A stretch of DNA of 64,000 nucleotides. Source: Dissulfurirhabdus thermomarina (GTDB taxonomy: Bacteria > Desulfobacterota > Dissulfuribacteria > Dissulfuribacterales > Dissulfurirhabdaceae). Numbering within the stretch: the first letter of the stretch is position 1; every line of letters starts with the position of its first letter. The position numbers and the translations under genes are program-made. The notes beneath the pieces were generated by a model. It was not told the DNA's origin and did no database searches. It saw nothing but the letters and a program-made list of their open reading frames with translations. Location of the stretch: NCBI RefSeq assembly GCF_012979235.1, contig NZ_JAATWC010000008.1, positions 1 through 64,000 of the forward strand, given 5' to 3'. Positions 1-64,000 of the stretch are shown piece by piece.

Positions 1-14
1 ACAATGGCATTAAT

Positions 15-446
15 ATGAAAGTATCGATTTTTACGTTAATAATTGCCTCGATCGCTCTTTTTGTGACTAATTATCGAGTATGTGCTACCCCACAAAGTGG
101 GTTGCCAATTGGTTTTGTTGGAGGTTGCGAAATTGATCTTAACGCAGACGGCAACCTTGATTTAGCCCTCTTGCTTAATACGGCGGAAGGTTATGAGCTT
201 GTTGTTATGATGAGAATGGGAGAAAATATTAAAAGCTATGTAGTGACTAGTGCCAACTCAAAAACATTTCTTACGTGTCACTATGGAAAGGAATTAAAAG
301 CAACAATCGCTGGTAAAGGAAAAAGAGAGCATGGCGAAACTTATCAAGTTAACGGCGCATATCTGATGCTTACCCAGCCGGAATCATCTGCTGCAGCTTA
401 TTTTTGGTCAAAAGATAAGTTTAAAGAAGTGTGGATCAGCGATTAG
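15..446 (+). CDS. Small secreted protein of unknown function in an AT-rich segment
   Basis: The 143-residue product starts with a typical Sec signal peptide: Lys at position 2, then a hydrophobic stretch to about residue 18, with likely cleavage near the Ala-Thr after Cys23. The mature part has an Asp/Asn-rich DLNADGNLDLALLL motif, like the calcium-binding loop of FG-GAP or integrin-type repeats, and Cys38 and Cys88 could form a disulfide. I do not recognise the family. Codon use is strongly AT-biased (AAA, TTA, GAA, ATT), unlike every gene after about position 1350. A second, broken gene follows about 35 bases downstream. The gene is probably foreign or from another genome. An export function is plausible, but nothing more specific can be said. 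Confidence 0.55.
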   Translation: MKVSIFTLIIASIALFVTNYRVCATPQSGLPIGFVGGCEIDLNADGNLDLALLLNTAEGYELVVMMRMGENIKSYVVTSANSKTFLTCHYGKELKATIAGKGKREHGETYQVNGAYLMLTQPESSAAAYFWSKDKFKEVWISD

Positions 447-479
447 GCGGCAAACAGTACCACACTTTGGCATAATCCG

Positions 480-777
480 TCGATCCTGAAAATCCTTTAT
501 CCAATAGAAATCATTGGCAAAAATACTATTCTTGCAAATTTCAGCCATGAAACCAAGAAAATCACCTCGTTATTGGTAAGAATGAAATATTAATTCCAAA
601 ACAAGCAATTGAAGATCTTGCAGATGTTAATTTACCTTGCGGAGTTTTTTTATGCAAAAAGATAATACCGTTATACTCTACTTGAAAGGTGGCGACGCTG
701 CAGGCGCTTATACCGCAGCACTAAAAGTAAATGAAGACAAAGTAAGTTCTAGGACTATTACTTTTAATGACTTATGA
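480..777 (+). pseudogene. Frameshifted AT-rich gene remnant
   Basis: No single frame is open, but coding-like pieces follow each other in shifted frames. From about 552 one frame reads HLVIGKNEILIPKQAIEDLA and continues through NLPCGVF. After the run of seven T at 645-651 the reading continues one frame over, from the ATG at 652 to a stop at 775-777 (41 codons, including LYLKGGDAAGAYTAALKV). One extra T in that run would join the two parts. An earlier shift lies near the AAAA run at about 549. Both breaks fall in homopolymers, so the cause is either decay or sequencing indels. Base use matches the preceding AT-rich gene. The family is unknown. Confidence 0.45.
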
Positions 778-836
778 CTTGTCGATATCGAAGTTTATAA
801 TGTTTTTTTCAAAAGGAACCCTCCCATACTTCATTA

Positions 837-1030
837 AGCTGTAACGGCGATCCGGTCGACCTTGAAGTCGCGCCGCAGCATTGCCGCCGCCTGCCGGGCC
901 AAGGCTCGCCCGCGTTGCAGGCGCTGGCGCTGCCGGGCCGCCGCCGCGGCCTGCCGCCGGTCGGCGGTACGGCGATAGGCGGCCAGGGCCTGGGGAGGAG
1001 AGGTGATCCGTTCGTTGGGCGCCGGTGATG
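837..1030 (-). pseudogene. Truncated nucleotidyltransferase (MNT-type) N-terminal fragment
   Basis: Read on the minus strand, the last 60 codons of this frame form a charged Ala/Arg helix ending in ALARQAAAMLRRDFKVDRIAV. This is the usual lead-in to the FGSxxxG nucleotide-binding motif of stand-alone minimal nucleotidyltransferases. Exactly where the FGS motif should follow, the sequence turns AT-rich and stops (Thr-Ala-stop at 834-842). The whole catalytic domain is therefore missing. No ATG, GTG or TTG sits at a sensible N-terminus in this frame, so the 5' end may also be damaged. The break marks the junction between the GC-rich chromosome and the AT-rich segment. Members of this family often pair with HEPN proteins as toxin-antitoxin systems, but no partner is visible here. 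Confidence 0.5.
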
Positions 1031-1368
1031 GGCGGCATGGCGGGCTTTTCTGCTCGCGGCTGTTTTGTCTTTGAGGTGGGCAGAGGTGGTCGGGGAAATC
1101 AAGGGGAAAGCAGGGGGCCCCATTCCGCCGGCGCCATGGTCCAGGGAGCGGCGTTGCCCGGCGTGGGCTCGGTGGGAAGGTGAGGTCCATGCCCGGGGTG
1201 CGGTCGCGGCCGGCGTGGCGGAACTGCACGAAGAGACGGTGATCGCCGTAGACGCCGGCCGGGGGCCCGCATGGCGCGTCGCCCGGTGGCCCCGGCCCGC
1301 GTGGGACGCCGCCGGCGGATTCGTGCTATAAGGGACACAGGGATTATGCCGGGACGAGGAGGCGGCCC
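1031..1368. other. Intergenic stretch without a supported gene
   Basis: This is GC-rich sequence of about 340 bases. Open frames exist on both strands, but their products are Arg/Pro/Gly-rich and resemble no protein family, as expected for chance frames at this base composition. The only element I can support is the promoter-like site at 1324-1332. Confidence 0.5.
1324..1332 (+). promoter_or_regulatory. Extended -10 promoter element before the nitroreductase gene
   Basis: The sequence TGCTATAAG fits an extended -10 box (TGn plus TATAAG). It lies about 37 bases upstream of the nitroreductase ATG, with a GAGGAGG ribosome binding site between. No clear -35 box is seen. Confidence 0.4.
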
Positions 1369-1971
1369 ATGGAGACGCGGGATGCCATTCGCGCACGCCG
1401 GGCGGTGAAGCACTTCGACCCCCGCCACCGCATGACCGACGCGGAGGTCCGGGAGCTGCTGGAGCTGGCGGTGCTTTCGCCCACCGCCTTCAACATCCAG
1501 AACTGGCGCTTCGTGGTGGTGAAGGACCCCGAACTCCGGCGGCGGATCCGGGCGGCGGCCTGGGACCAGGCCCAGGTCACGGACGCCTCCCTCTTCATCG
1601 TGCTCTGCGCCGACCTCCGGGCCTTCGAGCGGAACCCGGCCCGCTATTGGCGAAACGCACCGCGGGAGGTACAGGACTTCATCCTGCCCGCCCTCGACGC
1701 CTACTACCGAGACAAGCCCCAGGTGCAGCGGGACGAGGCCATGCGTTCCTGCGGGATCGCGGCCCAAACCCTCATGCTGGCGGCCAAGGACATGGGCTAC
1801 GACTCGTGCCCCATGGACGGCTTCGACTTCGAGGCCGTGGGCCGGTTGATTCGCCTGCCGCCGGACCACGTGGTGGCCATGTTCGTCGCCATCGGCAAGG
1901 GGATCCGGGAGCCCTGGCCCCGCGGGGGGCAGCTTCCCTTGGAAGAGGTGGTGATCGAGGACCGTTTCTGA
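1369..1971 (+). CDS. Nitroreductase family flavoprotein
   Basis: The 200-residue protein has the family layout. An N-terminal RRAVKHF stretch contacts the FMN phosphate, a SPTAFNIQNWRFVVV segment follows (residues 38-52; SPS..N.QPW.F in relatives), and the C-terminal half holds the MLAAKDMGYDSCPMDGFD segment, which resembles the quinone/nitro reductase subgroup. Length is normal for the family, and the protein is probably a cytoplasmic homodimer using NAD(P)H. The physiological substrate cannot be told from sequence. The start is set by a GAGGAGG site just upstream. The stop codon overlaps the first base of dispersed repeat copy A. Confidence 0.85.
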   Translation: METRDAIRARRAVKHFDPRHRMTDAEVRELLELAVLSPTAFNIQNWRFVVVKDPELRRRIRAAAWDQAQVTDASLFIVLCADLRAFERNPARYWRNAPREVQDFILPALDAYYRDKPQVQRDEAMRSCGIAAQTLMLAAKDMGYDSCPMDGFDFEAVGRLIRLPPDHVVAMFVAIGKGIREPWPRGGQLPLEEVVIEDRF

Positions 1972-2128
1972 TGGTGGCGTGGCAAAAGATCGCCAACTGC
2001 TGCGTTCTTCGGATGCCCTCGCCATTGCGGCGCACCGTAGGGTACGCCTCATTCCTCGACATCCTGGCGCCTTGCGTTTGGCGGTTTTCGCTTGGCCATC
2101 CACCCAGAGGACTTTTTACGGGGCCATC
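1970..2128 (+). repeat. Dispersed repeat, copy A
   Basis: This is one of three related elements of about 155 bases in the window (the others are at 44073-44227 and 46375-46527). Shared landmarks in order are CGCCAACTGCTGCGTT, TTCGGATG, a central hairpin (GGCGCACC...GGTACGCC), TCCTCGACATC, GCGCCTTGC, and CCATCCACCCAGAGG near the end. It begins at the stop codon of the nitroreductase gene and fills most of the gap to the cupin gene. No open frame or transposase is associated. Chance frames run through it into the next gene but are not supported. Confidence 0.75.
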
Positions 2129-2200
2129 TTGGAGGGCGCCGAGAGAATCGCCGGGCGGCGGCGTGGCCGTACCCGTGCGGTCCGAGGGAGGCATCCTGCC

Positions 2201-2926
2201 ATGACCGTGTTTCCCCCCTTCTTCGCCGGTCTCCCGGAGGCCGACATCCCCCTGGAGGGCGTCCGGGCACGGCTCGTCCGGGGCGAGGGGCGGCAGGTGG
2301 TCTTCATGGAGTTCGACCGGGACGTGACCGTGCCGGAGCATGTCCACGGGGCCCAGTGGGGCGTGGTGCTCCGGGGGCGGATGGAGCTCGTCGTCTCGGG
2401 GGTGGCGAGGGGCTGCACCCGGGGCGAGACCTACTTCGTTCCGGCCGGAACGCCCCATGCCGCCCGGATCGAGGCCGGGTACGCGGACGTTTCCGTCTTC
2501 GACGAGCCCGGCCGCTACGCGCCGCGCCCGCGCCCGGGGGCGCCCGTGGAGGTGTGCGGGATCGACCACGTCGTCCTCACCGTGCGCGACGTGGCGGCCA
2601 CGTGCGACTTCTACCGCCGCGCCCTGGGCATGCGGGTGGTGGAATTCGACGGGAGGAGGGCGCTCGCCTTCGGCGGCCAGAAGATCAACCTCCACGAGGC
2701 CGGCGGCGGGCCCGAGCCCAAGGCCGCCGCTCCCACGCCCGGGAGCGCCGACCTGTGCCTGGTGACATCGACGCCCGTTCCGGAGATCCTCGGGCACCTC
2801 GAGCGCGAAGGGATCCCGGTGGTGGAGGGGCCGGTCCGGCGGTCCGGGGCCCTGGGGCCCATGACCTCCGTCTACCTCCGTGACCCCGACGGCAACCTGG
2901 TCGAGGTCTCGCGGTACGAGGCGTGA
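2201..2926 (+). CDS. Cupin-glyoxalase (VOC) fusion protein
   Basis: The 241-residue protein has two small metal-binding beta-barrel domains. Residues 1-110 form a cupin with the first motif around PEHVHGAQWGVVLRG and the second around PAGTPHA. From about residue 115 a vicinal-oxygen-chelate domain begins with IDHVVLTVRDVAATCDFYRR and ends with YLRDPDGNLVEV. Its likely metal ligands are the His of IDHV, the His of NLHEAG and the Glu of NLVEV. VOC enzymes include glyoxalases and extradiol dioxygenases; the substrate here is unknown. I chose the ATG at 2201 because GGGAGG lies just upstream and the cupin starts there. The open frame extends upstream, but only into repeat copy A. Confidence 0.75.
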   Translation: MTVFPPFFAGLPEADIPLEGVRARLVRGEGRQVVFMEFDRDVTVPEHVHGAQWGVVLRGRMELVVSGVARGCTRGETYFVPAGTPHAARIEAGYADVSVFDEPGRYAPRPRPGAPVEVCGIDHVVLTVRDVAATCDFYRRALGMRVVEFDGRRALAFGGQKINLHEAGGGPEPKAAAPTPGSADLCLVTSTPVPEILGHLEREGIPVVEGPVRRSGALGPMTSVYLRDPDGNLVEVSRYEA

Positions 2927-2990
2927 CGGCGGGGGGCGGCCGCGGCTGCGGGGCCGCCCGCAAATGCCCGGGAACGGGCGGGGAGGGCGG

Positions 2991-4055
2991 ATGAAATTCC
3001 ACAAGGACGACATGGAATGGGCCGTATCGGAGGGCCTGATCTCCGGGGAGCAGGCCGAACGGCTGTGGCACGCCCTCGAGGCCCGGGCCGGGGACCGGCC
3101 CCGCTTCGACCTCGCCACCGTGGCCGCCTACCTCGGGGCACTCATCGTGATCTCGGCCATGGTGTGGTTTCTCACCGACGCGTGGGAGCGGCTCGGCGGC
3201 TGGGGGATCTTCGCCGTGGCGGCGGTCTACGGCGCGGCCTTCGCGGCCGCCGGCCATCATCTCTTCTTCGCCCGGGGGCTCCGGGTGCCGGGCGGGCTCC
3301 TCTTCACGGTGGCGGTCTCCATGACGCCGCTGGCGGTCTACGGCCTGGAGCGGGGGCTGGGGGTCTGGCCCCAGGGGGACCCCGGCCCCTACCACGGCTT
3401 CCACGTCTGGGCGAAGGGGAGCTGGATCCTCATGGAGGCCGCCACGGCGGGGGTGGCCCTGGCGGTGCTCCGCCGCGTCCGGTTCCCCTTCCTCACGGCC
3501 CCGCTGGCCTTCGCCCTCTGGTACATGTCCATGGACCTGGCCCCCCTGCTCCTGGGGCGGGCGGAGCTGACCTGGAACGGGCGCCTGTGGGTCTCACTGT
3601 GGTTCGGCCTGGGGATGCTGGCGGCGGCCTTCGTGGTGGACCGGCGCACCCGGGAGGACTACGCCTTCTGGCTGTATCTCTTCGGGCTCCTGGCCTTCTG
3701 GGGCGGGCTCTCCCTCATGCGGAGCCACAGCGAACTCGCCAAGCTCTTCTACTGCCTGATCAACCTCGGGCTCCTGGTGCTGTCGGTGGTGCTCGACCGC
3801 CGGGCCTTCGCCGTCTTCGGGGCCCTGGGCGTCTTCGGCTACATCGGGCACCTGGCCCACGAGGTCTTCGAGGATTCCCTGCTGTTTCCCTTCGCCCTCA
3901 GCCTGGCGGGGATCGCGGTGATCGGGTTCGGCGTCTGGTACCAGCGGCGCCGGGCCGAGATCGAGGCGGCCATCCTACGCCTGGTGCCGGAGGGGATCCG
4001 GCGGCGGCTCCCCACGGCGAGGCCGGCCCCCGGGAACCGGCGGCGGCCGGAATGA
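2991..4055 (+). CDS. DUF2157-like polytopic membrane protein
   Basis: The 354-residue protein starts with a soluble segment (residues 1-40) containing an EGLISGEQAERLWHAL helix typical of the DUF2157 N-terminus. About ten hydrophobic segments follow, from around residue 45 to 325, and the tail is Arg-rich and probably cytoplasmic. The role of DUF2157 proteins is not known. The start ATG at 2991 has GGGAGG directly upstream. The gene follows the cupin gene by 64 bases and may share its transcript. Confidence 0.65.
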   Translation: MKFHKDDMEWAVSEGLISGEQAERLWHALEARAGDRPRFDLATVAAYLGALIVISAMVWFLTDAWERLGGWGIFAVAAVYGAAFAAAGHHLFFARGLRVPGGLLFTVAVSMTPLAVYGLERGLGVWPQGDPGPYHGFHVWAKGSWILMEAATAGVALAVLRRVRFPFLTAPLAFALWYMSMDLAPLLLGRAELTWNGRLWVSLWFGLGMLAAAFVVDRRTREDYAFWLYLFGLLAFWGGLSLMRSHSELAKLFYCLINLGLLVLSVVLDRRAFAVFGALGVFGYIGHLAHEVFEDSLLFPFALSLAGIAVIGFGVWYQRRRAEIEAAILRLVPEGIRRRLPTARPAPGNRRRPE

Positions 4056-4080
4056 GGCGGTGCCCCCCGCCGCGTTTTTC

Positions 4081-4089
4081 TGCTAGAAT
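4081..4089 (+). promoter_or_regulatory. Extended -10 promoter element before the DUF3617 gene
   Basis: TGCTAGAAT matches TGn followed by a TATAAT-like box and lies 60 bases upstream of the ATG at 4149. No -35 match is visible, as is common for extended -10 promoters. Confidence 0.4.
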
Positions 4090-4148
4090 GGCCTTGTCGC
4101 GACCCCGGGCGGGCCTGCCGGGCCGGCCCGGGCAGAGAGGAGGGCATC

Positions 4149-4583
4149 ATGCGCTTTCTCATTTCACCACTTGCAGCCTCGGCCCCCGCCGTCCTGCTGG
4201 CCGCCGTCCTGGCCGGCGCGGCGCCCGCGGCCGCCGCCGACATGAACCCCGGGCTCTGGGAGATCACCGCCAGAATGGAGATGGAGGGCATGCCCGTCCC
4301 CATGCCGGCCCACACGTATACCCAGTGCATCCGGGAGGAGCGGCCGGTGCCCGGGGGCGGGGACGGGCGCGACGACGCCTGTACCATGAAGGAGATGAAG
4401 GTCCGCGGCGACACGGTCACCTGGACCATGGTGTGCCCGGACCAGGGCGATGGCCCTACCCGCACCACGGGCCGGATCACCTACAAGGGCGACCGGTTCG
4501 AGGGGAACGTGGAGATGTCGGAGGGGGGCCGGGTCATGATGCGCCAGCGGCTGTCGGGGCGGCGGATCGGCCCCTGCCCCTGA
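4149..4583 (+). CDS. DUF3617 family secreted protein
   Basis: The 144-residue precursor has a long Ala-rich signal peptide (about residues 1-30, cut near AAAA-DMNPG). The mature protein begins with PGLWEITARMEMEGMPVPMP, the hallmark opening of DUF3617 proteins, followed by a TQCIREE segment. Four Cys residues remain in the mature part and could form two disulfides in the periplasm. Families of this type are small periplasmic proteins of unknown role. The spacing to neighbours and its own promoter-like site suggest single-gene transcription. Confidence 0.7.
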   Translation: MRFLISPLAASAPAVLLAAVLAGAAPAAAADMNPGLWEITARMEMEGMPVPMPAHTYTQCIREERPVPGGGDGRDDACTMKEMKVRGDTVTWTMVCPDQGDGPTRTTGRITYKGDRFEGNVEMSEGGRVMMRQRLSGRRIGPCP

Positions 4584-4603
4584 GCCCGCACGCGCGAAAG
4601 TCC

Positions 4604-4630
4604 TTGACGCCCCCGGAAATTCCATATAAT
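4604..4630 (+). promoter_or_regulatory. Sigma70-type promoter of the cold-shock gene
   Basis: TTGACG at 4604-4609 and a perfect TATAAT at 4625-4630 are separated by 15 bases, slightly shorter than ideal. Transcription would begin near 4637, leaving a leader of about 155 bases before the GTG at 4792. A long leader is known for E. coli cspA-type genes, where it controls translation by temperature. Confidence 0.6.
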
Positions 4631-4791
4631 GTCGAGCCAGTCGCGGGGTTCGCCCCACGGCCGCGGAAAAGGATGGACGCGAAGTTGCACGGCGGGTTTT
4701 TCCCTATCCGGCAGGCTTTACGAACCATCGTCTCCAGCAGTCAAGGCCCACGGGCCTAGTATCATCTATGCACGGATAAGGAGGACTTGCC

Positions 4792-4995
4792 GTGGCAAAG
4801 GGAACAGTGAAGTGGTTCAACGATCGTAAGGGGTACGGGTTCATTTCCCAGGAGAACGGGCCGGACGTGTTCGTTCACTTCAGCGCCATCCTCGGGGAGG
4901 GCTTCAAGAGCCTCAGCGAGGGCCAGGCCGTGGAGTTCGAGGTGACCGACGGGCCGAAGGGCCCCCAGGCCTCGAAGGTGCAGCCCCTGTCCTAG
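4792..4995 (+). CDS. csp: Cold-shock domain protein, CspA family
   Basis: The 67-residue protein is a single cold-shock domain. It has RNP1 as KGYGFISQ (residues 13-20) and RNP2 as DVFVHFS (residues 25-31), the two single-strand nucleic-acid binding motifs, and the usual [10 protein letters not shown] start. It should act in the cytoplasm as an RNA chaperone. The start codon is GTG, with AAGGAGG upstream at a good distance. It is convergent with an RhlB-like helicase gene and shares a terminator-like hairpin with it. Helicases and Csp proteins both unwind RNA structure in the cold, so the pairing is functionally sensible, though not proof of joint work. Confidence 0.93.
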
Positions 4996-5021
4996 GCAAG
5001 CCCTGCAGGCGGCAGATCCAA

Positions 5022-5050
5022 GGCGGGTACCGGAAGGTGCCCGCCTTTTT
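5022..5050 (+). terminator. Rho-independent terminator after the cold-shock gene
   Basis: The arms GGCGGGTACC and GGTGCCCGCC flank a GGAA loop and are followed by five T. One pair in the stem is G-U type. The site lies between two convergent genes; the T run favours plus-strand function. Confidence 0.75.
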
Positions 5051-5077
5051 CGATGGCGCCGTGCGGGCCGGCCGCCT

Positions 5078-6373
5078 TCAGCGGGCGCGGGGGCGCCGCC
5101 TGCCGCGGCCGTCCTTTCGGGCCCGGGGGGCGCCGCCTCGACCCTGCCCGCGTCCCCGCCCGCCTTCCGCGCGACGCGCCCGGGTGGTGCGCTCGGGCCG
5201 TTTCGGGGTGACGAGGAGGTCCGCCTCCACCGGGGCCACGGGGATCTTCTCCCCGATGTACTCCTCGATGTCGGGCAGGGAGAAGACGTACTGCTCGCAG
5301 GCGAGGCTGATGGCCTCGCCGCTGGCCCCGATGCGGCCGGTTCGCCCGATCCGGTGGACGTAGTCCTCGGCGTCCTGGGGGAGGTCGAAGTTGAAGACGT
5401 GGCTCACCTCGGGGATGTGGAGGCCCCGGGCCGCGACGTCGGTGGCCACCATGAGGGGGATCTCGCCGGCACTGAAGCGCTCGAGCAACCGCTGGCGCTT
5501 GTTCTGGGGGATGTCCCCGGAGAGGACGGCGGCCTCGTGCCCGTTGGCCCGGAGGTAGGCCCGCACCCGCTCCGCGGCCCGCTTGGTGTTGACGAAGATG
5601 AGGGCCCGAGTGGGCCGCGCCCGCCGGAGCAGCCCCAGGAGCAGCGGGATCTTCTCCTCCATGGCCACGTGGTAGAGGACCTGGCGGACCTGGTCCGCCG
5701 TCACGTGCTCCGCCTCCACCTTGACCACCTCGGGGCTGGCCAGGTGCTCGTAGGCCAGCTCCGTGACCCGGAGGGAGAGGGTGGCCGAGAACATCATGTT
5801 GAGGCGTTGCTCCGGGGGCGGGGTGCGGCGCAGGAGATAGCGGATGTCGGCGATGAAACCGAGGTCGAACATCCGGTCGGCCTCGTCGATCACCACCACC
5901 TGGACGTAGTCCAGCCGGTAGACCTTCTGTTTCAGGTAGTCGATGAGACGGCCCGGGGTCCCGATGACGACGTCGGTGCCATTCCTGAGCGTCTCCCGCT
6001 GCTGGTCGTAGCCCGTCCCCCCGTAGACCAGGGCCATCCGGAAGTCGGTGTACCGGCCCAGGGCCTCGGCGTCGCGGTGGATCTGGATGGCGAGCTCCCG
6101 GGTGGGGGCCAGGATGAGGGCCCGGGGGTGGCGCCCCTTCTCCGGGGGCAGGGGATGGCGGATGAGGTGCTGGAAGGTGGCGAGGAGGAAGGCGGCGGTC
6201 TTGCCGGTTCCGGTCTGGGCCTGGCCCGCCACCCCCCGCCCCGCCAGGGCGATGGGCAGGGCCTTGGCCTGGATGGGGGTGCAGTGGGTGAAGCCCGCGT
6301 CGTCCAGTGCCCGCAGGAGGATCGGCTCGAGGTCGAGGTCGGTGAAGGGGATGTCGGTGAGGTGCTGGTCCAT
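5078..6373 (-). CDS. rhlB: DEAD-box RNA helicase, RhlB-like
   Basis: The 431-residue protein carries the full DEAD-box set in order: the Q motif region FTHCTPIQ, motif I AQTGTGKT, Ia PTRELA, Ib TPGRLIDYL, motif II DEAD, motif III SAT, motif IV IFVNT, motif V ARGLHIP and motif [10 protein letters not shown]. The opening [17 protein letters not shown] and the [18 protein letters not shown] segment after DEAD resemble E. coli RhlB, an RNA-degradosome helicase. The last 50 residues are Arg/Gly-rich, a likely RNA-binding tail. It is probably cytoplasmic and ATP-dependent. The RhlB assignment over RhlE or SrmB is from motif similarity, so it is less sure than the family. Confidence 0.88.
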
Positions 6374-6455
6374 GGATCTCTGCCGCCGGGGCCGCCGGCC
6401 GGGCCACTATACCACACCGGGCCGCCGGGGCGCACCCGGGGGGGCGCGGCGGGTC

Positions 6456-7715
6456 CTAGAAGTACCACGCCGCGCGCAGCCAGGCGGCCTGGCCCGGGGC
6501 GGCGAGGGGCGCCCCGGGCCGCGGCCGCCAGCCCCCGAACTCCGTGCCGCCCGGGCCCACGGCCAGCGTGAGGCCGCCCGTCAAGACGAGGTCTTCCCGC
6601 CAGTCGTAGCGGAACCAGCCAAGGAGCAGGCCGCTGCCGTCGCCGAGGTTCCAGATGGCCGAGGGGAGGAGGTGGAAGAGCGGGGTCGCCTCCACGTCGA
6701 GCCCGGCGGCGAGGTAGTCGCGGCCCAGGGTGAAGGTCTCGCCCCGCTCCAGGCGCCCCGCCAGGGCGGGGTCTTGGGTGGCGGGCCGGACGTGGACCTG
6801 GCCGAGGCCGTCACGGTAGTACTCGGCGAAGCCGTGGACGTTCCGGCCCAGCCAGGTCCAGGAGCGGTCGAGGTTGGTCACCAGGGCGCCGGCGGTGGTG
6901 CCGCGGCGGAGCCGGGTCAGGGTGAAGGCCCCGCGCCAGACGGCCCCCCCGAGGGCCACGGCCCAGCCGGCCCCCGCCACGTCTTCCCCGTGGCGGCGGG
7001 CGTAGAGGAGGTCGACCCCGGCTCCTGCCAGGAACCCGTGGAACTTCAGGGCCAGGGTGCTCTCCCCTGCCTCGAGGTCGGCGCCGTCCGGGTCGCGGCG
7101 CGGGACGATCACGGCCTGGAGGTCGGCGCCGCCGGGAAGGAGCCACTGGGCGTAGGCCATGTCGTCGCCCGCCTTGTACTCCGTGTCCACCGCCGCCGGG
7201 GGAAAGGGGTTCACCAGGTCCATGGGGTGGAAGACGAGGCCCTCGCCCCAGGTCACGGCCTGGCGGCCGAGGCGGAGGACGAGGCGCTCGGCGGCGTAGC
7301 CCACGTAGAGCCGGTCCAGGCGATGGACCGCCGCCACGTGGTCGTCGCCCGTGAGGCGGCGGGTCAGGTCCACCGCCCGGCGCTCGTCCTCGGGCAGGAG
7401 CGCCCCGCCGGGCGGGGCGGACCCGGCCCGCGCCGCGGCCCGGGCGGCGGCGGGGGTGTCGCCCGCCAGCGCCAGCACCTCGTAGTGGACGGCCCACTCC
7501 CAGGGGCCGGACCGGGCCTCGGCCAGGAGGCGGAGGTCGCCGGAGAGGTCGGTGGGGTAGCGGTCGCCGAAGGCGGCCGCCAGGTCGTCCGGCCGGTGCC
7601 GGGCCTGGGCGGGCTGGAGCTTCAGGTAGCCGCCGATCCGGCCCTCGGCCCCCCGGGCCGCGGGCCCCGGGGCGAGGAGCCAGAGGGCCAGGAGCGCGGC
7701 CAGCCGGCGCTTCAT
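6456..7715 (-). CDS. Outer-membrane beta-barrel protein of a LolCDE-like operon
   Basis: The 419-residue product has a signal peptide (about residues 1-23, cut after ARGAEG). It ends in Trp-Tyr-Phe, the C-terminal aromatic signature recognised by the BAM complex. Alternating hydrophobic and polar segments with frequent Trp/Tyr run through the protein, as in alginate-porin or DUF1302-like barrels, and LRLGRQAVTWGEGLVFHPMD resembles the opening strand pair of such porins. The start ATG overlaps the stop of the ATPase gene by one base (TAATG), indicating translational coupling. It is the last gene of a five-gene operon with a LolA-like protein and two permeases, so it may be an outer-membrane acceptor or cargo partner. 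Confidence 0.65.
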   Translation of the reverse strand: MKRRLAALLALWLLAPGPAARGAEGRIGGYLKLQPAQARHRPDDLAAAFGDRYPTDLSGDLRLLAEARSGPWEWAVHYEVLALAGDTPAAARAAARAGSAPPGGALLPEDERRAVDLTRRLTGDDHVAAVHRLDRLYVGYAAERLVLRLGRQAVTWGEGLVFHPMDLVNPFPPAAVDTEYKAGDDMAYAQWLLPGGADLQAVIVPRRDPDGADLEAGESTLALKFHGFLAGAGVDLLYARRHGEDVAGAGWAVALGGAVWRGAFTLTRLRRGTTAGALVTNLDRSWTWLGRNVHGFAEYYRDGLGQVHVRPATQDPALAGRLERGETFTLGRDYLAAGLDVEATPLFHLLPSAIWNLGDGSGLLLGWFRYDWREDLVLTGGLTLAVGPGGTEFGGWRPRPGAPLAAPGQAAWLRAAWYF

Positions 7716-8404
7716 TACTCCACCCGCCGGTCCGCCACGATCCGCCCGTCGGTGAGGGTGACCAGCCGGCGCGCGTGCTCCATGACCCGCGGGTCGTGGG
7801 TGGCCACCACGAGGGTGACGCCCCGTTCCCGGTTCATCCGCTGGAGGAGGCGCATGAGGGCCTCGGCGGTGGCGGAGTCGAGGTTGGCCGTGGGCTCGTC
7901 GGCGAGGACCAGGTCCGGGTTGGTGACGATGGCCCGGGCCACGGCCACCCGCTGCTGCTGGCCGCCGGAGAGCTCGCCGGGGCGCCGGTCCTCGAGGCCG
8001 GAAAGGCCCACCTCGGCGAGGATCTCCGCCGCCCGCCGCCGGGCCTCGCGCCGGCCGACGCCCTGGAGCAGCATCACGAACTCCACGTTCTCGACGGCGG
8101 AGAGCACCGGGACCAGGTTGTAGGCCTGGAAGACGAAACCGATGTGCCGGAGGCGCATCTCCGCCAGCTCCGCCGGGCCCATGCGGTCGAGGCGGCGGCC
8201 CGCCACGGTGACCGTGCCGCCGGTGGGGCGGTCGAGGCCGCCCACGAGGTTGAGGAGCGTGGTCTTGCCGGAGCCCGACGGCCCCGAGAGGCAGAGGAAC
8301 TCGCCGGGGGCCACGTCGAGGTCCAGGCCGTCGAGGGCGGTCACCTCCACGGCGCCCTGGCGGTAGCGGCGGGTGAGCCCCCGGCACGAGACGGTGGCCG
8401 TCAT
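7715..8404 (-). CDS. ABC transporter ATPase, LolD/MacB type
   Basis: The 229-residue ATPase has Walker A GPSGSGKTT near residue 43, a Q-loop in VFQAYNLVPVLSAVENVEF, the signature LSGGQQQR, Walker B DLVLADEPT with the LDS D-loop, and the switch His in VVATHDPRV. The QAYNLVP stretch and the length place it in the LolD/FtsE/MacB group, which moves lipoproteins or works mechanically rather than importing solutes. The ATG start at 8404 overlaps the permease stop (ATGA). A longer upstream frame exists but runs into the permease. It should energise the two FtsX-type permeases encoded just upstream. Confidence 0.9.
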   Translation of the reverse strand: MTATVSCRGLTRRYRQGAVEVTALDGLDLDVAPGEFLCLSGPSGSGKTTLLNLVGGLDRPTGGTVTVAGRRLDRMGPAELAEMRLRHIGFVFQAYNLVPVLSAVENVEFVMLLQGVGRREARRRAAEILAEVGLSGLEDRRPGELSGGQQQRVAVARAIVTNPDLVLADEPTANLDSATAEALMRLLQRMNRERGVTLVVATHDPRVMEHARRLVTLTDGRIVADRRVE

Positions 8405-9639
8405 GCCGACGCCCTCGCGATGCTCTCCACCGGCAGCGTCCGGGCGGCCCGCCAGGCGGGGTACAGGGCGGCGGCCATCCCCAGGACGATGACCAGCAGG
8501 TTGGCCGCCAGGGCGTCCCCGGCCGTCCACTCGAGGGGGATCACGTGGCCGAGGCCGGCCAGGGCCGCGCCCCGGGCGAAGGCGGAGACGTCGATGCCCT
8601 CCCCGGAGGCGGCCACGGTGAGGACGGCGGCGAGGTTGCCGGCGGCGAGCCCCAGGGCCAGGAGGAAGAAGGCCTCCAGGAGCACCTGGGCCACCACCGC
8701 GCCGGGCCGCATCCCCAGCGCCCGGAAGAGCCCGAATTCCCGCGTCCGCTCGAAGACCGCCATGAGGAGGGTGTTCACCAGGCCGAAGGCCATGGCGAGG
8801 AAGACGATGAGGTACCAGATGACGCTGAAGCGCTGGCTGAAGGCCACCCGGAGCCCCAGGATGGGCTCGAGGACGTTCCAGGGCTGGACGTCGAGGTCCG
8901 GGGCGGCGGCCCGGAGCCGGCGGAGCACCGGGGCGATGCGTCCCCGGTCCGTCACCGCCAGGGCGATCTCGGAGATGTCGCCTCCGATGCCGAGCATCCG
9001 CTGGGCGGTCTCGATCCCCGTGAAGGCGAAGGCCTTCTCCGTGGCCTCGAGCCGTGCCCCGAAGACCCCCACCACCCGGAAGCCCCGGCTGGCGATGACG
9101 TTGGCCGCGTCCTGGCTCATGACCACCACCCGCTTGCCGACCCGGGTCTCGAGGTGCCGGGCCAGCCGCCGGCCGAGCAGGATCCCGGGGTCCCCCGGTC
9201 CCTCGAGCCCGCGTCCCCGCACCACGGCGCCGGGGATGAAGGAGAGGCCCCGCTCGGCCGCGGGGTCGATCCCCACCAGCACCACCCCGGCCGACTCGCG
9301 CTCGCTGGCCACCACCGCCGGCACCCGCACCCGGGGGGCCCAGGCCCGGACGCCGGGGGCGTCCAGGGCCCGGCGGAGCGCCGGGGAGGGGGGCGGCATG
9401 CGGTGGTCCACCACCGGGTCGTCCCGGTAGCCGGGGGCATGGACCTGGACGTGGCCCGTGAGGTTCCGGATGGTCTCCTCCACCACCTGGTCGATGGCGC
9501 CGCGCATGAAGGCCGCCGAGACCACCATGGTCCAGCTGCCGGCGGCCACGGCCGCGAGGAGGACCGCCGTCCGCCCGGGCCGGCGCCAGAGGTTGCGCCA
9601 GCCGAGGAGCGCGAGGAAGGCGAGACGCCGCGGCCGCAT
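8401..9639 (-). CDS. ABC permease, FtsX/LolE-like (second of two)
   Basis: The 412-residue protein has the MacB/LolC layout. One N-terminal membrane helix (about residues 22-45) is followed by a periplasmic domain of roughly 210 residues and three C-terminal helices (about 270-400) forming the FtsX domain. The ERTREFGLFRALGMRP segment between helices is the coupling region that contacts the ATPase. It begins one base after the first permease ends and overlaps the ATPase gene. The two permeases probably form a heterodimer with the ATPase, as LolC and LolE do with LolD. Confidence 0.85.
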   Translation of the reverse strand: MRPRRLAFLALLGWRNLWRRPGRTAVLLAAVAAGSWTMVVSAAFMRGAIDQVVEETIRNLTGHVQVHAPGYRDDPVVDHRMPPPSPALRRALDAPGVRAWAPRVRVPAVVASERESAGVVLVGIDPAAERGLSFIPGAVVRGRGLEGPGDPGILLGRRLARHLETRVGKRVVVMSQDAANVIASRGFRVVGVFGARLEATEKAFAFTGIETAQRMLGIGGDISEIALAVTDRGRIAPVLRRLRAAAPDLDVQPWNVLEPILGLRVAFSQRFSVIWYLIVFLAMAFGLVNTLLMAVFERTREFGLFRALGMRPGAVVAQVLLEAFFLLALGLAAGNLAAVLTVAASGEGIDVSAFARGAALAGLGHVIPLEWTAGDALAANLLVIVLGMAAALYPAWRAARTLPVESIARASA

Positions 9640-9640
9640 C

Positions 9641-10870
9641 TTACGCCGCCTTCAGGGCCTCCAGCGGCCGGAGGCGCCGGGCGCGGAGGGCGGGGTAGAG
9701 GGCCGAGAGCATGGCGGCGGCGAAGACCGCCGCCGGCCCGGAGCCGAGGGTGAAGGGCGTGAACCGGGGCCGGATGGCGCTGGGCATGTTGAAGTGGGCG
9801 GCCAGTTCCTCCATGCCCGGGATGGAGAAGCCGTGGACGTAGAACCAGGCGTTCACCGCCACACCCAGGCACTCGCCCAGGCAGAGGCCGAGCAGCGTGA
9901 GCACCAGGGCCTCGAGCAGCACCATGGCGCCGATCCGCCGGGGCCGCATCCCCAGGGCGAGGAGCAGGCCGAACTCCCGGGTCCGCTCCAACACGGACAT
10001 GAGGAAGGTGTTCATGATGCTGAAGGTGATGACCACCACGAGGGCCGCGTAGAAGAACCAGCTCGAGGCGAAGTCGAGATCGATGAGCTCCTTCATGCCG
10101 GGCAGGAGCCGGTCCCAGGTGAGGACCACGAGGTCTTCCCCGGGCGGAAGGGCCGCGCGGACCCGGCGCTCCAGGTTCCCGAGTTCCGCCACGCCCCGTC
10201 CCCGGACCACCACGGCGTGTCCCGCCCCGTCCATGCTGAAGACCTCCTGGAAGGTCCCCAGGGGGATCTCCACGAAGCCCCGGTCCACCTCCGCGGAACC
10301 GGTCTCGAAGATCCCCGCCACCGGGACCGCCACGGCGGCCACGGACCCGTCCCGGCCGGTGCCGAGCAGCGTCAGCTCGCCGCCCACGTCGAGGTGCAGG
10401 TTGCGGGCCAGGCGCCGCCCCACCACCGCCTCCATGGCGTGGTCGCCGGAGAGATAGCGCCCCCGCCGGACGAGGCCCGGGATGTTCGAGACCCCGGGCT
10501 CGCGCCGGGGGGCCACGCCCACCACCTGGATGCCGTAGCTTCGGGTGGCGGAGGAGGCCAGGGCGAAGCCGTAGGCCCGGGGCGCGGCCGCCGCCACTCC
10601 GGGGACGCGCCCGATGCGGTCGGCCAGCTCCCGCACCCGGGCGACGGCGGTCCGCATCTTGGGGGCGTCGAGGTAGCCCGCCCGCTGGACCTGGAGGTGG
10701 CCGTAGAAGATCCGGACGGTGTTGTCGATGGTCATGGCGTAGCTGCCCATCTGGAGGCCGATGTTGAAGACCAGGAGCCCGGCGCCGAAGGCGATGGCGG
10801 CCAGGGTGAGCCAGGTGCGGCGCCGGTTGCGCCAGATGTTGCGCCAGGCGAGCCGGACGAGGATCGGCAT
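9641..10870 (-). CDS. ABC permease, FtsX/LolC-like (first of two)
   Basis: The 409-residue protein opens with MPILVRLAWRNIWRNRRRTW, the cytoplasmic amphipathic start of the LolC/E group. It has one helix near residues 20-40, a periplasmic domain, and three C-terminal helices. The coupling motif ERTREFGLLLALGMRP is almost the same as in its partner, so the two permeases are paralogs. The ATG overlaps the stop of the LolA-like gene (TGATG). A longer frame extends upstream through that gene but is not supported. Confidence 0.85.
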   Translation of the reverse strand: MPILVRLAWRNIWRNRRRTWLTLAAIAFGAGLLVFNIGLQMGSYAMTIDNTVRIFYGHLQVQRAGYLDAPKMRTAVARVRELADRIGRVPGVAAAAPRAYGFALASSATRSYGIQVVGVAPRREPGVSNIPGLVRRGRYLSGDHAMEAVVGRRLARNLHLDVGGELTLLGTGRDGSVAAVAVPVAGIFETGSAEVDRGFVEIPLGTFQEVFSMDGAGHAVVVRGRGVAELGNLERRVRAALPPGEDLVVLTWDRLLPGMKELIDLDFASSWFFYAALVVVITFSIMNTFLMSVLERTREFGLLLALGMRPRRIGAMVLLEALVLTLLGLCLGECLGVAVNAWFYVHGFSIPGMEELAAHFNMPSAIRPRFTPFTLGSGPAAVFAAAMLSALYPALRARRLRPLEALKAA

Positions 10871-11667
10871 CAGAACCTCCTCGGGTTCCGCAGGGCCGAG
10901 AGGGTGAAGGCCGCCTCGGGGATCCGGGCCCCGTAGGCCACCCGGCGCACCCGGACCTCGGTCCATTCCCCCGGGGCCTCGACCTTTTCCATGCGCTGGC
11001 GGGCCGCGGTGGGGCGCCCGCCCATCACCCGGACCTCCAGGGTCCGCATGCGCTTGACGAGCCGGCCGTCCTGGTCGTAGAAGTCGTGGCCGAGGAGGAC
11101 CTCGTCGTCGCGGATCCGCACCACCTCGCGGCCCCAGACCACGGGGGCCGATTCCAGGGGCACGGATTCCACCACGTAGACCTCGCGGCCGCCGTCCCGT
11201 TCCACGCCCAGCAGCCGGTGCCGGTAGCGGTCCACGATCTCGTCGGAGCGGGCCACGTCGTTGTTGGAGAAGTCGGAGCCCATCCAGCTCTGGTGCATCA
11301 TGCTGGCCGGGATCCGGATCACCCGGTTCACCTTCGGGCTGAAGCTCCACATGGTCCCCTTGACCAGGAGGGTCCCGGTGCCGGCGTCCTTCTTCGGGGC
11401 CAGGACCCGGACGAGGGTCCGGTCGCTGCCCAGGGTGAGGACCCGGAGGACCAGGGTCCGCTCCCAGTCGGGCCGGTGGATGGTCATCTCCACCACGGAG
11501 TCGGACGAGGTGCCCCGCCAGTAGTCGATGGCGGCCTTGACCAGGGCCCGGGGGTCGGGCCTCCCGGGGGCGGACGCCGCCGCGCCGCCGCGGGGGGCGG
11601 CCAGCAGCGCAAGGGCGAGGAGGATCGGGATCGCCCGGCGGCGCCGGGCCGGCTGGTGGGTGTGCAC
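10870..11667 (-). CDS. LolA-like outer-membrane lipoprotein-sorting protein
   Basis: The 265-residue precursor starts at a GTG, has an Arg-rich N-terminus and a hydrophobic signal segment (about residues 12-30). The mature part matches the LolA_like family (often annotated as outer membrane lipoprotein-sorting protein). It includes a GTGTLLVKGTMWSFSPKVNR segment and a SWMGSDFSNNDV motif that is typical of the family. These proteins adopt a half-open beta-barrel that can hold a lipid chain in the periplasm. The gene is first in an operon with two LolC/E-type permeases, a LolD-type ATPase and an outer-membrane barrel. Together these could ship a lipid or lipoprotein from inner to outer membrane. 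Confidence 0.8.
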   Translation of the reverse strand: MHTHQPARRRRAIPILLALALLAAPRGGAAASAPGRPDPRALVKAAIDYWRGTSSDSVVEMTIHRPDWERTLVLRVLTLGSDRTLVRVLAPKKDAGTGTLLVKGTMWSFSPKVNRVIRIPASMMHQSWMGSDFSNNDVARSDEIVDRYRHRLLGVERDGGREVYVVESVPLESAPVVWGREVVRIRDDEVLLGHDFYDQDGRLVKRMRTLEVRVMGGRPTAARQRMEKVEAPGEWTEVRVRRVAYGARIPEAAFTLSALRNPRRF

Positions 11668-11712
11668 GCCGGTATTACAGCACAGGCGGGCGGTTTTGGC
11701 CAGTGGGCCGCG

Positions 11713-12111
11713 TCAGCGGCGGACCTGCACCCGTTCCACCACCTTGCGGTAGTAGACCTGGTCCACCTCGAGGTTGACGGGCCGGCGGCGGCGGAGGTTG
11801 ATCCGGGTGACGAGCAGGTTGAGCTTCTGGACCTGCCGGTAGCGTTCCCCCTCGTCTTCCAGGTGGCGGAGGAGCTCGGCGGTGGAACGGAGCTCGCGTT
11901 CCTCTTCCAACTCGGGGGGAAGGTAGCCGGCGTTCTTGAGCATCTTGTAGGCGAGGCGGAGATCGGGGGGCACGAAGGTGTCGTCCTCGAAGCGGAGGGG
12001 CCGCCCCGCGCCGGGGAGGTCGTCGAGCTCCCCCCGCTCCTGGGCCTCCCGGATCCGCTGCTCGGCGATCATCTCGAGGAAGCGAAGGCTCACGGCGGCC
12101 TCCTGGGTCAT
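11713..12111 (-). CDS. DUF1992 (DnaJ homolog subfamily C28-type) domain protein
   Basis: The 132-residue protein is a single DUF1992 domain. Landmarks are AEQRIREAQERGELDDLPGAGRPL (positions 16-39; an Ile-rich helix, then the conserved LPG.G.PL turn) and RLAYKMLKNAGYLPPELEE. No J domain is present. The function is not established. The ATG at 12111 gives the longest product; an internal Met at residue 14 is also possible. It stands divergent to recN. Confidence 0.75.
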   Translation of the reverse strand: MTQEAAVSLRFLEMIAEQRIREAQERGELDDLPGAGRPLRFEDDTFVPPDLRLAYKMLKNAGYLPPELEEERELRSTAELLRHLEDEGERYRQVQKLNLLVTRINLRRRRPVNLEVDQVYYRKVVERVQVRR

Positions 12112-12210
12112 CCCGGTTGTTCCGCGGCGGCGGATGGGGTAAAAGTGGAAAACTCCAAGGGGCTTATTGCGAAAAAATTATACCCCGCCCGGCCCGCCCG
12201 ATCCACAGCC

Positions 12211-13881
12211 ATGCTCGCCGAACTCCTCCTCGAGAACTTCGTGCTCATCGACCGGGCCGCCCTGGCCTTTCCGCCCGGGTTCACGGTGCTCACCGGCGAG
12301 ACCGGCGCGGGCAAATCCCTCATGGTCCGGGCGGTGCAGCTCATCCTCGGCGACCGGGGCGGCGCCGACGTGGTCCGCACCGGCGCCGAGCAGGGAAGCA
12401 TCCAGGCCGTGCTGGAGCCGGGGGAGGGGGCCCGGGCCTTCCTGGAGGAGCGGGGGATCGAGGCGGGCGAGGACGACGGCCTCATCCTGCGCCGGGTCTT
12501 CTCCCGGGGCGGCCGCGGGCGGATCTACGTCAACGGGGTCCTGGTGACGCTCCAGGACCTTCGCGCCCTCACGGGGGGGCTCGTGAGCCTCGCCGGCCAG
12601 CACGACTACCAGCACCTGCTCCGGCGCGAGAGCCACGGCCCGTGGCTGGACCGGTTCGGCGGCCTGGAGGACCGGGCGACCCGGGTCCGGGCCCTCCACC
12701 GGGAGGCGGCGGCCGTGCGCCGGGCCCTCGAAGAGGCCCGCGCCGGCCGGGCGGCCCGGGAGGAGGCGCTGGAGCGGCTCCGGGCCGAGGCCGGGGAGAT
12801 CGACGCCCTGGCCCCCCAGCCCGGCGAGGACGAGGCCCTGGAGGCCGAGCGCCGGGTGCTCCGCCACGCCGCCACCCTCCGGGAGATCGGCGAACGCTGC
12901 CACGGGGCCCTCTACGCCGAAAAGGGCGCGGTCTGCGAGGTGCTCGCCCGCTGCCGGCAGGACCTCGAGCGCATGGCCGCCCTGGACGAACGGCTGGCCC
13001 GCACCCTGGAGGATCTCCAGTCCGCGGCCTTCCAGGCAGAGGAGGCGGCCTTCGCCCTGCGGGACTACCTCCAGGACCTCCCCGCCGACCTCTCCCGGCT
13101 GGAAGAGGTGGAGGAGCGGCTCCACCGCCTCGAGCGCCTCAAGCGCACCTACGGCCCGGAGCTGGCCGACGTCCTGGAATACCGGCGCGGGATCGACGCC
13201 CGCCTGGCCGACCTCGAGCGGGGGGGCGGCGACGAGGAGCGCCTGGCGGCGGAGCTGGCGCGGTTCGAGGCCGAGCTCCTCGATGCGGCCCGGGAGCTGT
13301 CCGAGGCCCGGAAGGCCGCCTCCGGCGACCTGGCCCGGGCGGTCATGGAAGAGCTTTCGGGCCTCAAGCTCGACCGGGCCTGGTTCGAGGTGGGGGTCCA
13401 GGCCCCGGCCGAGCCCACGCCCGCCGACGTGGGGCCCGAAGGGCTCGACCGGGTGGAGTTCCTCTTCTGCCCCAACGTGGGGGAGCCCATCCGGCCGCTG
13501 GCGGCCATCGCCTCGGGCGGCGAGCTCTCCCGGGTGACCCTGGCCCTTCGGGCGGCCCTGGCCCGAAGAGGCGGCATCGAGACCGTCATCTTCGACGAGA
13601 TCGACGCGGGCCTCGGCGGCGAGGTGGCGGACCGGGTGGGCCAAAAGCTCAAGGCCCTCTCCGCCGCCGGCCAGGTCATCGCCATCACCCACTTCCCCCA
13701 GATCGCCGCCATGGCGGATCACCACCTGGTGGTGGAGAAGTCCGTGGAGGGCGACCGCACCGTCACCCGGGTCCGCCGGGTGGAGGGGGAGGAGCGGGTG
13801 GCGGAGATCGCCCGCATGCTCGGCGGCGAGCCGGAGGCGGCCCTGGCCTACGCCCGGGGCCTGGTGGGGAGGCCGGGCTAG
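12211..13881 (+). CDS. recN: DNA repair protein RecN
   Basis: The 556-residue SMC-like ATPase has Walker A GETGAGKS at residues 29-36, a long coiled-coil middle (about 155-400), the ABC-type signature ASGGELSR, and Walker B in VIFDEIDAGLGGEVADRV near the C-terminus. The opening MLAELLLENFVLID and the ITHFPQIAAMADHH segment are characteristic of RecN. It helps join and repair double-strand breaks in the cytoplasm. Length matches the family. The ATG at 12211 begins the conserved LxxLxIxNFxLI strand; the frame stays open further upstream by chance. Confidence 0.95.
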   Translation: MLAELLLENFVLIDRAALAFPPGFTVLTGETGAGKSLMVRAVQLILGDRGGADVVRTGAEQGSIQAVLEPGEGARAFLEERGIEAGEDDGLILRRVFSRGGRGRIYVNGVLVTLQDLRALTGGLVSLAGQHDYQHLLRRESHGPWLDRFGGLEDRATRVRALHREAAAVRRALEEARAGRAAREEALERLRAEAGEIDALAPQPGEDEALEAERRVLRHAATLREIGERCHGALYAEKGAVCEVLARCRQDLERMAALDERLARTLEDLQSAAFQAEEAAFALRDYLQDLPADLSRLEEVEERLHRLERLKRTYGPELADVLEYRRGIDARLADLERGGGDEERLAAELARFEAELLDAARELSEARKAASGDLARAVMEELSGLKLDRAWFEVGVQAPAEPTPADVGPEGLDRVEFLFCPNVGEPIRPLAAIASGGELSRVTLALRAALARRGGIETVIFDEIDAGLGGEVADRVGQKLKALSAAGQVIAITHFPQIAAMADHHLVVEKSVEGDRTVTRVRRVEGEERVAEIARMLGGEPEAALAYARGLVGRPG

Positions 13882-14874
13882 GTGGCAACGGGGATCGTCC
13901 TCTTCTCCGGGGGCCTCGACAGCATCCTCGCCTGCCGCCTCCTCATGGAGCAGGGGGTGCGGGTGACGGCGCTCCGGTTCATCACCCCCTTCTTCGGCCA
14001 CGGGATAAAGGGCGGAGAGGCGGCCGAGGCCGAGCGGGTCCGCCGGGCCTACGGGATCGAGCTCCGGGTGGAGGACGTCTCCGTGCCCTACCTCGAGCTG
14101 GTCAAGGCCCCGCCCCACGGCTACGGCCGGTACATGAACCCCTGCATCGACTGCAAGATCTTCATGATCCGGGAGGCCCTGGCCCGCCTCGAGCCCCTCG
14201 GCGCCGACTTCGTGGCCACCGGCGAGGTGGTGGGCCAAAGGCCCATGTCCCAGCGGCGGGACACCCTGCGCCACATCGAGAAGGCCGCGGGGGCCGAGGG
14301 GCGGCTGCTCCGCCCCCTCTGCGCCCGGCGGCTTCCGCCCACCCGCCCCGAGCTGGAGGGGTTGGTGGACCGGGAGCGCCTTCTGGGGATCGCCGGCCGG
14401 GGCCGGAAGGAGCAGATGGCCCTGGCGACGCGCTACGGCATCCGCGACTATCCCACCCCCGCCGGGGGGTGCGTGCTGGCGGACCCCATCCTCTCGCGCC
14501 GGTTCCGGCGGCTCTTCGACCTCTGGCCGGACTTCGGGGTGGCGGACGCCGTGCGGGCCCAGCTGGGGCGGCAGTTCCTGCTCCCCGGCGGGTCCTGGCT
14601 GCTGGTGGGGCGGAACCGGGACGAGAACGCCCGGATCCTCGCCCTGGCGGGGCCCGAGGATCTCACCCTCCGCCTCGCCGACCGCCCGGGGCCCCTGGGG
14701 CTGCTGGCGCGGCGGGGCGAGGCGGCCGACGAGGAGCTGGCCGCCCGGATCCTGTGCCGCTACGCCCGGGGCGGCGGCGGCCGGGTCCGTGTCCGGGGGG
14801 GCGGCGGGCCGGACCGGGTGGTCGTGGTGGCCGATCCGCTGCCGGGGGCCGAGATCGAGGCCCTCCGGGTCTGA
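13882..14874 (+). CDS. PP-loop tRNA-thiolation-like protein with NFACT-R domain
   Basis: The 330-residue protein begins one base after the recN stop with a GTG. The N-terminal PP-loop ATPase motif is FSGGLDSIL (residues 8-16), which adenylates its target as in MnmA, ThiI and TtuA. A Cys pair lies in MNPCIDCKIFM (about 88-98), and a further Cys in AGGCVLADP could act in sulfur transfer. From about residue 230, GSWLLVGRNRDENARILALA followed by an AARILCRYAR helix resembles the NFACT-R RNA-binding domain. This combination suggests thiolation of tRNA. MnmA itself is longer and has a different C-terminus. The exact modified nucleotide is unknown. Confidence 0.7.
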   Translation: MATGIVLFSGGLDSILACRLLMEQGVRVTALRFITPFFGHGIKGGEAAEAERVRRAYGIELRVEDVSVPYLELVKAPPHGYGRYMNPCIDCKIFMIREALARLEPLGADFVATGEVVGQRPMSQRRDTLRHIEKAAGAEGRLLRPLCARRLPPTRPELEGLVDRERLLGIAGRGRKEQMALATRYGIRDYPTPAGGCVLADPILSRRFRRLFDLWPDFGVADAVRAQLGRQFLLPGGSWLLVGRNRDENARILALAGPEDLTLRLADRPGPLGLLARRGEAADEELAARILCRYARGGGGRVRVRGGGGPDRVVVVADPLPGAEIEALRV

Positions 14875-14881
14875 TCCGGGG

Positions 14882-16753
<1,872 letters not shown>

Positions 16754-16782
16754 GACGGGTCCCGGGCCGATCGCCCGTGCCG

Positions 16783-17370
16783 CTAGTCGAAGGCGACCCG
16801 GACGGGCCGGCGCACTTCCCGCTCCTCCACCTCGAAGGGCTGCGCCGGGCGGAAGCCCGCGGAGCCGCCCACCACGTTGTGGGGAAACTGCTCGAGGTAG
16901 GTGTTGTAGGTCATGACGGCGTCGTTGAAGGCCTGGCGGGCGAAGGCCACCTTGTTCTCGGTGGAGGACAGTTCCTCCATGAGCTGCCCCATGGTCTGGT
17001 TGGCCTTGAGGTCGGGGTAGTTCTCGGCCACGGCGAAGAGTCGGCCCAGGGAGGCGGTGAGGGCCGAGTCGGCGCCCATGAGGGAACGGACGGCCGCCGC
17101 GTCCTCGGGGCGGCGCGAGGCCGCCCGGCCCGCCGCAGCCGCCCGGTCCCGGGCCTGGATGACGGCCTCGAGGGTCTCCCGCTCGTGCTTCATATAGGCC
17201 TTGGCGGTCTCCACCAGGTTGGGGATGAGGTCGTAGCGGCGCTCGAGCTGCACGTCGATCTGGGCGAAGGCGTTCCGGAACCGGTTCCGAAGGGCCACCA
17301 GCCGGTTGTAGACGGCGACGGGGTAGGCCAGTGCGAGGAGCAGGAGCCCGAGGAACACGTAGTCGATCAT
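16783..17370 (-). CDS. lemA: LemA family membrane protein
   Basis: The 195-residue protein has one N-terminal transmembrane helix (about residues 3-22). Then comes a long helical hairpin with the LemA signature: NRFRNAFAQIDVQLERRYDL, IPNLVETAKAYMKHE, and a YNTYLEQFPHNVVGG end. The bulk is likely outside the cytoplasm, with the N-terminus short. I chose the ATG at 17370, which has AAGGA about nine bases upstream; another ATG three codons earlier is too close to that site. The gene is co-transcribed with the M48 protease, and an attenuator-like leader precedes it. Confidence 0.9.
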   Translation of the reverse strand: MIDYVFLGLLLLALAYPVAVYNRLVALRNRFRNAFAQIDVQLERRYDLIPNLVETAKAYMKHERETLEAVIQARDRAAAAGRAASRRPEDAAAVRSLMGADSALTASLGRLFAVAENYPDLKANQTMGQLMEELSSTENKVAFARQAFNDAVMTYNTYLEQFPHNVVGGSAGFRPAQPFEVEEREVRRPVRVAFD

Positions 17371-17502
17371 GGGAAGCATCCTTTCGGCCGTTTCGGCGGG
17401 GTCTCTCGTCCACCTTTCGGCACGGCGGCAACGGACCTTGAGGAGGAGGGGGACGAGGGGGCGGGGATGTGCCGGCTGCAGCACCGCCGCCGGGAGGCCG
17501 TC

Positions 17503-17585
17503 AAAAAAAAGCAGCCGGAATCCCGAAAGACGCCGGCTGCCCAGGGGAGGGAGGGGAGATGTCACCCGGAGGCAACCTCCGAGTT
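17503..17585 (-). promoter_or_regulatory. Attenuator-like leader with terminator hairpin before lemA
   Basis: Read on the minus strand, the region holds a perfect hairpin CGGAGG-TTG-CCTCCG (17567-17581). Further down is a stem GCAGCCGG...CCGGCTGC (17511-17540) followed by eight T (17503-17510), a textbook intrinsic terminator. It lies between a minus-strand promoter at 17593-17620 and the lemA start at 17370, so it would stop transcription of lemA and the protease unless overridden. I do not recognise a known riboswitch class. The terminator might instead end transcription from the upstream multicopper oxidase gene. Confidence 0.5.
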
Positions 17586-17592
17586 TAGAAAC

Positions 17593-17620
17593 AAAATAAT
17601 TCAATAAAGAATCTTGTCAA
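17593..17620 (-). promoter_or_regulatory. Sigma70-type promoter for the lemA-protease operon
   Basis: On the minus strand a perfect TTGACA (17615-17620) and TATTTT (17593-17598) are 16 bases apart within an AT-rich patch. Transcription would start near 17585, about 215 bases before lemA, and would run through the terminator-like hairpin. Confidence 0.6.
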
Positions 17621-17676
17621 GAGGGGCCCCGGCGGCCGGGCGGGGCGGGGGGATGGATCACGCGGAAGAGCCGTCC

Positions 17677-19989
17677 TCAGAACCGGGCCTCCAGGCCGGC
17701 CCCGAACCCGTAATCCGAGTGCCACTCGCCCCTCAGGAACCACGACCGGCTCACCCGGTAGAGAAGGCCGGCCCGGCCCTCCCAGAAGTCGCGGGTGTCG
17801 TACTCGGCACCGCCGAAGAGTTCCAGCCGGGGCGTGAGGGGCAGGTGCCTGTCGAGGCTCACCCGGGCGCCCCCGTCGCTGTCCACCCAAGCCCGGGACT
17901 CGATGCCGAGGGGCAGGAGGTAGCGGAGGCCGAGGACGCCCCGCGTGTGGTCCGTCACCCGGCCGTCCCCGAGCATGTCCGCCCCGGCGAAGGCGGTGAA
18001 GAACCGGTCGAAGTAGCGGTCCCAGGTGAGGATGCCCTCCCATTCCACGGGTCCGACGTCCTGCCAGCCCACTTCCCACTCCGCGGTCACGATGTTGCGC
18101 GTGTTGGAGACGGTGACCGCCCCCTCGGTCATGTGGCTCATGACCGAGGCCCGGGCCCAGGCCAGCCAGGCGTCCCGCCGGAGCGCCCCCCGCAGTCCGG
18201 CCACCGCCGGGCCCGGCGGAAAACCCTCGTAGTGGACCACCCGCGCCATACCGCTCTTCATGTGGTAGAGCAGGTGGCAGTGGAAGAACCAGTCCCCGGT
18301 CTCGTCGGCGAGGAACTCGATGACCGTGGTGGACATGGGCGCCACGTCCACGGTGTGTTTCAGGGGGGCGCGGTCGCCCTGGCCGTTGAGCACCCGGAAG
18401 AAATGCCCGTGCAGGTGCATGGGATGGTGCATCATGGTCCGGTTGACCATGACGAAGCGGACGATCTCCCCCCGCCGGATCCGGATGGTGTCCTCCTCCG
18501 AGAGGGTCCGGCCGTTGAGGGTCCAGACGTAGCGCTCCATGTCCCCGTCCAGGGTCAAGCGGACGACACGGACGGGGTGCCCGGGCGGGGGCGCCGTCCG
18601 CCGGACGGCGCGCAGGCGGGGATAGGGAGGGCCGGGCCGCCGGGGGTCCATGCCGTCCACGGCGAGGGCCGCCGAGGCGGCCACGTCGGCGCCCAGCCAC
18701 CCGAAGTCCGTGTCGTGGCGCTCGACCAGGGGCGGCACGGCCCCGACCGGCCCTTCCGAGGCCCCGCCGCGGTGCATCCCCGGTTCCTCCGGCATTTTCA
18801 TGGCCCCGTGCCCGCCGTGGCGATCCATCTCCATGGCGCCCATGCGGCCCATCCCCGCCATCCCGGGCCGGTCGAACCGGCCGGCCGCGACGTCGCGGTC
18901 CGGCATGCCCATGGCACCCGCCGGGGTCAGGGCGAAGACGCGGGCCAGGTCCAGACCGCCCATCACCGCGTAGAGGTCGGGCCGGGGCACCGCGGGGGCC
19001 GGGTGTCGCGGTCCGGCCCCCAGCCACACCGAGGCCCGCCCCGAGCCGTCGTGGGCCGTGGCCCGCAGTTCGTAGGCCCCGCCGCCGGGCACCCGGACGC
19101 GCACGTCGTAGGTCTCCGCCACGGCGATGAGCAGGCGCTGCACCGGGACGGGCTCGACCTCCTGCCCGTCGGCGGCCACCACGGTGAGGGGGCCGCCGGC
19201 GAACTCGACGAGGAAGTACGTGGTGGCGGACCCGTTGATGATCCGGAGCCGGATCTCTTCCCCGGGGGCCGCCCGGAGGGTGGATTCGGGCCGGCCGTTG
19301 GCGAGGAAGCGGTCGTAGGCGACGTCGGCGATGTCCATGGGCGGCATCCGGAGCAGCTCGCGCCGGAAGAAGTCCCCCAGCCGCCCCGCCTTGGCGGCGC
19401 CGAGGAGGCTCTGCGCCGCCCCCTTCCGGAAGGCGTACCATTCGCTGCCGCGCTTGAGGGTCCGGAACACGGAGGCCGGGTCCTCGTCGGTCCAGTCGGA
19501 CAGGACGATCACGTGGTCCCGCTCCGGCCTGCTCGGGCGAGCGGGCCGGATGACGATCCCCCCGTAGACGCCGCTCTGCTCCTGCAGCTCGGAGTGGGAA
19601 TGGTACCAGTACGTCCCGCTCTGGCGGATGGGAAACTCGTAGGTGAAGGTGGCCCCGGGGGCGATGGGCGGGAAGCTCACGTACGGCACGCCGTCCATCC
19701 CGGGCGGCACGAGGACCCCGTGCCAGTGGATGGACGTCGGGACGTCCATAGCGTTGTGGACGCGGATCCGGGCCCGGTCACCCTCCCGGAAGGCCAGGAC
19801 GGGCCCCGGGATGGTCCCGTTGACGGTCATGCCGGTGGCCGGGCGGCCGGTGACGTTCACCGGCCCGCGGGCGATGGTGAGCTCGTAGGTGACCAGCGCC
19901 GCCCGGGCGGACCCGTTCCAGGGGGCCGGGATCCAGCCGAGGAGGGCGAGGAGGAGGGCGAAGGCGGACGCGCCGCCCCGCGGGCTCAT
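17677..19989 (-). CDS. Multicopper oxidase fused to a C-terminal outer-membrane beta-barrel
   Basis: The 770-residue precursor has a Sec-type signal peptide (cut near residue 30; no twin-Arg motif). The oxidase part carries all copper sites: HWH at 88-90, HSH at 130-132, HPMHLHGHFF from about 522, and HCHLLYHMKSGM from about 570. A Met/His-rich insert at roughly 380-420 is like the copper-binding insert of CopA. From about residue 605 to the end the sequence changes to alternating aromatic strands and finishes with LEARF, a typical barrel terminus like CopB. CopA and CopB are normally separate genes. The product may anchor a cuprous oxidase to the outer membrane. The start ATG overlaps the tautomerase stop (ATGA). 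Confidence 0.82.
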   Translation of the reverse strand: MSPRGGASAFALLLALLGWIPAPWNGSARAALVTYELTIARGPVNVTGRPATGMTVNGTIPGPVLAFREGDRARIRVHNAMDVPTSIHWHGVLVPPGMDGVPYVSFPPIAPGATFTYEFPIRQSGTYWYHSHSELQEQSGVYGGIVIRPARPSRPERDHVIVLSDWTDEDPASVFRTLKRGSEWYAFRKGAAQSLLGAAKAGRLGDFFRRELLRMPPMDIADVAYDRFLANGRPESTLRAAPGEEIRLRIINGSATTYFLVEFAGGPLTVVAADGQEVEPVPVQRLLIAVAETYDVRVRVPGGGAYELRATAHDGSGRASVWLGAGPRHPAPAVPRPDLYAVMGGLDLARVFALTPAGAMGMPDRDVAAGRFDRPGMAGMGRMGAMEMDRHGGHGAMKMPEEPGMHRGGASEGPVGAVPPLVERHDTDFGWLGADVAASAALAVDGMDPRRPGPPYPRLRAVRRTAPPPGHPVRVVRLTLDGDMERYVWTLNGRTLSEEDTIRIRRGEIVRFVMVNRTMMHHPMHLHGHFFRVLNGQGDRAPLKHTVDVAPMSTTVIEFLADETGDWFFHCHLLYHMKSGMARVVHYEGFPPGPAVAGLRGALRRDAWLAWARASVMSHMTEGAVTVSNTRNIVTAEWEVGWQDVGPVEWEGILTWDRYFDRFFTAFAGADMLGDGRVTDHTRGVLGLRYLLPLGIESRAWVDSDGGARVSLDRHLPLTPRLELFGGAEYDTRDFWEGRAGLLYRVSRSWFLRGEWHSDYGFGAGLEARF

Positions 19990-20174
19990 TGCGGTTCGTC
20001 CAGGAGACGCCCGCCCTGGGCGATGTTTTCCCGCTCCACCTCGTCGATGAAGACCAGGATGGTGTTGGAGGGCTTCCCGGCCACCCGGGAGATGACCTCG
20101 GTCACGCCCCGGCTGATCTCGGCCTTCTGTTCCCGTGAGAGCCTTCCGGCCACGCGGATGTTCACGTAGGGCAT
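19986..20174 (-). CDS. 4-oxalocrotonate tautomerase family protein
   Basis: The 62-residue protein begins MPYVNIRV; after Met removal, the catalytic Pro becomes the N-terminus, as in all family members. The AGRLSREQKAEISRGVTEVI helix and the FIDEVERENIAQGG segment (active-site Arg/Glu region) are also typical. Length is normal, and the enzyme would be a hexamer in the cytoplasm catalysing keto-enol tautomerisation; the substrate is not known. A GGAGG site precedes the ATG. It overlaps the multicopper oxidase gene by four bases, so the two are translationally coupled, although no metabolic link is obvious. Confidence 0.88.
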   Translation of the reverse strand: MPYVNIRVAGRLSREQKAEISRGVTEVISRVAGKPSNTILVFIDEVERENIAQGGRLLDEPQ

Positions 20175-20307
20175 GGGGGGGTCCTCCTCTACCTTCAAGG
20201 CGCCTTGCCGGCGCCGCGGAGATGCGGCGGCGGGGGGCCGCCGCCGACGGACCGTACCGGTCCATCCCGCCGGGCCGTGCGCCGCCCCGGCCCGCCGGGG
20301 CGGGGGA

Positions 20308-22194
20308 TCAGAGGGTGCCGCGCACCCGGACCTCGGCCTGCTTCCGGGCCGCCTCGAGCCAGCCCTGGAAGACGGCCCGGCGTTTCTCCTCGAGGAGCCG
20401 GGCCTCGATGTCCTTCCGGGCCGCCTCGAACCCGGAGGGGTCCGCCGCCCGGCGGGCCTTGAAGGCCAGGACATAGGAGGCGCCCCCCGCCGCCACCGGC
20501 TCGTCCGGCAACGGGTCCGCCTCGGAGCGGGAGAGGGCCGCCGCCACGACCTCGGCGGGGAGCCGCCCGCCGGCCTCCCGGTCGGAGCGGCGGAAGAACC
20601 CGCTCTCGCGCACCTCGAGCCCCTCCTTCCGCGCCGCGGCGGAGAGCCCCGCCTTCCGCGCCTCGGCCAGGAGCCGGGCGGCCTTCTCCCGGCAGACGCC
20701 CTCCGCCGCCTCGTCGGTGTAGTCTTCGAGCGCCTTCGCCCGCACCTCCTGGAGCGGCGGGACGCGGGGCGGCTCCTTGTCGAGCACCTCGAGGATCAGC
20801 ACCCCGTCCGGCACCCGGAGGAGGGAGCTCATCTCGCCCTTGCCCAGGGCGAAGACGTTGCGGAGGACGTCCGGGTCGTCGCCCAACACCGGCGCCGGGG
20901 CGCTCCGGGTGAAGAACCCGGTGGTCTCCAGGGAGAGACCGTGTCGCTTGGCGTAGGCGGCGAGGCCGCCGAGCTCGAAGATCTCGTCGTAGGCGGCGTT
21001 GGCCCGGGCGGCGAGGGCCGATGCCGCCTTCCGCCGGGCGAGCTTGCGCCGGATCTCGCGGGCGACCTCCTTGAAGGGTTTCACGCGGCCCGGCTCGATC
21101 TTCTCCACCTTGACAAGGTGCCAGCCGAAGCGGGTCCGGACCGGCGCGGAGACCTTCCCGGCCTCGAGTTCGAAGGCCGCCTTGTCGAAGGCGGGCACCA
21201 TGGTGCCCCGGGTGATGAAGCCCAGGTCGCCGCCCTTCTTGGCCGTGGCCGGGTCCTCGGAGTGGCGCCGGGCGAGTCGGGCGAAGTCGGCCCCCTTCTC
21301 GATGCGGCGGCGGAGGGCCTCGGCCCGGGCCCGAACCTCCTTCTCCACGGCTTCTCCGGCCCCCGGCGGCACCGTGAGCAGGATGTGGCGCACCCGGCGG
21401 CGCTCCGGCACCTCGAACTCCTTCTTGTGCTCCTCGTAGTAGGCCCGGACCTCGTCGTCGGGCACGGTGACCTTTCCCACGGACTTCCGGGAGAAGAGGA
21501 GGTAGCGGACCCGCACCCGGGGCTCGGTCCGGTAGCGCTCGCGGTGGTCCCGGTACCAGGCCTCGAGCTCCGCCTCGTCCACCCGCACCTCGTCCCGGCA
21601 GTCGGCCGGGGCGAGCCGCACGTAGGCCACGTCGATCTCCTCGTTCTGGAAGCCGTAGTAGGCCCGCGCCTCGTCGCCGCCCACGGTGATGCCCGTGGCG
21701 AAGAGGGCGCCGAGTTTCTCGGCGAGGAGCTGCTGCCGGACCTCGGCCTCGTAGTCTTCCGGCGTCATCCGGGCGTTTTGGAGGGCCATCCGGTAGAGGC
21801 GCTGGTCGAAGACGCCGCCGCTTCGGAAGGCGGGCACCGAGAGGATGGCCTGCTGGACCTCCGGGTCGCGCACCCGGACGCCGACGGCCTCGGCCGCCTG
21901 GCGCATGACGCGCTCGGTGACGAGCCGCTCGAGCACCTGTTCCTTGAGGTGGACCTGCTCTTCGAAGTGCTCCGGCAGGGTGCCGCCGAAGATCTGGCGG
22001 TAGCGGTCCCGCGTCCGCTCGAGGGCCAGGTCGAAGTCCTTGTGGAGGATCGGCTCCCCGTTGACCTCGGCCAGGGTCTCCGCGCGCCGCGAGCGCAGCG
22101 ACCCCACGCCCCACGGGATGAAGACCAGGATGATCAGCCCGAGGATGACCTTGACGATCCAGGAGCCGACGTTTCGGCGGATGAATTCCAGCAT
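20308..22194 (-). CDS. ppiD: PpiD-like periplasmic peptidyl-prolyl isomerase
   Basis: The 628-residue protein has a short cytoplasmic start, one membrane helix (about residues 12-33), then a SurA/PpiD N-terminal chaperone segment (EVNGEPILHKDFD onward). A parvulin domain around residues 230-370 includes RRVRHILLTV, SEDPATAKKGGDLGFI and FGWHLVKVE. A long C-terminal region resembles a second, degenerate parvulin unit and ends in helices. This is the PpiD layout: an inner-membrane anchored foldase that helps proteins leaving the Sec channel. Start is the ATG at 22194, just before MLEFIRRNVGSW; an upstream in-frame ATG gives an unlikely extension. Confidence 0.88.
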   Translation of the reverse strand: MLEFIRRNVGSWIVKVILGLIILVFIPWGVGSLRSRRAETLAEVNGEPILHKDFDLALERTRDRYRQIFGGTLPEHFEEQVHLKEQVLERLVTERVMRQAAEAVGVRVRDPEVQQAILSVPAFRSGGVFDQRLYRMALQNARMTPEDYEAEVRQQLLAEKLGALFATGITVGGDEARAYYGFQNEEIDVAYVRLAPADCRDEVRVDEAELEAWYRDHRERYRTEPRVRVRYLLFSRKSVGKVTVPDDEVRAYYEEHKKEFEVPERRRVRHILLTVPPGAGEAVEKEVRARAEALRRRIEKGADFARLARRHSEDPATAKKGGDLGFITRGTMVPAFDKAAFELEAGKVSAPVRTRFGWHLVKVEKIEPGRVKPFKEVAREIRRKLARRKAASALAARANAAYDEIFELGGLAAYAKRHGLSLETTGFFTRSAPAPVLGDDPDVLRNVFALGKGEMSSLLRVPDGVLILEVLDKEPPRVPPLQEVRAKALEDYTDEAAEGVCREKAARLLAEARKAGLSAAARKEGLEVRESGFFRRSDREAGGRLPAEVVAAALSRSEADPLPDEPVAAGGASYVLAFKARRAADPSGFEAARKDIEARLLEEKRRAVFQGWLEAARKQAEVRVRGTL

Positions 22195-22330
22195 GGGTGC
22201 CCTCCCCTCCGCTGGACGCCGCAGGCGTCCGTTCGACCCGGAAAGAGCATACCCAACGGCCGCGACCCCCGCAACGGCCGGCCCGCTGCGGCCCGGGGAG
22301 GATCGCCGGGGGGCGGGGAGGCGGGGCCCC

Positions 22331-22360
22331 AAAAAAAGCGCCCCGCTGGAGCGGGGCGCC
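22331..22360 (-). terminator. Rho-independent terminator after the 99-residue secreted protein gene
   Basis: On the minus strand, perfect arms GCGCCCCGC and GCGGGGCGC flank a TCCA loop and are followed by seven T. It lies about 20 bases beyond the stop of the small secreted protein gene. Confidence 0.85.
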
Positions 22361-22381
22361 CCGGGTCGGCCCGTTGCGGCC

Positions 22382-22681
22382 TCAGCCGCCGATGTCGTCG
22401 TTGGTCCGGCAGTGCCGGGCGTCGATGGCGCTCTTCACCTGGAGGTAGCCGGGCCAGCCGTAGAGGGGGATGAAGCCCAGCCAGAACTTCTTGGTGGGGC
22501 AATTCTTGAAGCCGCCCCAGCCCTTCAGGTACCACTCGCCGAGGCCGGGGTGGAGGATGGAGAGCCACATGGCCGAGGTGCCGGACTTTCCGCCGGGGCA
22601 GTCGTCGGCGGCGAGGGCCGGGGCGGCCGGCCCGGCCAGCAGCGCGGCGCACAGCAGCAGGACCACGGGGAGTCTCTTCAT
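22382..22681 (-). CDS. Small secreted Trp/Gly-rich protein of unknown function
   Basis: The 99-residue precursor has a clear signal peptide (MKRLPVVLLLCAALLAGPAA, cut after ALA at about residue 24). The mature part has three Cys and a Trp/Gly/Pro-rich centre, including HPGLGEWYLKGWGGF and FIPLYGWPGYLQV. The hydrophobic centre could sit in a membrane or fold as a small disulfide-linked protein. I do not recognise the family. The gene has its own terminator and sits upstream of ppiD on the same strand. The GGAGG just before the ATG supports the start. Confidence 0.65.
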   Translation of the reverse strand: MKRLPVVLLLCAALLAGPAAPALAADDCPGGKSGTSAMWLSILHPGLGEWYLKGWGGFKNCPTKKFWLGFIPLYGWPGYLQVKSAIDARHCRTNDDIGG

Positions 22682-22829
22682 GACCTGACCTCCTTCATGC
22701 CGTTACGGGTTCCGTGCAGGTCGGCCGGCGGGAGGCCCGCCGGCCGGGTTCCATTTTGCCCCCCCGGGCCCAAAAATCAAGCCGGTGGGCGGGCCGCGCG
22801 ACCGTCGGTGTGTGGCCGGCGCGACACCC

Positions 22830-23129
22830 TCAAAGGTGACCCACGAAGGTCATCCGGAAATGGTAGGCGGCCATGGTGGCCGCCGCGTACCATGCGGCGG
22901 TGAGGACCGCGGCGGCCGCGGCGGCGCCCAGGAGCCGCTTGACCCGGTCGTTTCCCCGCACGAGGCCCCGGTTGGCCACCAGGAAGACGGCGAACACCAG
23001 CCCCAGGGTGAACCCCAGGCCCTTGGCGAACTCCGGGAAGAAGGCCGTCCGCCAGTTGGTGGCGTCGAGGACCATCCAGGCGGCGGTGAAGAGCACGAAG
23101 AGCAGGGCGTCTGTCTTGAGGATACGCAC
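22830..23129 (-). CDS. Small membrane protein with three predicted helices
   Basis: The 99-residue protein has three hydrophobic segments (about residues 6-26, 36-54 and 66-90) with short basic loops (RGLVRGNDRVKRLL), so it should sit in the inner membrane. No family is recognised. It lies 148 bases upstream of the small secreted protein gene on the same strand. It is divergent from the multihaem cytochrome gene, with a 300-base gap that holds the cytochrome promoter region. Confidence 0.5.
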   Translation of the reverse strand: MRILKTDALLFVLFTAAWMVLDATNWRTAFFPEFAKGLGFTLGLVFAVFLVANRGLVRGNDRVKRLLGAAAAAAVLTAAWYAAATMAAYHFRMTFVGHL

Positions 23130-23275
23130 GGGGCTTGGCCTCCTTCGGACCGATCTCCCTCCTCATCGGCCCCGCCCCCGCCCCGCTTGAACGGCCGGGG
23201 CGGGGGCGCCCGTTCCGCGAAGGATACGTTTTCCGAATCCAACCAAAGAAGATTTCCATCCTGGGAATCACGCTA

Positions 23276-23311
23276 AAGGGTCTTGACCCTTCGTCGGATC
23301 GGTGCTAGCCA
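23276..23311 (+). promoter_or_regulatory. Promoter with overlapping inverted repeat before the multihaem cytochrome gene
   Basis: A -35-like TTGACC (23283-23288) and a weak -10 TAGCCA (23306-23311) are 17 bases apart. A perfect inverted repeat AAGGGTC-TT-GACCCTT (23276-23291) covers the -35 box, a good position for a repressor site. The leader to the ATG is about 110 bases. The rest of the 23130-23426 gap shows no gene. Confidence 0.4.
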
Positions 23312-23426
23312 AAAAACGAGGGAAGGGGGTCTTTGTTGGAGGATATACGCTTATTCACCCATTAATCGGCGCTCCGGCAGGGTACCCCCGCATCGGTTTT
23401 TCCTTTTCGAGGAGAGGAGGTGCCTC

Positions 23427-25856
23427 ATGAAACGCTGGAAGAAGTGGTGCGCCGTCACGGGATCGGCCCTCGTCGCAGTGGGCATCGGGGCGATTTCCGC
23501 CCCGGCCTGGACGCCGGTGCCGGTCAAGGAGGACCCGCTGGTCCGGATGCCGGGGACCCAGCCGCCGCCGGAAAACGCCGCCGACATCGAGGCCCCCACG
23601 CGGTGTCTCAACTGCCACGCCGGGTTCGACACCGCCGTGGAGCCGGGGTTCAACTGGAAGGGCTCCATGATGGCCCAGGCCGCCCTGGACTTCCTCTACT
23701 GGTCGTGTCTCACGGTGGCGGCCCAGGACTCCATCTGGGCGGTGGGCCGGCCCAACGCCACCGACATCTGCCTCCGGTGCCACATGCCCAAGGGCTGGCT
23801 CCAGGGGCGTTCCGATCCCACCAACGGCTCCGCCATGGTGGGGCACGACTTCGACGGGGTCCAGTGCGACTTCTGCCACAGCATGTTCGACCCCTTCGCC
23901 TCGGCCACCCACGACGGCAGCCGGGAGGGGGGCGACTGGCTGGGGTACTGGGACGAGACCAACCAGAGCGGGACCCCCTCCCAGCCGGCCGCCGACCTCA
24001 CGCTGGCCGAGGACCTCAGGCTCTCCCTCGGGATCCTGCTCTTCAACGGGGGGGCCTTCTACCAGGGGTCTCTGCCGCCGCCGGGCTACACCGAGAACGC
24101 CGCGGGGCAGTACTTCGTGGACGACACGCGGGACAAGCGGGCCTCCTTCGCCGACGCCAACGCCCGGCACCCCATCCTCTACAGCCGGTACCACAAGTCG
24201 CGCTACTTCTGTTCCACCTGCCACGACGTCTCCAACCCGGTGCTGGCGAACCTCGGGGCCGACCCGACCCAGCCGCTGCCCACGGAGACCGCCTCGGCCC
24301 ACACCTACTTCCACGTGGAGCGGACCTTCTCGGAGTTCATGCTCTCCGACTACGGCCGCCAGGGAGGCGCCCCGGGCATCGGGCCCTACGACCCGGCGGT
24401 CTTCGAGACATCGCGGCCCATGAACTACATCGCCGCCTGCCAGGACTGCCACATGCGCGACGGCGTGGGCCGGGCCTGCTCCCAGAACGGCGGCGTGGTG
24501 CGCCCCGCCGAGAGCGTGGAACACCCCAAGAGCGGGCAGCCCATCCATGACCTCACCGGCGGCAACGCCTGGGTCTCCTGGGTGCTGGCGAGCGCCGTCT
24601 CCGGGTCGCCCAACTACGACGCCTTCAACGCGGCCCTCCTGAACGCCTCCAACACCCCGGACCTCTTGACCATCGATCTCAACGCGGGGGTTGGGGTGGA
24701 CCCGGCGGCGCTGCTGGCCGGGGCGGACCGGGCCATGCAGCAGCTGCGCCTGGCGGCCGCCGTCCAGGGCGTCTCCTATGACCCCGCCACCGGGGCCCTC
24801 TCCTTCCGCATCCAGAACCAGACCGGCCACAAGTTGATCTCCGGCTTCCCGGAGGGGCGGCGGATGTTCGTCAACATCCGCGCCTACCAGGGCGGGAGCC
24901 TCGTCTACGAGGTGAACCCCTACGACGCCGCCGCCGGGACGCTCAAGGGCCTCCACTACACCTACGCCGATCCCGACGGAACGCTCCCCGCCCCGGCGCC
25001 GCTGGGACCCAACGAGGCCTACGTGGACGCCCTGGTCTACGAGCTGCACCCGTCGAGCAGCCTCACCGGCGAGGCCGAGTCGTTTCACTTCGCCCTGGCC
25101 ACCGGGCGCTACAAGGACAACCGGATCCCGCCCAAGGGCTTCCGCGTCGCCGAGGCGGCGGCCCGGCTCTGCCTGCCGGTGGACCACGGGCAGGACGCCC
25201 CGGGCCTCTACACGGCCGAGGAGTACGCGGGGGGCTACGACCAGGTCTCCCTGTCCATCCCCCCCGGCGCCGACTACGTGGAGATCACCCTCTACTACCA
25301 GACCACGAGCCGCGAGTACGTGGAGTTTCTCCGGGACGAGATCAAGGGCACCGCCACCACCCTCTCGAGCCCGACGCCCTCGGGTGAGCCCCAGGCCTAC
25401 GTGATCCAGACCGATCCCTTCTTCTCGAAGCTGGCCGCCTGGGGTGACACCATCTGGCGGCTCTGGAAGCACAACATGAACGTCACCACCGCCGCCCCCT
25501 TCGCCATGGCCGGCGCCGCATGGGGGACGCCCCCCGCCCCGGCCTGCGCCACGCCCGGGGCGCCGGTGGGCCTTACGGCCACGGGCGGCCGCAAGACCGT
25601 GGACCTGGCCTGGAGCGCCGGGGACCCGCCGCCCGACGGCGGCTACCGGGTCTACTACGACCAGGCCGGAAAGCTCCAGTTCCTCGCCGCCGTGGACGCG
25701 GCCACCACGAGCTACACCGACCGGGGCCTCCAGCGGACCACCGAGTACTGTTATGCGGTGACGGCCTGGAACGACTGCGACGGTGATGGCCTCTACACCG
25801 CCGGCGTCGACACGGAGAGCCCGCCGAGCGCCACCGCCTGCGCCACCACGCCGTGA
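23427..25856 (+). CDS. Pentahaem c-type cytochrome with C-terminal fibronectin type III domain
   Basis: The 809-residue precursor has a signal peptide (MKRWKKWCAVTGSALVAVGI, cut near residue 28). Five CxxCH haem-binding motifs follow: CLNCH, CLRCH, CDFCH, CSTCH and CQDCH, all in the first half (roughly residues 56-340). The middle region is beta-rich and without haem motifs. From about residue 712 a fibronectin type III-like domain (APVGLTATGGRKTVDLAWSA and DRGLQRTTEYCYAVTAWN) leads to the end. Placement is periplasmic or extracellular. Such cytochromes carry electrons in anaerobic respiration, but the partner is not known. GAGAGGAGG before the ATG fixes the start. A strong terminator follows. 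Confidence 0.85.
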   Translation: MKRWKKWCAVTGSALVAVGIGAISAPAWTPVPVKEDPLVRMPGTQPPPENAADIEAPTRCLNCHAGFDTAVEPGFNWKGSMMAQAALDFLYWSCLTVAAQDSIWAVGRPNATDICLRCHMPKGWLQGRSDPTNGSAMVGHDFDGVQCDFCHSMFDPFASATHDGSREGGDWLGYWDETNQSGTPSQPAADLTLAEDLRLSLGILLFNGGAFYQGSLPPPGYTENAAGQYFVDDTRDKRASFADANARHPILYSRYHKSRYFCSTCHDVSNPVLANLGADPTQPLPTETASAHTYFHVERTFSEFMLSDYGRQGGAPGIGPYDPAVFETSRPMNYIAACQDCHMRDGVGRACSQNGGVVRPAESVEHPKSGQPIHDLTGGNAWVSWVLASAVSGSPNYDAFNAALLNASNTPDLLTIDLNAGVGVDPAALLAGADRAMQQLRLAAAVQGVSYDPATGALSFRIQNQTGHKLISGFPEGRRMFVNIRAYQGGSLVYEVNPYDAAAGTLKGLHYTYADPDGTLPAPAPLGPNEAYVDALVYELHPSSSLTGEAESFHFALATGRYKDNRIPPKGFRVAEAAARLCLPVDHGQDAPGLYTAEEYAGGYDQVSLSIPPGADYVEITLYYQTTSREYVEFLRDEIKGTATTLSSPTPSGEPQAYVIQTDPFFSKLAAWGDTIWRLWKHNMNVTTAAPFAMAGAAWGTPPAPACATPGAPVGLTATGGRKTVDLAWSAGDPPPDGGYRVYYDQAGKLQFLAAVDAATTSYTDRGLQRTTEYCYAVTAWNDCDGDGLYTAGVDTESPPSATACATTP

Positions 25857-25892
25857 CATCGACGCCGCGGCCGCCGGCCCGCCGGCGGAGTC

Positions 25893-25930
25893 GGGGCGGC
25901 CCCGGTGCCCGGGGCCGCCCCTTCTTCTTC
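25893..25930 (+). terminator. Rho-independent terminator after the multihaem cytochrome gene
   Basis: Perfect 13-base arms (GGGGCGGCCCCGG and its complement) with a TGC loop are followed by TTCTTCTTC. The tract is interrupted by C but is suitably T-rich. Confidence 0.8.
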
Positions 25931-26001
25931 ACCAGGCGGCGCCGCCGTGCTGCGGCGCGGCGCCGTGGTGAGGCGGGCCGGGGCCGTCGCGGGGTCCCCC
26001 G

Positions 26002-27777
26002 CTACGCCCCGCCGGCCCGCTCGGTCACGGCCCGGAAGAGGGCCCGGGCGGCCTCCTCCGGCCCCCGTTCCTCCCAGCCCTCCAGGCCCAGCCGCGTCCG
26101 GAGCTGGCCCAGGAAGACCCCGGCCCGTTCCGCCGCGTGGAAGACGCGCTCCGCGATCTCGTCGTGGAGCCGGCGGTACTCGGGGGGGCCGAAGACGTTG
26201 GCGAAGTAGCTGCGGACCAGGCCCCGGTCGGCCGTGGTGCCCTTGGCCATGGCGGCGCCCTCGCGGAAGACCGCCAGGGCCGCCTCGGCGCCCGGAAACG
26301 CCTCCAGGACGGGGTGGCCGGCGTCCACCGCCTCGTGGTTGTTGGCGTAGAGGAGGAAGTCCACGGGGTGGCCGTGGAGGACCTCCTCGAGGTCGGTGAT
26401 GGGGAGCACCACCCTGGCGTTGGTCTTCTGGGGGCTCATGAGGATGGCCCGGTCGATCTGGCCGAAGACGTAGCCCTGCTGGAGGTCGTCGAGCCGGATG
26501 AAGGCCCCGGTCTCGGTGCCGTAGCCCAGGAGCCGCCCGTCCGGGGCCACCTCGATGGAGCCCATGTCGTCGGCCACCACGTGCATCTGGCGGATCTCGG
26601 CCCGGCCCAGGCGGCGCAGGGCCTCGAGGGTCTCGGACTTTCCGGTGGCGGTGTCGCCGATGACCAGGATGTTGGCGGCGGCGCGGTTCCTGAGCTCCAG
26701 CCGGACCATGGCCCCGTGGAAGGGGAGGCGCCCGCGCTTCATCATGGCCACGTTGTGGAGGGTGAGGGCCATCTTCTTGAGGTAGCCGAAGTAGCCGAAC
26801 CGGTCCCCGGCCGGGATGGCCCCCACCAGGAGGCCGCAGCCGGCGTCGTCGTGGAAGACTGTGCGGTCGTCTCCGAACCGTTCCATGGCGTCCGGCGGCA
26901 GGCCGTAGGCCAGGACGGCGTCGGGCCCCCGGGCCACCCGCTCGATGGAGGCGAGGTCGAAGAGGTTCGCCAGCGCCGTGCCGAGTCCCATGAAGCACTG
27001 GTGGAAATAGACGAAGACCACCAGCGGCCCCACCTGGGCGGGGTAGCAGAGCCACTCCTCCGGGTCGAGCTGCACGCCCTCGAGGGGGTTTTCGGCCACC
27101 CGGCGGAACCGGCCGGAGCGCTTGTTCTCGGGGGGGTCGATGATGAGGGGCGGGTCGATCCAGACCTGGCGGATCACGGGGACGTCGGCCAGCGGACCGT
27201 AGCACCCCATGGGCACGGGCCAGGCCCGGGGCACGGCGATGAGGCCCACCTGGCAGCCGGCCGGGACCTGCCGGTAGACCCGGGGCGGGGTGCCGGTGAT
27301 GTTCTCGCAGAGGTCGCGGTAGACGGCCCGGACGAAGTGGGTGAGCTCCTCCACCGTGTTTTCGAAGGTCCGGTAGGGCCGGAAGACGTCGCCCCCGGGC
27401 CCGGTCTCGCTGTGGCTGACGAGGAAGCGGTCGAAGTGCCGCCAGTAGTTGTAGAGGGCCTCCACGAAGAGGTGGAGCCGGCGGCGCTTGGGGACGAGGT
27501 CCCTCGCCCGGGGGAAGGCCTCGGCGATCTGGTCCAGCCGGGTGCCGAGGAGGATCCGGAGGAGGTTCACCATCTGCGACTCGGAGGAGTGGCCCTCGCT
27601 CGGCGGCGGCAGCACCTCGAGGAGCGGGGAGTCCTCCGCCCGCAGGTGGGCGATGAAGTCGCGGACCACCTGCTCGAAGATGTCGCTGGCCACGAGCTGG
27701 CGGGCCGAGGAACAGACGGCGGCCTCGGTGTGGAGGATGACCTGGCGGCCGGTGCGGACGAAGCGGGCGGCGGACAT
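26002..27777 (-). CDS. PEP carboxykinase/HPr kinase-like P-loop protein
   Basis: The 591-residue protein carries a P-loop GDTATGKSETLEALR (about residues 360-374). It is followed by acidic VADDMGSIEVAPDG and an IDRAILMSPQKTNARVVLP region, in the order seen in ATP-dependent PEP carboxykinases and HPr kinases. The N-terminal 300 residues are unlike classic PckA. The P-loop GDxxxGKSE is nearer to HPr kinase than to the GLSGTGKTT of PckA. It may be a phosphotransferase acting on a protein or small molecule. It is coupled to a DUF166 gene 16 bases upstream, with GGAGG before the ATG. The substrate is unknown. Confidence 0.6.
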   Translation of the reverse strand: MSAARFVRTGRQVILHTEAAVCSSARQLVASDIFEQVVRDFIAHLRAEDSPLLEVLPPPSEGHSSESQMVNLLRILLGTRLDQIAEAFPRARDLVPKRRRLHLFVEALYNYWRHFDRFLVSHSETGPGGDVFRPYRTFENTVEELTHFVRAVYRDLCENITGTPPRVYRQVPAGCQVGLIAVPRAWPVPMGCYGPLADVPVIRQVWIDPPLIIDPPENKRSGRFRRVAENPLEGVQLDPEEWLCYPAQVGPLVVFVYFHQCFMGLGTALANLFDLASIERVARGPDAVLAYGLPPDAMERFGDDRTVFHDDAGCGLLVGAIPAGDRFGYFGYLKKMALTLHNVAMMKRGRLPFHGAMVRLELRNRAAANILVIGDTATGKSETLEALRRLGRAEIRQMHVVADDMGSIEVAPDGRLLGYGTETGAFIRLDDLQQGYVFGQIDRAILMSPQKTNARVVLPITDLEEVLHGHPVDFLLYANNHEAVDAGHPVLEAFPGAEAALAVFREGAAMAKGTTADRGLVRSYFANVFGPPEYRRLHDEIAERVFHAAERAGVFLGQLRTRLGLEGWEERGPEEAARALFRAVTERAGGA

Positions 27778-27793
27778 GGGAGGCCTCCTGCGG

Positions 27794-28489
27794 TCAGCCC
27801 CGGCCGTCGTCGCCGGGTCGGCCGGGGGCGCCGGCCCGTTCCAGGGCCTTGCGGAGCGCGGCCCGGTGGACGTGGCCGGCATGGTGGAGGGGGCTCTTGC
27901 CGGAGACGGGGTCGAAGGCGGAGGGATCCGCGCAGCAGAGGTACTGGACCTCGCGCCCCACGGCGGCCAGGGCCGCCTCCGGGGCGAGACCCGCCAGGCG
28001 CCGGGCCGCCTCCCACGTGGCCCCGCACGAGGCCCCCCGGCGCACGCGGACCTCGGCGATGCGGCCCGCCTCGAGGCGCACCTCGAACTCCGGCAGCCCG
28101 AACTGCTCGCCATAGGCCCCGAGGGCCGGCCGGCGGGGGAGCGAGCAGCACGTGAAGGGCGAGTCGGCACCTTCCACGGGCCGGGGGCCCGAGGCCACCA
28201 CCGGCGTCCCCCGCGCCGCGTAGTGCCGGACCACGAAGTCGGCCAGGTCCGGGTGGCGCAGGAAGCAGAGCACCACGTCGGCCTCGGGGAGCCGGGGCAG
28301 GACGGCCTCCGGCTCGTCGATGAACTCCGGCAGGGGACCGGCGACGTCCACGTCGGCCACCACCTCGATGTCCCGCCCGTGGGCCCGTATGCCCGCCACC
28401 TTCCGGGCCCCGGAGCCGCCTTCCTGGAAGACGGCGACCCGGCAGGGGCGGGGGCTGTCCGTGGGGGTTCGGGCGGGCATCGTCGTCAT
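27794..28489 (-). CDS. DUF166 family protein
   Basis: The 231-residue protein matches the DUF166 family (older annotations called it thymidylate synthase-like). It shows a CCSLPRR stretch, a GASCGATWEAARRL motif and a QYLCCADPSAFD motif, with the conserved Cys residues that likely bind metal or act as nucleophiles. An early VAVFQEGGSGARKVAGI strand-turn resembles a Rossmann-type start. The family is common in archaea and Desulfobacterota, and its activity is unproven. Two ATG codons (28489 and 28480) are possible starts. It is upstream of the PEPCK/HprK-like gene, so the two probably share a function. Confidence 0.75.
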   Translation of the reverse strand: MTTMPARTPTDSPRPCRVAVFQEGGSGARKVAGIRAHGRDIEVVADVDVAGPLPEFIDEPEAVLPRLPEADVVLCFLRHPDLADFVVRHYAARGTPVVASGPRPVEGADSPFTCCSLPRRPALGAYGEQFGLPEFEVRLEAGRIAEVRVRRGASCGATWEAARRLAGLAPEAALAAVGREVQYLCCADPSAFDPVSGKSPLHHAGHVHRAALRKALERAGAPGRPGDDGRG

Positions 28490-28630
28490 CGCCTCGGATC
28501 TTCTTGCATCTTCGGCCGTTCCCCGGGGGCGCGCCCCTGGCGCACGCCCGCCGGTGCGGCTAGGCTGTCTGCAGCATAATCCGGCCGGGGGCGGGCTGTC
28601 ACGCCCCGGGCCCGGGGCGCGGGAGGCGGC

Positions 28631-29974
28631 ATGGGACCTTCATCGTGGCTGCCCGCCGAGGCGGGGCGGCGGCGGGTCATCCTGGGCTGGGCGGCCTACG
28701 ACTGGGCCAACTCGGCCTACGCCACCACCGTGGCCGCGGCGGTGCTCCCGGTCTACTTCGCGGCGGTGGTGGTGCCGCCGGGGGGCGTGGCGGCGGGCGG
28801 CACGCGGCTGGCGGCCGAGACCCTCTGGGGCCTGCTCTCGGCCGGCTCCGCGCTGGTGGTCTTCGCCCTGGCGCCCGTCCTGGGGGCCGTGGCGGACTTC
28901 CGGGCCGCCAAGCGGCCCTTCCTCCTCGCCTTCTGTCTTGCCGGCGCGGCCGCCGTCCTGGGTCTCGCCTCCGCCGGGCCGGGGGACACGGCCCGGGTGG
29001 CGGCGGCCTTCGTGCTGGCCCAGGTGGGCTTCGTGGGGGCCAACGTCTTCTACGACGCCTTCCTGCCGGTCATCGCGCGGCGGGAGGAACGGGACCGGGT
29101 CTCGAGCCTGGGCTACGCCGCGGGCTACCTCGGCGGGGGGCTCCACTTCGGTCTCTCGCTCCTGGTGGTGGCCTTTCACCACCGGCTCGGCCTCGCCGCC
29201 CCCGCCGCGGCCCGGCTGGTCATGGCGTCGGCGGCGCTCTGGTGGGCCGGCTTCGCCCTGGCGGCCGCCGGACGGCTCCCGGAGGGCCGGCGGGGCCGGC
29301 GGTTGCCTCCCGCCCTCCGGCGGCTTCGCCTGGGCGCGGGCTACGCGGTGCTCGGCCTGCGCCGGGTGGGGCGCACCCTGCGGCGCCTGCGGCGGCTGCC
29401 GAACCTCCTCCTCTTCCTCGCCGCCTTCTTCGCCTACAACGACGGCATCCAGACCGTGGTGCGCATGGCCGCCATCTACGGCCGCCAGGAACTCGGCCTG
29501 GCGCCGGCGGTGCTCATGGGGGCGCTGCTCGTCGCCCAGGCCACGGCCCTGGCCGGGTCGCTGGCCTTCGGCGCGCTCGCGGGCCGGGTGGGGGCCAAGC
29601 TGGCGACGCTGGCGACGCTGGCGGTCTGGGTCGCGGCGGCGGGGCTCGCGGCCGCCGTGGAGGGGGCCGCGGCCTTCGTGGCCCTCGGGGCCCTCTTCGG
29701 GGCGGTGCTCGGGGGCAGCCAGGCGCTCAGCCGGTCGCTCTACGCCGGGATGGTGCCGGCCGGGGCCGAGGCGGAGTTCTTCGCCTTCTACGGGGTGACC
29801 GCCCGGCTCTCCGCCGTCTGGGGGCCGTTCTTCTTCGCCGTCATCCGGCACGCCACCGGGTCTTCCCGCCTGGGGATCGCCTCGGTCCTCGCGCTCCTGC
29901 TGCTCGGCATGGCGCTCCTTTCGCGCGTGGACCCGGCCGCCGCCCGGCGGGAGGCCCGGGGCGCCGCCCCTTGA
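28631..29974 (+). CDS. MFS transporter of the UMF1 (Atg22-like) family
   Basis: The 447-residue protein has about twelve hydrophobic segments. Its opening RRRVILGWAAYDWANSAYAT is diagnostic for UMF1/Atg22-type transporters, whose first helix holds the YDWANSA motif. The central loop is rich in Arg and cytoplasmic. The family exports amino acids from the yeast vacuole; bacterial substrates are not known. The ATG at 28631 has GGGAGG before it. Confidence 0.88.
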   Translation: MGPSSWLPAEAGRRRVILGWAAYDWANSAYATTVAAAVLPVYFAAVVVPPGGVAAGGTRLAAETLWGLLSAGSALVVFALAPVLGAVADFRAAKRPFLLAFCLAGAAAVLGLASAGPGDTARVAAAFVLAQVGFVGANVFYDAFLPVIARREERDRVSSLGYAAGYLGGGLHFGLSLLVVAFHHRLGLAAPAAARLVMASAALWWAGFALAAAGRLPEGRRGRRLPPALRRLRLGAGYAVLGLRRVGRTLRRLRRLPNLLLFLAAFFAYNDGIQTVVRMAAIYGRQELGLAPAVLMGALLVAQATALAGSLAFGALAGRVGAKLATLATLAVWVAAAGLAAAVEGAAAFVALGALFGAVLGGSQALSRSLYAGMVPAGAEAEFFAFYGVTARLSAVWGPFFFAVIRHATGSSRLGIASVLALLLLGMALLSRVDPAAARREARGAAP

Positions 29975-30069
29975 GCCGGCGGGCGGGGTCGCCGGGGCGG
30001 GCGTTTGCGGGTATCCTCGATGCAGGCACCCCGCCCGGGCGGGCGGGGACCCACCGCGGGGGTGACGGC

Positions 30070-30744
30070 ATGCGCATCGGGGACAGGCTGAGGATGGCGG
30101 GGTTCGACGGGCTCTCCATGCTGGCCCTCTCCACCTTGGTGATCCTTGCCACCGGGGGGCTCTCGTTCCTCGCCGCCCTGGCCGCCGTGGTCCGGACCGC
30201 CGCGACCGCTCCCGCCGACGTGGCGGGCGGCTCGCTCTTCCTGGTCCTCGGGCAGCGGCTCCGGAACGGGCGGGTTACCCCGGACTACGCCCGGCGGCTC
30301 CGCCGGGCGGCCGTGCTCCTCGCCCGCCGCCCCGGGGCGCGGGCCCTGGTCCTCGGCGGGCGCCTTCCCGGGGCGGCGATCAGCGAGGCCTCGGCCGGGG
30401 CCCGGTTCCTCGAGGCACTCGGCGTGGCCCCCGGGCGCATCCTCCGCGAGGACGGCTCCCGCCACACCCTGGAGAACCTTCAGGCCGCCCGGGGGCTTCT
30501 GGCGGGGGCGGGGCCCGGCGAGGCCGTCCTCGTCACCAACCGCTACCACCTGGCCCGGTCCCTGGCCCTGGCCTCGGGCCTCGGGCTGGAGCTGGCGCCC
30601 TGCGCCGCCGAGGACCGGTTCCGCCACCGGCCCGGCACATGGCTCCAGTGTCTCAAGGAGGCCTACTACCTCCACTGGTACCGGGTGGGACGGGCCTGGT
30701 CCTTGCGCACCGGAAACCGCCGGATGATCCGGCGCATCAGCTGA
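30070..30744 (+). CDS. YdcF/ElyC family protein (DUF218)
   Basis: The 224-residue protein has one N-terminal membrane helix (about residues 15-40) and a DUF218 domain with LFLVLGQRLRNGRVTPDYARRL, LVLGGRLPGA and the RHTLENLQAARGLL motif (family consensus S.nT.eNa). LVTNRYHLARSLALA matches the conserved (V/T)xxxxHxxR strand. E. coli members ElyC and SanA affect envelope precursor metabolism. The start ATG at 30070 follows the UMF1 gene by 95 bases. It is seven bases upstream of a phosphoesterase gene, so they are likely one operon. Confidence 0.8.
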   Translation: MRIGDRLRMAGFDGLSMLALSTLVILATGGLSFLAALAAVVRTAATAPADVAGGSLFLVLGQRLRNGRVTPDYARRLRRAAVLLARRPGARALVLGGRLPGAAISEASAGARFLEALGVAPGRILREDGSRHTLENLQAARGLLAGAGPGEAVLVTNRYHLARSLALASGLGLELAPCAAEDRFRHRPGTWLQCLKEAYYLHWYRVGRAWSLRTGNRRMIRRIS

Positions 30745-30751
30745 CAGACCC

Positions 30752-31489
30752 ATGCGCCTTGCGGTCCTCTCCGACATCCACGGCAACCTCGAGGCCTTCC
30801 GGGCGGTGCTGGCCGACGTGGCGGCCGCCGGCGCCGACCGCGCGGTGTGCCTCGGCGACATCGTGGGCTACGGGGCCGACCCCGAGGCCTGCGTGGCCCT
30901 GGTGCGGGAGCGGGGGATCGCCTGCATCCAGGGCAACCACGACCTCGGGGTGGTGAGCCCGGCCCAGGCCCGGCGGTTCAACCCCTCGGCCCGGGTCTCC
31001 CTGGAGATCACGAAGCGGCTCCTTTCACCCGGCGCCCGCGACTTCCTGGCCGCGCTGCCCCGGACCCTGGTGGTGGGGGATGCCTGGTGCGTGCACGGCT
31101 TTCCGCCGGACTCCGTGGACACCTACCTCTGGCAGGCCACCGGCCGCGAGATCGCCGAGGCCCTCCGGGCACTGCCCGTTCCCCTCTGCTTCGTGGGGCA
31201 CACCCACGAGCTGGCGCTGGTGCGGGTGGGGCCCGGGGACGTGGTCGTCCAGTCGGGCTTCGGCCCCGGCGGGCTGATCCTCGGACCCGGCGAGCGGGTG
31301 CTCGTCAACGCCGGCAGCGTGGGCCAACCCCGCGACGGCGACAGCCGCGCCAAGTACGTGGTGTGGGACGACGCGGCCCGGACCCTCGAGGTCCGGCGCG
31401 TCCCCTACGACGTGGCCGCCGCCGCCGAAAAGATCCTGGCCGCGGGTTTCCCGGCCTACAACGCCCAGCGCCTGGGGGCCCCGCGGTGA
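30752..31489 (+). CDS. Metallophosphoesterase (calcineurin-like, YfcE/MJ0936 type)
   Basis: The 245-residue protein has the metal-site motifs in order: DIHGN (residues 8-12), GDIVGYG (about 35-41), GNHD (about 60-63), a later CVHG and GHTHE. This is the small DNA-repair/phosphodiesterase group of calcineurin-like enzymes, with two metal ions in the active site. The VNAGSVGQPRDGDSRAKYVV ending is typical of YfcE-type proteins. It is cytoplasmic, and substrates are unknown. The gene overlaps the kinase gene by GTGA. Confidence 0.88.
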   Translation: MRLAVLSDIHGNLEAFRAVLADVAAAGADRAVCLGDIVGYGADPEACVALVRERGIACIQGNHDLGVVSPAQARRFNPSARVSLEITKRLLSPGARDFLAALPRTLVVGDAWCVHGFPPDSVDTYLWQATGREIAEALRALPVPLCFVGHTHELALVRVGPGDVVVQSGFGPGGLILGPGERVLVNAGSVGQPRDGDSRAKYVVWDDAARTLEVRRVPYDVAAAAEKILAAGFPAYNAQRLGAPR

Positions 31490-32850
31490 AGCGCCGCCCG
31501 AAACGGATCGGCAAGTACGAGGTCCTCGGCCGTCTCGGGGCGGGCGGCTGGGGGGCGGTCTACCGGGTGCGCATCCCGGTGATCGACCGCCTGGCCGCCC
31601 TGAAGCTCCTCTCCCCCCATCCGCTCCTGGTGGATCTTCTCGGGGCCGGCGAGGTGCGCCGCCGCTTCGTGGCTGAGGCCCGGGTCATGGCCCGCCTGCG
31701 CCACCCGAACGTGGTGGACGTCTGGGACTACGGGGAGTTCGAAGGAGCCCCCTACTTCGTCATGGAGTTCTACTGCCACAACCTGGGGGACCTCGTGGGC
31801 GAGGCCGCGGAGGTGGAGCGGGCCTCGCGGCCGCTCCGCGTGGACAAGGCCGTCCACTACGCCCGGGAGACGCTGCGTGGGCTGGCCGCCCTCCACGAGG
31901 CCGGGGTCGTGCACCGGGACGTGAAGCCGGCCAACCTCCTGGTGACCGACGAGGACCGGGTGAAGCTCATCGACTTCGGGCTCTGCCGCCTCCGGGGCGA
32001 GAAGGCCGCCACCCCGCCGGGGCTCGTGGTGGGCTCCCCCTACTACACGGCCCCCGAGCAGCGGCGCGACCCGGATGCCGCCGGCGCCCCGGCGGACCTC
32101 TTCTCGGTGGGGGTGATGCTCCACCGGATGCTCACCGGGCGGCTCCCGGAGGGGGGCGTCACCCCAGGCCGGCTGAACCCGGACCTCGACGGCGGCTGGG
32201 ACGCCCTCCTCGGCCGCCTCTTGGCCCCGGACCCAGACGCCCGCCCGCCGGGGGCCGAAGCGGCCCTGGCGGAGCTCGAGGCGGTCTACGAAGCCTGGAG
32301 GGCCCGGCGGGAGGCGGCCTGCGCCCTCCCGGCGGACGGGCCGGCCGCCGCCGGGGCCCCGGCCGCGGTGCGCCTCCGCGCCGTGCCCCGGCGGGTGCCT
32401 CCGGCCAAGGCGGCCGCCGCCTTCGGCCTGGACGGGCTCCGCCGTCCCCTCCGGTACCACGCGGGGCGGTTCGAGGACCGGGGCGACGGCACCGTGGCGG
32501 ACCGTGCCGCCGGCCTCCTGTGGGAGCGGGGCGGCTCGCCCCATCCCCTCACCTGGGAGGAGGCGGGCGAACGGGTCCGGCGCCTGGGCGAGGCGGGGCT
32601 CGCCGGCCGGCGCGACTGGCGGCTGCCCACCCTGGAGGAGCTCATGTCGCTTCTCACCCCCGTCCCCCGGGGCCGCGGCCACTGCATCGAGCCGGTCTTC
32701 GACACCCGGCACCGGTGGCTCTGGAGCGCGGACCGCGCCTCGGCCTCGGCGGCCTGGTACGCCAACGTGGAGGTGGGCTTCGTGGACAACCAGGACACCG
32801 GTTGTTACAACTTCTGCCGGGCGGTGGCGTCCCTGGAGGAGGGGCCGTGA
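31486..32850 (+). CDS. Serine/threonine kinase with C-terminal DUF1566 domain
   Basis: The 454-residue protein starts with an active-looking kinase: Gly-loop GAGGWGAVYRV (about 18-28), Lys40 of AALKLL, catalytic HRDVKPANLL (about 144-153), DFG in IDFGLC, and a substrate-side APEQRRDP. From about residue 335 a DUF1566 domain follows: GRFEDRGDGTVADRAAGLLW, RRDWRLPTLEELMSL and a Trp-rich end. DUF1566 is usually extracellular, but no membrane helix separates the two parts, so both seem to be in the cytoplasm. The GTG start overlaps the phosphoesterase stop, and the stop overlaps the MarC gene. Confidence 0.85.
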   Translation: MKRRPKRIGKYEVLGRLGAGGWGAVYRVRIPVIDRLAALKLLSPHPLLVDLLGAGEVRRRFVAEARVMARLRHPNVVDVWDYGEFEGAPYFVMEFYCHNLGDLVGEAAEVERASRPLRVDKAVHYARETLRGLAALHEAGVVHRDVKPANLLVTDEDRVKLIDFGLCRLRGEKAATPPGLVVGSPYYTAPEQRRDPDAAGAPADLFSVGVMLHRMLTGRLPEGGVTPGRLNPDLDGGWDALLGRLLAPDPDARPPGAEAALAELEAVYEAWRARREAACALPADGPAAAGAPAAVRLRAVPRRVPPAKAAAAFGLDGLRRPLRYHAGRFEDRGDGTVADRAAGLLWERGGSPHPLTWEEAGERVRRLGEAGLAGRRDWRLPTLEELMSLLTPVPRGRGHCIEPVFDTRHRWLWSADRASASAAWYANVEVGFVDNQDTGCYNFCRAVASLEEGP

Positions 32851-33440
32851 AGGTCTTCTGGCTGTGCTTCGTGCCGCTCTTCGTGGCGGTGGACCCGGTG
32901 GGCATGGTGCCGGTCTTCCTGGGGCTCACCGAGGGGCTGGACAGGGGGGCGATCCGCCGGACCGCGGTCCAGACCGTGGCCACCGCCGCCGGGGTGGCCC
33001 TGGCCTTCCTGTGGGTGGGGACGGCCTTCTTCCGGCTCCTGGGGATCACCGTGGCGGACTTCATGGTGGCCGGGGGGATCCTGCTCTTCGTGTTCTCCCT
33101 GCGCGATCTCCTCGCCGAGGGGGCGGCCCGGCGGCGGTCGGACCCGGCCGCGCTGGGCGTGGTCCCGCTGGGGGTCCCCCTGGTGGCGGGCCCCGCGGTG
33201 CTCACCACGTCGGTGCTGCTCGTCAACCAGTACGGCTTCGGGCCCACGGCCCTGGCCCTGGGGGTGAACATCCTGCTCCTGGGGGGCGCGCTGTTCTTCG
33301 CCGGGGGCATCCTCCGGCTCCTGGGGCGCGCCGGGGCGCGGACCGTCTCGAAGGTCTCGAGCCTGCTCCTCGCCTCCCTGGCGGTGATGATCGTGCGCAA
33401 GGGGATCGCCGCCTTCCTGGCCGGCGGGGGCGGACCGTGA
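32847..33440 (+). CDS. MarC family membrane protein
   Basis: The 197-residue protein has six hydrophobic segments. It opens with FVPLFVAVDPVGMVPVFLGL, the MarC signature in which a Pro-Val-Gly turn breaks the first helix. The VPLGVPLVAGPAVLTTSVLL segment is the matching second-half repeat. E. coli MarC and YhgN are relatives of unknown transport role. The GTG start overlaps the kinase gene by four bases (GTGA). Confidence 0.85.
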   Translation: MKVFWLCFVPLFVAVDPVGMVPVFLGLTEGLDRGAIRRTAVQTVATAAGVALAFLWVGTAFFRLLGITVADFMVAGGILLFVFSLRDLLAEGAARRRSDPAALGVVPLGVPLVAGPAVLTTSVLLVNQYGFGPTALALGVNILLLGGALFFAGGILRLLGRAGARTVSKVSSLLLASLAVMIVRKGIAAFLAGGGGP

Positions 33441-33469
33441 CGGCCCGGCGGGGCCGGAAGGAGGGCGTC

Positions 33470-34588
33470 ATGACCGTGGGAGATCGGCGTTTCGGCGGCC
33501 CCGGGCGCCCGGTGCGCCGGCGGCTTCTCCTGGCGCTCTCGGTGCTGCTCGCCGCCGGGTGCGGCCCCGTGGGACCCACGGTCCTCCAGCAGGGCCGAAA
33601 CGGCTACAACATCGCCATCCAGCGCTCCAACGACGAGCAGCTCCTCCTGAACCTCGTCCGGCTCCGGTACCGCGACACCCCCTTCTTCCTCGAGGTGAGC
33701 AGCGTCTCCTCGCAGTTCACCTTCGAGGGGTCGGCCACCCTCTCCGGCACGGCGAACGAGAAGAATCCCGACGTCCTCGGCCTCGGGACGGGGGTCGGGT
33801 TCTCGGAGCGGCCCACGGTCTCCTTCACCCCGCTCCAGGGAGAGAAGTTCGTCCGCATGGTCCTCTCCCCGGTCTCCCTGGACAGCCTGGTGCTGCTGTG
33901 CAACTCGGGCTGGAGCGTGGAGCGGGTCTTCCGGACCTGCGTCCAGCGGATGAACGGGCTCCGGAACGCCCCGAGCGCCTCCGGCCCCACCCCGGCGACG
34001 CCGCCCGAGTACGCGGGCTTCGTGGAGGCGACCCGGCTGTTGCGCCGGCTCCAGCAACGGGACGCCGTCGCCTTCGCCTTCGAGAAGGAGGCGGGGGCGT
34101 TCGTGCCGGTACTGCGGCTGGCACCCGCGGCCGCGGGCGTCGCGGAGGTCCGGCGGCTGACGGCGCTCGTCGGTCCGCCCGGCCCGGGGGGGCGCTACCG
34201 CCTCTACGGGAGCGGTGCCGGGACGCCCCGCGCCGGCGACCTGGTGCTCCAGACCCGTTCCCTCCTCGGGATCCTCTTCTTCCTGTCCCAGGCCGTCTCG
34301 GTGCCGGAAGCGGACGAGGCGGCCGGCCGGGTCACGGTGACGCGGGGGCCCGGCGGCGAAAAGTTCGACTGGGGCCAGGTGGTGGGGGACATCCTCCGCA
34401 TCCGGCACAGCGCCTCTCGGCCTGCGGGGGCCGCCGTGGCGATCCGGTACCGCGGCCGCTGGTTCTACCTGGACGACACGGACCTCGACTCTAAGTCCAC
34501 CTTCTCGCTGCTCGCGCAGCTCGTGGCCCTCCAGTCGGGCCGGGTGGAACGGGTCACCCCGCTGCTCACCCTGCCCGTGGGGCAGTGA
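33470..34588 (+). CDS. Lipoprotein of unknown function
   Basis: The 372-residue precursor has an Arg-rich start, a hydrophobic segment and a lipobox LLAAGC at about residues 26-31, so Cys31 is the probable lipid anchor. The mature part opens with NDEQLLLNLVRLRYRDTPFFL, then beta-rich repeats with many Gly/Ser. Later segments such as GRWFYLDDTDLDSKSTFSLL look like a small globular end. I recall similar unnamed lipoproteins in Proteobacteria, but no function. GGAAGGAGGG sits before the ATG. The gene follows marC by 29 bases and probably belongs to the same operon. Confidence 0.65.
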   Translation: MTVGDRRFGGPGRPVRRRLLLALSVLLAAGCGPVGPTVLQQGRNGYNIAIQRSNDEQLLLNLVRLRYRDTPFFLEVSSVSSQFTFEGSATLSGTANEKNPDVLGLGTGVGFSERPTVSFTPLQGEKFVRMVLSPVSLDSLVLLCNSGWSVERVFRTCVQRMNGLRNAPSASGPTPATPPEYAGFVEATRLLRRLQQRDAVAFAFEKEAGAFVPVLRLAPAAAGVAEVRRLTALVGPPGPGGRYRLYGSGAGTPRAGDLVLQTRSLLGILFFLSQAVSVPEADEAAGRVTVTRGPGGEKFDWGQVVGDILRIRHSASRPAGAAVAIRYRGRWFYLDDTDLDSKSTFSLLAQLVALQSGRVERVTPLLTLPVGQ

Positions 34589-34626
34589 GGGGGAGTCGGT
34601 CCCGAAGAGTGCCGGCCCGGGGGGGA

Positions 34627-37164
34627 TCACCCGTTTCCGGCCATGCCCGGCAGCACTTGCTGCACCGGGCCTTCCCGGTCGGCCGCCGCTCGGCCGAGCA
34701 CCCTCCGCAGCACGGCGGCAAGCTCCGCGGTCCGGTAGGGCTTCGGGATCACGGCGGCGAACCCGTGCGCCTCGTGGTCGCCCATGACGGGATCGGTGGA
34801 ATAGCCGCTTGAGGCCACGGCCCGGACGGCGGGGTCGATCTCCCGGAGCCGCTGCACCGCCTCCTTGCCGCCCATGCCGCCGGGGACCGTGAGGTCCAGG
34901 ACCACGGCGTCGAAGGGTTTCCCGGCCGCCCGGGCCTCGGCGTAGAGCCGGACGGCCTCCGCCCCGTCCCGGGCCGCGGCCGCCTCGTAGCCCAGGGTGG
35001 CCAGCATGTCCAGGGCGCAGGCACGGACCACTTCCTCGTCGTCCATCACCAGGATCCGTCCCCGGCCCTCGGCGGGCGCCTCTTCCCCCGCCTCGGCCTC
35101 CACCGGCGCCTCCGCCGCGGGGAGGTAGAGGATGAAGGCGGTGCCCCGGCCCACCTCCGACTCCACCTCGATGAACCCGCCGTGGCGGCGCACGATGGAG
35201 TGGGCCGTGGCCAGCCCCAGGCCGGTCCCGTTCTCCTTGGTGGTGAAGTACGGGTCGAAGATGCGCGGGAGATCCCGCGGGGCGATGCCGCAGCCCTGGT
35301 CCTCGATGCGGATCCGCACGTACCGGCCCGGGTCCAGGGGCAGGCCGGCGGCGGCCGCCTCCGGCAGGTTCTCGCACCGGATCCGGATGCAGCCGCCCTG
35401 GGGCATGACCTGGGCCCCGTTGATCATGATGTTGCCGATCACCTGGCTCATCTGCCCGGGATCCACGTCCACGGGCCAGAGGTCGTCCGGCGCCGCGAGC
35501 TGGTAGCGCACGTTGGAGCCCCGGAGGGAGAAGTCGGCGGAATCGCGGATGACGTCCAGTATGGAGGCGGCCCGGCGCACGGGGGCCCCGCCCTTGGCGA
35601 AGGTGAGCAACTGCTGGGTGAGGTCCCGGGCCCGGAGGGTCGCCTTCTCCGCCCGCTCGAGGCGGTCGAGGACCTGGCTGTCGGGGTCGGCGCCCATCTT
35701 GGCCAGGGAGATGTTGCCGAGGATGGCGGTGAGGAGGTTGTTGAAGTCGTGGGCGATGCCCCCGGCGAGGATCCCGAGCGACTCGAGTTTTTCCGCCCGG
35801 AGCAGGCTCTCCCGCATCCGGTCCTTCTCCGTGGTGTCGTGGAGGACCAGGACGGCCCCGGCGGCCCCGGCGCCCAGGAGCGCCCCGTGGACCTCCACCG
35901 TCCGCTCCGTCCCGTCCCGTGAGACGACCACGGCCCGCTCGTCGAGCCCCCGCTCCAGGGCGGCATCGAGGGCCTCCCGGCCGTCCCAGAACATGCCGCC
36001 GTCCTCCGGCCGCCGCAGCCGGATGACCTCGTGGGCCGGCCGGCCGGCGGCCTCCTCCCGGGACCACCCCGTCAGCCGCTCGGCCACGGGGTTCAGATAG
36101 AGCACCCGCCCCGACCCGTCGAGGGCCGCGACGCCGTCCCCGATGCCCCGGAGCGTCACCTCGAGCCGTTCCTTCTCCGCGGCCAGGCGGTCGGCCGCCG
36201 CCTTGCGGGCCGCCACGTCGCGGACCATGGCGATGACCCGCCCCTCGCCGGCGTGCTCGAAGTAGGCCAGCCGGATCTCCACGGGGACCCGGCGCCCGTC
36301 TCGGCACCGCATGAAGCCCTCCACAGTGTCGCTGCCCCGTCCGTCTCGGAGGGCCTGCCACTGCCGCCGGAGCAGGTCCGGCGGGATGCCCGCCTCGAGG
36401 TCGGCCACGGTGAGCCGGAGGAGGTCCTCGCGGCGGTAGCCCGTGCATCGGCAGGCGGCGGGATTCGCCTCGAGGATCCGGCCCTCGAGGTCGTGCACGA
36501 AGATCCCGTCGCCGGCGTTCTCCACGAGGTGGCGGAAGCGGCGCTCGCTGTCGAGGAGCGCTCCCCGGGCCCGCTCGAAGTGGGCGAGCAGCATCCCCAC
36601 CGCCACGGCCAGTCCGCAGAGGGTGGCGAGGAGGAAGCCCCACGGGGCGAACCACTCCACCGGCCGGAGGAAGGGGTAGTCGAGCTTGTGGAGCCCCCAG
36701 AGGACCAGGGCTCCGCCCGCCAGCCACCGCCCGGCCCGGTACCGGGAGGGAAGGGCGAGGAGCACCCACCCGGCGCGGATGTAGACGAGCCCCAGGATCA
36801 GGAAGACCGGCCCGCTGTACCAGCCGAAGGAGACCGGGGCGAAGGCCGCCCCGGCGGTCCAGAGGAGGCAGAGCAGGAGGAGACCCGTCCAGGTCCGCGG
36901 GAGGGGGCGCCCCGCGAAGACCTCGGTGCCCCAGAGCAGGAAGAAGCCGTTGGCCAGGGCCGCCGTCTGGTTGCCGAGCCGGAGCAGCGGGAGGTCCAGG
37001 CCGGCCTGGACCGCGACGATCTGGAACAGGGTCCGAAGGGCGAAGAAGGCCCAGGCCAGGGCCCAGATCCCCACGTACCGGTCCCGGTCCTTGTGATAGA
37101 AGTACGCGAAGACGAAGGTCAGGAAGACCACCGTGGCGAAGAGCGTGACGACGGAGGGCAGCAT
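34627..37164 (-). CDS. Hybrid sensor histidine kinase with membrane domain, two PAS, HisKA/HATPase and receiver
   Basis: The 845-residue protein begins with six or seven membrane helices (residues 1-195). Two PAS domains follow (about 205-325 and 335-445), then the phospho-acceptor helix with His472 in GGIAHDFNNLLTA, an ATPase domain with N (IGNIMING), G1 (DQGCGI) and G2 (GTGLGLA) motifs, and a receiver domain. The receiver has DDEE, a phospho-acceptor Asp in VVLDLTVPGGMGG and Lys in PKPY. It is a complete phosphorelay module lacking only a separate output. No partner regulator is adjacent. The PAS domains suggest sensing of a ligand or redox signal. Confidence 0.9.
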   Translation of the reverse strand: MLPSVVTLFATVVFLTFVFAYFYHKDRDRYVGIWALAWAFFALRTLFQIVAVQAGLDLPLLRLGNQTAALANGFFLLWGTEVFAGRPLPRTWTGLLLLCLLWTAGAAFAPVSFGWYSGPVFLILGLVYIRAGWVLLALPSRYRAGRWLAGGALVLWGLHKLDYPFLRPVEWFAPWGFLLATLCGLAVAVGMLLAHFERARGALLDSERRFRHLVENAGDGIFVHDLEGRILEANPAACRCTGYRREDLLRLTVADLEAGIPPDLLRRQWQALRDGRGSDTVEGFMRCRDGRRVPVEIRLAYFEHAGEGRVIAMVRDVAARKAAADRLAAEKERLEVTLRGIGDGVAALDGSGRVLYLNPVAERLTGWSREEAAGRPAHEVIRLRRPEDGGMFWDGREALDAALERGLDERAVVVSRDGTERTVEVHGALLGAGAAGAVLVLHDTTEKDRMRESLLRAEKLESLGILAGGIAHDFNNLLTAILGNISLAKMGADPDSQVLDRLERAEKATLRARDLTQQLLTFAKGGAPVRRAASILDVIRDSADFSLRGSNVRYQLAAPDDLWPVDVDPGQMSQVIGNIMINGAQVMPQGGCIRIRCENLPEAAAAGLPLDPGRYVRIRIEDQGCGIAPRDLPRIFDPYFTTKENGTGLGLATAHSIVRRHGGFIEVESEVGRGTAFILYLPAAEAPVEAEAGEEAPAEGRGRILVMDDEEVVRACALDMLATLGYEAAAARDGAEAVRLYAEARAAGKPFDAVVLDLTVPGGMGGKEAVQRLREIDPAVRAVASSGYSTDPVMGDHEAHGFAAVIPKPYRTAELAAVLRRVLGRAAADREGPVQQVLPGMAGNG

Positions 37165-37255
37165 GGCGGTCTCAGGCCTCGTCCCGTCGCGGGAGGCGGG
37201 CCGGGGCGTCTCCCCCGGACCCGGCGCCCCCTACTCCCCGGGCCGTTTTGTCGTG

Positions 37256-37261
37256 TAGAAT
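37256..37261 (+). promoter_or_regulatory. -10 like element before the alcohol dehydrogenase gene
   Basis: TAGAAT lies about 110 bases upstream of the ATG at 37373, in the divergent gap to the histidine kinase gene. No convincing -35 is seen. Confidence 0.3.
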
Positions 37262-37372
37262 GGTGACCATGGACGGCGTCGGCCCCGCAGCCGGCGGCGC
37301 CGGTTTCCACTCTTATCGGCGTGCCCGCCCCGGAGGATTAGGGCGCCGCGCCCAGCGACCCGGAGGCCTCCC

Positions 37373-38551
37373 ATGCAGCCCTTCACCTTTCACAATCCCA
37401 CCCGCATCCTCTTCGGCCCGGGGCTCTGCGACCAGGCCGGGGCCGAGATCCGCCCCTTCTCGGACCGGGTGCTGCTCGTCACCGGGACGGGCAGCGCCAA
37501 GCGGACAGGTGCCTACGACAGGGTCCGCCGGAGCCTCGAGGCGGCCGGCGTCCGCGTCCGGGACCTCGAGGGCGTGGTCTCCAACCCCCGCCTCTCCAAG
37601 GTGCGGGAGGGGATCGAGGCGACCCGGGCGGAGGCGCTCACCGCGGTGGTGGCCCTCGGCGGCGGCAGCGTCATGGACACCGCCAAGGCCGTGGCGGCCG
37701 GCGCGGTCCTGGACGAGGGCGACGTCTGGGACTGCTTCACCCGGACGCGGGAGATCGCCGGGGCCCTCCCCGTCTTCACCGTCCCGACGCTGGCGGCCTC
37801 GGGGTCGGAGATGAACGGCTTCATGGTCATCACCAACGAGGAGACGGGGCACAAGCTCGCGGCGGGCTCCGAGCATCTCTACCCGCGGCTGTCCATCCTG
37901 GACCCGGTGCTCACCTGCTCGGTGCCCCCGGACTACACCGCCTACGGCGGCGCCGACGCCGTCTGCCACCTGCTCGAGCCCTACTTCAACGGGTCCGACC
38001 CCGACACCCCCCTCCAGGACCGTCTGGCCGAGGCCCTGATCCAGACCCTCCTCGAGGCCACCGAGGCGGCCGTGGCGCGGCCCGGGGACGTGGCCGCCCG
38101 GTCCACCCTCATGTGGGGGGCCACCCTGGCCCTGAACGGGCTGACCCGGGCGGGCATCGGGGAGCACTTCTTCGCGGTCCACATGATCGAGCACGCGCTG
38201 AGCGCCCTCTTCGACGTCCCCCACGGGGCGGGGCTGGCCGCCCTGCTGCCGGGCTGGATGTCGTGGCGGGCCGCGGAGTCCGCGGACAAGGTGGCCCAGC
38301 TCGGCCGGCGCCTCTGGAACCTCTCGGGCGGCACCCGGCGCGAGGAGGCCCGGCAGACCATCGCGGCCCTGCGCGACTGGCTCCGCCGGGTGGGGTGCCC
38401 CACGAGCCTTTCGGAACTCGGCATCTCCGCCGGCGACCACGGCCGGATCGCCGAGAACGCCGCCCTCCAGGCGGGCATCTGGGGCGTGGACGCCCTCTAC
38501 ACCCCGGAGGTGGTCGCGGCCGTGCTCGCCCAGTGCCAGGAGGCGGCCTAG
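37373..38551 (+). CDS. Iron-containing alcohol dehydrogenase
   Basis: The 392-residue protein has the two-domain fold of group III alcohol dehydrogenases. It has an N-terminal NAD(P) part with GGGSVMDTAKAVA (about residues 97-109) and metal ligands in the second half: Asp/His in GGADAVCHLLEPYF, plus His in MIEHALSALFDVPHGAGLA. The FTFHNPTRILFGPG start resembles BDH/YqhD-type enzymes. It probably reduces aldehydes or oxidises an alcohol; substrate and cofactor cannot be fixed from sequence. The gene converges with the epimerase gene. The two stop codons share the palindrome CTAG. Confidence 0.88.
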   Translation: MQPFTFHNPTRILFGPGLCDQAGAEIRPFSDRVLLVTGTGSAKRTGAYDRVRRSLEAAGVRVRDLEGVVSNPRLSKVREGIEATRAEALTAVVALGGGSVMDTAKAVAAGAVLDEGDVWDCFTRTREIAGALPVFTVPTLAASGSEMNGFMVITNEETGHKLAAGSEHLYPRLSILDPVLTCSVPPDYTAYGGADAVCHLLEPYFNGSDPDTPLQDRLAEALIQTLLEATEAAVARPGDVAARSTLMWGATLALNGLTRAGIGEHFFAVHMIEHALSALFDVPHGAGLAALLPGWMSWRAAESADKVAQLGRRLWNLSGGTRREEARQTIAALRDWLRRVGCPTSLSELGISAGDHGRIAENAALQAGIWGVDALYTPEVVAAVLAQCQEAA

Positions 38552-39567
38552 CCGGCCGTCCCGGGGCCGTAGTAGTCCAGGTACCAGTCCACGAACCGGG
38601 CGATTCCCTCCTCCACGGGGGTGGCGGCCTTGAAGCCCACGTCCCGCTCGAGGTCGGTGGTGTCGGCGAAGGTCTCCGGGACGTCGCCCTTCTGGAGGGG
38701 GAGGAGGCGCATCTCGGCCCTTCGACCGAGCCGTTCCTCGATGAGCCCGATGAACCGCATGAGGTCCACCGGCGTGCTGTTGCCGATGTTGTAGATCCGG
38801 TAGGGGGCGGCGCTGGTCCCGGGGTCGGGGTCGTCCCCGTTCCAGGAGGGATCCGGGGCCGGGACGCGGTCCAGGACCCGGACCACGCCCTCCACGATGT
38901 CGTCGATGTAGGTGAAGTCGCGCCGGCACCGGCCGTGGTTGAAGACGTCGATGGGTTCCCCGGCCAGGATCTTGCGGGTGAAGATGAAGTAGGCCATGTC
39001 CGGCCGGCCCCAGGGGCCGTAGACGGTGAAGAACCGGAGGCCGGTGGTCGGCAGCCCGTAGAGGTGGCTGTAGGCGTGGGCCATGAGCTCGCCCGCCTTC
39101 TTGGTGGCGGCGTAGAGGCTCACCGGGTGGTCCACGTTGTGGTGCACCGAGAAGGGAAGCCGCGTGTTGGCCCCGTAGACCGAGCTGCTCGAGGCGAAGA
39201 CCAGGTGCTCCACCCCGTGGCGGCGGCAGCCCTCAAGGACGTTGGCGAAGCCCACGAGGTTGGCGTCCACGTAGGCGTCGGGGTTTTCCAAGGAGTAGCG
39301 CACTCCGGGCTGGGCGGCGAGATTCACCACGCGGCGGGGCCGGTGGCGGGCGAAGACCCCGGCCATGGCCCCGCGGTCGGCGATGTCCGCCCGCTCGGCG
39401 GTGAACCCGGGCCGGGCCGCGAGGCGGGCCAGCCGCGCCTCCTTGAGGGTCACGTCGTAGTAGTCGTTGAGGTTGTCCACCCCCACCACCTCGTCTCCGC
39501 GGTCGAGGAGGGCGTGGGAGAGGGCCGCCCCGATGAAGCCCGCCGCCCCGGTGACGAGGACCTTCAC
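38548..39567 (-). CDS. UDP-glucuronate 4-epimerase-like NAD-dependent epimerase
   Basis: The 339-residue short-chain enzyme has [10 protein letters not shown] (residues 7-16) for NAD binding and the catalytic YAATKKAGE (Tyr-xxx-Lys). [20 protein letters not shown] is typical of UDP-GlcA epimerases (LpsL, CapI, GAE), and [19 protein letters not shown] is also family-typical. It would convert UDP-GlcA to UDP-GalA. The GTG start overlaps the ugd stop by four bases, so the two enzymes make UDP-GalA from UDP-Glc in two coupled steps. Its last four bases overlap the convergent alcohol dehydrogenase gene. Confidence 0.88.
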
Positions 39568-40919
39568 GCCGCCGCCCCCGCCGGCCGGTGGACGCTCCGC
39601 CCGCGGCCGATGCCGTAGTAGGCGAAGCCCTTGGCGGCCAAGAGGTCCGGGTCGTAGACGTTTCGGCCGTCGAAGATCACCGGCTCTCCAAGGAGCTCGC
39701 GGATCCGGTCGAAGTCGGGGCTCCGGAATTCCTTCCACTCCGTCACCAGCGCCAGCCCGTCCGCCCCCTCCAGGGCCTCGTAGGGCGACGGGACCAGCTC
39801 GAGTCCGTCCCGGTCGCCGAAGCGGCGCCGGACGGCCTCCATGGCCTTCGGGTCGTAGGCCCGGACGCGGGCCCCGCGCGCCAGCAGCCCCTCGATCAGC
39901 ACGCAGCTCGGGGCCTCGCGGATGTCGTCGGTGCCGGGCTTGAAGGAGAGCCCCCAGAGGGCCAGGGTCCGACCCGGGAGCCGGTCGCCGTAGTGGGCCT
40001 CCATCTTGCGGAGGAGGACCTCCTTCTGCCGCCGGTTCACGTCTTCCACGGCGGCCAGGAGGCGCGCCTCGTAGCCCGCGGCGGCCGCCATGCGCTCCAA
40101 GGCCTTGACGTCCTTGGGGAAGCAGGAGCCGCCGTAGCCGCAACCGGGGTAGATGAAGGCGTAGCCGATCCGCGAGTCGGAGCCGATCCCCACCCGGACC
40201 TTCTCGATGTCCGCCCCCAGGCGCTCGGCCAGGTTCGCCATCTCGTTCATGAAGCTGATCTTGGTGGCCAGCATGGCGTTGGCGGCGTACTTGGTCAGTT
40301 CCGCGGAGCGGACGTCCATGATCACCATGCGCTCGTGGTTCCGGTTGAAGGGGGCGTAGAGGAGCTTCAGGAGCTCGACGGTTCGGGGGTTGTCGGCGCC
40401 CACCACGATCCGCTCGGGTTTCATGAAGTCCTCCACCGCCTCCCCCTCCTTGAGGAACTCCGGGTTGCAGACCACGTCGAATTCCACCTGCACCCCGCGC
40501 CGGTGGAGCTCGGCGGCCACCGCCTCCCGGACCCGGTCGGCGGTGCCCACGGGCACCGTGGACTTGTCCACCACCACCCGGTACCCGTCCATGTGGGCCC
40601 CGATGGTCCGGGCCACGTCGAGCACGTGGCGCAGATCCGCCGAGCCGTCCTCGTCGGGCGGGGTGCCCACCGCGATCATCTGGAAGAGACCGTGCGCCAC
40701 CGCCTCGGCGGGGTCGGTGGTGAAGGCGAGGCGGCCCGCGGCGGTGTTCCGGTGGACGAGGTCCTCGAGCCCCGGCTCGAAGATGGGCACCTCGCCCGCG
40801 TTGAGCCGCTCGACCCGCGCCGCGTCCACGTCCACGCACAGGACCTCGTTGCCGACCTCGGCGAAGCAGGCCCCCGTGACGAGGCCCACGTAACCGCAGC
40901 CGAAGATGGTGACCTTCAT
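39564..40919 (-). CDS. ugd: UDP-glucose 6-dehydrogenase
   Basis: The 451-residue enzyme has [10 protein letters not shown] (residues 7-16) for NAD binding, the [10 protein letters not shown] strand, the [15 protein letters not shown] active-site segment, and the catalytic Cys in [13 protein letters not shown], with a central KYAANAML helix. It oxidises UDP-glucose twice to UDP-glucuronate in the cytoplasm. It overlaps the upstream PAP2 gene (ATGA) and the downstream epimerase (GTGA). Context places it in an envelope-sugar cluster with GT39, GT2 and flippase-like proteins. Confidence 0.96.
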
Positions 40920-41524
40920 GGTGTCCTCCTCGTCGTCCGGCCCCCCTCCACCCGGCGGCGCAGGAGGCAGGCGAGCCCCCAGCCCCAGGCGGCGCCGAGC
41001 AGCGCCCCGCCGAGGACGTCCAGGGGATAGTGCTCGCCAAGATAAATCCTGGAGTAGGAAACCGCCAGGGCCAGCGGTAGGAGACCGGGCCACCACCGGG
41101 GCCGCCAGCGGGCGAGGTAGGCCCCGGCGGTCCAGATGTTGGCCGCGTGGCACGAGGGCCAGGACAGGCTCGGCCCCGCGTAGGCCCGGATGGTCGGGTT
41201 GGTGACGAACCACTTCCAGCCCGAGGCCACCCAGACGCCGTCGAGGTCCACGTAGGGCCGCATCCGGCCCACCAGGGGCTTGATGAGCCGGGCGCAGGCG
41301 AGGTCCGCCGCCACCACGGCGGCGACGAGGCCGAGCCACATCACCCGTTCCCGCCGCCCCCCCCGCCAGAGCCGCCAGGCGAGAACAGGAACGAGCACCG
41401 GCAGGAAGAGCTTCAGGTCGGACAGGGCCGGCATGAGCCAGTCGAAGACCGGGTTCCGGGCATGGTTCAGGCAGAGGAAGAGGGCCCGGTCCGCCCGGAG
41501 AATCGCGTCCAGGGCGGCCGTCAC
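40916..41524 (-). CDS. PAP2-type membrane phosphatase
   Basis: The 202-residue protein has about six membrane segments and the three PAP2 active-site blocks. These are KPLVGRMRP (K-x6-RP), PSCHAAN in place of the usual PSGH, and [12 protein letters not shown] (SR-x5-H-x3-D). Such enzymes remove phosphate from lipids, such as undecaprenyl diphosphate or lipid A. The LpxE/LpxF lipid A phosphatases have the same blocks. The GTG start overlaps the GT39 stop and the end overlaps ugd, so it is tightly coupled with the sugar genes. Which lipid it acts on is not shown by sequence. Confidence 0.85.
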
Positions 41525-43065
41525 CGGCGGCCTCCCCGCCGGAACCCGCGGCCCAGGTAGAGGGCGAGGCGCCGCGTGCCCGCCGGTCCGAGGACCGCCT
41601 CCACCTCCCCCAGGGGCCGGAGCTCGGTGAAGTCCCGTGCCACGATGGGCAGGAGCGGGTCCCCGGGCTCCAGCACCACCAGGGCGTCTCGGCCCGCCGC
41701 GGCCTCGAGGAGCTCCGGCCAGAGCTCGTACTGGGACCGCACCCCCTCCCCGGGGACGCTCCAGCGGGCCACGGGAAGCCCCCGGGGCAGGTAGAAGGCG
41801 AGCTCGGAGACGACCTGACGCCGCCGGGAGAGGACGACCATCCGCTCCCGGCCCGGGAGGCCGTCCAGAACCCGGCCCACCTCGCGCCCCAGCTCGGCCC
41901 ACCCCCGGACCCGCACCGTGGGGTCGAGACGTCCCCCGGCCAGGGGTGAACGGACCACCGCCGGGGGCACGGCGTAGAGGAGGAGGCTCATGGCGGCGGC
42001 GGTCCAGACCCCGGCCCGGAAGAGGCGGACCCGCCGCCCGGGGGGCGGGGCGGGCCGATCCACGGCCCCCTCGGCCCAGCCGGCCAGGAGCACCAGCGAG
42101 CCGAGGTGGAAGGGGGCGGCCCAGTTGGCGTTGACGGGCTGGTGGAGGGAGAGGGCCAGGACCCCGAAGACCGGGACCGTGCTCATGGCCAGCAGGAAGG
42201 CCACGGGTCCGTGTGCCCGGCGGGCCCGGGCGAGCCAGGCCCCGCCCACCCAGAGGGCGAGCCCCCAGAGGATGGGGGAGACCACGCCGAGCTGGGAGCC
42301 GGCGAAGGCCAAGAAGGTCTTCAGGGAGACCGCCCCCCCCGCGGCGTGGAAGTGGTGGGCGGTGTGGCGGAAGGTGATCCAGCCGTGGCGGGCGTTCCAT
42401 GCGAGCACCGGGGCGACCATCAGGCCGCTTGCCAGGACCGCCGCATAGGGCCACGGGGAGCGCAGGAGGCGCCGCCGGCCGGGATCCGCCGCGAGGAAGA
42501 GCCCCGCCAGCGGCCAGAAGGCCGCCATGGTCTGCTTGGAAAGGAGTCCCGCACCCACGAGGGCCCCGGTGAGGAGCCACCAGCCGGCGTGGCCCCGTCC
42601 GCCTTCCGCCGCCCGCCAGAAGGTGAAGAGGGCCAGGGACCAGCAGCAGACCAGGGGGGCGTCGATGGTCATGGCCAGGCAGAGGACGGCGCTTCCGGGC
42701 AGGGCCGCGGCGGCCGCCGCGGCCCAGAACCCCGCCCGGGCCGAGAAGAGCCGGCGGCCGAGGAGGTAGACCCCCCAGAGGGTGACGGTGCCGAGGACCG
42801 CCGCCGGCAGCCGCACGCCGAGGGCGCTGTGCCCGAAGATATCTACGGCCCCGGCGATGATCCAGGCCACCATGGGCGGCTTGCTGTAGTAGCCCCAGTC
42901 GAGCCGGCGCGACCAGTCCCAGTAGTAGGCCTCGTCCGGGGAGAGGTCCAGCCGCAGGAGGGCCAGGATCGCCACCCGGAGGGCGAGGACGCCGAAGAAG
43001 AGCACCAGGAAGCGCCGGTGCCACAGGGCCGCGTCCCCGCCGGTCGCCGCCGGTGCCGCCCTCAT
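41521..43065 (-). CDS. GT39-family membrane glycosyltransferase (ArnT/RgtA-D-like)
   Basis: The 514-residue protein has about a dozen hydrophobic segments. Its opening resembles the ArnT/PMT-type first loop: [20 protein letters not shown] holds the catalytic Asp-Glu, and SKPPMVAW follows as in ArnT and Rgt proteins. These enzymes take a sugar from an undecaprenyl phosphate carrier at the periplasmic face and add it to lipid A or a protein. With UDP-GalA made by neighbours, a GalA transfer similar to RgtD is plausible. The ATG overlaps the upstream flippase-like gene, and the stop overlaps the PAP2 gene. Confidence 0.82.
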
Positions 43066-44024
43066 GCCGCACCCCCCGCCCGGCCTCCGTGGAGGCCGAC
43101 TCCGTAGGCCAGGCCCCCCAGGAGGCTCGCCGCCACCTGGACCCCGAAGAAGGTGAGCCCCAGGGTGAGGGCCTGGCCGGCGGGCACGCCCTCGATGCCG
43201 AGGAAGAAGACGAAGCCGCCCTCCCGGACCCCGATCCCGTTGAAGCTCACGGGGAGCAGGGAGGCCAGGGCGATGAGCGGAAAGACGGCGTAGTAGAAGG
43301 CGACGGGGGGCGCCAGCCCCATGCCCCGGCCGAGCACCGCCACGGCCCCCATGCAGAGCCCCTGGAGGAGCAGGGAGAGGCCGAAGGCCGCGCCGACCCG
43401 CGCCGGGTGCCGGGCCAGCTCCTCCAGGGCCTGGAGCCGGCCGGCCGAGGCCGGAAAGAGCCGGCGGAGGAGGCCGGGCGCCGCGGCGGCCAGCACGGCG
43501 AGACCCGCCGCGGCTGCGGCCGCACCCACCAGGGGCCACCGGAACCGGGCCGCCGCCCCCGGGTCGGCCGCCGTCACCGCCAGCGCCCCCAGGAGGAACA
43601 TGGCCGCGAAGCCGAGGGCCCGGTCGGCCAGCACCGTGGCGGCGGCCCTGAGCCGCCTCGGCTCCCCGCCGGCCAGCCAGAAGACCTTCCAGACGTCGCC
43701 CCCGATGCTCGTGGGCAGGAAGAGGTTGAAGAACATCCCGGCGAAGTAGGCGCCGAGGTAACGCCGCCAGGCCCCGCCGAAGCCCAGGGCCCCGGCCAGG
43801 AGGAACCACCGGAGGCTGCTCGCCAGCTGGGATCCCAGGTAGAGGGCGAGGGCCGCGGCCGCGGCCCCCGCGGGGACCGCCCCGAAGGAGGCGGCCAGCT
43901 CGCCGGGTTCCACGCGGGAGACGAGCCAGGCCAGGAGCCCGAGGCTCACCCCCAGCCGGGCCGCCAGCCGCCCGGCGCCCCGGCGGCGGGTTTCTGCTCC
44001 GTGATGGCCGTGTGACGCGGTCAA
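43062..44024 (-). CDS. Flippase-like/LPG synthase transmembrane-domain protein (AglD2-type)
   Basis: The 320-residue protein has about eight hydrophobic segments. The lysylphosphatidylglycerol synthase transmembrane (flippase-like) family is suggested by AYFAGMFFNLFLPTSIGGDV (the F-N.F.P...GGD motif), by VLADRALGF, and by LLPVSFNGIGVREGGFVFF near the end. The soluble transferase domain of MprF is missing, so it is thought to move or bind lipid-linked sugars. It lies just before the GT39 gene (ATGA overlap). Repeat copy B separates it from the GT2 gene upstream. Confidence 0.82.
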   Translation of the reverse strand: MTASHGHHGAETRRRGAGRLAARLGVSLGLLAWLVSRVEPGELAASFGAVPAGAAAAALALYLGSQLASSLRWFLLAGALGFGGAWRRYLGAYFAGMFFNLFLPTSIGGDVWKVFWLAGGEPRRLRAAATVLADRALGFAAMFLLGALAVTAADPGAAARFRWPLVGAAAAAAGLAVLAAAAPGLLRRLFPASAGRLQALEELARHPARVGAAFGLSLLLQGLCMGAVAVLGRGMGLAPPVAFYYAVFPLIALASLLPVSFNGIGVREGGFVFFLGIEGVPAGQALTLGLTFFGVQVAASLLGGLAYGVGLHGGRAGGAA

Positions 44025-44072
44025 GGCGGGACGGCTAGGCGGGCGTCGCCGGCGGGCACGACGCCATCACGC

Positions 44073-44227
44073 GATGACCTCGCAAGAAGGCCTCTGGGTG
44101 GATGGCTAAGCGAAGAACGCCGAAGGCAAGGTGCGATGATGTCGAGGATTGAGGCGTACTTAAGTACGCCGCAATGACGAGAACATCCGAAGCAACGCCG
44201 CGGTGGGCGGTTTTTTCCGACGCCGTC
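44073..44227 (-). repeat. Dispersed repeat, copy B
   Basis: On the minus strand it begins GACGGCGTCGGAAAA, then GCGGCGTTGCTTCGGATG, a perfect 18-base palindrome GGCGTACTTAAGTACGCC (44153-44170), TCCTCGACATC, ACCTTGCCTTCGGCG and CCATCCACCCAGAGG. It is the cleanest of three copies and fills the 207-base gap between the GT2 and flippase-like genes. No gene is supported within it. Confidence 0.8.
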
Positions 44228-44231
44228 ATCA

Positions 44232-45200
44232 TTATTCGATGACCCGCCGCACGGTATAGATGCGCCGGCCGGAGGACTCGTAGTAGGTCCGGACCACCAG
44301 CTCGGCCAGGAGCCCGATGCCCGCCAGCACGAGGCCGGTGATGACGAGCAGCGCCCCCAGCAGCAGCAGGGGCCGGTGCCCGATGTCCTGGCCCAGCCAG
44401 AGTTTCACCCAGGTGAGGTAGCCCTCCACCAGGACCCCGGCCGCGAAGAGGAGACCGCCGCTCAGGCCGAAGAACTGGAGGGGCCGCGTGGCGAACTTCT
44501 GGAAGAAGAGCATGAGGAGGAGGTCCAGGAGCACCCGGTAGGTCCGGCCGATCCCGTACTTGCTCGTCCCCATGCGGCGGGGATGGTGGGTGACCTCCAC
44601 CTCGGCCACCCGGGCGCCGTAGAGGTGGGCGAGCACCGGGATGAAGCGGTGGAGTTCCCCGTAGAGGACGAGGTTCTTCGCCACGTCGCGGGTGTAGGCC
44701 TTGAGGGAGCAGCCGTAGTCGTGGAGGCGGACCCCGGTGGACCAGCCGATGAGACGGTTGGCGAGCACCGAGGGGAGGCGCCGGGAGAGGAAGGGGTCCT
44801 TCCGGTCGCGGCGCCAGCCGCTGACCATGTCGTAGCCCTCCTCGAGCTTGGCCACCAGCCGGGGGATGTCGGCGGGGTCGTTCTGGAGGTCGCCGTCCAT
44901 GGAGACCACCACGTCGCCTCGGGCATGGTCGAAGCCGGCGGTCATGGCCGCGCTCTGGCCGAAGTTGCGGCGGAAGACCACCACCCGGAGCTCCGGGAAC
45001 CGTTCCTTGAGCCCGGCGTAGAGCTCCTGGCTGCCGTCGGTGCTCCCGTCGTCCACGAAGACGATCTCGAAGGACCGGCCCAGGGGCCGGAGGTGCGCCA
45101 CCAGGCGCTCCGCCAGGGGGGCGAGGTTGGGGGCCTCGTTGTAGACCGGTACCACCACGGAGATCTCGGGGCGGGGTGGGACGGAGGGTTCGGTGTGCAT
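44232..45200 (-). CDS. GT2-family polyprenyl-phosphate glycosyltransferase (ArnC/RgtE-like)
   Basis: The 322-residue protein has a GT-A domain: VVVPVYNEAPNLAPL (residues about 15-29), VFVDDGSTDGSQEL, the DGDLQNDPADIP metal-binding DxD region, and HDYGCSLKAYTR near the catalytic centre. Two C-terminal membrane helices (about 230-260 and 270-300) follow. This is the layout of ArnC, DPM1-like and RgtE enzymes that load a sugar onto undecaprenyl or dodecaprenyl phosphate on the cytoplasmic face. Its role would be to make the carrier for the GT39. GGAG precedes the ATG at 45200. Confidence 0.88.
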   Translation of the reverse strand: MHTEPSVPPRPEISVVVPVYNEAPNLAPLAERLVAHLRPLGRSFEIVFVDDGSTDGSQELYAGLKERFPELRVVVFRRNFGQSAAMTAGFDHARGDVVVSMDGDLQNDPADIPRLVAKLEEGYDMVSGWRRDRKDPFLSRRLPSVLANRLIGWSTGVRLHDYGCSLKAYTRDVAKNLVLYGELHRFIPVLAHLYGARVAEVEVTHHPRRMGTSKYGIGRTYRVLLDLLLMLFFQKFATRPLQFFGLSGGLLFAAGVLVEGYLTWVKLWLGQDIGHRPLLLLGALLVITGLVLAGIGLLAELVVRTYYESSGRRIYTVRRVIE

Positions 45201-45314
45201 GGAAGGCTCCAGGAGGCGGGGTGAAAACACCCCCGCCGGCCCCGTTTCTATACCCGCGGGGGCGCAGCGGCGCAAGGTCGGGGCCGTCGTGTCGCCGGTG
45301 GCCCGAACCGGGCC

Positions 45315-45950
45315 CTAGACGCCCTGCCTGTCTCCCCAGAGCAGCTTGTGGAGCTGGAGCTGGAAGCGGACCGGCAGGCGGTCCGCAAGGATCCACTCGG
45401 CCAGATCGGCCGGTGCCAGCCGGCCCCAGGCCGGGGAGAAGAGGACCTCCACCCCCGGCGGCAGGCGCCAGCCCCCAAGCTCCGCCACGGCCCAGTCGTA
45501 GTCCGCCCGGCCGGTCAGCACGAACTTCACCTGGTCGCCGGCCCGGAGCCGGGCGAGGTTCTCCGGGCGCCAGGCGCCGGCCACGCCGCTGCCGGGGGTC
45601 TTGCGGTCCACGATGCAGGTGACGCCGGGCGGGACGGGGTCGAGGGGGAGGCTCCCGTTGGTCTCGAGCAGGACCTCGGCCCCCGCCGCGAGGAGCCGCC
45701 CGAGCAGTTCCGGGGTCTCGGGCTGGAGGAGGGGCTCGCCGCCTGTCACCTCCACCAGGGGCACGCCGCTTTCGCGCCAGCGCCCCACCAGGCCGCCCGG
45801 GGGGATCGTCTCCCCGCCCTCCCAGGCGTAGGCCGTGTCGCAGTAGGTGCACCGGAGGTTGCACCCCGCCATCCGGATGAAGAAACACGGCCGGCCGGCG
45901 GCGGTCCCCTCCCCCTGGAGGCTCGTGAAGGTCTCGGCGACGCGGGGCAC
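45315..45950 (-). CDS. queE: 7-carboxy-7-deazaguanine synthase QueE
   Basis: The 211-residue radical SAM enzyme has CNLRCTYC (Cys30, Cys34, Cys37), the CxxxCxxC cluster site. TFTSLQGEGTAAGRPCFFIR is the typical start and VTGGEPLLQPE is the SAM-binding strand. It converts carboxytetrahydropterin to carboxydeazaguanine on the way to queuosine. It starts eight bases after the queD stop on the minus strand, so the two are an operon. The last part is somewhat divergent but of normal length. No queC is visible in the window. Confidence 0.93.
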   Translation of the reverse strand: MPRVAETFTSLQGEGTAAGRPCFFIRMAGCNLRCTYCDTAYAWEGGETIPPGGLVGRWRESGVPLVEVTGGEPLLQPETPELLGRLLAAGAEVLLETNGSLPLDPVPPGVTCIVDRKTPGSGVAGAWRPENLARLRAGDQVKFVLTGRADYDWAVAELGGWRLPPGVEVLFSPAWGRLAPADLAEWILADRLPVRFQLQLHKLLWGDRQGV

Positions 45951-45958
45951 GGCGGCCC

Positions 45959-46357
45959 TCAGCCGGCGGCCCCGCCGCTCGAGGGGTCCTCGATGTAGGT
46001 GACCCCCGTCTTCGGGGTCTCGCAGACCGTGACCCGGGCGACCCGGACCCCGGGGTGGGCGGCGATCTCCTCGCCGAGGCGCCGGTGGATGTAGGCCGCC
46101 AGGTGCTCCGAGGAGGGGTTGCGGTCCTGGAAGGCCGGGTGGTCGTTGATGTTGGTGTGGTCCAGTTCCTCCAGGACGGTGCCGAGGGCGGCCTTGAGGT
46201 CGCGGAAGTCGATGCCCACGCCGATCTCGTTCAGGCCCTCGGCGCGGACCACGGCCTCCACCTCCCAGTTATGGCCGTGGAGGTGCTCGCAGTCGCCCGG
46301 GTAGTCCCGGAGGTAGTGGGCGGCGGAGAAGTGGGTGCGGCAGAAGATCTCGTACAT
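45959..46357 (-). CDS. queD: 6-carboxytetrahydropterin synthase QueD
   Basis: The 132-residue enzyme has the zinc ligands His14, His27 and His29 (in FSAAHY and HLHGHNW), the catalytic Cys23 and a LDHTNIND segment with the second catalytic residues. It makes carboxytetrahydropterin from dihydroneopterin triphosphate, the first dedicated step of queuosine synthesis. The start ATG is at 46357; a longer frame upstream is possible but adds only an Arg-rich leader. Repeat copy C starts 17 bases upstream of this gene. Confidence 0.93.
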   Translation of the reverse strand: MYEIFCRTHFSAAHYLRDYPGDCEHLHGHNWEVEAVVRAEGLNEIGVGIDFRDLKAALGTVLEELDHTNINDHPAFQDRNPSSEHLAAYIHRRLGEEIAAHPGVRVARVTVCETPKTGVTYIEDPSSGGAAG

Positions 46358-46374
46358 GGCGTCGCTCCTTCCTC

Positions 46375-46527
46375 GACGGCGTCGCAAAAATACGCCAACT
46401 GCGGCGTTGCTTCGGATGCTCTCGTCGCGGCGGGCTTAAGTGCGCCGCGTTCCTCGATATCCTCGCGCCTTGCATTCGGCGATCTTTGCTCGGCGGTCCA
46501 CTCGGAGGCCTTTCGGCGGGGCCGTCT
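46375..46527 (+). repeat. Dispersed repeat, copy C
   Basis: Landmarks are GACGGCGTCGCAAAA, GCGGCGTTGCTTCGGATG, a decayed version of the central palindrome (GGCGGGCTTAAGTGCGCC), TTCCTCGATATCCTCGCGCC and TTCGGCG. It is in plus orientation, like copy A and opposite to copy B. The sequence from 46528 to 46704 holds no supported gene. The element occupies the gap upstream of queD, before which the yggS gene ends. Confidence 0.75.
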
Positions 46528-46704
46528 TCCTCTCTGGCCTCGTGGCGCACATGATACCCCATCCGGGAGCACCGCGGGATTCGGAAGGGGCTCCGGGCGC
46601 CTCGAGGGCCCGTGCGGAGGTGGTCCTCCGGGGCCCGCGCCCGCACGGATGCAGTCCCGGTGCCTCGGCCGGGACGCGGGGCCGCGCTCGCCTGCGGGAC
46701 GCCG

Positions 46705-47409
46705 TCACGCCTCGGGGCGTTTCGGCCGGGGGCCGAAGAGGGCGGTCCCCACCCGGACCAGGGTGGCGCCTTCCTCCACGGCCACCTCGAAGTCGTGGGA
46801 CATGCCCATGGAGAGCTCCCGGAACCCGGGCGGGGCCCCGGCCCGGACGGCCTCGTCCCGGAGCCGGCGGAGACGCCGGAAGTAGGGACGGACCTCTTCC
46901 GGGTCCTCCCGCCAGGGCGGCAGGCACATGAGCCCCTCCACCGAGAGGTTCGGCAGGCGGAAGACCGCCTCCAGGAAGGTGGGCAGCTCGTCGGCGGCAA
47001 CGCCGCCCTTGGTGGGCTCGCCCGCGAGGTCCACCTGCACCAGGACGGCGAGGCGGCGCCCGGCCTCCCCGGCCAGGCGGTCCAGGGTGCGGGCGAGCTT
47101 GAGCCCGTCGAGGCTCTCGATGCAGTCGAAGAGCTCCACCGCCGCCCGGGCCTTGTTCCGCTGGAGGCGGCCGATGAAGTGCCAGGTGGTCTCCGGGCGG
47201 AGGTCCTGGAGATCGGCCAGCTTGGCCCGGGCCTCCTGGAGGTAGTTCTCCCCGAAGAGCCGCTGCCCCGCCGCCGCGGCCGCGCGGACCCGGTCGGCGG
47301 GGACGGTCTTGGTGACCGCCAGCAGCCGGGTGCCGCCGGGGGCGCGGCCCGCCCGGGCCTCGGCCCGGGCGATGCGGCGGCGGATCTCGTCGAGCGCGCG
47401 CGCGATCAT
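46705..47409 (-). CDS. yggS: YggS/PLPBP family pyridoxal-phosphate homeostasis protein
   Basis: The 234-residue protein has the alanine-racemase-like barrel of the family. LLAVTKTVPADRV carries the PLP-binding Lys, FGENYLQEARAKL follows, and WHFIGRLQRNK, VDLAGEPTKGGV, LSMGMSHDFEVAVEEGAT and VRVGTALFG are typical. It controls PLP levels rather than acting as a racemase. It is the last gene in an operon tatD-maf-yggS. The ATG overlaps the Maf stop (ATGA). Confidence 0.93.
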   Translation of the reverse strand: MIARALDEIRRRIARAEARAGRAPGGTRLLAVTKTVPADRVRAAAAAGQRLFGENYLQEARAKLADLQDLRPETTWHFIGRLQRNKARAAVELFDCIESLDGLKLARTLDRLAGEAGRRLAVLVQVDLAGEPTKGGVAADELPTFLEAVFRLPNLSVEGLMCLPPWREDPEEVRPYFRRLRRLRDEAVRAGAPPGFRELSMGMSHDFEVAVEEGATLVRVGTALFGPRPKRPEA

Positions 47410-48056
47410 GCCGGGCCCCGGCCGCCGGCCGCCGGCCCCGGGGAGGCGGGGCGTATGGCCTCCAGTTCCACGAGGGCGGCGGCCAGTTCCTTGAGGGGCA
47501 GGCCGATCACGTTGGAAGGGGAGCCCTCGATCCGTTCCACCAGGAAGGCCCCGGCCCCCTGGATGGCATAGCTGCCCGCCTTGTCCAGGGGCTCGCCGCC
47601 GGCGGCGTAGGCGGCCAGCGCCTCCTGCCCGGGGTGGGCCAGCCGCACCCGGGTCTCCACGGCAAACTCCCGGACGGCGCCGCCGGCCCCGGCCAGGCAG
47701 CAGGCCGTGATCACCACGTGGGTGCGCCCGGCCAGCCGGGTGAGGGTGGCCATGGCGTCGGCGGCGTCCCGGGGCTTTCCCAGCACGCGGTCCCCGAGGA
47801 CCACGATGGTGTCCGCGCCGATGACCAGGGCGCCGGGGCGGGGCGCCGCCACGTCGAGGGCCTTGGCCCGGGCCAGGCGCAGGGCGTAGGCGTCGGGCCG
47901 CTCCCCGGCCATCGGCGGGGGTTCCGGGGCCTGGCTCGGCACCACCTCGAAGTCGAGGCCGAGGGAGGCCAAGAGCTCCCGCCGCCTCGGGGAGGCCGAG
48001 GCCAGGATCAGGGGTGTGGCAGCCCGAAAAGGGCCCGGGCGTTGGCGCTGGTGCAC
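47406..48056 (-). CDS. maf: Maf-type nucleoside triphosphate pyrophosphatase
   Basis: The enzyme shows LILASASPRRRELLASLG at its start, GADTIVVLGDRVLGKPRD (the second motif) and DKAGSYAIQGAGAFLVERIEG near the end, all family-specific. Maf proteins remove unusual or damaged nucleotides from the pool and affect septation. The start is uncertain. The conserved core begins near a CTG at 48011 that overlaps the TatD stop as CTGA; no ATG or TTG lies nearby. The first standard codon is a GTG at 48056 with GAGGTGG before it, giving a 216-residue product with about 15 extra residues. I gave the longer form. Confidence 0.88.
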   Translation of the reverse strand: MHQRQRPGPFRAATPLILASASPRRRELLASLGLDFEVVPSQAPEPPPMAGERPDAYALRLARAKALDVAAPRPGALVIGADTIVVLGDRVLGKPRDAADAMATLTRLAGRTHVVITACCLAGAGGAVREFAVETRVRLAHPGQEALAAYAAGGEPLDKAGSYAIQGAGAFLVERIEGSPSNVIGLPLKELAAALVELEAIRPASPGPAAGGRGPA

Positions 48057-48799
48057 GCGGCCACCTCTTCGAAGGTCATGCCCTTCAACTCGCCCACGCG
48101 GCGGGCCACGTGGACGACGAAGGCGGGCTCGTTGGGCCGGCCGCGATGGGGCACGGGTGCGAGGTAGGGGGCATCCGTCTCCACCAGCAGCCGGTCCGGG
48201 GGGACGGCCCGGACCGCCTCCCGCACCGCCTCGGCCCCGGGGAAGGTGACGATCCCGGTGAAGGAGACGTGGAGGCCCAGCTCCACGAGCCGTTCCGCCG
48301 TCTCCGGGGCCCCGGTGAAGCAGTGGACCACGCCCCGGAGGCCCGGGCCCGCCGTCTCCGCGAGGATGGCGCAGAGGGCCTCGTCCGCCGCCCGGGCGTG
48401 GAGGATCACGGGGAGCCCCGCCTCCAGGGCCAGGGCCAGCTGGCGGCGCAGGGCCGAGGCCTGAAGCTCCGCCGGCGCCCGGTTCCGGTAGAAATCGAGG
48501 CCGATCTCGCCCACGGCCACGACCTTTTCCTCCCGGCAGAGCGCGGCGAGGCGTTCCATGGCGGCCTCGTCGAGCCGGGCGGCGTCGTGGGGGTGGACGC
48601 CCACGGCGGCGTAAACGCCGGGGTGGCGGCGGGCGAGGTCCAGGGCCGCCCGGGAGCTGTCCGGGTCGGTGCCCACGGCCACGACCTGGCGGACCCCCGC
48701 CCGGGCGGCCCGGTCGAGCACCTCGTCCACCGCCTCCCGAAGGGGCGGCATGTCGAGGTGGGCGTGGGTGTCCACGAGGTCCGCGGCGTCCGTTTCCAT
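48008..48799 (-). CDS. tatD: TatD family metal-dependent hydrolase
   Basis: The 263-residue enzyme has DTHAHLDMP (metal ligands near residue 10), VGVHPHDA, GEIGLDFYRNRAP, HARAADE, HCFTGAPETAERLVELG and a VETDAPYLAPVPHRG end. These are the TatD blocks in the right order. Members act as metal-dependent 3'-5' DNA exonucleases or deaminase-like hydrolases. Start is the ATG at 48799. It overlaps the downstream maf gene by 49 bases if the GTG start of maf is used, or by four if the CTG is used. Confidence 0.93.
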   Translation of the reverse strand: METDAADLVDTHAHLDMPPLREAVDEVLDRAARAGVRQVVAVGTDPDSSRAALDLARRHPGVYAAVGVHPHDAARLDEAAMERLAALCREEKVVAVGEIGLDFYRNRAPAELQASALRRQLALALEAGLPVILHARAADEALCAILAETAGPGLRGVVHCFTGAPETAERLVELGLHVSFTGIVTFPGAEAVREAVRAVPPDRLLVETDAPYLAPVPHRGRPNEPAFVVHVARRVGELKGMTFEEVAACTSANARALFGLPHP

Positions 48800-48867
48800 G
48801 CCGGGTTTTTAACAGAGGGAACGGGGGCGGGCAAGGCGCCGTCGCGCCCCGCCGCCGGCCGGTTTTC

Positions 48868-48896
48868 TTGACCTTGCAGTGGCCCCGTGATAGGAA
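48868..48896 (+). promoter_or_regulatory. Sigma70-like promoter before corA
   Basis: TTGACC (48868-48873) and TAGGAA (48891-48896) are 17 bases apart, leaving a leader of about 90 bases before the GTG at 48995. The 195-base gap between tatD and corA holds no gene. Confidence 0.4.
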
Positions 48897-48994
48897 TAGG
48901 TGACTTTTTCCGATGGAGCCGGGAGCCGTAAGGTGGACAGCGATCCTTACCCGAGTTTGACCCACGTCGTCCCGCCAGCGGGGTATCACGAGCC

Positions 48995-49930
48995 GTGCTT
49001 ACTATCTTCCGTCCAAACGGCAATGGCATGGAACGGAGCCCGGAGTTCGGGCCCGGCTGCTGGGTCAACCTCGTGGCTCCCACCCCGGAGGAACTGGCCC
49101 GGGTGCAGGAGGACCTCGGTATTCTTCCCGAGTTCCTGAGGTATCCCCTCGACGAGGAGGAGACCTCCCGGGTGGAGCGGGAGGAAGACCAGCTCCTCAT
49201 CATCGTCAAGATCCCCGATCCCCGGCACGAGGACGACTACGTCCGCTACGAGACCATCCCCCTCGGCATCGTCCTCACCGATGACGCCATGGTCACGGTG
49301 TGCCTCAAGGAGACCCAGCTCATCGAGGGGCTCACCCAGACGCCGCGCCTGCGGCCGCCCATGCTGTCCAACAAGACCCGGTTCATCTTCCAGGTCTTTC
49401 TCCGGATCGCCTACGAGTATCTCCGCCACCTCCGCTTCATCGACCGGCTGACCAACGAGTACGAGGAGCAGCTCCACCGCTCGGTCCGCAACAAGGAGCT
49501 CATCAAGCTCCTCAACCTCGAAAAGAGCCTGGTCTACTTCAACACGAGCCTCCGGGCCAACGACCTCGTCATGGCGCGGCTCCAGAGCGGGCGCTACATC
49601 ACCATCGGCGAGGAGGACGAGGACATCCTCGAGGACGCCCTCACCGAGAACCAGCAGGCCATCGAGATGGCCAAGATCTACAGCGACATCCTCTCCGGCA
49701 TGATGGACGCCTACGCCTCGGTGATCTCCAACAACCTGAACATCGTGATGAAATTCCTCACCTCGGTGACCATCGTCCTCATGCTGCCGAACCTCGTGGC
49801 CAGCATCTACGGCATGAACGTGCAGCTGCCCTTCCAGCATTCCCCCCACGCCTTCGCCATGACCATGGGGTTCTCCTTCGTGCTCTCGGGCATCGTGGTC
49901 TACGTCTTCATCAAGAAGAAGATGTTCTGA
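48995..49930 (+). CDS. corA: CorA family divalent-cation transporter
   Basis: The 311-residue protein has a large cytoplasmic funnel (about residues 1-245) with acidic helices such as GEEDEDILEDALTENQQ, then two C-terminal helices. The channel signature SIYGMNVQLPF lies between them (GMN motif near residue 273). The tail is IKKKMF, like the basic sphincter of CorA. It likely imports magnesium or cobalt as a pentamer in the inner membrane. It uses a GTG start. A DUF89-like gene starts eight bases after its stop. Confidence 0.92.
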   Translation: MLTIFRPNGNGMERSPEFGPGCWVNLVAPTPEELARVQEDLGILPEFLRYPLDEEETSRVEREEDQLLIIVKIPDPRHEDDYVRYETIPLGIVLTDDAMVTVCLKETQLIEGLTQTPRLRPPMLSNKTRFIFQVFLRIAYEYLRHLRFIDRLTNEYEEQLHRSVRNKELIKLLNLEKSLVYFNTSLRANDLVMARLQSGRYITIGEEDEDILEDALTENQQAIEMAKIYSDILSGMMDAYASVISNNLNIVMKFLTSVTIVLMLPNLVASIYGMNVQLPFQHSPHAFAMTMGFSFVLSGIVVYVFIKKKMF

Positions 49931-49938
49931 GGCCGGCG

Positions 49939-51690
49939 GTGGAAGATCGGACGCCCGTCGCCGAGCCCGGCCGCGACCCGGAACGCGACGCCTGGATCGC
50001 CAACTTCTACACCGAGAACCACCTGGCCTACGAGGTCTTCCCGGACGAGGTGGCCTCCCCGGAGCAGCTCCGGTTCATCGTCTACATGGGCGACGAACTC
50101 CACTACTACCCCTGCGCCGACGAGGTCTTCGAGGCCATCATCGAGCGCCGCGCCGACGAGCGCCTCCCCCTGGCCTACCTGGAGGTCTGGCAGCGGTTGG
50201 AGCCCCTAGTCCGATCCGTGGTGGAGGACGACTACCGCCGCCGGTTCCTCCTGAGCCTCCTCCGGACCAAGTTCCGGCACGAGACGGCCTCCCTGGTGAT
50301 CCTCCCCGGCCGCCTCGAGAAGCGGCTCCTCCAGATCTTCACCCGCATCAGCGAGATCGACCGTCCCCTGGCCGCCGAGAAGGAGCGGCGCAACCGGCGG
50401 GTCCGCCGCCTCCTCGACTCCGAGGCCTTTCGCCGGGCGCTGAACGACCCGGAGGGGCTCGACGCCGGGGCCGGGGAGGGGCTCTCGGACCTCGAGCGGC
50501 GGATCCTGCTCCTCCAGGTCCGGCGCCTCTTGGCCCTCGCGGGCCGTCCCGAGATCTGGACCCTGGATACGCCCCCGTCCGAGGCGGATCTTCGCGCCTG
50601 GATGGCCGCTCCCCTCGAGGGCGAGGGCTGGGGATGGCTCTGCGCGCGGCTCGACGAGTGGCGGCGGCCGGGGCCGCGCCGCTACCTCCTCTGGATGGGG
50701 AGCTCGGCCGGGGAGGTCCTCCTGGACCTCGAGGTCATCCGGCTCCTGATCCGGATGGGGGTGAAGGTCATCCTCGCGGTGAAGCAGGCCTTCTACTACG
50801 AGGCGGTGACCCTGGCCGACGTCCTGGAGGATCCCTACCTGGAGGAGGCCCTGCGGGACGCCGAGGTGGTCACCGACCCCCGGATCTCCAAGAAGGCCCT
50901 GCTGGAGAAGCTCAAGAGCGACAAGATGCTCTTCGTGATCTCGGACGGCACCCAGGAGCGCTTCAACCCGCTGCTCACCTCCGTCACCTTCGCCCGGGCC
51001 TTCAAGGAGGTGGACGCCGTGGTGAACCGGGACGGGGGGGACGCGGCCTGCCTCCTTCGGTCCCGGTTCCGCTTCACCCGGGACATCCTGAACGTCTTCG
51101 GCGCCGGCCCCGGGCGGGTCCGGCTCGAGGTCAAGCCCCGCCACCCCGCCGCGGTCCGGTTCTCGGAGGCGGACCTCGCCGCCAAGGCCCAGGCCCTCAT
51201 CGACCAGCTGGCCGTCCAGAAGCGCCGCGGAAAGAGCATCATGTTCTACAGCGCCATCGTGGGGAGCATCCCCAACCAGCTCGCCACGGCCAAGCGCGTC
51301 CTCGGGGTCTTCGTCCGCCATCTCCGGGAGCGGCAGGAAGGGGTGGTGGTCATCAACCCCGCCGAGCACTTCGAGCCCGGCATGGACGGCGACGACCTCA
51401 TGTACATGTGGGAGATCGTCCAGCGGAGCGGTCTCATCGACATCTGGCGTTTTCAGACGGTGGAGGATATAGAAAAGGCCTTCGAGCTCATGGGCGAGAA
51501 GGTGCCCCCGGAGTGGGTGGGCAAGGACGCCACCTACAGCACGGGGTGCACGATCGAGATGCGCATCGCCCTCGAGGTCCAGAAGCACCACCCGGAGATG
51601 CAGATCATCGGTCCGCCGTGGGAGAAGTTCCTCCGGCGGACGGAGTACGGGGTGGGCAAGTACTACGACCGGGCCCTGGCCGGGGCCTAG
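49939..51690 (+). CDS. Large DUF89/ARMT1-like protein
   Basis: The 583-residue protein is weakly similar to the DUF89/ARMT1 metal-dependent phosphatase fold. Evidence is MGSSAGEVLLDLEVIRLLIR (equivalent to DNAGE...D), VKVILAVKQAFYYEAVTLAD (equivalent to VK..P..ND.t), LFVISDGTQERFNPL and a DGGDAACLLRSRF segment. The N-terminal 230 residues and the C-terminal 150 (EWVGKDATYSTGCTIEMRI) are outside the classic domain. I recall similar proteins annotated as ARMT1-like in Desulfobacterota, but cannot verify it. The GTG start follows corA by eight bases and phoH follows after 18, so it is in a possible operon. Function is unknown. Confidence 0.5.
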   Translation: MEDRTPVAEPGRDPERDAWIANFYTENHLAYEVFPDEVASPEQLRFIVYMGDELHYYPCADEVFEAIIERRADERLPLAYLEVWQRLEPLVRSVVEDDYRRRFLLSLLRTKFRHETASLVILPGRLEKRLLQIFTRISEIDRPLAAEKERRNRRVRRLLDSEAFRRALNDPEGLDAGAGEGLSDLERRILLLQVRRLLALAGRPEIWTLDTPPSEADLRAWMAAPLEGEGWGWLCARLDEWRRPGPRRYLLWMGSSAGEVLLDLEVIRLLIRMGVKVILAVKQAFYYEAVTLADVLEDPYLEEALRDAEVVTDPRISKKALLEKLKSDKMLFVISDGTQERFNPLLTSVTFARAFKEVDAVVNRDGGDAACLLRSRFRFTRDILNVFGAGPGRVRLEVKPRHPAAVRFSEADLAAKAQALIDQLAVQKRRGKSIMFYSAIVGSIPNQLATAKRVLGVFVRHLRERQEGVVVINPAEHFEPGMDGDDLMYMWEIVQRSGLIDIWRFQTVEDIEKAFELMGEKVPPEWVGKDATYSTGCTIEMRIALEVQKHHPEMQIIGPPWEKFLRRTEYGVGKYYDRALAGA

Positions 51691-51708
51691 GCGGAGGCGG
51701 GGCGTCGC

Positions 51709-52713
51709 ATGGCGGAGAAGGTCCGGACCTTCGAGGACAACCAGCTGGCGCGGGCCCTCTATGGGGAGCAGGGTCGAAATCTCCACGCGCTGGAGGAGGC
51801 GCTCGGCGTCGAGTGCCACGTGCGGGGCAACCAGGTCACCCTCGCCGGCGACGCGGCCGGGGTGGAGCTGGCGGACCGGGCCGTGGCCCAGCTCTACGGC
51901 CTCCTCCGGGAGGGCTACCCCCTCTTCGAGGGCGACGTGGAGTTCGCCGCACAGATCCTGAGCGCCGATCCCGGGGCCGACCTCCGCGAGATCTTCCTCG
52001 ACAAGATCTTCATCAGCTCCGGCCGCCGGGTGGTGACGCCCAAGAGCCTCGCCCAGAAGGCCTACGTCGACGCCATCCGCCGCCACGACATCGTCTTCGG
52101 CATCGGCCCGGCCGGCACCGGCAAGACCTATCTCGCCATGGCCATGGCCGTGGCGGCCCTGGTGAGGGAGGAGGCGGCCCGGATCGTCCTGGCCCGGCCC
52201 GCCGTGGAGGCCGGGGAACGGCTGGGCTTTTTGCCGGGGGATCTCGCGGAGAAGGTCAACCCCTACCTCCGGCCCCTCTACGACGCCCTCTACGACATGC
52301 TGCCCCTGGACCGGGCCTCGCGCCTCCTGGACCGGGGGGTGATCGAGGTGGCCCCCCTGGCCTTCATGCGGGGTCGGACCCTGAACGAGGCCTTCGTGAT
52401 CTTGGACGAGGCCCAGAACACCACCTCGGAGCAGATGAAGATGTTTCTCACCCGCCTCGGCTACGGGTCCAAGGCGGTCATCACGGGGGACGTCACCCAG
52501 ATCGACCTCCCGGAGAAGCAGGCCTCCGGGCTGGTCGAGGCCGAGGCGATCCTGCGCGGCGTCCCGGGCATCGCCTTCATCCACTTCACCCACCTGGACG
52601 TGGTCCGGCACCGGCTGGTGCGGCGGATCATCCAGGCCTACGAAGACCACGAGGCCCGGAGGGGCGGCGGGCGGCCTCCCGGCGAGGGCGCCCCGGTTCC
52701 CGGGGCCGGCTGA
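51709..52713 (+). CDS. phoH: PhoH family ATPase (YbeZ)
   Basis: The 334-residue protein has a small N-terminal KH-like part, then the PhoH ATPase. Walker A is [15 protein letters not shown] (about residues 132-146), Walker B is [20 protein letters not shown], and [11 protein letters not shown] is the third motif. It is the ribosome-associated YbeZ type that works with YbeY, which follows it here. The ATG has GGCGGAGGCGG upstream. Eight bases separate its stop from the ybeY start. Confidence 0.92.
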
Positions 52714-52721
52714 GGCGTGCC

Positions 52722-53876
52722 GTGCCCGCGGAGGTGCGCAGCGAGTACCCGGGGGCGGTGCCCCTCCGGTACCTCGAACGGGCCGCCGGCCGGCTGCTCC
52801 GGGCGGCGGGGCTGGCCGAGGCGGAGCTGAGCGTCCTCCTTGTGGCAGATGCGGCCATGGCCGAGCTCAACGGCCGGTGGCTGGGGCGGCCGTGGACCAC
52901 CAACGTCATCTCCTTCGCCCAGGGGGAGGGCGGGGCGCCGGGGGCGGGTCTTCTCGGCGACGTGGTGCTCTGCGTGGACGCCGCCCGGAGAGAGGCGGAG
53001 GCGGGCGGCGTCGGCCTCCATCGGCGCCTCCTCGAGCTCCTCGTCCACGGCGTCGTGCATCTCCTGGGCGAGGACCACGAGGCGGGGGCCGCCGAGGCCC
53101 GCCGCATGGAGGCCCGGGAGCGGGCCCTCATGGACAGACTCGACAAGGAGGGAATCATGGCGGACCTTTGCATCAACGTGGACCACGTGGCCACGGTCCG
53201 GGAGGCGCGGCTCGCCGCCGAGCCCGACCCGGTCCAGGCCGCGGTGCTGGTGGAACTGGCCGGGGCCGACGGCGTGGTGGTGCACCTCAGGGAGGACCGG
53301 CGGCACATCAAGGACCGGGACGTCCGCGTGTTGCGGCAGATCCTGAAGACGCGGCTCACCCTGGAGATGGCGGCCACGGACGAGATGATCGCTATCGCCT
53401 CGGAGATCCGGCCCGACATCGTGACCCTGGTGCCGGAAAAGCGCCGGGAACTGACCACCGAGGGGGGGCTGGACGTGGCGGCCCACGAGGGGCACATCCG
53501 GGAGGCGGTGGCGCGGCTCCACGACGCCGGCGTACCGGTGAGCCTCTTCGTGGACCCGGAGGCCGCCCAGGTGGAGGCGGCCGGGCGCACGGGGGCCGAC
53601 TGCGTGGAGATCCACACCGGGCGCTACGCCGAGGCCCGCGGGGCCGAGGCCCGCGACCGGGAGTTCGAGGCCGTGGTGGCGGCGGCCCGGGCCGCCCGGG
53701 ACCTCGGGCTCCGGGTCCACGCCGGCCACGGCCTCGACTACCGGAACACCGCCCGGATGGCCTCGGTGAGCGAGATCGAGGAGTTCAGCATCGGCCACGC
53801 CGTGGTGGCCCGGGCCGTGCTCGTGGGCATGGAGCGGGCTGTGCGGGAGATGCTGGCCCTGGTCAAGGGATGCTGA
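52722..53876 (+). CDS. Continuous YbeY-PdxJ fused reading frame
   Basis: No stop codon separates the two parts of this 384-residue frame. Residues 1-145 are YbeY, the endonuclease/16S rRNA maturation factor, with the zinc motif HGVVHLLGEDH (His109, His113, His119) and VISFAQGEGG. Residues 146-384 are PdxJ (pyridoxine 5'-phosphate synthase), with NVDHVATVREARL, HLREDRRHIKDRDV, EMAATDEM and the VPEKRRELTTEGGLD segment. Both domains appear complete. A strong ribosome binding site AAGGAGGG and an ATG at the junction (53157) could let PdxJ also be made alone. The GTG at 52722 is the likeliest YbeY start; GTG at 52734 is an alternative. Sequencing error that removed a stop is possible. Confidence 0.75.
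   Translation: MPAEVRSEYPGAVPLRYLERAAGRLLRAAGLAEAELSVLLVADAAMAELNGRWLGRPWTTNVISFAQGEGGAPGAGLLGDVVLCVDAARREAEAGGVGLHRRLLELLVHGVVHLLGEDHEAGAAEARRMEARERALMDRLDKEGIMADLCINVDHVATVREARLAAEPDPVQAAVLVELAGADGVVVHLREDRRHIKDRDVRVLRQILKTRLTLEMAATDEMIAIASEIRPDIVTLVPEKRRELTTEGGLDVAAHEGHIREAVARLHDAGVPVSLFVDPEAAQVEAAGRTGADCVEIHTGRYAEARGAEARDREFEAVVAAARAARDLGLRVHAGHGLDYRNTARMASVSEIEEFSIGHAVVARAVLVGMERAVREMLALVKGC
53145..53152 (+). promoter_or_regulatory. pdxJ: Internal ribosome binding site at the YbeY-PdxJ junction
   Basis: AAGGAGGG lies four bases before the ATG at 53157, inside the continuous reading frame. It is a near-consensus site and supports separate initiation of a 239-residue PdxJ. Confidence 0.7.
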
Positions 53877-53949
53877 TGGCGCCGCCCCGCCCCCGGGCCG
53901 TCCCCCGCGGCGCCGGACGCCCGGCGCGGGCCGCCGGAAGGAGGCGGGC

Positions 53950-54369
53950 GTGATCGTCGGCCTCGGGGTGGACATCGTGGAGATCGACCGGATCGCGCGG
54001 GCCGTGGACCGGTGGGGGGAGCGGTTTCTCGGGCGGGTCTTCACGCCGGAGGAGCGGGCCTACTGCCGCCGGTCCCGGCGTCCCGCCGAGAACCTCGCCC
54101 TGCGCTTCGCCGCCAAGGAGGCCTGTTCCAAGGCCCTCGGGACGGGGATGCGGGCCGGGGTGGCCTGGCGGCAGATCTCGGTGCGCCACGAGCCCTCCGG
54201 CCGGCCCGTCCTCGGGCTCACCGGGGCGGCCCTGGACCGCGCCCGCCGGCTCGGCGCCACCGCCTGGCACGTCAGCCTCTCCCACGAGCGGGCCTTCGGC
54301 GTGGCCGTGGTGGTCCTGGAAGGCCGCGCGGCGGTTGACAACGATCCGGGGCGGTTGCTAAATTCGTGA
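53950..54369 (+). CDS. acpS: Holo-acyl-carrier-protein synthase AcpS
   Basis: The 139-residue enzyme starts at a GTG as VIVGLGVDIVEIDRIARA, with the magnesium Asp in GVDIVEI. It shows FTPEERAYC and RFAAKEACSKALGTGM, with the catalytic Lys-Glu, and ends with AWHVSLSHERAFGVAVVV. It transfers the phosphopantetheine of CoA to apo-ACP. A GGAAGGAGG site precedes the start. The 3' end overlaps a likely promoter for the next gene. It follows pdxJ by 73 bases and is in the usual pdxJ-acpS order of Proteobacteria. Confidence 0.93.
   Translation: MIVGLGVDIVEIDRIARAVDRWGERFLGRVFTPEERAYCRRSRRPAENLALRFAAKEACSKALGTGMRAGVAWRQISVRHEPSGRPVLGLTGAALDRARRLGATAWHVSLSHERAFGVAVVVLEGRAAVDNDPGRLLNS
54335..54364 (+). 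promoter_or_regulatory. Sigma70-type promoter for ppsA inside the acpS end
   Basis: A perfect TTGACA (54335-54340) and TAAATT (54359-54364) are 18 bases apart and lie within the last codons of acpS. Transcription from about 54371 would give a leader of nearly 140 bases before ppsA. Confidence 0.5.
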
Positions 54370-54508
54370 GCCTGAATAGCCATTCATTCACCACGCCTTT
54401 TTTGGCCTTTCACCCCGGGCGGTGCGCCTGCCGCCGATGGTCGGGTCGTGCCGGCGGAGGGGCCGAGGTCTGGCATCCAAACCGGAGCAGGAGGGAGGAG
54501 CCTTCGAC

Positions 54509-56989
54509 ATGAGCCGGAAACCATTCATCTTGTGGTTCGAGGAGATCGGGATCAAGGACGTGCCGCTCGTCGGGGGGAAGAACGCTTCCCTGGGCGAGAT
54601 GTACCGGCACCTCACCTCCAAGGGGGTCCAGGTCCCGAACGGCTTCGCCATCACGGCCGAGGCCTACATCCACCTCCTGAAGGACGCCGGTATCGAGGGT
54701 GCCATCCGAAAGGCCCTGGAGGGGCTCGACACCCACAACATGAAGAACCTCCAGGCCCGCGGCAAGAAGGTCCGGGACATCATCCTGAAGGCCCCCTTCC
54801 CCGAGGACCTCGAGAAGGAGATCGTCGCCGCCTACCGCCGGATGGAGAAGATCTACGGCCCGGACGTGGACGTGGCCGTCCGCTCCTCCGCCACCGCCGA
54901 GGACCTTCCCGACGCCTCCTTCGCGGGCCAGCAGGAGACCTATCTCAACATCCGCGGGCCCGAGATGCTCCTCGACGCCTGCCACCGGTGCTTCGCCAGC
55001 CTCTTCACCGATCGCGCCATCTCCTACCGCCACGACAAGGGCTTCGGCCACTTCGACGTCTACCTCTCCATCGCCGTCCAGAAGATGGTCCGGAGCGACA
55101 GCGCCAGCTCCGGCGTCATGTTCACCATGGACACCGAGAGCGGCTTCGACAAGGTGGTCTACATCACCGGCGCATGGGGCCTCGGCGAGAACGTGGTCCA
55201 GGGCGCGGTGAACCCGGACGAGTTCTACGTCTTCAAGCCCACCCTCGAGACGGGCCACCGGCCGGTGGTGAGCAAGCGGCTCGGGCTCAAGCAGAAGAAG
55301 ATGGTCTACACCAAGAACCCGAGGAGGCCGGTCACCAACAAGGTCACCACCCAGGCCGAGCGGAACCGGTTCGTCCTCTCCGACGACGAGCTCATCACCC
55401 TGGCCAAGTGGGCCTGCATCATCGAGCGCCACTACGGCAAGGCCATGGACATCGAGTGGGCCAAGGACGGCGACGGGAAGAAGGTCGGCACCGGCGGCCT
55501 CTTCATCGTCCAGGCCCGCCCCGAGACGGTTCATTCCCAGCGCGACACCTCCTTCTACGAGACCTACGTCCTCAAGGAGAGCGGGAAGGTGCTGGCCACC
55601 GGGAAGGCCGTGGGTAGCAAGATCGGCCAGGGAAGGGCCAACGTCATCAAGAGCGTCAGCGACATCAGCAAGTTCAAGAAGGGCGAGGTCCTGGTCACCG
55701 ACATGACGGACCCCGACTGGGAGCCCATCATGAAGGTGGCCTCGGCCATCGTCACCAACCGCGGCGGCCGGACCTGCCACGCGGCCATCGTCTCGCGGGA
55801 GCTGGGCATCCCCTGCGTGGTGGGCACCGAGAACGGGACCGAGGCCATCCGCCACGGGCAGAAGGTCACCGTCTCGTGCGCCGAGGGGGAAGAGGGCCGG
55901 GTCTACGAGGGCCTCCTCAAGTTCGAGGTCCAGCGGTTGGATCTCCGCGAGGTGCCCAAGACCCGGACCAAGATCATGATGAACGTCGGGATCCCGGAGC
56001 AGGCCTTCTCCCAGGGGCAGATCCCCAACGACGGGGTGGGCCTGGCCCGGCTGGAGTTCATCATCAACTCCCACATCGGCATCCATCCGCTCGCCCTCCT
56101 CGACTTCAAGAACCTCAAGCGCAAGGCCCGCAACGACGCGGCGGTCCGCGAGGTGGTCCAGGCCATCGAGGAACGGACCCTGGCCTACAAGGACAAGTCG
56201 GCCTTCTTCGTGGACACCCTCGCCCAGGGGGTCGCCCGGATCGCCGCCGGTTTCTGGCCCAACGACGTGATCGTCCGCCTCTCGGACTTCAAGAGCAACG
56301 AGTACGCCAACCTCATCGGCGGCGCCCTCTACGAGCCGGAGGAACACAACCCCATGATCGGCTGGCGTGGGGCCTCCCGGTACTACGCCCCGGCCTTCGA
56401 GCCCGCCTTCGCCCTGGAGTGCCAGGCGCTGCGCAAGGTCCGCGACGAGATGGGGCTCACCAACGTGAAGGTCATGATCCCCTTCTGCCGCACGGTGGAG
56501 GAGGGGAAGAAGGTCATCGGCGTCATGAAGAAGCACGGCCTCGTCCAGGGTGACAACGGCCTCGAGGTCTACGTGATGTGCGAGATCCCGAGCAACGTCG
56601 TCCTGGCCGACCAGTTCGCGGAGGTCTTCGACGGCTTCTCCATCGGCTCCAACGACCTCACCCAGCTCACCCTGGGCCTCGACCGCGACTCGGAACTCGT
56701 CGCCCACATCTACGACGAGCGCAACGAGGCGGTCAAGCGCCTCGTGCGCCAGGTCATCGACACGGCCAAGAAGAAGCGGCGCAAGATCGGTATCTGCGGC
56801 CAGGCCCCCAGCGACTTCCCCGACTTCGCCGCCTTCCTGGTGGAGTGCGGGATCGACTCCATGAGCCTCACCCCGGACACGGCGGTGAGGACCCGCCTCA
56901 TGGTGGCCGAGAAGGAGCGGGAACTCGCGGGGGGAAAGAAGGGCTGCAAGCCCGGGGCGAAGCGGGGAGGCTGCCGGCGGCGGAAGTAG
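54509..56989 (+). CDS. ppsA: Phosphoenolpyruvate synthase
   Basis: The 826-residue enzyme has an N-terminal ATP-binding domain (VGGKNASLGEMYRHL, VRSSATAEDLPDASFAGQQ) and the swivelling phosphohistidine domain with GGRTCHAAIVSRELGIPCVV (His in TCHAA). The C-terminal PEP/pyruvate barrel has MCEIPSNV, FSIGSNDLTQLTLGLDRDS and GICGQAPSDFP. It makes PEP from pyruvate and ATP, essential for sugar synthesis in an autotroph or an organism living on C1 to C3 compounds. The last 20 residues are Lys/Arg-rich with two Cys, which is unusual. GAGGGAGGAG before the ATG sets the start. Confidence 0.95.
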   Translation: MSRKPFILWFEEIGIKDVPLVGGKNASLGEMYRHLTSKGVQVPNGFAITAEAYIHLLKDAGIEGAIRKALEGLDTHNMKNLQARGKKVRDIILKAPFPEDLEKEIVAAYRRMEKIYGPDVDVAVRSSATAEDLPDASFAGQQETYLNIRGPEMLLDACHRCFASLFTDRAISYRHDKGFGHFDVYLSIAVQKMVRSDSASSGVMFTMDTESGFDKVVYITGAWGLGENVVQGAVNPDEFYVFKPTLETGHRPVVSKRLGLKQKKMVYTKNPRRPVTNKVTTQAERNRFVLSDDELITLAKWACIIERHYGKAMDIEWAKDGDGKKVGTGGLFIVQARPETVHSQRDTSFYETYVLKESGKVLATGKAVGSKIGQGRANVIKSVSDISKFKKGEVLVTDMTDPDWEPIMKVASAIVTNRGGRTCHAAIVSRELGIPCVVGTENGTEAIRHGQKVTVSCAEGEEGRVYEGLLKFEVQRLDLREVPKTRTKIMMNVGIPEQAFSQGQIPNDGVGLARLEFIINSHIGIHPLALLDFKNLKRKARNDAAVREVVQAIEERTLAYKDKSAFFVDTLAQGVARIAAGFWPNDVIVRLSDFKSNEYANLIGGALYEPEEHNPMIGWRGASRYYAPAFEPAFALECQALRKVRDEMGLTNVKVMIPFCRTVEEGKKVIGVMKKHGLVQGDNGLEVYVMCEIPSNVVLADQFAEVFDGFSIGSNDLTQLTLGLDRDSELVAHIYDERNEAVKRLVRQVIDTAKKKRRKIGICGQAPSDFPDFAAFLVECGIDSMSLTPDTAVRTRLMVAEKERELAGGKKGCKPGAKRGGCRRRK

Positions 56990-57017
56990 CCGCGTTCCCC
57001 GGAGGAAGAACGAAGAG

Positions 57018-57051
57018 CGGCGGCGGGCCCTTCCGGGCCCGCCGCCGTTTT
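57018..57051 (+). terminator. Rho-independent terminator after ppsA
   Basis: Perfect arms CGGCGGCGGGCCC and GGGCCCGCCGCCG with a TTCC loop are followed by TTTT. The stem is very strong, and the T run is short. Confidence 0.82.
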
Positions 57052-57109
57052 CTGCCCCGTCTGCAGCTCCCCGCCGGCCCCGGCGGAAAGCGGTTTCCCC
57101 TTCTGCTGC

Positions 57110-58261
57110 TTACAGCCCGGCCTGGTCCCGGAGCTTTTCCACCATGTCGAGGCGTTCCCAGGTGAACTCCGGCTCCGTCCGGCCGAAGTGGCCGTAGGCG
57201 GCCGTCTTCTTGAAGATGGGCCGGCGCAGATCCAGGTACTCGATGATGTCCTTGGGCTTGAAGCTGAAGTTGTCCTCGATGATCTGGACGATCCGGTCCT
57301 GGGGGATGGCCTCCGTCCCGAAGGTGCGGACGTTGATGGACAGGGGCCGGGGCACCCCGATGGCGTAGGCCACCTGCACCTCGCATTCGCGGGCGAGGCC
57401 CGCAGCCACGAGGTTCTTGGCCACGTAGCGGGCCATGTAGGAGGGGGCGCGGTCCACCTTGGTGGGGTCCTTGCCGGAGAAGGCGCCGCCGCCGTGGTGG
57501 CCGCGGCCGCCGTAGGTGTCCACGATGATCTTGCGGCCCGTCATGCCGCAGTCGCCGAGGGGGCCCCCCACGACGAACCGGCCGGTGCTGTTGACGAAGA
57601 ACTCCGTCTCCGCCAGGTGCTCCGGGTCCACGACCTTCTTGACCACCTCCTCGATGACCGCCTCCTTGACCTCCTTTTCCGAGACCGTGGGTTCGTGCTG
57701 GGCGGCCACCACGATGGAGTGGGCGGCCACCGGCCGGCTGTCCAGGTACCGGATGGTAACCTGGGTCTTGCCGTCCGGTCGGAGGAAGGGGAGGACACCG
57801 GTCTTGCGGACCTCGGCCAGGCGCCGGGCCAGCCGGTGGGCGTACCAGATGGGCATGGGCATGAAGTCGGGGGTTTCGTCGCAGGCGTAGCCGAACATGA
57901 GCCCCTGGTCGCCGGCCCCGATGTCGCCGTTGCGGTCCACGCCCATGGCGATGTCGGGCGACTGCTTGTCCAGGCTGACGAGGACGGCGCAGGTCTCCCA
58001 GTCGAAGCCCATGGAGGAGTCGGTGTAGCCGATCTCCTTGATGGTGCCCCGGACCACCTTGGGCATGTCCACGTAACAGTCGGTGGTGATCTCGCCGGCG
58101 ATGACGGCCATCCCGGTGGTCACGAGGGTCTCGCAGGCCACGCGGGCGTTCTTGTCCTGGGCGAGGATGGCGTCCAGGATGGCGTCGGAGATCTGGTCGG
58201 CCACCTTGTCCGGGTGGCCCTCCGTGACCGACTCGGACGTGAAGAGGAAGTTGGGCATCAT
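57110..58261 (-). CDS. metK: S-adenosylmethionine synthetase
   Basis: The 383-residue enzyme has all family motifs: [20 protein letters not shown] near the start, [12 protein letters not shown] as the ATP-binding loop, [20 protein letters not shown] as the P-loop-like segment, and [11 protein letters not shown] between them. It forms SAM from methionine and ATP as a tetramer in the cytoplasm. I could not find a SAM- or SAH-type riboswitch in the 150 bases upstream. Two tRNA-Ser genes are just upstream on the same strand. Confidence 0.97.
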
Positions 58262-58415
58262 GTCGTGACGGGCTCCTTTGGGGAAAAGAGATGTGCCCCG
58301 GCCTGTGGGCCGGCCGGGCCGCCTCGCATCGCAAAAGGCCGGGCGCCGCGAACGGCCGCCCCGGCCCGGCGTCCGGGAAGAGTCGAGGCTTCCCTGGGTC
58401 TCCCGCGGCTATGTA

Positions 58416-58507
<92 letters not shown>

Positions 58508-58524
58508 GTCCCGTTCGATGTCTG

Positions 58525-58612
58525 TGGCGGAGGGAGTAGGATTCGAACCCACGGTGCCTTGCGGCACAGCGGTTTTCAAGACCGCCGCCTTAGACCACTC
58601 GGCCATCCCTCC
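58525..58612 (-). tRNA. tRNA-Ser (UGA)
   Basis: The minus-strand acceptor GGAGGGA pairs with TCCCTCC, the discriminator is G, and CCA is encoded. The anticodon loop CTTGAAA gives UGA for UCA/UCG codons. It has the long variable arm of serine tRNA and lies 17 bases from the GCU tRNA, so both are likely on one transcript. Confidence 0.94.
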
Positions 58613-58697
58613 GCACGGGCCGCCCGGGCGGCGCCGAGTACTGAAACTACCTTGAGCGGGTTCCGCCTGTCAAGGTGGGCGTCCGCGCGGTCCCGCC

Positions 58698-59435
58698 CTA
58701 TTTCAGCTGGGATCGGAGTGCCTCCCGCTGCATCACCCCGGCGTGGAAGCGCCCGTCCAGGAAGATGTAGGTCGGCGTCCCGGTGATGCCCTTTTCCCGG
58801 AGGAATCCGATGGTCGCCTCCACCTTCTGCTTCCCGCCGGGGCACTGGTTGTCGGAGCGGTAGCCCTTTTCCAGGCCCTCGAGGCCCTTCTTGTCGCACA
58901 GGATGGAGACGGCCTGCTCCTTGGCTCCCTTGTGGAAGGAGAGCGGGAAGAAGAGCACCCGGACCTCCACCTCGCCCGCCGCCGCCATCTCCTTCAGGAT
59001 GGCCTCGGCCCGCTTGCAGTAGGGGCACTGGGGGTCGGTGACCAGGTAGAGGGCCGGGGCGCCGGCCTTCCCGAAGCGGAAGCCCACGAGTTCCTCGAGG
59101 CGCTTCATCTCGCCGGGGCCGAAGCGGTTGAGGTCATTCACGGCGGTCCGGGTGAGGTTCTCCCCGGTGGCGGTGTCGTAGATCTGGCCCGAGATGAGGT
59201 GCCGGCCGGCGCTGTCGATGTAGAGGACCCGCTTGGCGCCGTTCAGGCTCACCCGGAGCTCGCAGAGGCCCTCCACGGGACCGGCGGTGATGGAGAGGAG
59301 GGTCATGGGACGATTGAAGGCCTTCTGGAGGCTGTCTCGGACCGCGGCCGGCTGCGGGCAGAGGGTCTCGGCGGCGGCCGGGGCCGCGATGCAGCAGGCG
59401 GCCAGGGCGAGGACGGCGAGGCGGTGGAGTTTCAT
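58698..59435 (-). CDS. DsbC-like periplasmic disulfide isomerase
   Basis: The 245-residue precursor has a signal peptide (about residues 1-23, cut after AAAAE). It has a thioredoxin-like domain with the active site DPQCPYCKRAE near residue 135 and a cis-Pro in TGTPTYIFLDG, as in DsbC/G. The N-terminal part is like the DsbC dimerisation region. Two more Cys (ILCDKK and NQCPGG) may form a structural disulfide. AAGGAGG sits before the ATG at 59435; a longer start at 59468 is possible. It should repair or isomerise disulfides in secreted proteins, such as the c-type cytochromes. Confidence 0.88.
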   Translation of the reverse strand: MKLHRLAVLALAACCIAAPAAAETLCPQPAAVRDSLQKAFNRPMTLLSITAGPVEGLCELRVSLNGAKRVLYIDSAGRHLISGQIYDTATGENLTRTAVNDLNRFGPGEMKRLEELVGFRFGKAGAPALYLVTDPQCPYCKRAEAILKEMAAAGEVEVRVLFFPLSFHKGAKEQAVSILCDKKGLEGLEKGYRSDNQCPGGKQKVEATIGFLREKGITGTPTYIFLDGRFHAGVMQREALRSQLK

Positions 59436-59492
59436 GGGGTGTCCCTCCTTTTTTGGGGGTGGTGTCACCGCGCCGGCGGGCGGCCGCCGGGA

Positions 59493-61232
59493 CTAGTCCC
59501 CGGCGGTGCCCTCGGGCCACCAGGCGGGGCCGAGGCGGCGGGCCACGTTCAGGGCGCCGGGGAGGACCAGGGTGTTGTCGATGCCGATGGTCACGAGGAA
59601 CCGCTGGATCTCGTAGGACCGGGTGCCGGCGTTGCAGACCAGGATGAGGCGCCGGTCGCGGGGGACCTCGTCGCGGCGGGGCCGGACCTCGTCGTAGGGG
59701 ATGTTCATCCACCGGTCCGGGAACCGCTTCAGGAAGGGCTCGGCCTCCCGGGGATGGCGGAGATCCAGGACGAGCCACTCGGGGTGCCGGGCGGGATCGT
59801 CCATCCAGTCGAGGAATTCCGCCATCTCCACCGTGGCGATGCGGCCGGAGACCACGTTGTCGAGGATGTTGGCCGCGGTGTTCAGGACGTCCACCGCCGT
59901 GGAGAAGGGCGGCGCGTAGGCCAGCTCCATGGTACCGAAGTCGTCCACCGTGGGCCGGCGGGGGAGGAGCGCCGCCGCGGCGTCGATCCGGGCCATGAGC
60001 CCGTCGCCCATGGCCCCGACGCCCTGGACGCCCAGGACCCGCCGGCTGCGCCGGTCGGCCACCATCTGGAGGAACATGAGGGCCTGGGTGGGGAAGAAGT
60101 GGGCCCGGTCGGACATGACCGCCATACCCTCGGCGGCGTCGAAGCCCTCGGCCCGGGCCACCTCCGTGCTGAGGCCCGTGGCCCCCACGCAGATGTCGAA
60201 GACCTTCATGATGAAGGTCCCCACCACGCCGTCGAAGGTGCTGGGGATCCCGGCCAGGTTGTCCGCCACCACCCGTCCCTGCCGGTTGGCCACGGAGCCC
60301 AGGGGGGCGTAGGCCTTCTTGCCGGTGACGAGGTGCAGGGTCTCCACGCAGTCGCCGGCGGCGTAGATGTCGGGGTCCGAGGTCTGCATCCGGCGGTTGA
60401 CCACGATGGCCCCCATGGGCGAACAGAGGAGCCCCGCCTCCCGGGCGAGTTCCCCTCGGGGCCGAACCCCCGCCGACATGATGACGAGGTCGGCCTCGAG
60501 GGTGCGGTTCGGGGTCACCACGCGGCGGACGCGGCCGCCGTCGCCCTCGATGCGCTGGGCGCCCTCGCCGGTGAAGACCTGGACGCCGTGCTCGCGCAGG
60601 TGGTGCTCCACCATGCGGGCCAGGGTCCGGTCCACCAGGCGCGGCAGCACCTGGGGCATGAACTCGATGATGGTGGTCTCGACGCCCCAGAGGTCGGTGA
60701 GGGCCTCGGCCATCTCGATGCCGATGGCGCCGCCGCCGATGACCACCGCCTTCTCCACCTGGCCCCTGGCGATGCGCTCCTTGATGGCGATGGCCTTGTG
60801 GAGGCTGCTGATGGTGAAGACGCCGTCCAGGTCACGCCCCTCCACGGGGAGCACATTGGGCCGGCTGCCCGTGGCGAGCACCAGCTTGTCGTAGGGGAGG
60901 ACGCCGGTCTCCCCGGTCTGGACGTCCTGGATATGGACCTGCTTCTCCTTCCGGTCGACGGCGGTGACGCGGGTCAGGATGCGGACGTCGTCGATGCCCT
61001 TGGCGTCCCGGAAGAACCGGGCGTCGCGGAGCACGTGGAAGCTGGTCTCGCGGAGTTCCTTCTCGTCGGTGACGTCGCCGGAGACGTAGTAGGGGATGCC
61101 GCACCCCCCGTAGGAGATGAGGTCGTCCTGGTCGATGAGGGTGATGTGGGCGTCGGGGAGCAGGCGCCGGGCCCGGCAGGCGACCTTGGGGCCGGCGGCG
61201 ACGGCGCCCACGACGACGATGCGCTGGGGCAT
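59493..61232 (-). CDS. CoA-disulfide/persulfide reductase with C-terminal rhodanese domain
   Basis: The 579-residue flavoprotein has an FAD site near its start (VVVGAVAAGPK), the active-site Cys44 in SYGGCGIPYYVSG, a second dinucleotide site GGGAIGIEMAEAL and the FAD end in DIYAAGDCVE. After about residue 470 a rhodanese domain follows with Cys533 in LVCNAGTRSYE. The arrangement is that of CoADR-Rhodanese/Npsr proteins, which reduce persulfides or polysulfide with NADH. Both catalytic Cys are present. It fits sulfur or thiosulfate disproportionation, but the direction and substrate are inference. ATG at 61232. Confidence 0.9.
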   Translation of the reverse strand: MPQRIVVVGAVAAGPKVACRARRLLPDAHITLIDQDDLISYGGCGIPYYVSGDVTDEKELRETSFHVLRDARFFRDAKGIDDVRILTRVTAVDRKEKQVHIQDVQTGETGVLPYDKLVLATGSRPNVLPVEGRDLDGVFTISSLHKAIAIKERIARGQVEKAVVIGGGAIGIEMAEALTDLWGVETTIIEFMPQVLPRLVDRTLARMVEHHLREHGVQVFTGEGAQRIEGDGGRVRRVVTPNRTLEADLVIMSAGVRPRGELAREAGLLCSPMGAIVVNRRMQTSDPDIYAAGDCVETLHLVTGKKAYAPLGSVANRQGRVVADNLAGIPSTFDGVVGTFIMKVFDICVGATGLSTEVARAEGFDAAEGMAVMSDRAHFFPTQALMFLQMVADRRSRRVLGVQGVGAMGDGLMARIDAAAALLPRRPTVDDFGTMELAYAPPFSTAVDVLNTAANILDNVVSGRIATVEMAEFLDWMDDPARHPEWLVLDLRHPREAEPFLKRFPDRWMNIPYDEVRPRRDEVPRDRRLILVCNAGTRSYEIQRFLVTIGIDNTLVLPGALNVARRLGPAWWPEGTAGD

Positions 61233-61362
61233 GGAACGGACTCCTTTCTCGCAGCTGCCTGCGGTGTCACGTGGGTCGGGGCCCGGCGGCGGGCCGGGGC
61301 GTAGGTTAGCACAAGGGGCGGGGGGTGAAAAGGCCGTGCGCCGCGGCGAGGGGGCGGCGGCG

Positions 61363-62199
61363 CTAGCGGCCGGCGGCCCCCCCGGGGCCGGGCCCCGCCC
61401 GGGCCGTCCCGCGCAGGAGCTCCGCCAGGGGGCGCGTCGGGAGCCGGAGGAAGGGGGCCGGGTCGAAGCACGCCGCCCCCGGCGCGAGGTGGTTGGGTTC
61501 GAGGCGGTGGAGATCCACCTCCACCCGGAGGCCGCGGCCGGGGAGTTCCAGGCGCCAGCTCCGGGGATACGGCCCGATCCCGGGAAGCGGCTCCGGGTCC
61601 CCGAAGTCGGCCCGGAGGCCCGGCAGGCGGAGGGCCGTCACCATGCCGGCCCCGTCCACGGCGGCGAGTCCCCCGGGTCCGGAGAGCGGGAGCGCCAGGC
61701 AGGCGGCCGCGGCGCCGGCGGACCCCTCGGGGCAGGGGACGGCCTCCGGCGCCTGGCCGCGCCAGAGGAGCGCCGGGTGGACCAGGGCCGCGAGGAGATC
61801 GCGGAGCACGCCCGGCCGGGCGCCGTCCGGGAGGCCGGTGTAGACGGCCCCCTCGCCGGGCAGGAAGAGCCAGGCCGACCCGCGGGCCACCAGGAGGTCG
61901 AAGGCGGTGCCGCCGAAGGGACCGACCCCCGTGAGCCGGAGTTCCTCCACGCGCCCGGCCGCCGAGGCCCACCGGAGGACGCCCTTGAAGGCGGGCAGGC
62001 GCCGCCCGCCGACCCGGACCCGGAAGCGGCCCTCGGCCTCGAGGCTGGCGAGCCGCCGGCCCGAAAGGCGCAGGGCGGCGAGGGCGGATGCGCGGTCCGG
62101 CGCCGGCGGGGCCTGGCCCGGGCGCACCGCGCACCCGCCCGCGGCGGCCAGCAGGCACAGGAGGGCGAGGGCCGGGACGCGTGGCAGGCCGAAGGACAT
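61363..62199 (-). CDS. Lipoprotein, LolB/DUF4292-like
   Basis: The 278-residue precursor has a signal peptide and a lipobox LLAAAGGC near residue 20, which predicts a lipid-anchored Cys. The mature part, after a Pro/Ala linker, has LEAEGRFRVRVGGRRLPAFK and VEELRLTGVGPFGG segments. These resemble the beta-sheet of LolA/LolB-like lipid-binding folds (DUF4292). It probably sits in the outer membrane. No operon partner is in sight. The ATG at 62199 is divergent to a coiled-coil protein with a 79-base gap. Longer upstream frames are not supported. Confidence 0.6.
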   Translation of the reverse strand: MSFGLPRVPALALLCLLAAAGGCAVRPGQAPPAPDRASALAALRLSGRRLASLEAEGRFRVRVGGRRLPAFKGVLRWASAAGRVEELRLTGVGPFGGTAFDLLVARGSAWLFLPGEGAVYTGLPDGARPGVLRDLLAALVHPALLWRGQAPEAVPCPEGSAGAAAACLALPLSGPGGLAAVDGAGMVTALRLPGLRADFGDPEPLPGIGPYPRSWRLELPGRGLRVEVDLHRLEPNHLAPGAACFDPAPFLRLPTRPLAELLRGTARAGPGPGGAAGR

Positions 62200-62204
62200 G
62201 CAGG

Positions 62205-62210
62205 TAGAAT
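62205..62210 (+). promoter_or_regulatory. -10 element before the coiled-coil/aroB operon
   Basis: TAGAAT gives a start of transcription near 62217, about 60 bases before the GTG at 62279. It also argues against translation from the ATG at 62219, which would leave almost no leader. Confidence 0.35.
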
Positions 62211-62278
62211 AGTGCAGGATGGCCGTTTCGGCCACGAATCCGCGCGCCGCCCGGCGCCCGTCCTTCTCCGGAGGCCCC

Positions 62279-63016
62279 GTGACCCAGGACATCGCCCAGG
62301 CCCTGGCCTACCAGGTGAAGCAGGAGATCGCCCAGCAGTACTTCGGCTTCCGGAAGGTCATCGAGCGGGACCGGCAGCGCCTCGAGGACTGGATCCGCCG
62401 CTTGAACCGCGACTACGAGGAGAAGGTGGGGCGCGACCTGGCCCGGATGTACACCCTCCTCCAGCGGCCGGAGCTCATCGACCGGTTCCTGGCGCTGGCG
62501 GGGTTCGAGGACCGGCCCTTCTACGATCCCTACGTGGCCGGGTCGCCCACCATCCGGCGGCGGCTGCTCCGGCGGATCCACCGCCACGGCTGGACGGACC
62601 GGGGGCGGTTCTGGCACCTGGTGGAGGAGAGCTACCGGCGCCTCTTCCGCGACGTCTACGCCTACCACGACGACTGGGAGGCGGCCCGGGAGGAGGCGGC
62701 GGTCATCAACGAGGAGATCCGGAAGTTCACGGAGAAGTTCGCCCTGGACGAGATCGTGGCCTTCATCCAGGAGCTGGACCGGCGCACCGAGGCCGTCTCG
62801 GTGCTCGGCGGGGAGACGGCCGCGGGGTCCGTGGAGGCGCTCCAGGAGAAGATGGCGCTGGCACCTCTTCCGCCCCTGGAGGAACGGGCGCCCCGGCTGC
62901 CCTACCTCCCGGCGCCGGACCGGATCCGGGACGACCTGAAGGCCCTGGCCTACGAGGCCTTCGCCGCCCAGGAGCCGGGCTTCCGCCGGCTGCTCCGGGA
63001 GGACGAGGAGGCATGA
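62279..63016 (+). CDS. Helical protein of unknown function before aroB
   Basis: The 245-residue protein is almost all helix. DIAQALAYQVKQEIAQQYFG and FRKVIERDRQRLEDWIRRLN suggest long amphipathic helices and coiled coil in the first 70 residues. Further charged helices run to the end, with a Pro-rich stretch (LAPLPPLEERAPRLPYLPAP). I do not recognise the family. I chose the GTG at 62279 with GGAGG five bases upstream; an ATG at 62219 gives a 20-residue longer form of low-complexity sequence. It overlaps aroB by ATGA. Confidence 0.65.
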   Translation: MTQDIAQALAYQVKQEIAQQYFGFRKVIERDRQRLEDWIRRLNRDYEEKVGRDLARMYTLLQRPELIDRFLALAGFEDRPFYDPYVAGSPTIRRRLLRRIHRHGWTDRGRFWHLVEESYRRLFRDVYAYHDDWEAAREEAAVINEEIRKFTEKFALDEIVAFIQELDRRTEAVSVLGGETAAGSVEALQEKMALAPLPPLEERAPRLPYLPAPDRIRDDLKALAYEAFAAQEPGFRRLLREDEEA

Positions 63017-64000
63017 AGACCATGGGAGACCTGAGCGCGGCCTGGGAACGGGTCCGCGTGGAACTGGGGGCGGCCAGCTACGACATCCTCATCGGCCCGG
63101 GGCTCCTGGCCGAGGTGGGGGGCGACCTCCGCGAGCGGCCCCTCGGCCATCGCTACGTGGTCGTCACCGACGAGACGGTGGCCGACTACCTGGGGGCCGA
63201 CCTCGAGCGGCTCCTCCGGGACGAGGGGCTCCGGGTGGACCTCCTGTCGTTCCCCGCCGGGGAGGCCTCGAAGCACATGGGCACGGTGGTGGACCTGGCC
63301 CGGCGCATGGTGGCCCTCGGCTGCGACCGCCGGAGCGTCGTCCTGGCCCTCGGCGGCGGCGTGGTGGGGGACGTGGCCGGGTTCCTCGCCTCCATCTACA
63401 TGCGGGGCGTGCCCTGCATCCAGCTCCCCACCACGCTGCTCGCCCAGGTGGACAGCTCCGTGGGCGGAAAGACCGGGGTGGATCTGCCCGAGGGGAAGAA
63501 CCTGGTGGGCACCTTCTACCAGCCCCGGCGGGTCTACGCCGACATCGGGGCCTTGGCGAGTCTCCCCCCGGCCGAGCTCCGAAACGGCCTCGCCGAGGTG
63601 GTGAAGTACGGCATGATCCGCAGCCCGGAGCTCTTCGCCCTCCTCGAGGCGCGGGGCCGTGAGATCCTCGATCTCGAGCCCGAGACGGTGGCCGAGGTGG
63701 TGGCCCGCTCCTGCCGCATCAAGGCCGAGGTGGTGGCGGCCGACGAGCGGGAGGGCGGTCTCCGGCGCATCCTGAACTTCGGCCACACCGTGGGCCACGC
63801 CGTGGAGGCGGCCTCGGACTACCGGCTGCCCCACGGCTCCGCGGTGGCCGTGGGCATGGCGGTGATCGCCCGCCTCTCCGTGGAGATGGGGCTCATGCCC
63901 CCGGCGGACGAGGCCCGGCTGCTCGCCCTCCTCGACGCCCTGGGGCTGCCCCGCCGGGTGCCCGACGGGATCGAGACCGGGCACCTCCTGGAGCTCCTCC
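63013..64000 (+). CDS. aroB: 3-dehydroquinate synthase AroB (cut at window end)
   Basis: The frame stays open from the ATG at 63013 to the end of the window (about 329 codons), so the C-terminus is missing. Motifs are VVVTDETVADYLG, FPAGEASKHMG, ALGGGVVGDVAGFLASIYMR (NAD/substrate part), TLLAQVDSSVGGKTGVDLPE, KYGMIRSPELF and LNFGHTVGHAVE (zinc site). It is the second step of the shikimate pathway. The ATG overlaps the stop of the coiled-coil gene by ATGA; a second ATG nine bases later is possible. Confidence 0.95.
   Translation, partial: MKTMGDLSAAWERVRVELGAASYDILIGPGLLAEVGGDLRERPLGHRYVVVTDETVADYLGADLERLLRDEGLRVDLLSFPAGEASKHMGTVVDLARRMVALGCDRRSVVLALGGGVVGDVAGFLASIYMRGVPCIQLPTTLLAQVDSSVGGKTGVDLPEGKNLVGTFYQPRRVYADIGALASLPPAELRNGLAEVVKYGMIRSPELFALLEARGREILDLEPETVAEVVARSCRIKAEVVAADEREGGLRRILNFGHTVGHAVEAASDYRLPHGSAVAVGMAVIARLSVEMGLMPPADEARLLALLDALGLPRRVPDGIETGHLLELL

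Follow-up and report, generated by a model that had tools for sequence, protein, structure and literature searches.

The locus described here raises the question of whether the multicopper oxidase and the outer-membrane barrel of copper resistance, CopA and CopB (PcoA and PcoB), can occur as one natural polypeptide, and of what such a protein would do. A sequence-only reading of the window (the whole stretch of 64,000 nucleotides from Dissulfurirhabdus thermomarina that was analyzed) had proposed that a single ORF joins the two, which it took to be separate in known copper-resistance operons. As a general pattern this separation stands, but there is an exception: fused PcoA-PcoB was reported for five Legionella species in one sentence of a 2012 study covering gamma-proteobacteria only (PMC3548706), and, compared by description, its architecture is the same as the one found here.

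The fusion ORF (Table 1) runs from an ATG at 19989 to a TGA at 17677 without an internal stop. Its start codon is well placed, as it overlaps the stop codon of a tautomerase-like gene in an ATGA, and because of this overlap the two genes are probably co-transcribed. The tautomerase-like gene looks out of place beside a copper gene, and it was not seen as a repeated neighbor of the fusions of relatives among the tabulated ORFs of at least 60 amino acids. We considered whether the gene is part of a local copper operon and rejected this, given that its neighbors encode the tautomerase and LemA/MamQ-like, M48-protease-like and PpiD-like chaperone proteins; the copper context discussed below therefore comes from the loci of relatives alone. 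The only NCBIfam match of the LemA-like protein (16783-17604), whose gene adjoins the M48-type protease gene, is the magnetosome protein MamQ, below the cut-off. Further along the window, a large multiheme-cytochrome-like ORF (23283-25856) carries several CxxCH motifs and an apparent C-terminal fibronectin-like repeat. Within its own genome, a search with the whole protein found no second copy of the fusion, and a PF05275 search found no separate CopB elsewhere.

Table 1. Features of the fusion gene and its upstream neighbor (positions in the window; residues of the 770-aa protein).
Feature	Position	Strand	Basis
Whole ORF, CopA-type multicopper oxidase and CopB-type outer-membrane barrel	17677..19989	-	770 aa, stop-free translation; no other match to the protein in its genome
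Sec-type signal peptide, residues 1-30 (ending in ...SARA, followed by A), no twin arginine	19900..19989	-	Sequence; comparison to 13 separate CopAs carrying Tat signals
Three-cupredoxin-domain multicopper oxidase, residues 31-586	18232..19899	-	Pfam PF07732, PF00394, PF07731; TIGR01480; invariant ligand columns
Met/His-rich insert within the oxidase, about residues 361-412	18754..18909	-	Sequence; model partly disordered
Short oxidase-barrel linker with one helix, residues 587-608	18166..18231	-	AlphaFold2 models; R..LY.D motif conserved
Predicted 12-stranded CopB/PcoB-like outer-membrane barrel, residues 609-770, terminal Phe, acid-rich polar face	17680..18165	-	AlphaFold2, Foldseek, PF05275, hhalign, dyad repeat
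4-oxalocrotonate tautomerase-like gene, 62 aa	19986..20174	-	Stop overlaps fusion start (ATGA, 19986-19989); NCBIfam DmpI/taut matches slightly below cut-off

For the oxidase half, the Pfam domains Cu-oxidase_3, Cu-oxidase and Cu-oxidase_2 cover residues 40-586. All four copper-ligand blocks that had been read from the sequence are indeed present (HWHG, WYHSH, HPMHLHGH and HCHLLYHxxxxM), and their His, Cys and Met residues are invariant in 76/76 aligned relatives. The ligands are H88, H90, H130, H132, H522, H525, H527, H570, C571, H572, H576 and M581. In other words, the three cupredoxin domains and the complete T1 and trinuclear ligand sets that characterize CopA/PcoA are all found, while the twin-arginine signal that also characterizes them is absent (no RR motif). 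The copper-resistance oxidase model TIGR01480 (NCBIfam) scores 459.8 bits over residues 14-586, narrowly under its curated cut-off of 478.95, and we therefore call this half “CopA-type” rather than a strict member of that family. The Met/His-rich insert region is modeled with low confidence in the full-length AlphaFold2 structure (pLDDT <50 at mature residues 356-393).

Behind the oxidase, about 163 in-frame residues with barrel-like strands and a terminal Phe had been noticed, resembling CopB; the barrel now delimited comprises 162 residues, and the resemblance was confirmed by structure match, by Pfam matches in relatives and by profile comparison. The AlphaFold modeling of the C-terminus that had been suggested as a check returned exactly 12 strands and one helix for the 185-residue tail (pLDDT 94), and the same barrel appeared in the model of the full-length mature protein (pLDDT 88, pTM 0.88). 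The best PDB match of the C-terminal domain found by Foldseek is PcoB itself (7pge; E 9.5e-7, TM 0.60, 16% identity over the structural alignment), ranking before designed barrels and KdgM porins. In its crystal structure, PcoB forms an antiparallel barrel of 12 strands with a strongly electronegative pore, and its N- and C-terminus both face the periplasm (PMC9210255). It shares the 12 strands and the acidic lumen with the fused barrel and is a separate protein. At the profile level, PF05275 (CopB) matches the tails of 20/76 relatives (best 3e-6), a comparison against a profile of 14 CopBs with hhalign gave E 1.5e-6 and a probability of 90, and a separate PF05275 search of the phylum retrieved a fused protein (L105). 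PF05275 gives no match at E < 1 to the C-terminus of the window protein, whose link to CopB rests on relatives, profiles and fold. Across the 12 strands, the alternation of polar and apolar residues amounts to 2.50 hydropathy units; shuffled sequences give 1.29 ± 0.28, with 0/1000 as high. The polar strand face carries about a twofold excess of acidic over basic columns (14.8 versus 7.0). After the last oxidase motif, separate CopAs stop within 2-13 residues, whereas complete fused proteins run about 175-198 residues further.

A joined ORF in one genome could reflect an assembly error or a frameshift that merges two genes, but nothing found speaks for this; exactly this sequence is known from one genome. 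A search for the same architecture elsewhere had also been proposed as a check. Scanning one genome per species revealed relatives at more than 560 loci. The best 80 were retained, and nearly all of these reach the query's last residue in one open frame, giving the single-ORF form in about 80 genomes. The exceptions are some loci cut by contig ends (e.g., L027 and L067) and one (L069:5872-8243) in which the ORF goes out of frame inside the barrel, after about query residue 702, by sequencing error or gene decay. Among 247 sampled genomes from the phylum of the window's organism, the barrel profile had 10 matches, every one of them within an open frame longer than 700 aa. The relatives, mostly from draft metagenome genomes with phyla as named in their records, belong to the Thermodesulfobacteriota, Nitrospirota, Nitrospinota, Verrucomicrobiota, Acidobacteriota, Omnitrophota, Elusimicrobiota, Ignavibacteriota and others. 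The fusion is also present on plasmids with circular records, from Hymenobacter, Spirosoma and Mucilaginibacter (Bacteroidota) and from Ilyobacter (Fusobacteriota), where it is annotated merely as “multicopper oxidase domain-containing protein” or “multicopper oxidase type 3”. These independent occurrences of the same in-frame junction in unrelated genomes, together with the separation of fused and separate forms into distinct clades, rule out an artefact for practical purposes. Judged from these relatives, the fusion is not peculiar to its own genome and forms a large, widespread clade.

Several relatives show variations on the theme. On the two Bacteroidota plasmids of Spirosoma and Mucilaginibacter (L121:4542-7295 and L122:4797-7637), the Met/His-rich stretches are far longer than in the window protein, lying at the N-terminus in Mucilaginibacter and within the oxidase in Spirosoma. 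One Verrucomicrobiaceae genome carries two fused oxidase-barrel genes in tandem (L080:3334-5379 and 5773-8223). In another locus (L044:119-2704), a cytochrome c domain (CTGCH) precedes oxidase and barrel in one ORF, making a three-part fusion; none of the other fused proteins scanned has a CxxCH motif.

To relate the fused proteins to separate CopAs, we built an unrooted tree of 55 oxidase domains, in which all 13 separate CopAs and all 42 fused oxidases fall on opposite sides of one branch with a support of 100/100. A single event would suffice for this set, and either fusion or fission fits the unrooted topology. Among 46 genomes of the window genome's order, the fused barrel was found in three (G000, G041 and G030, the last with its gene apparently split across two contigs), separate genes with CopB directly following CopA in eight, and both forms together in none; with counts of 3 and 8, we do not claim that the forms are mutually exclusive. 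The signal peptides, judged by presence of the motif, divide along the same line: a twin-arginine motif precedes the oxidase in 13/13 separate CopAs and is absent from 82/86 fused proteins, with the remaining four looking like chance RR pairs. The earlier suggestion of a Sec rather than a Tat signal was thus upheld for the window protein and extends to its fused relatives. This difference probably reflects the fact that Tat exports folded proteins, whereas a barrel has to arrive at the outer-membrane assembly machinery in unfolded form. We consider this Tat/Sec split the strongest new regularity of the analysis. In the open-access literature, we found no paper that describes a clade of such fusions spanning phyla or the accompanying contrast in Sec and Tat signals, and, beyond the sentence on Legionella, nothing relevant on PcoA-PcoB fusion.

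Taken as anatomy, the one ORF, the intact copper sites, the predicted CopB-type 12-strand barrel, the Sec-like signal and the one-clade architecture are strongly supported. With the CopA-CopB/PcoA-PcoB systems of Pseudomonas syringae, E. coli and Caulobacter, the fusion shares the oxidase type, the ligands, the Met-rich insert, the 12-strand barrel fold and the order of oxidase before barrel. It differs in being one polypeptide instead of two, in using Sec instead of Tat and in its shorter barrel; moreover, the disordered His/Met-rich N-terminus of CopB is missing, and the oxidase and a short helix stand in its place. The fusion is a widespread variant of the CopA-CopB system and not a new type of system.

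As for function, our preferred reading, to which we assign a probability of roughly 0.7 (0.72), is that of a natural CopA-CopB (PcoA-PcoB) fusion in which the barrel-tethered oxidase produces Cu(II) and the barrel exports it; here we infer the outer-membrane location, copper as the substrate, passage through the barrel, and export over import. The protein would be exported unfolded by Sec and its C-terminal 12-stranded barrel inserted in the outer membrane. Because a barrel with an even strand count has its two ends on the periplasmic side, the oxidase would be kept at the periplasmic mouth. P1B ATPases would pump Cu(I) into the periplasm, where the Met-rich insert would capture it; the tethered oxidase would convert Cu(I) to Cu(II) with O2 at the mouth of the barrel, and the Cu(II) would be handed directly into the acidic lumen and leave the cell. 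Exposure to O2 is plausible, as the organism's genome encodes a bd oxidase, and its supply may be limited, as no heme-copper oxidase was found there. The genome also encodes two copper ATPases, located elsewhere than the fusion. That the joined protein recurs in many unrelated phyla suggests that the two halves work in physical contact. In Caulobacter, PcoB stabilizes PcoA, and direct contact was proposed from this stability effect alone (PMC12509749). A more far-reaching version describes a widespread outer-membrane enzyme-channel, with oxidase and product channel in one molecule and Cu(II) passed on without periplasmic release; in it, fusion was accompanied by replacement of Tat by Sec export, so that the oxidase would acquire its copper in the periplasm, while the barrel is being inserted or thereafter. 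We give this version even odds.

The direction of transport is argued both ways for PcoB, as uptake in PMC9210255 and as efflux in PMC12509749. If the fused barrel instead admitted Cu2+, with the oxidase keeping it oxidized in the periplasm, this would agree with a study in which PcoB conducted Cu2+ in liposomes and was argued to be an importer (PMC9210255). However, among the best 80 of the more than 560 loci, a P1B-type ATPase gene (DKTGT plus CPC or CPH motifs) lies next to the fusion in 20/80, compared with about 0.7 expected from the copper ATPase density in the window's genome; two representative neighbor ATPases exceed the TIGR01511 copper cut-off, and a CusA-family pump gene also recurs. 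This association with exporting ATPases favors efflux, short of proof, and together with the efflux phenotype of PcoAB in Caulobacter (PMC12509749) it makes copper uptake appear quite unlikely. The same neighbors, along with the Met/His-rich insert, speak against a porin-oxidase that would serve metal oxidation or extracellular electron transfer with Fe(II) or other electron donors instead of copper resistance. PcoAB-type pairs have been proposed as porin-oxidase systems in iron oxidizers (PMC5566968), likewise coupling an oxidase to an outer-membrane barrel; in the portion of that paper considered here, they are encoded by two genes, with no fused form described. The cytochrome c domain of the three-part fusion and the multiheme-cytochrome-like ORF near the window gene would suit such a role, but the cytochrome fusion was found in one locus only, and we regard this explanation as improbable.

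Alternatively, the barrel could be a mere anchor that fixes the oxidase to the outer membrane and no longer conducts copper. With 162 residues, the fused barrel falls short of the 208-position CopB profile, and the PcoB pore pair D97-E207 is not evidently conserved, the position of E207 not being acidic in an alignment that is uncertain there. Of the second pair, E130-E223, E223 corresponds to tail residue E144 (72% Glu), in a register set after a conserved RL where the alignment is again uncertain. On the other hand, polar-face residues, mainly acidic ones, are strongly conserved, beyond the needs of a plain anchor (in numbering of the 185-residue tail: D146, 100%; D118, 96%; E66, 90%; E152, 88%; H172, 88%), and we consider a purely structural role unlikely compared with the exporting fusion.

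The Tat-to-Sec difference provides a clean test in nature of whether barrel proteins have to cross the inner membrane unfolded, as the rule says, and of whether this class of oxidases needs Tat for copper loading. The fusion further offers a single protein in which oxidation and Cu2+ flux can be measured together. Finally, a natural one-chain version that is conserved across phyla bears on whether PcoA and PcoB make contact and transfer copper between them, as it sets their stoichiometry at 1:1 and fixes the membrane side on which they meet.
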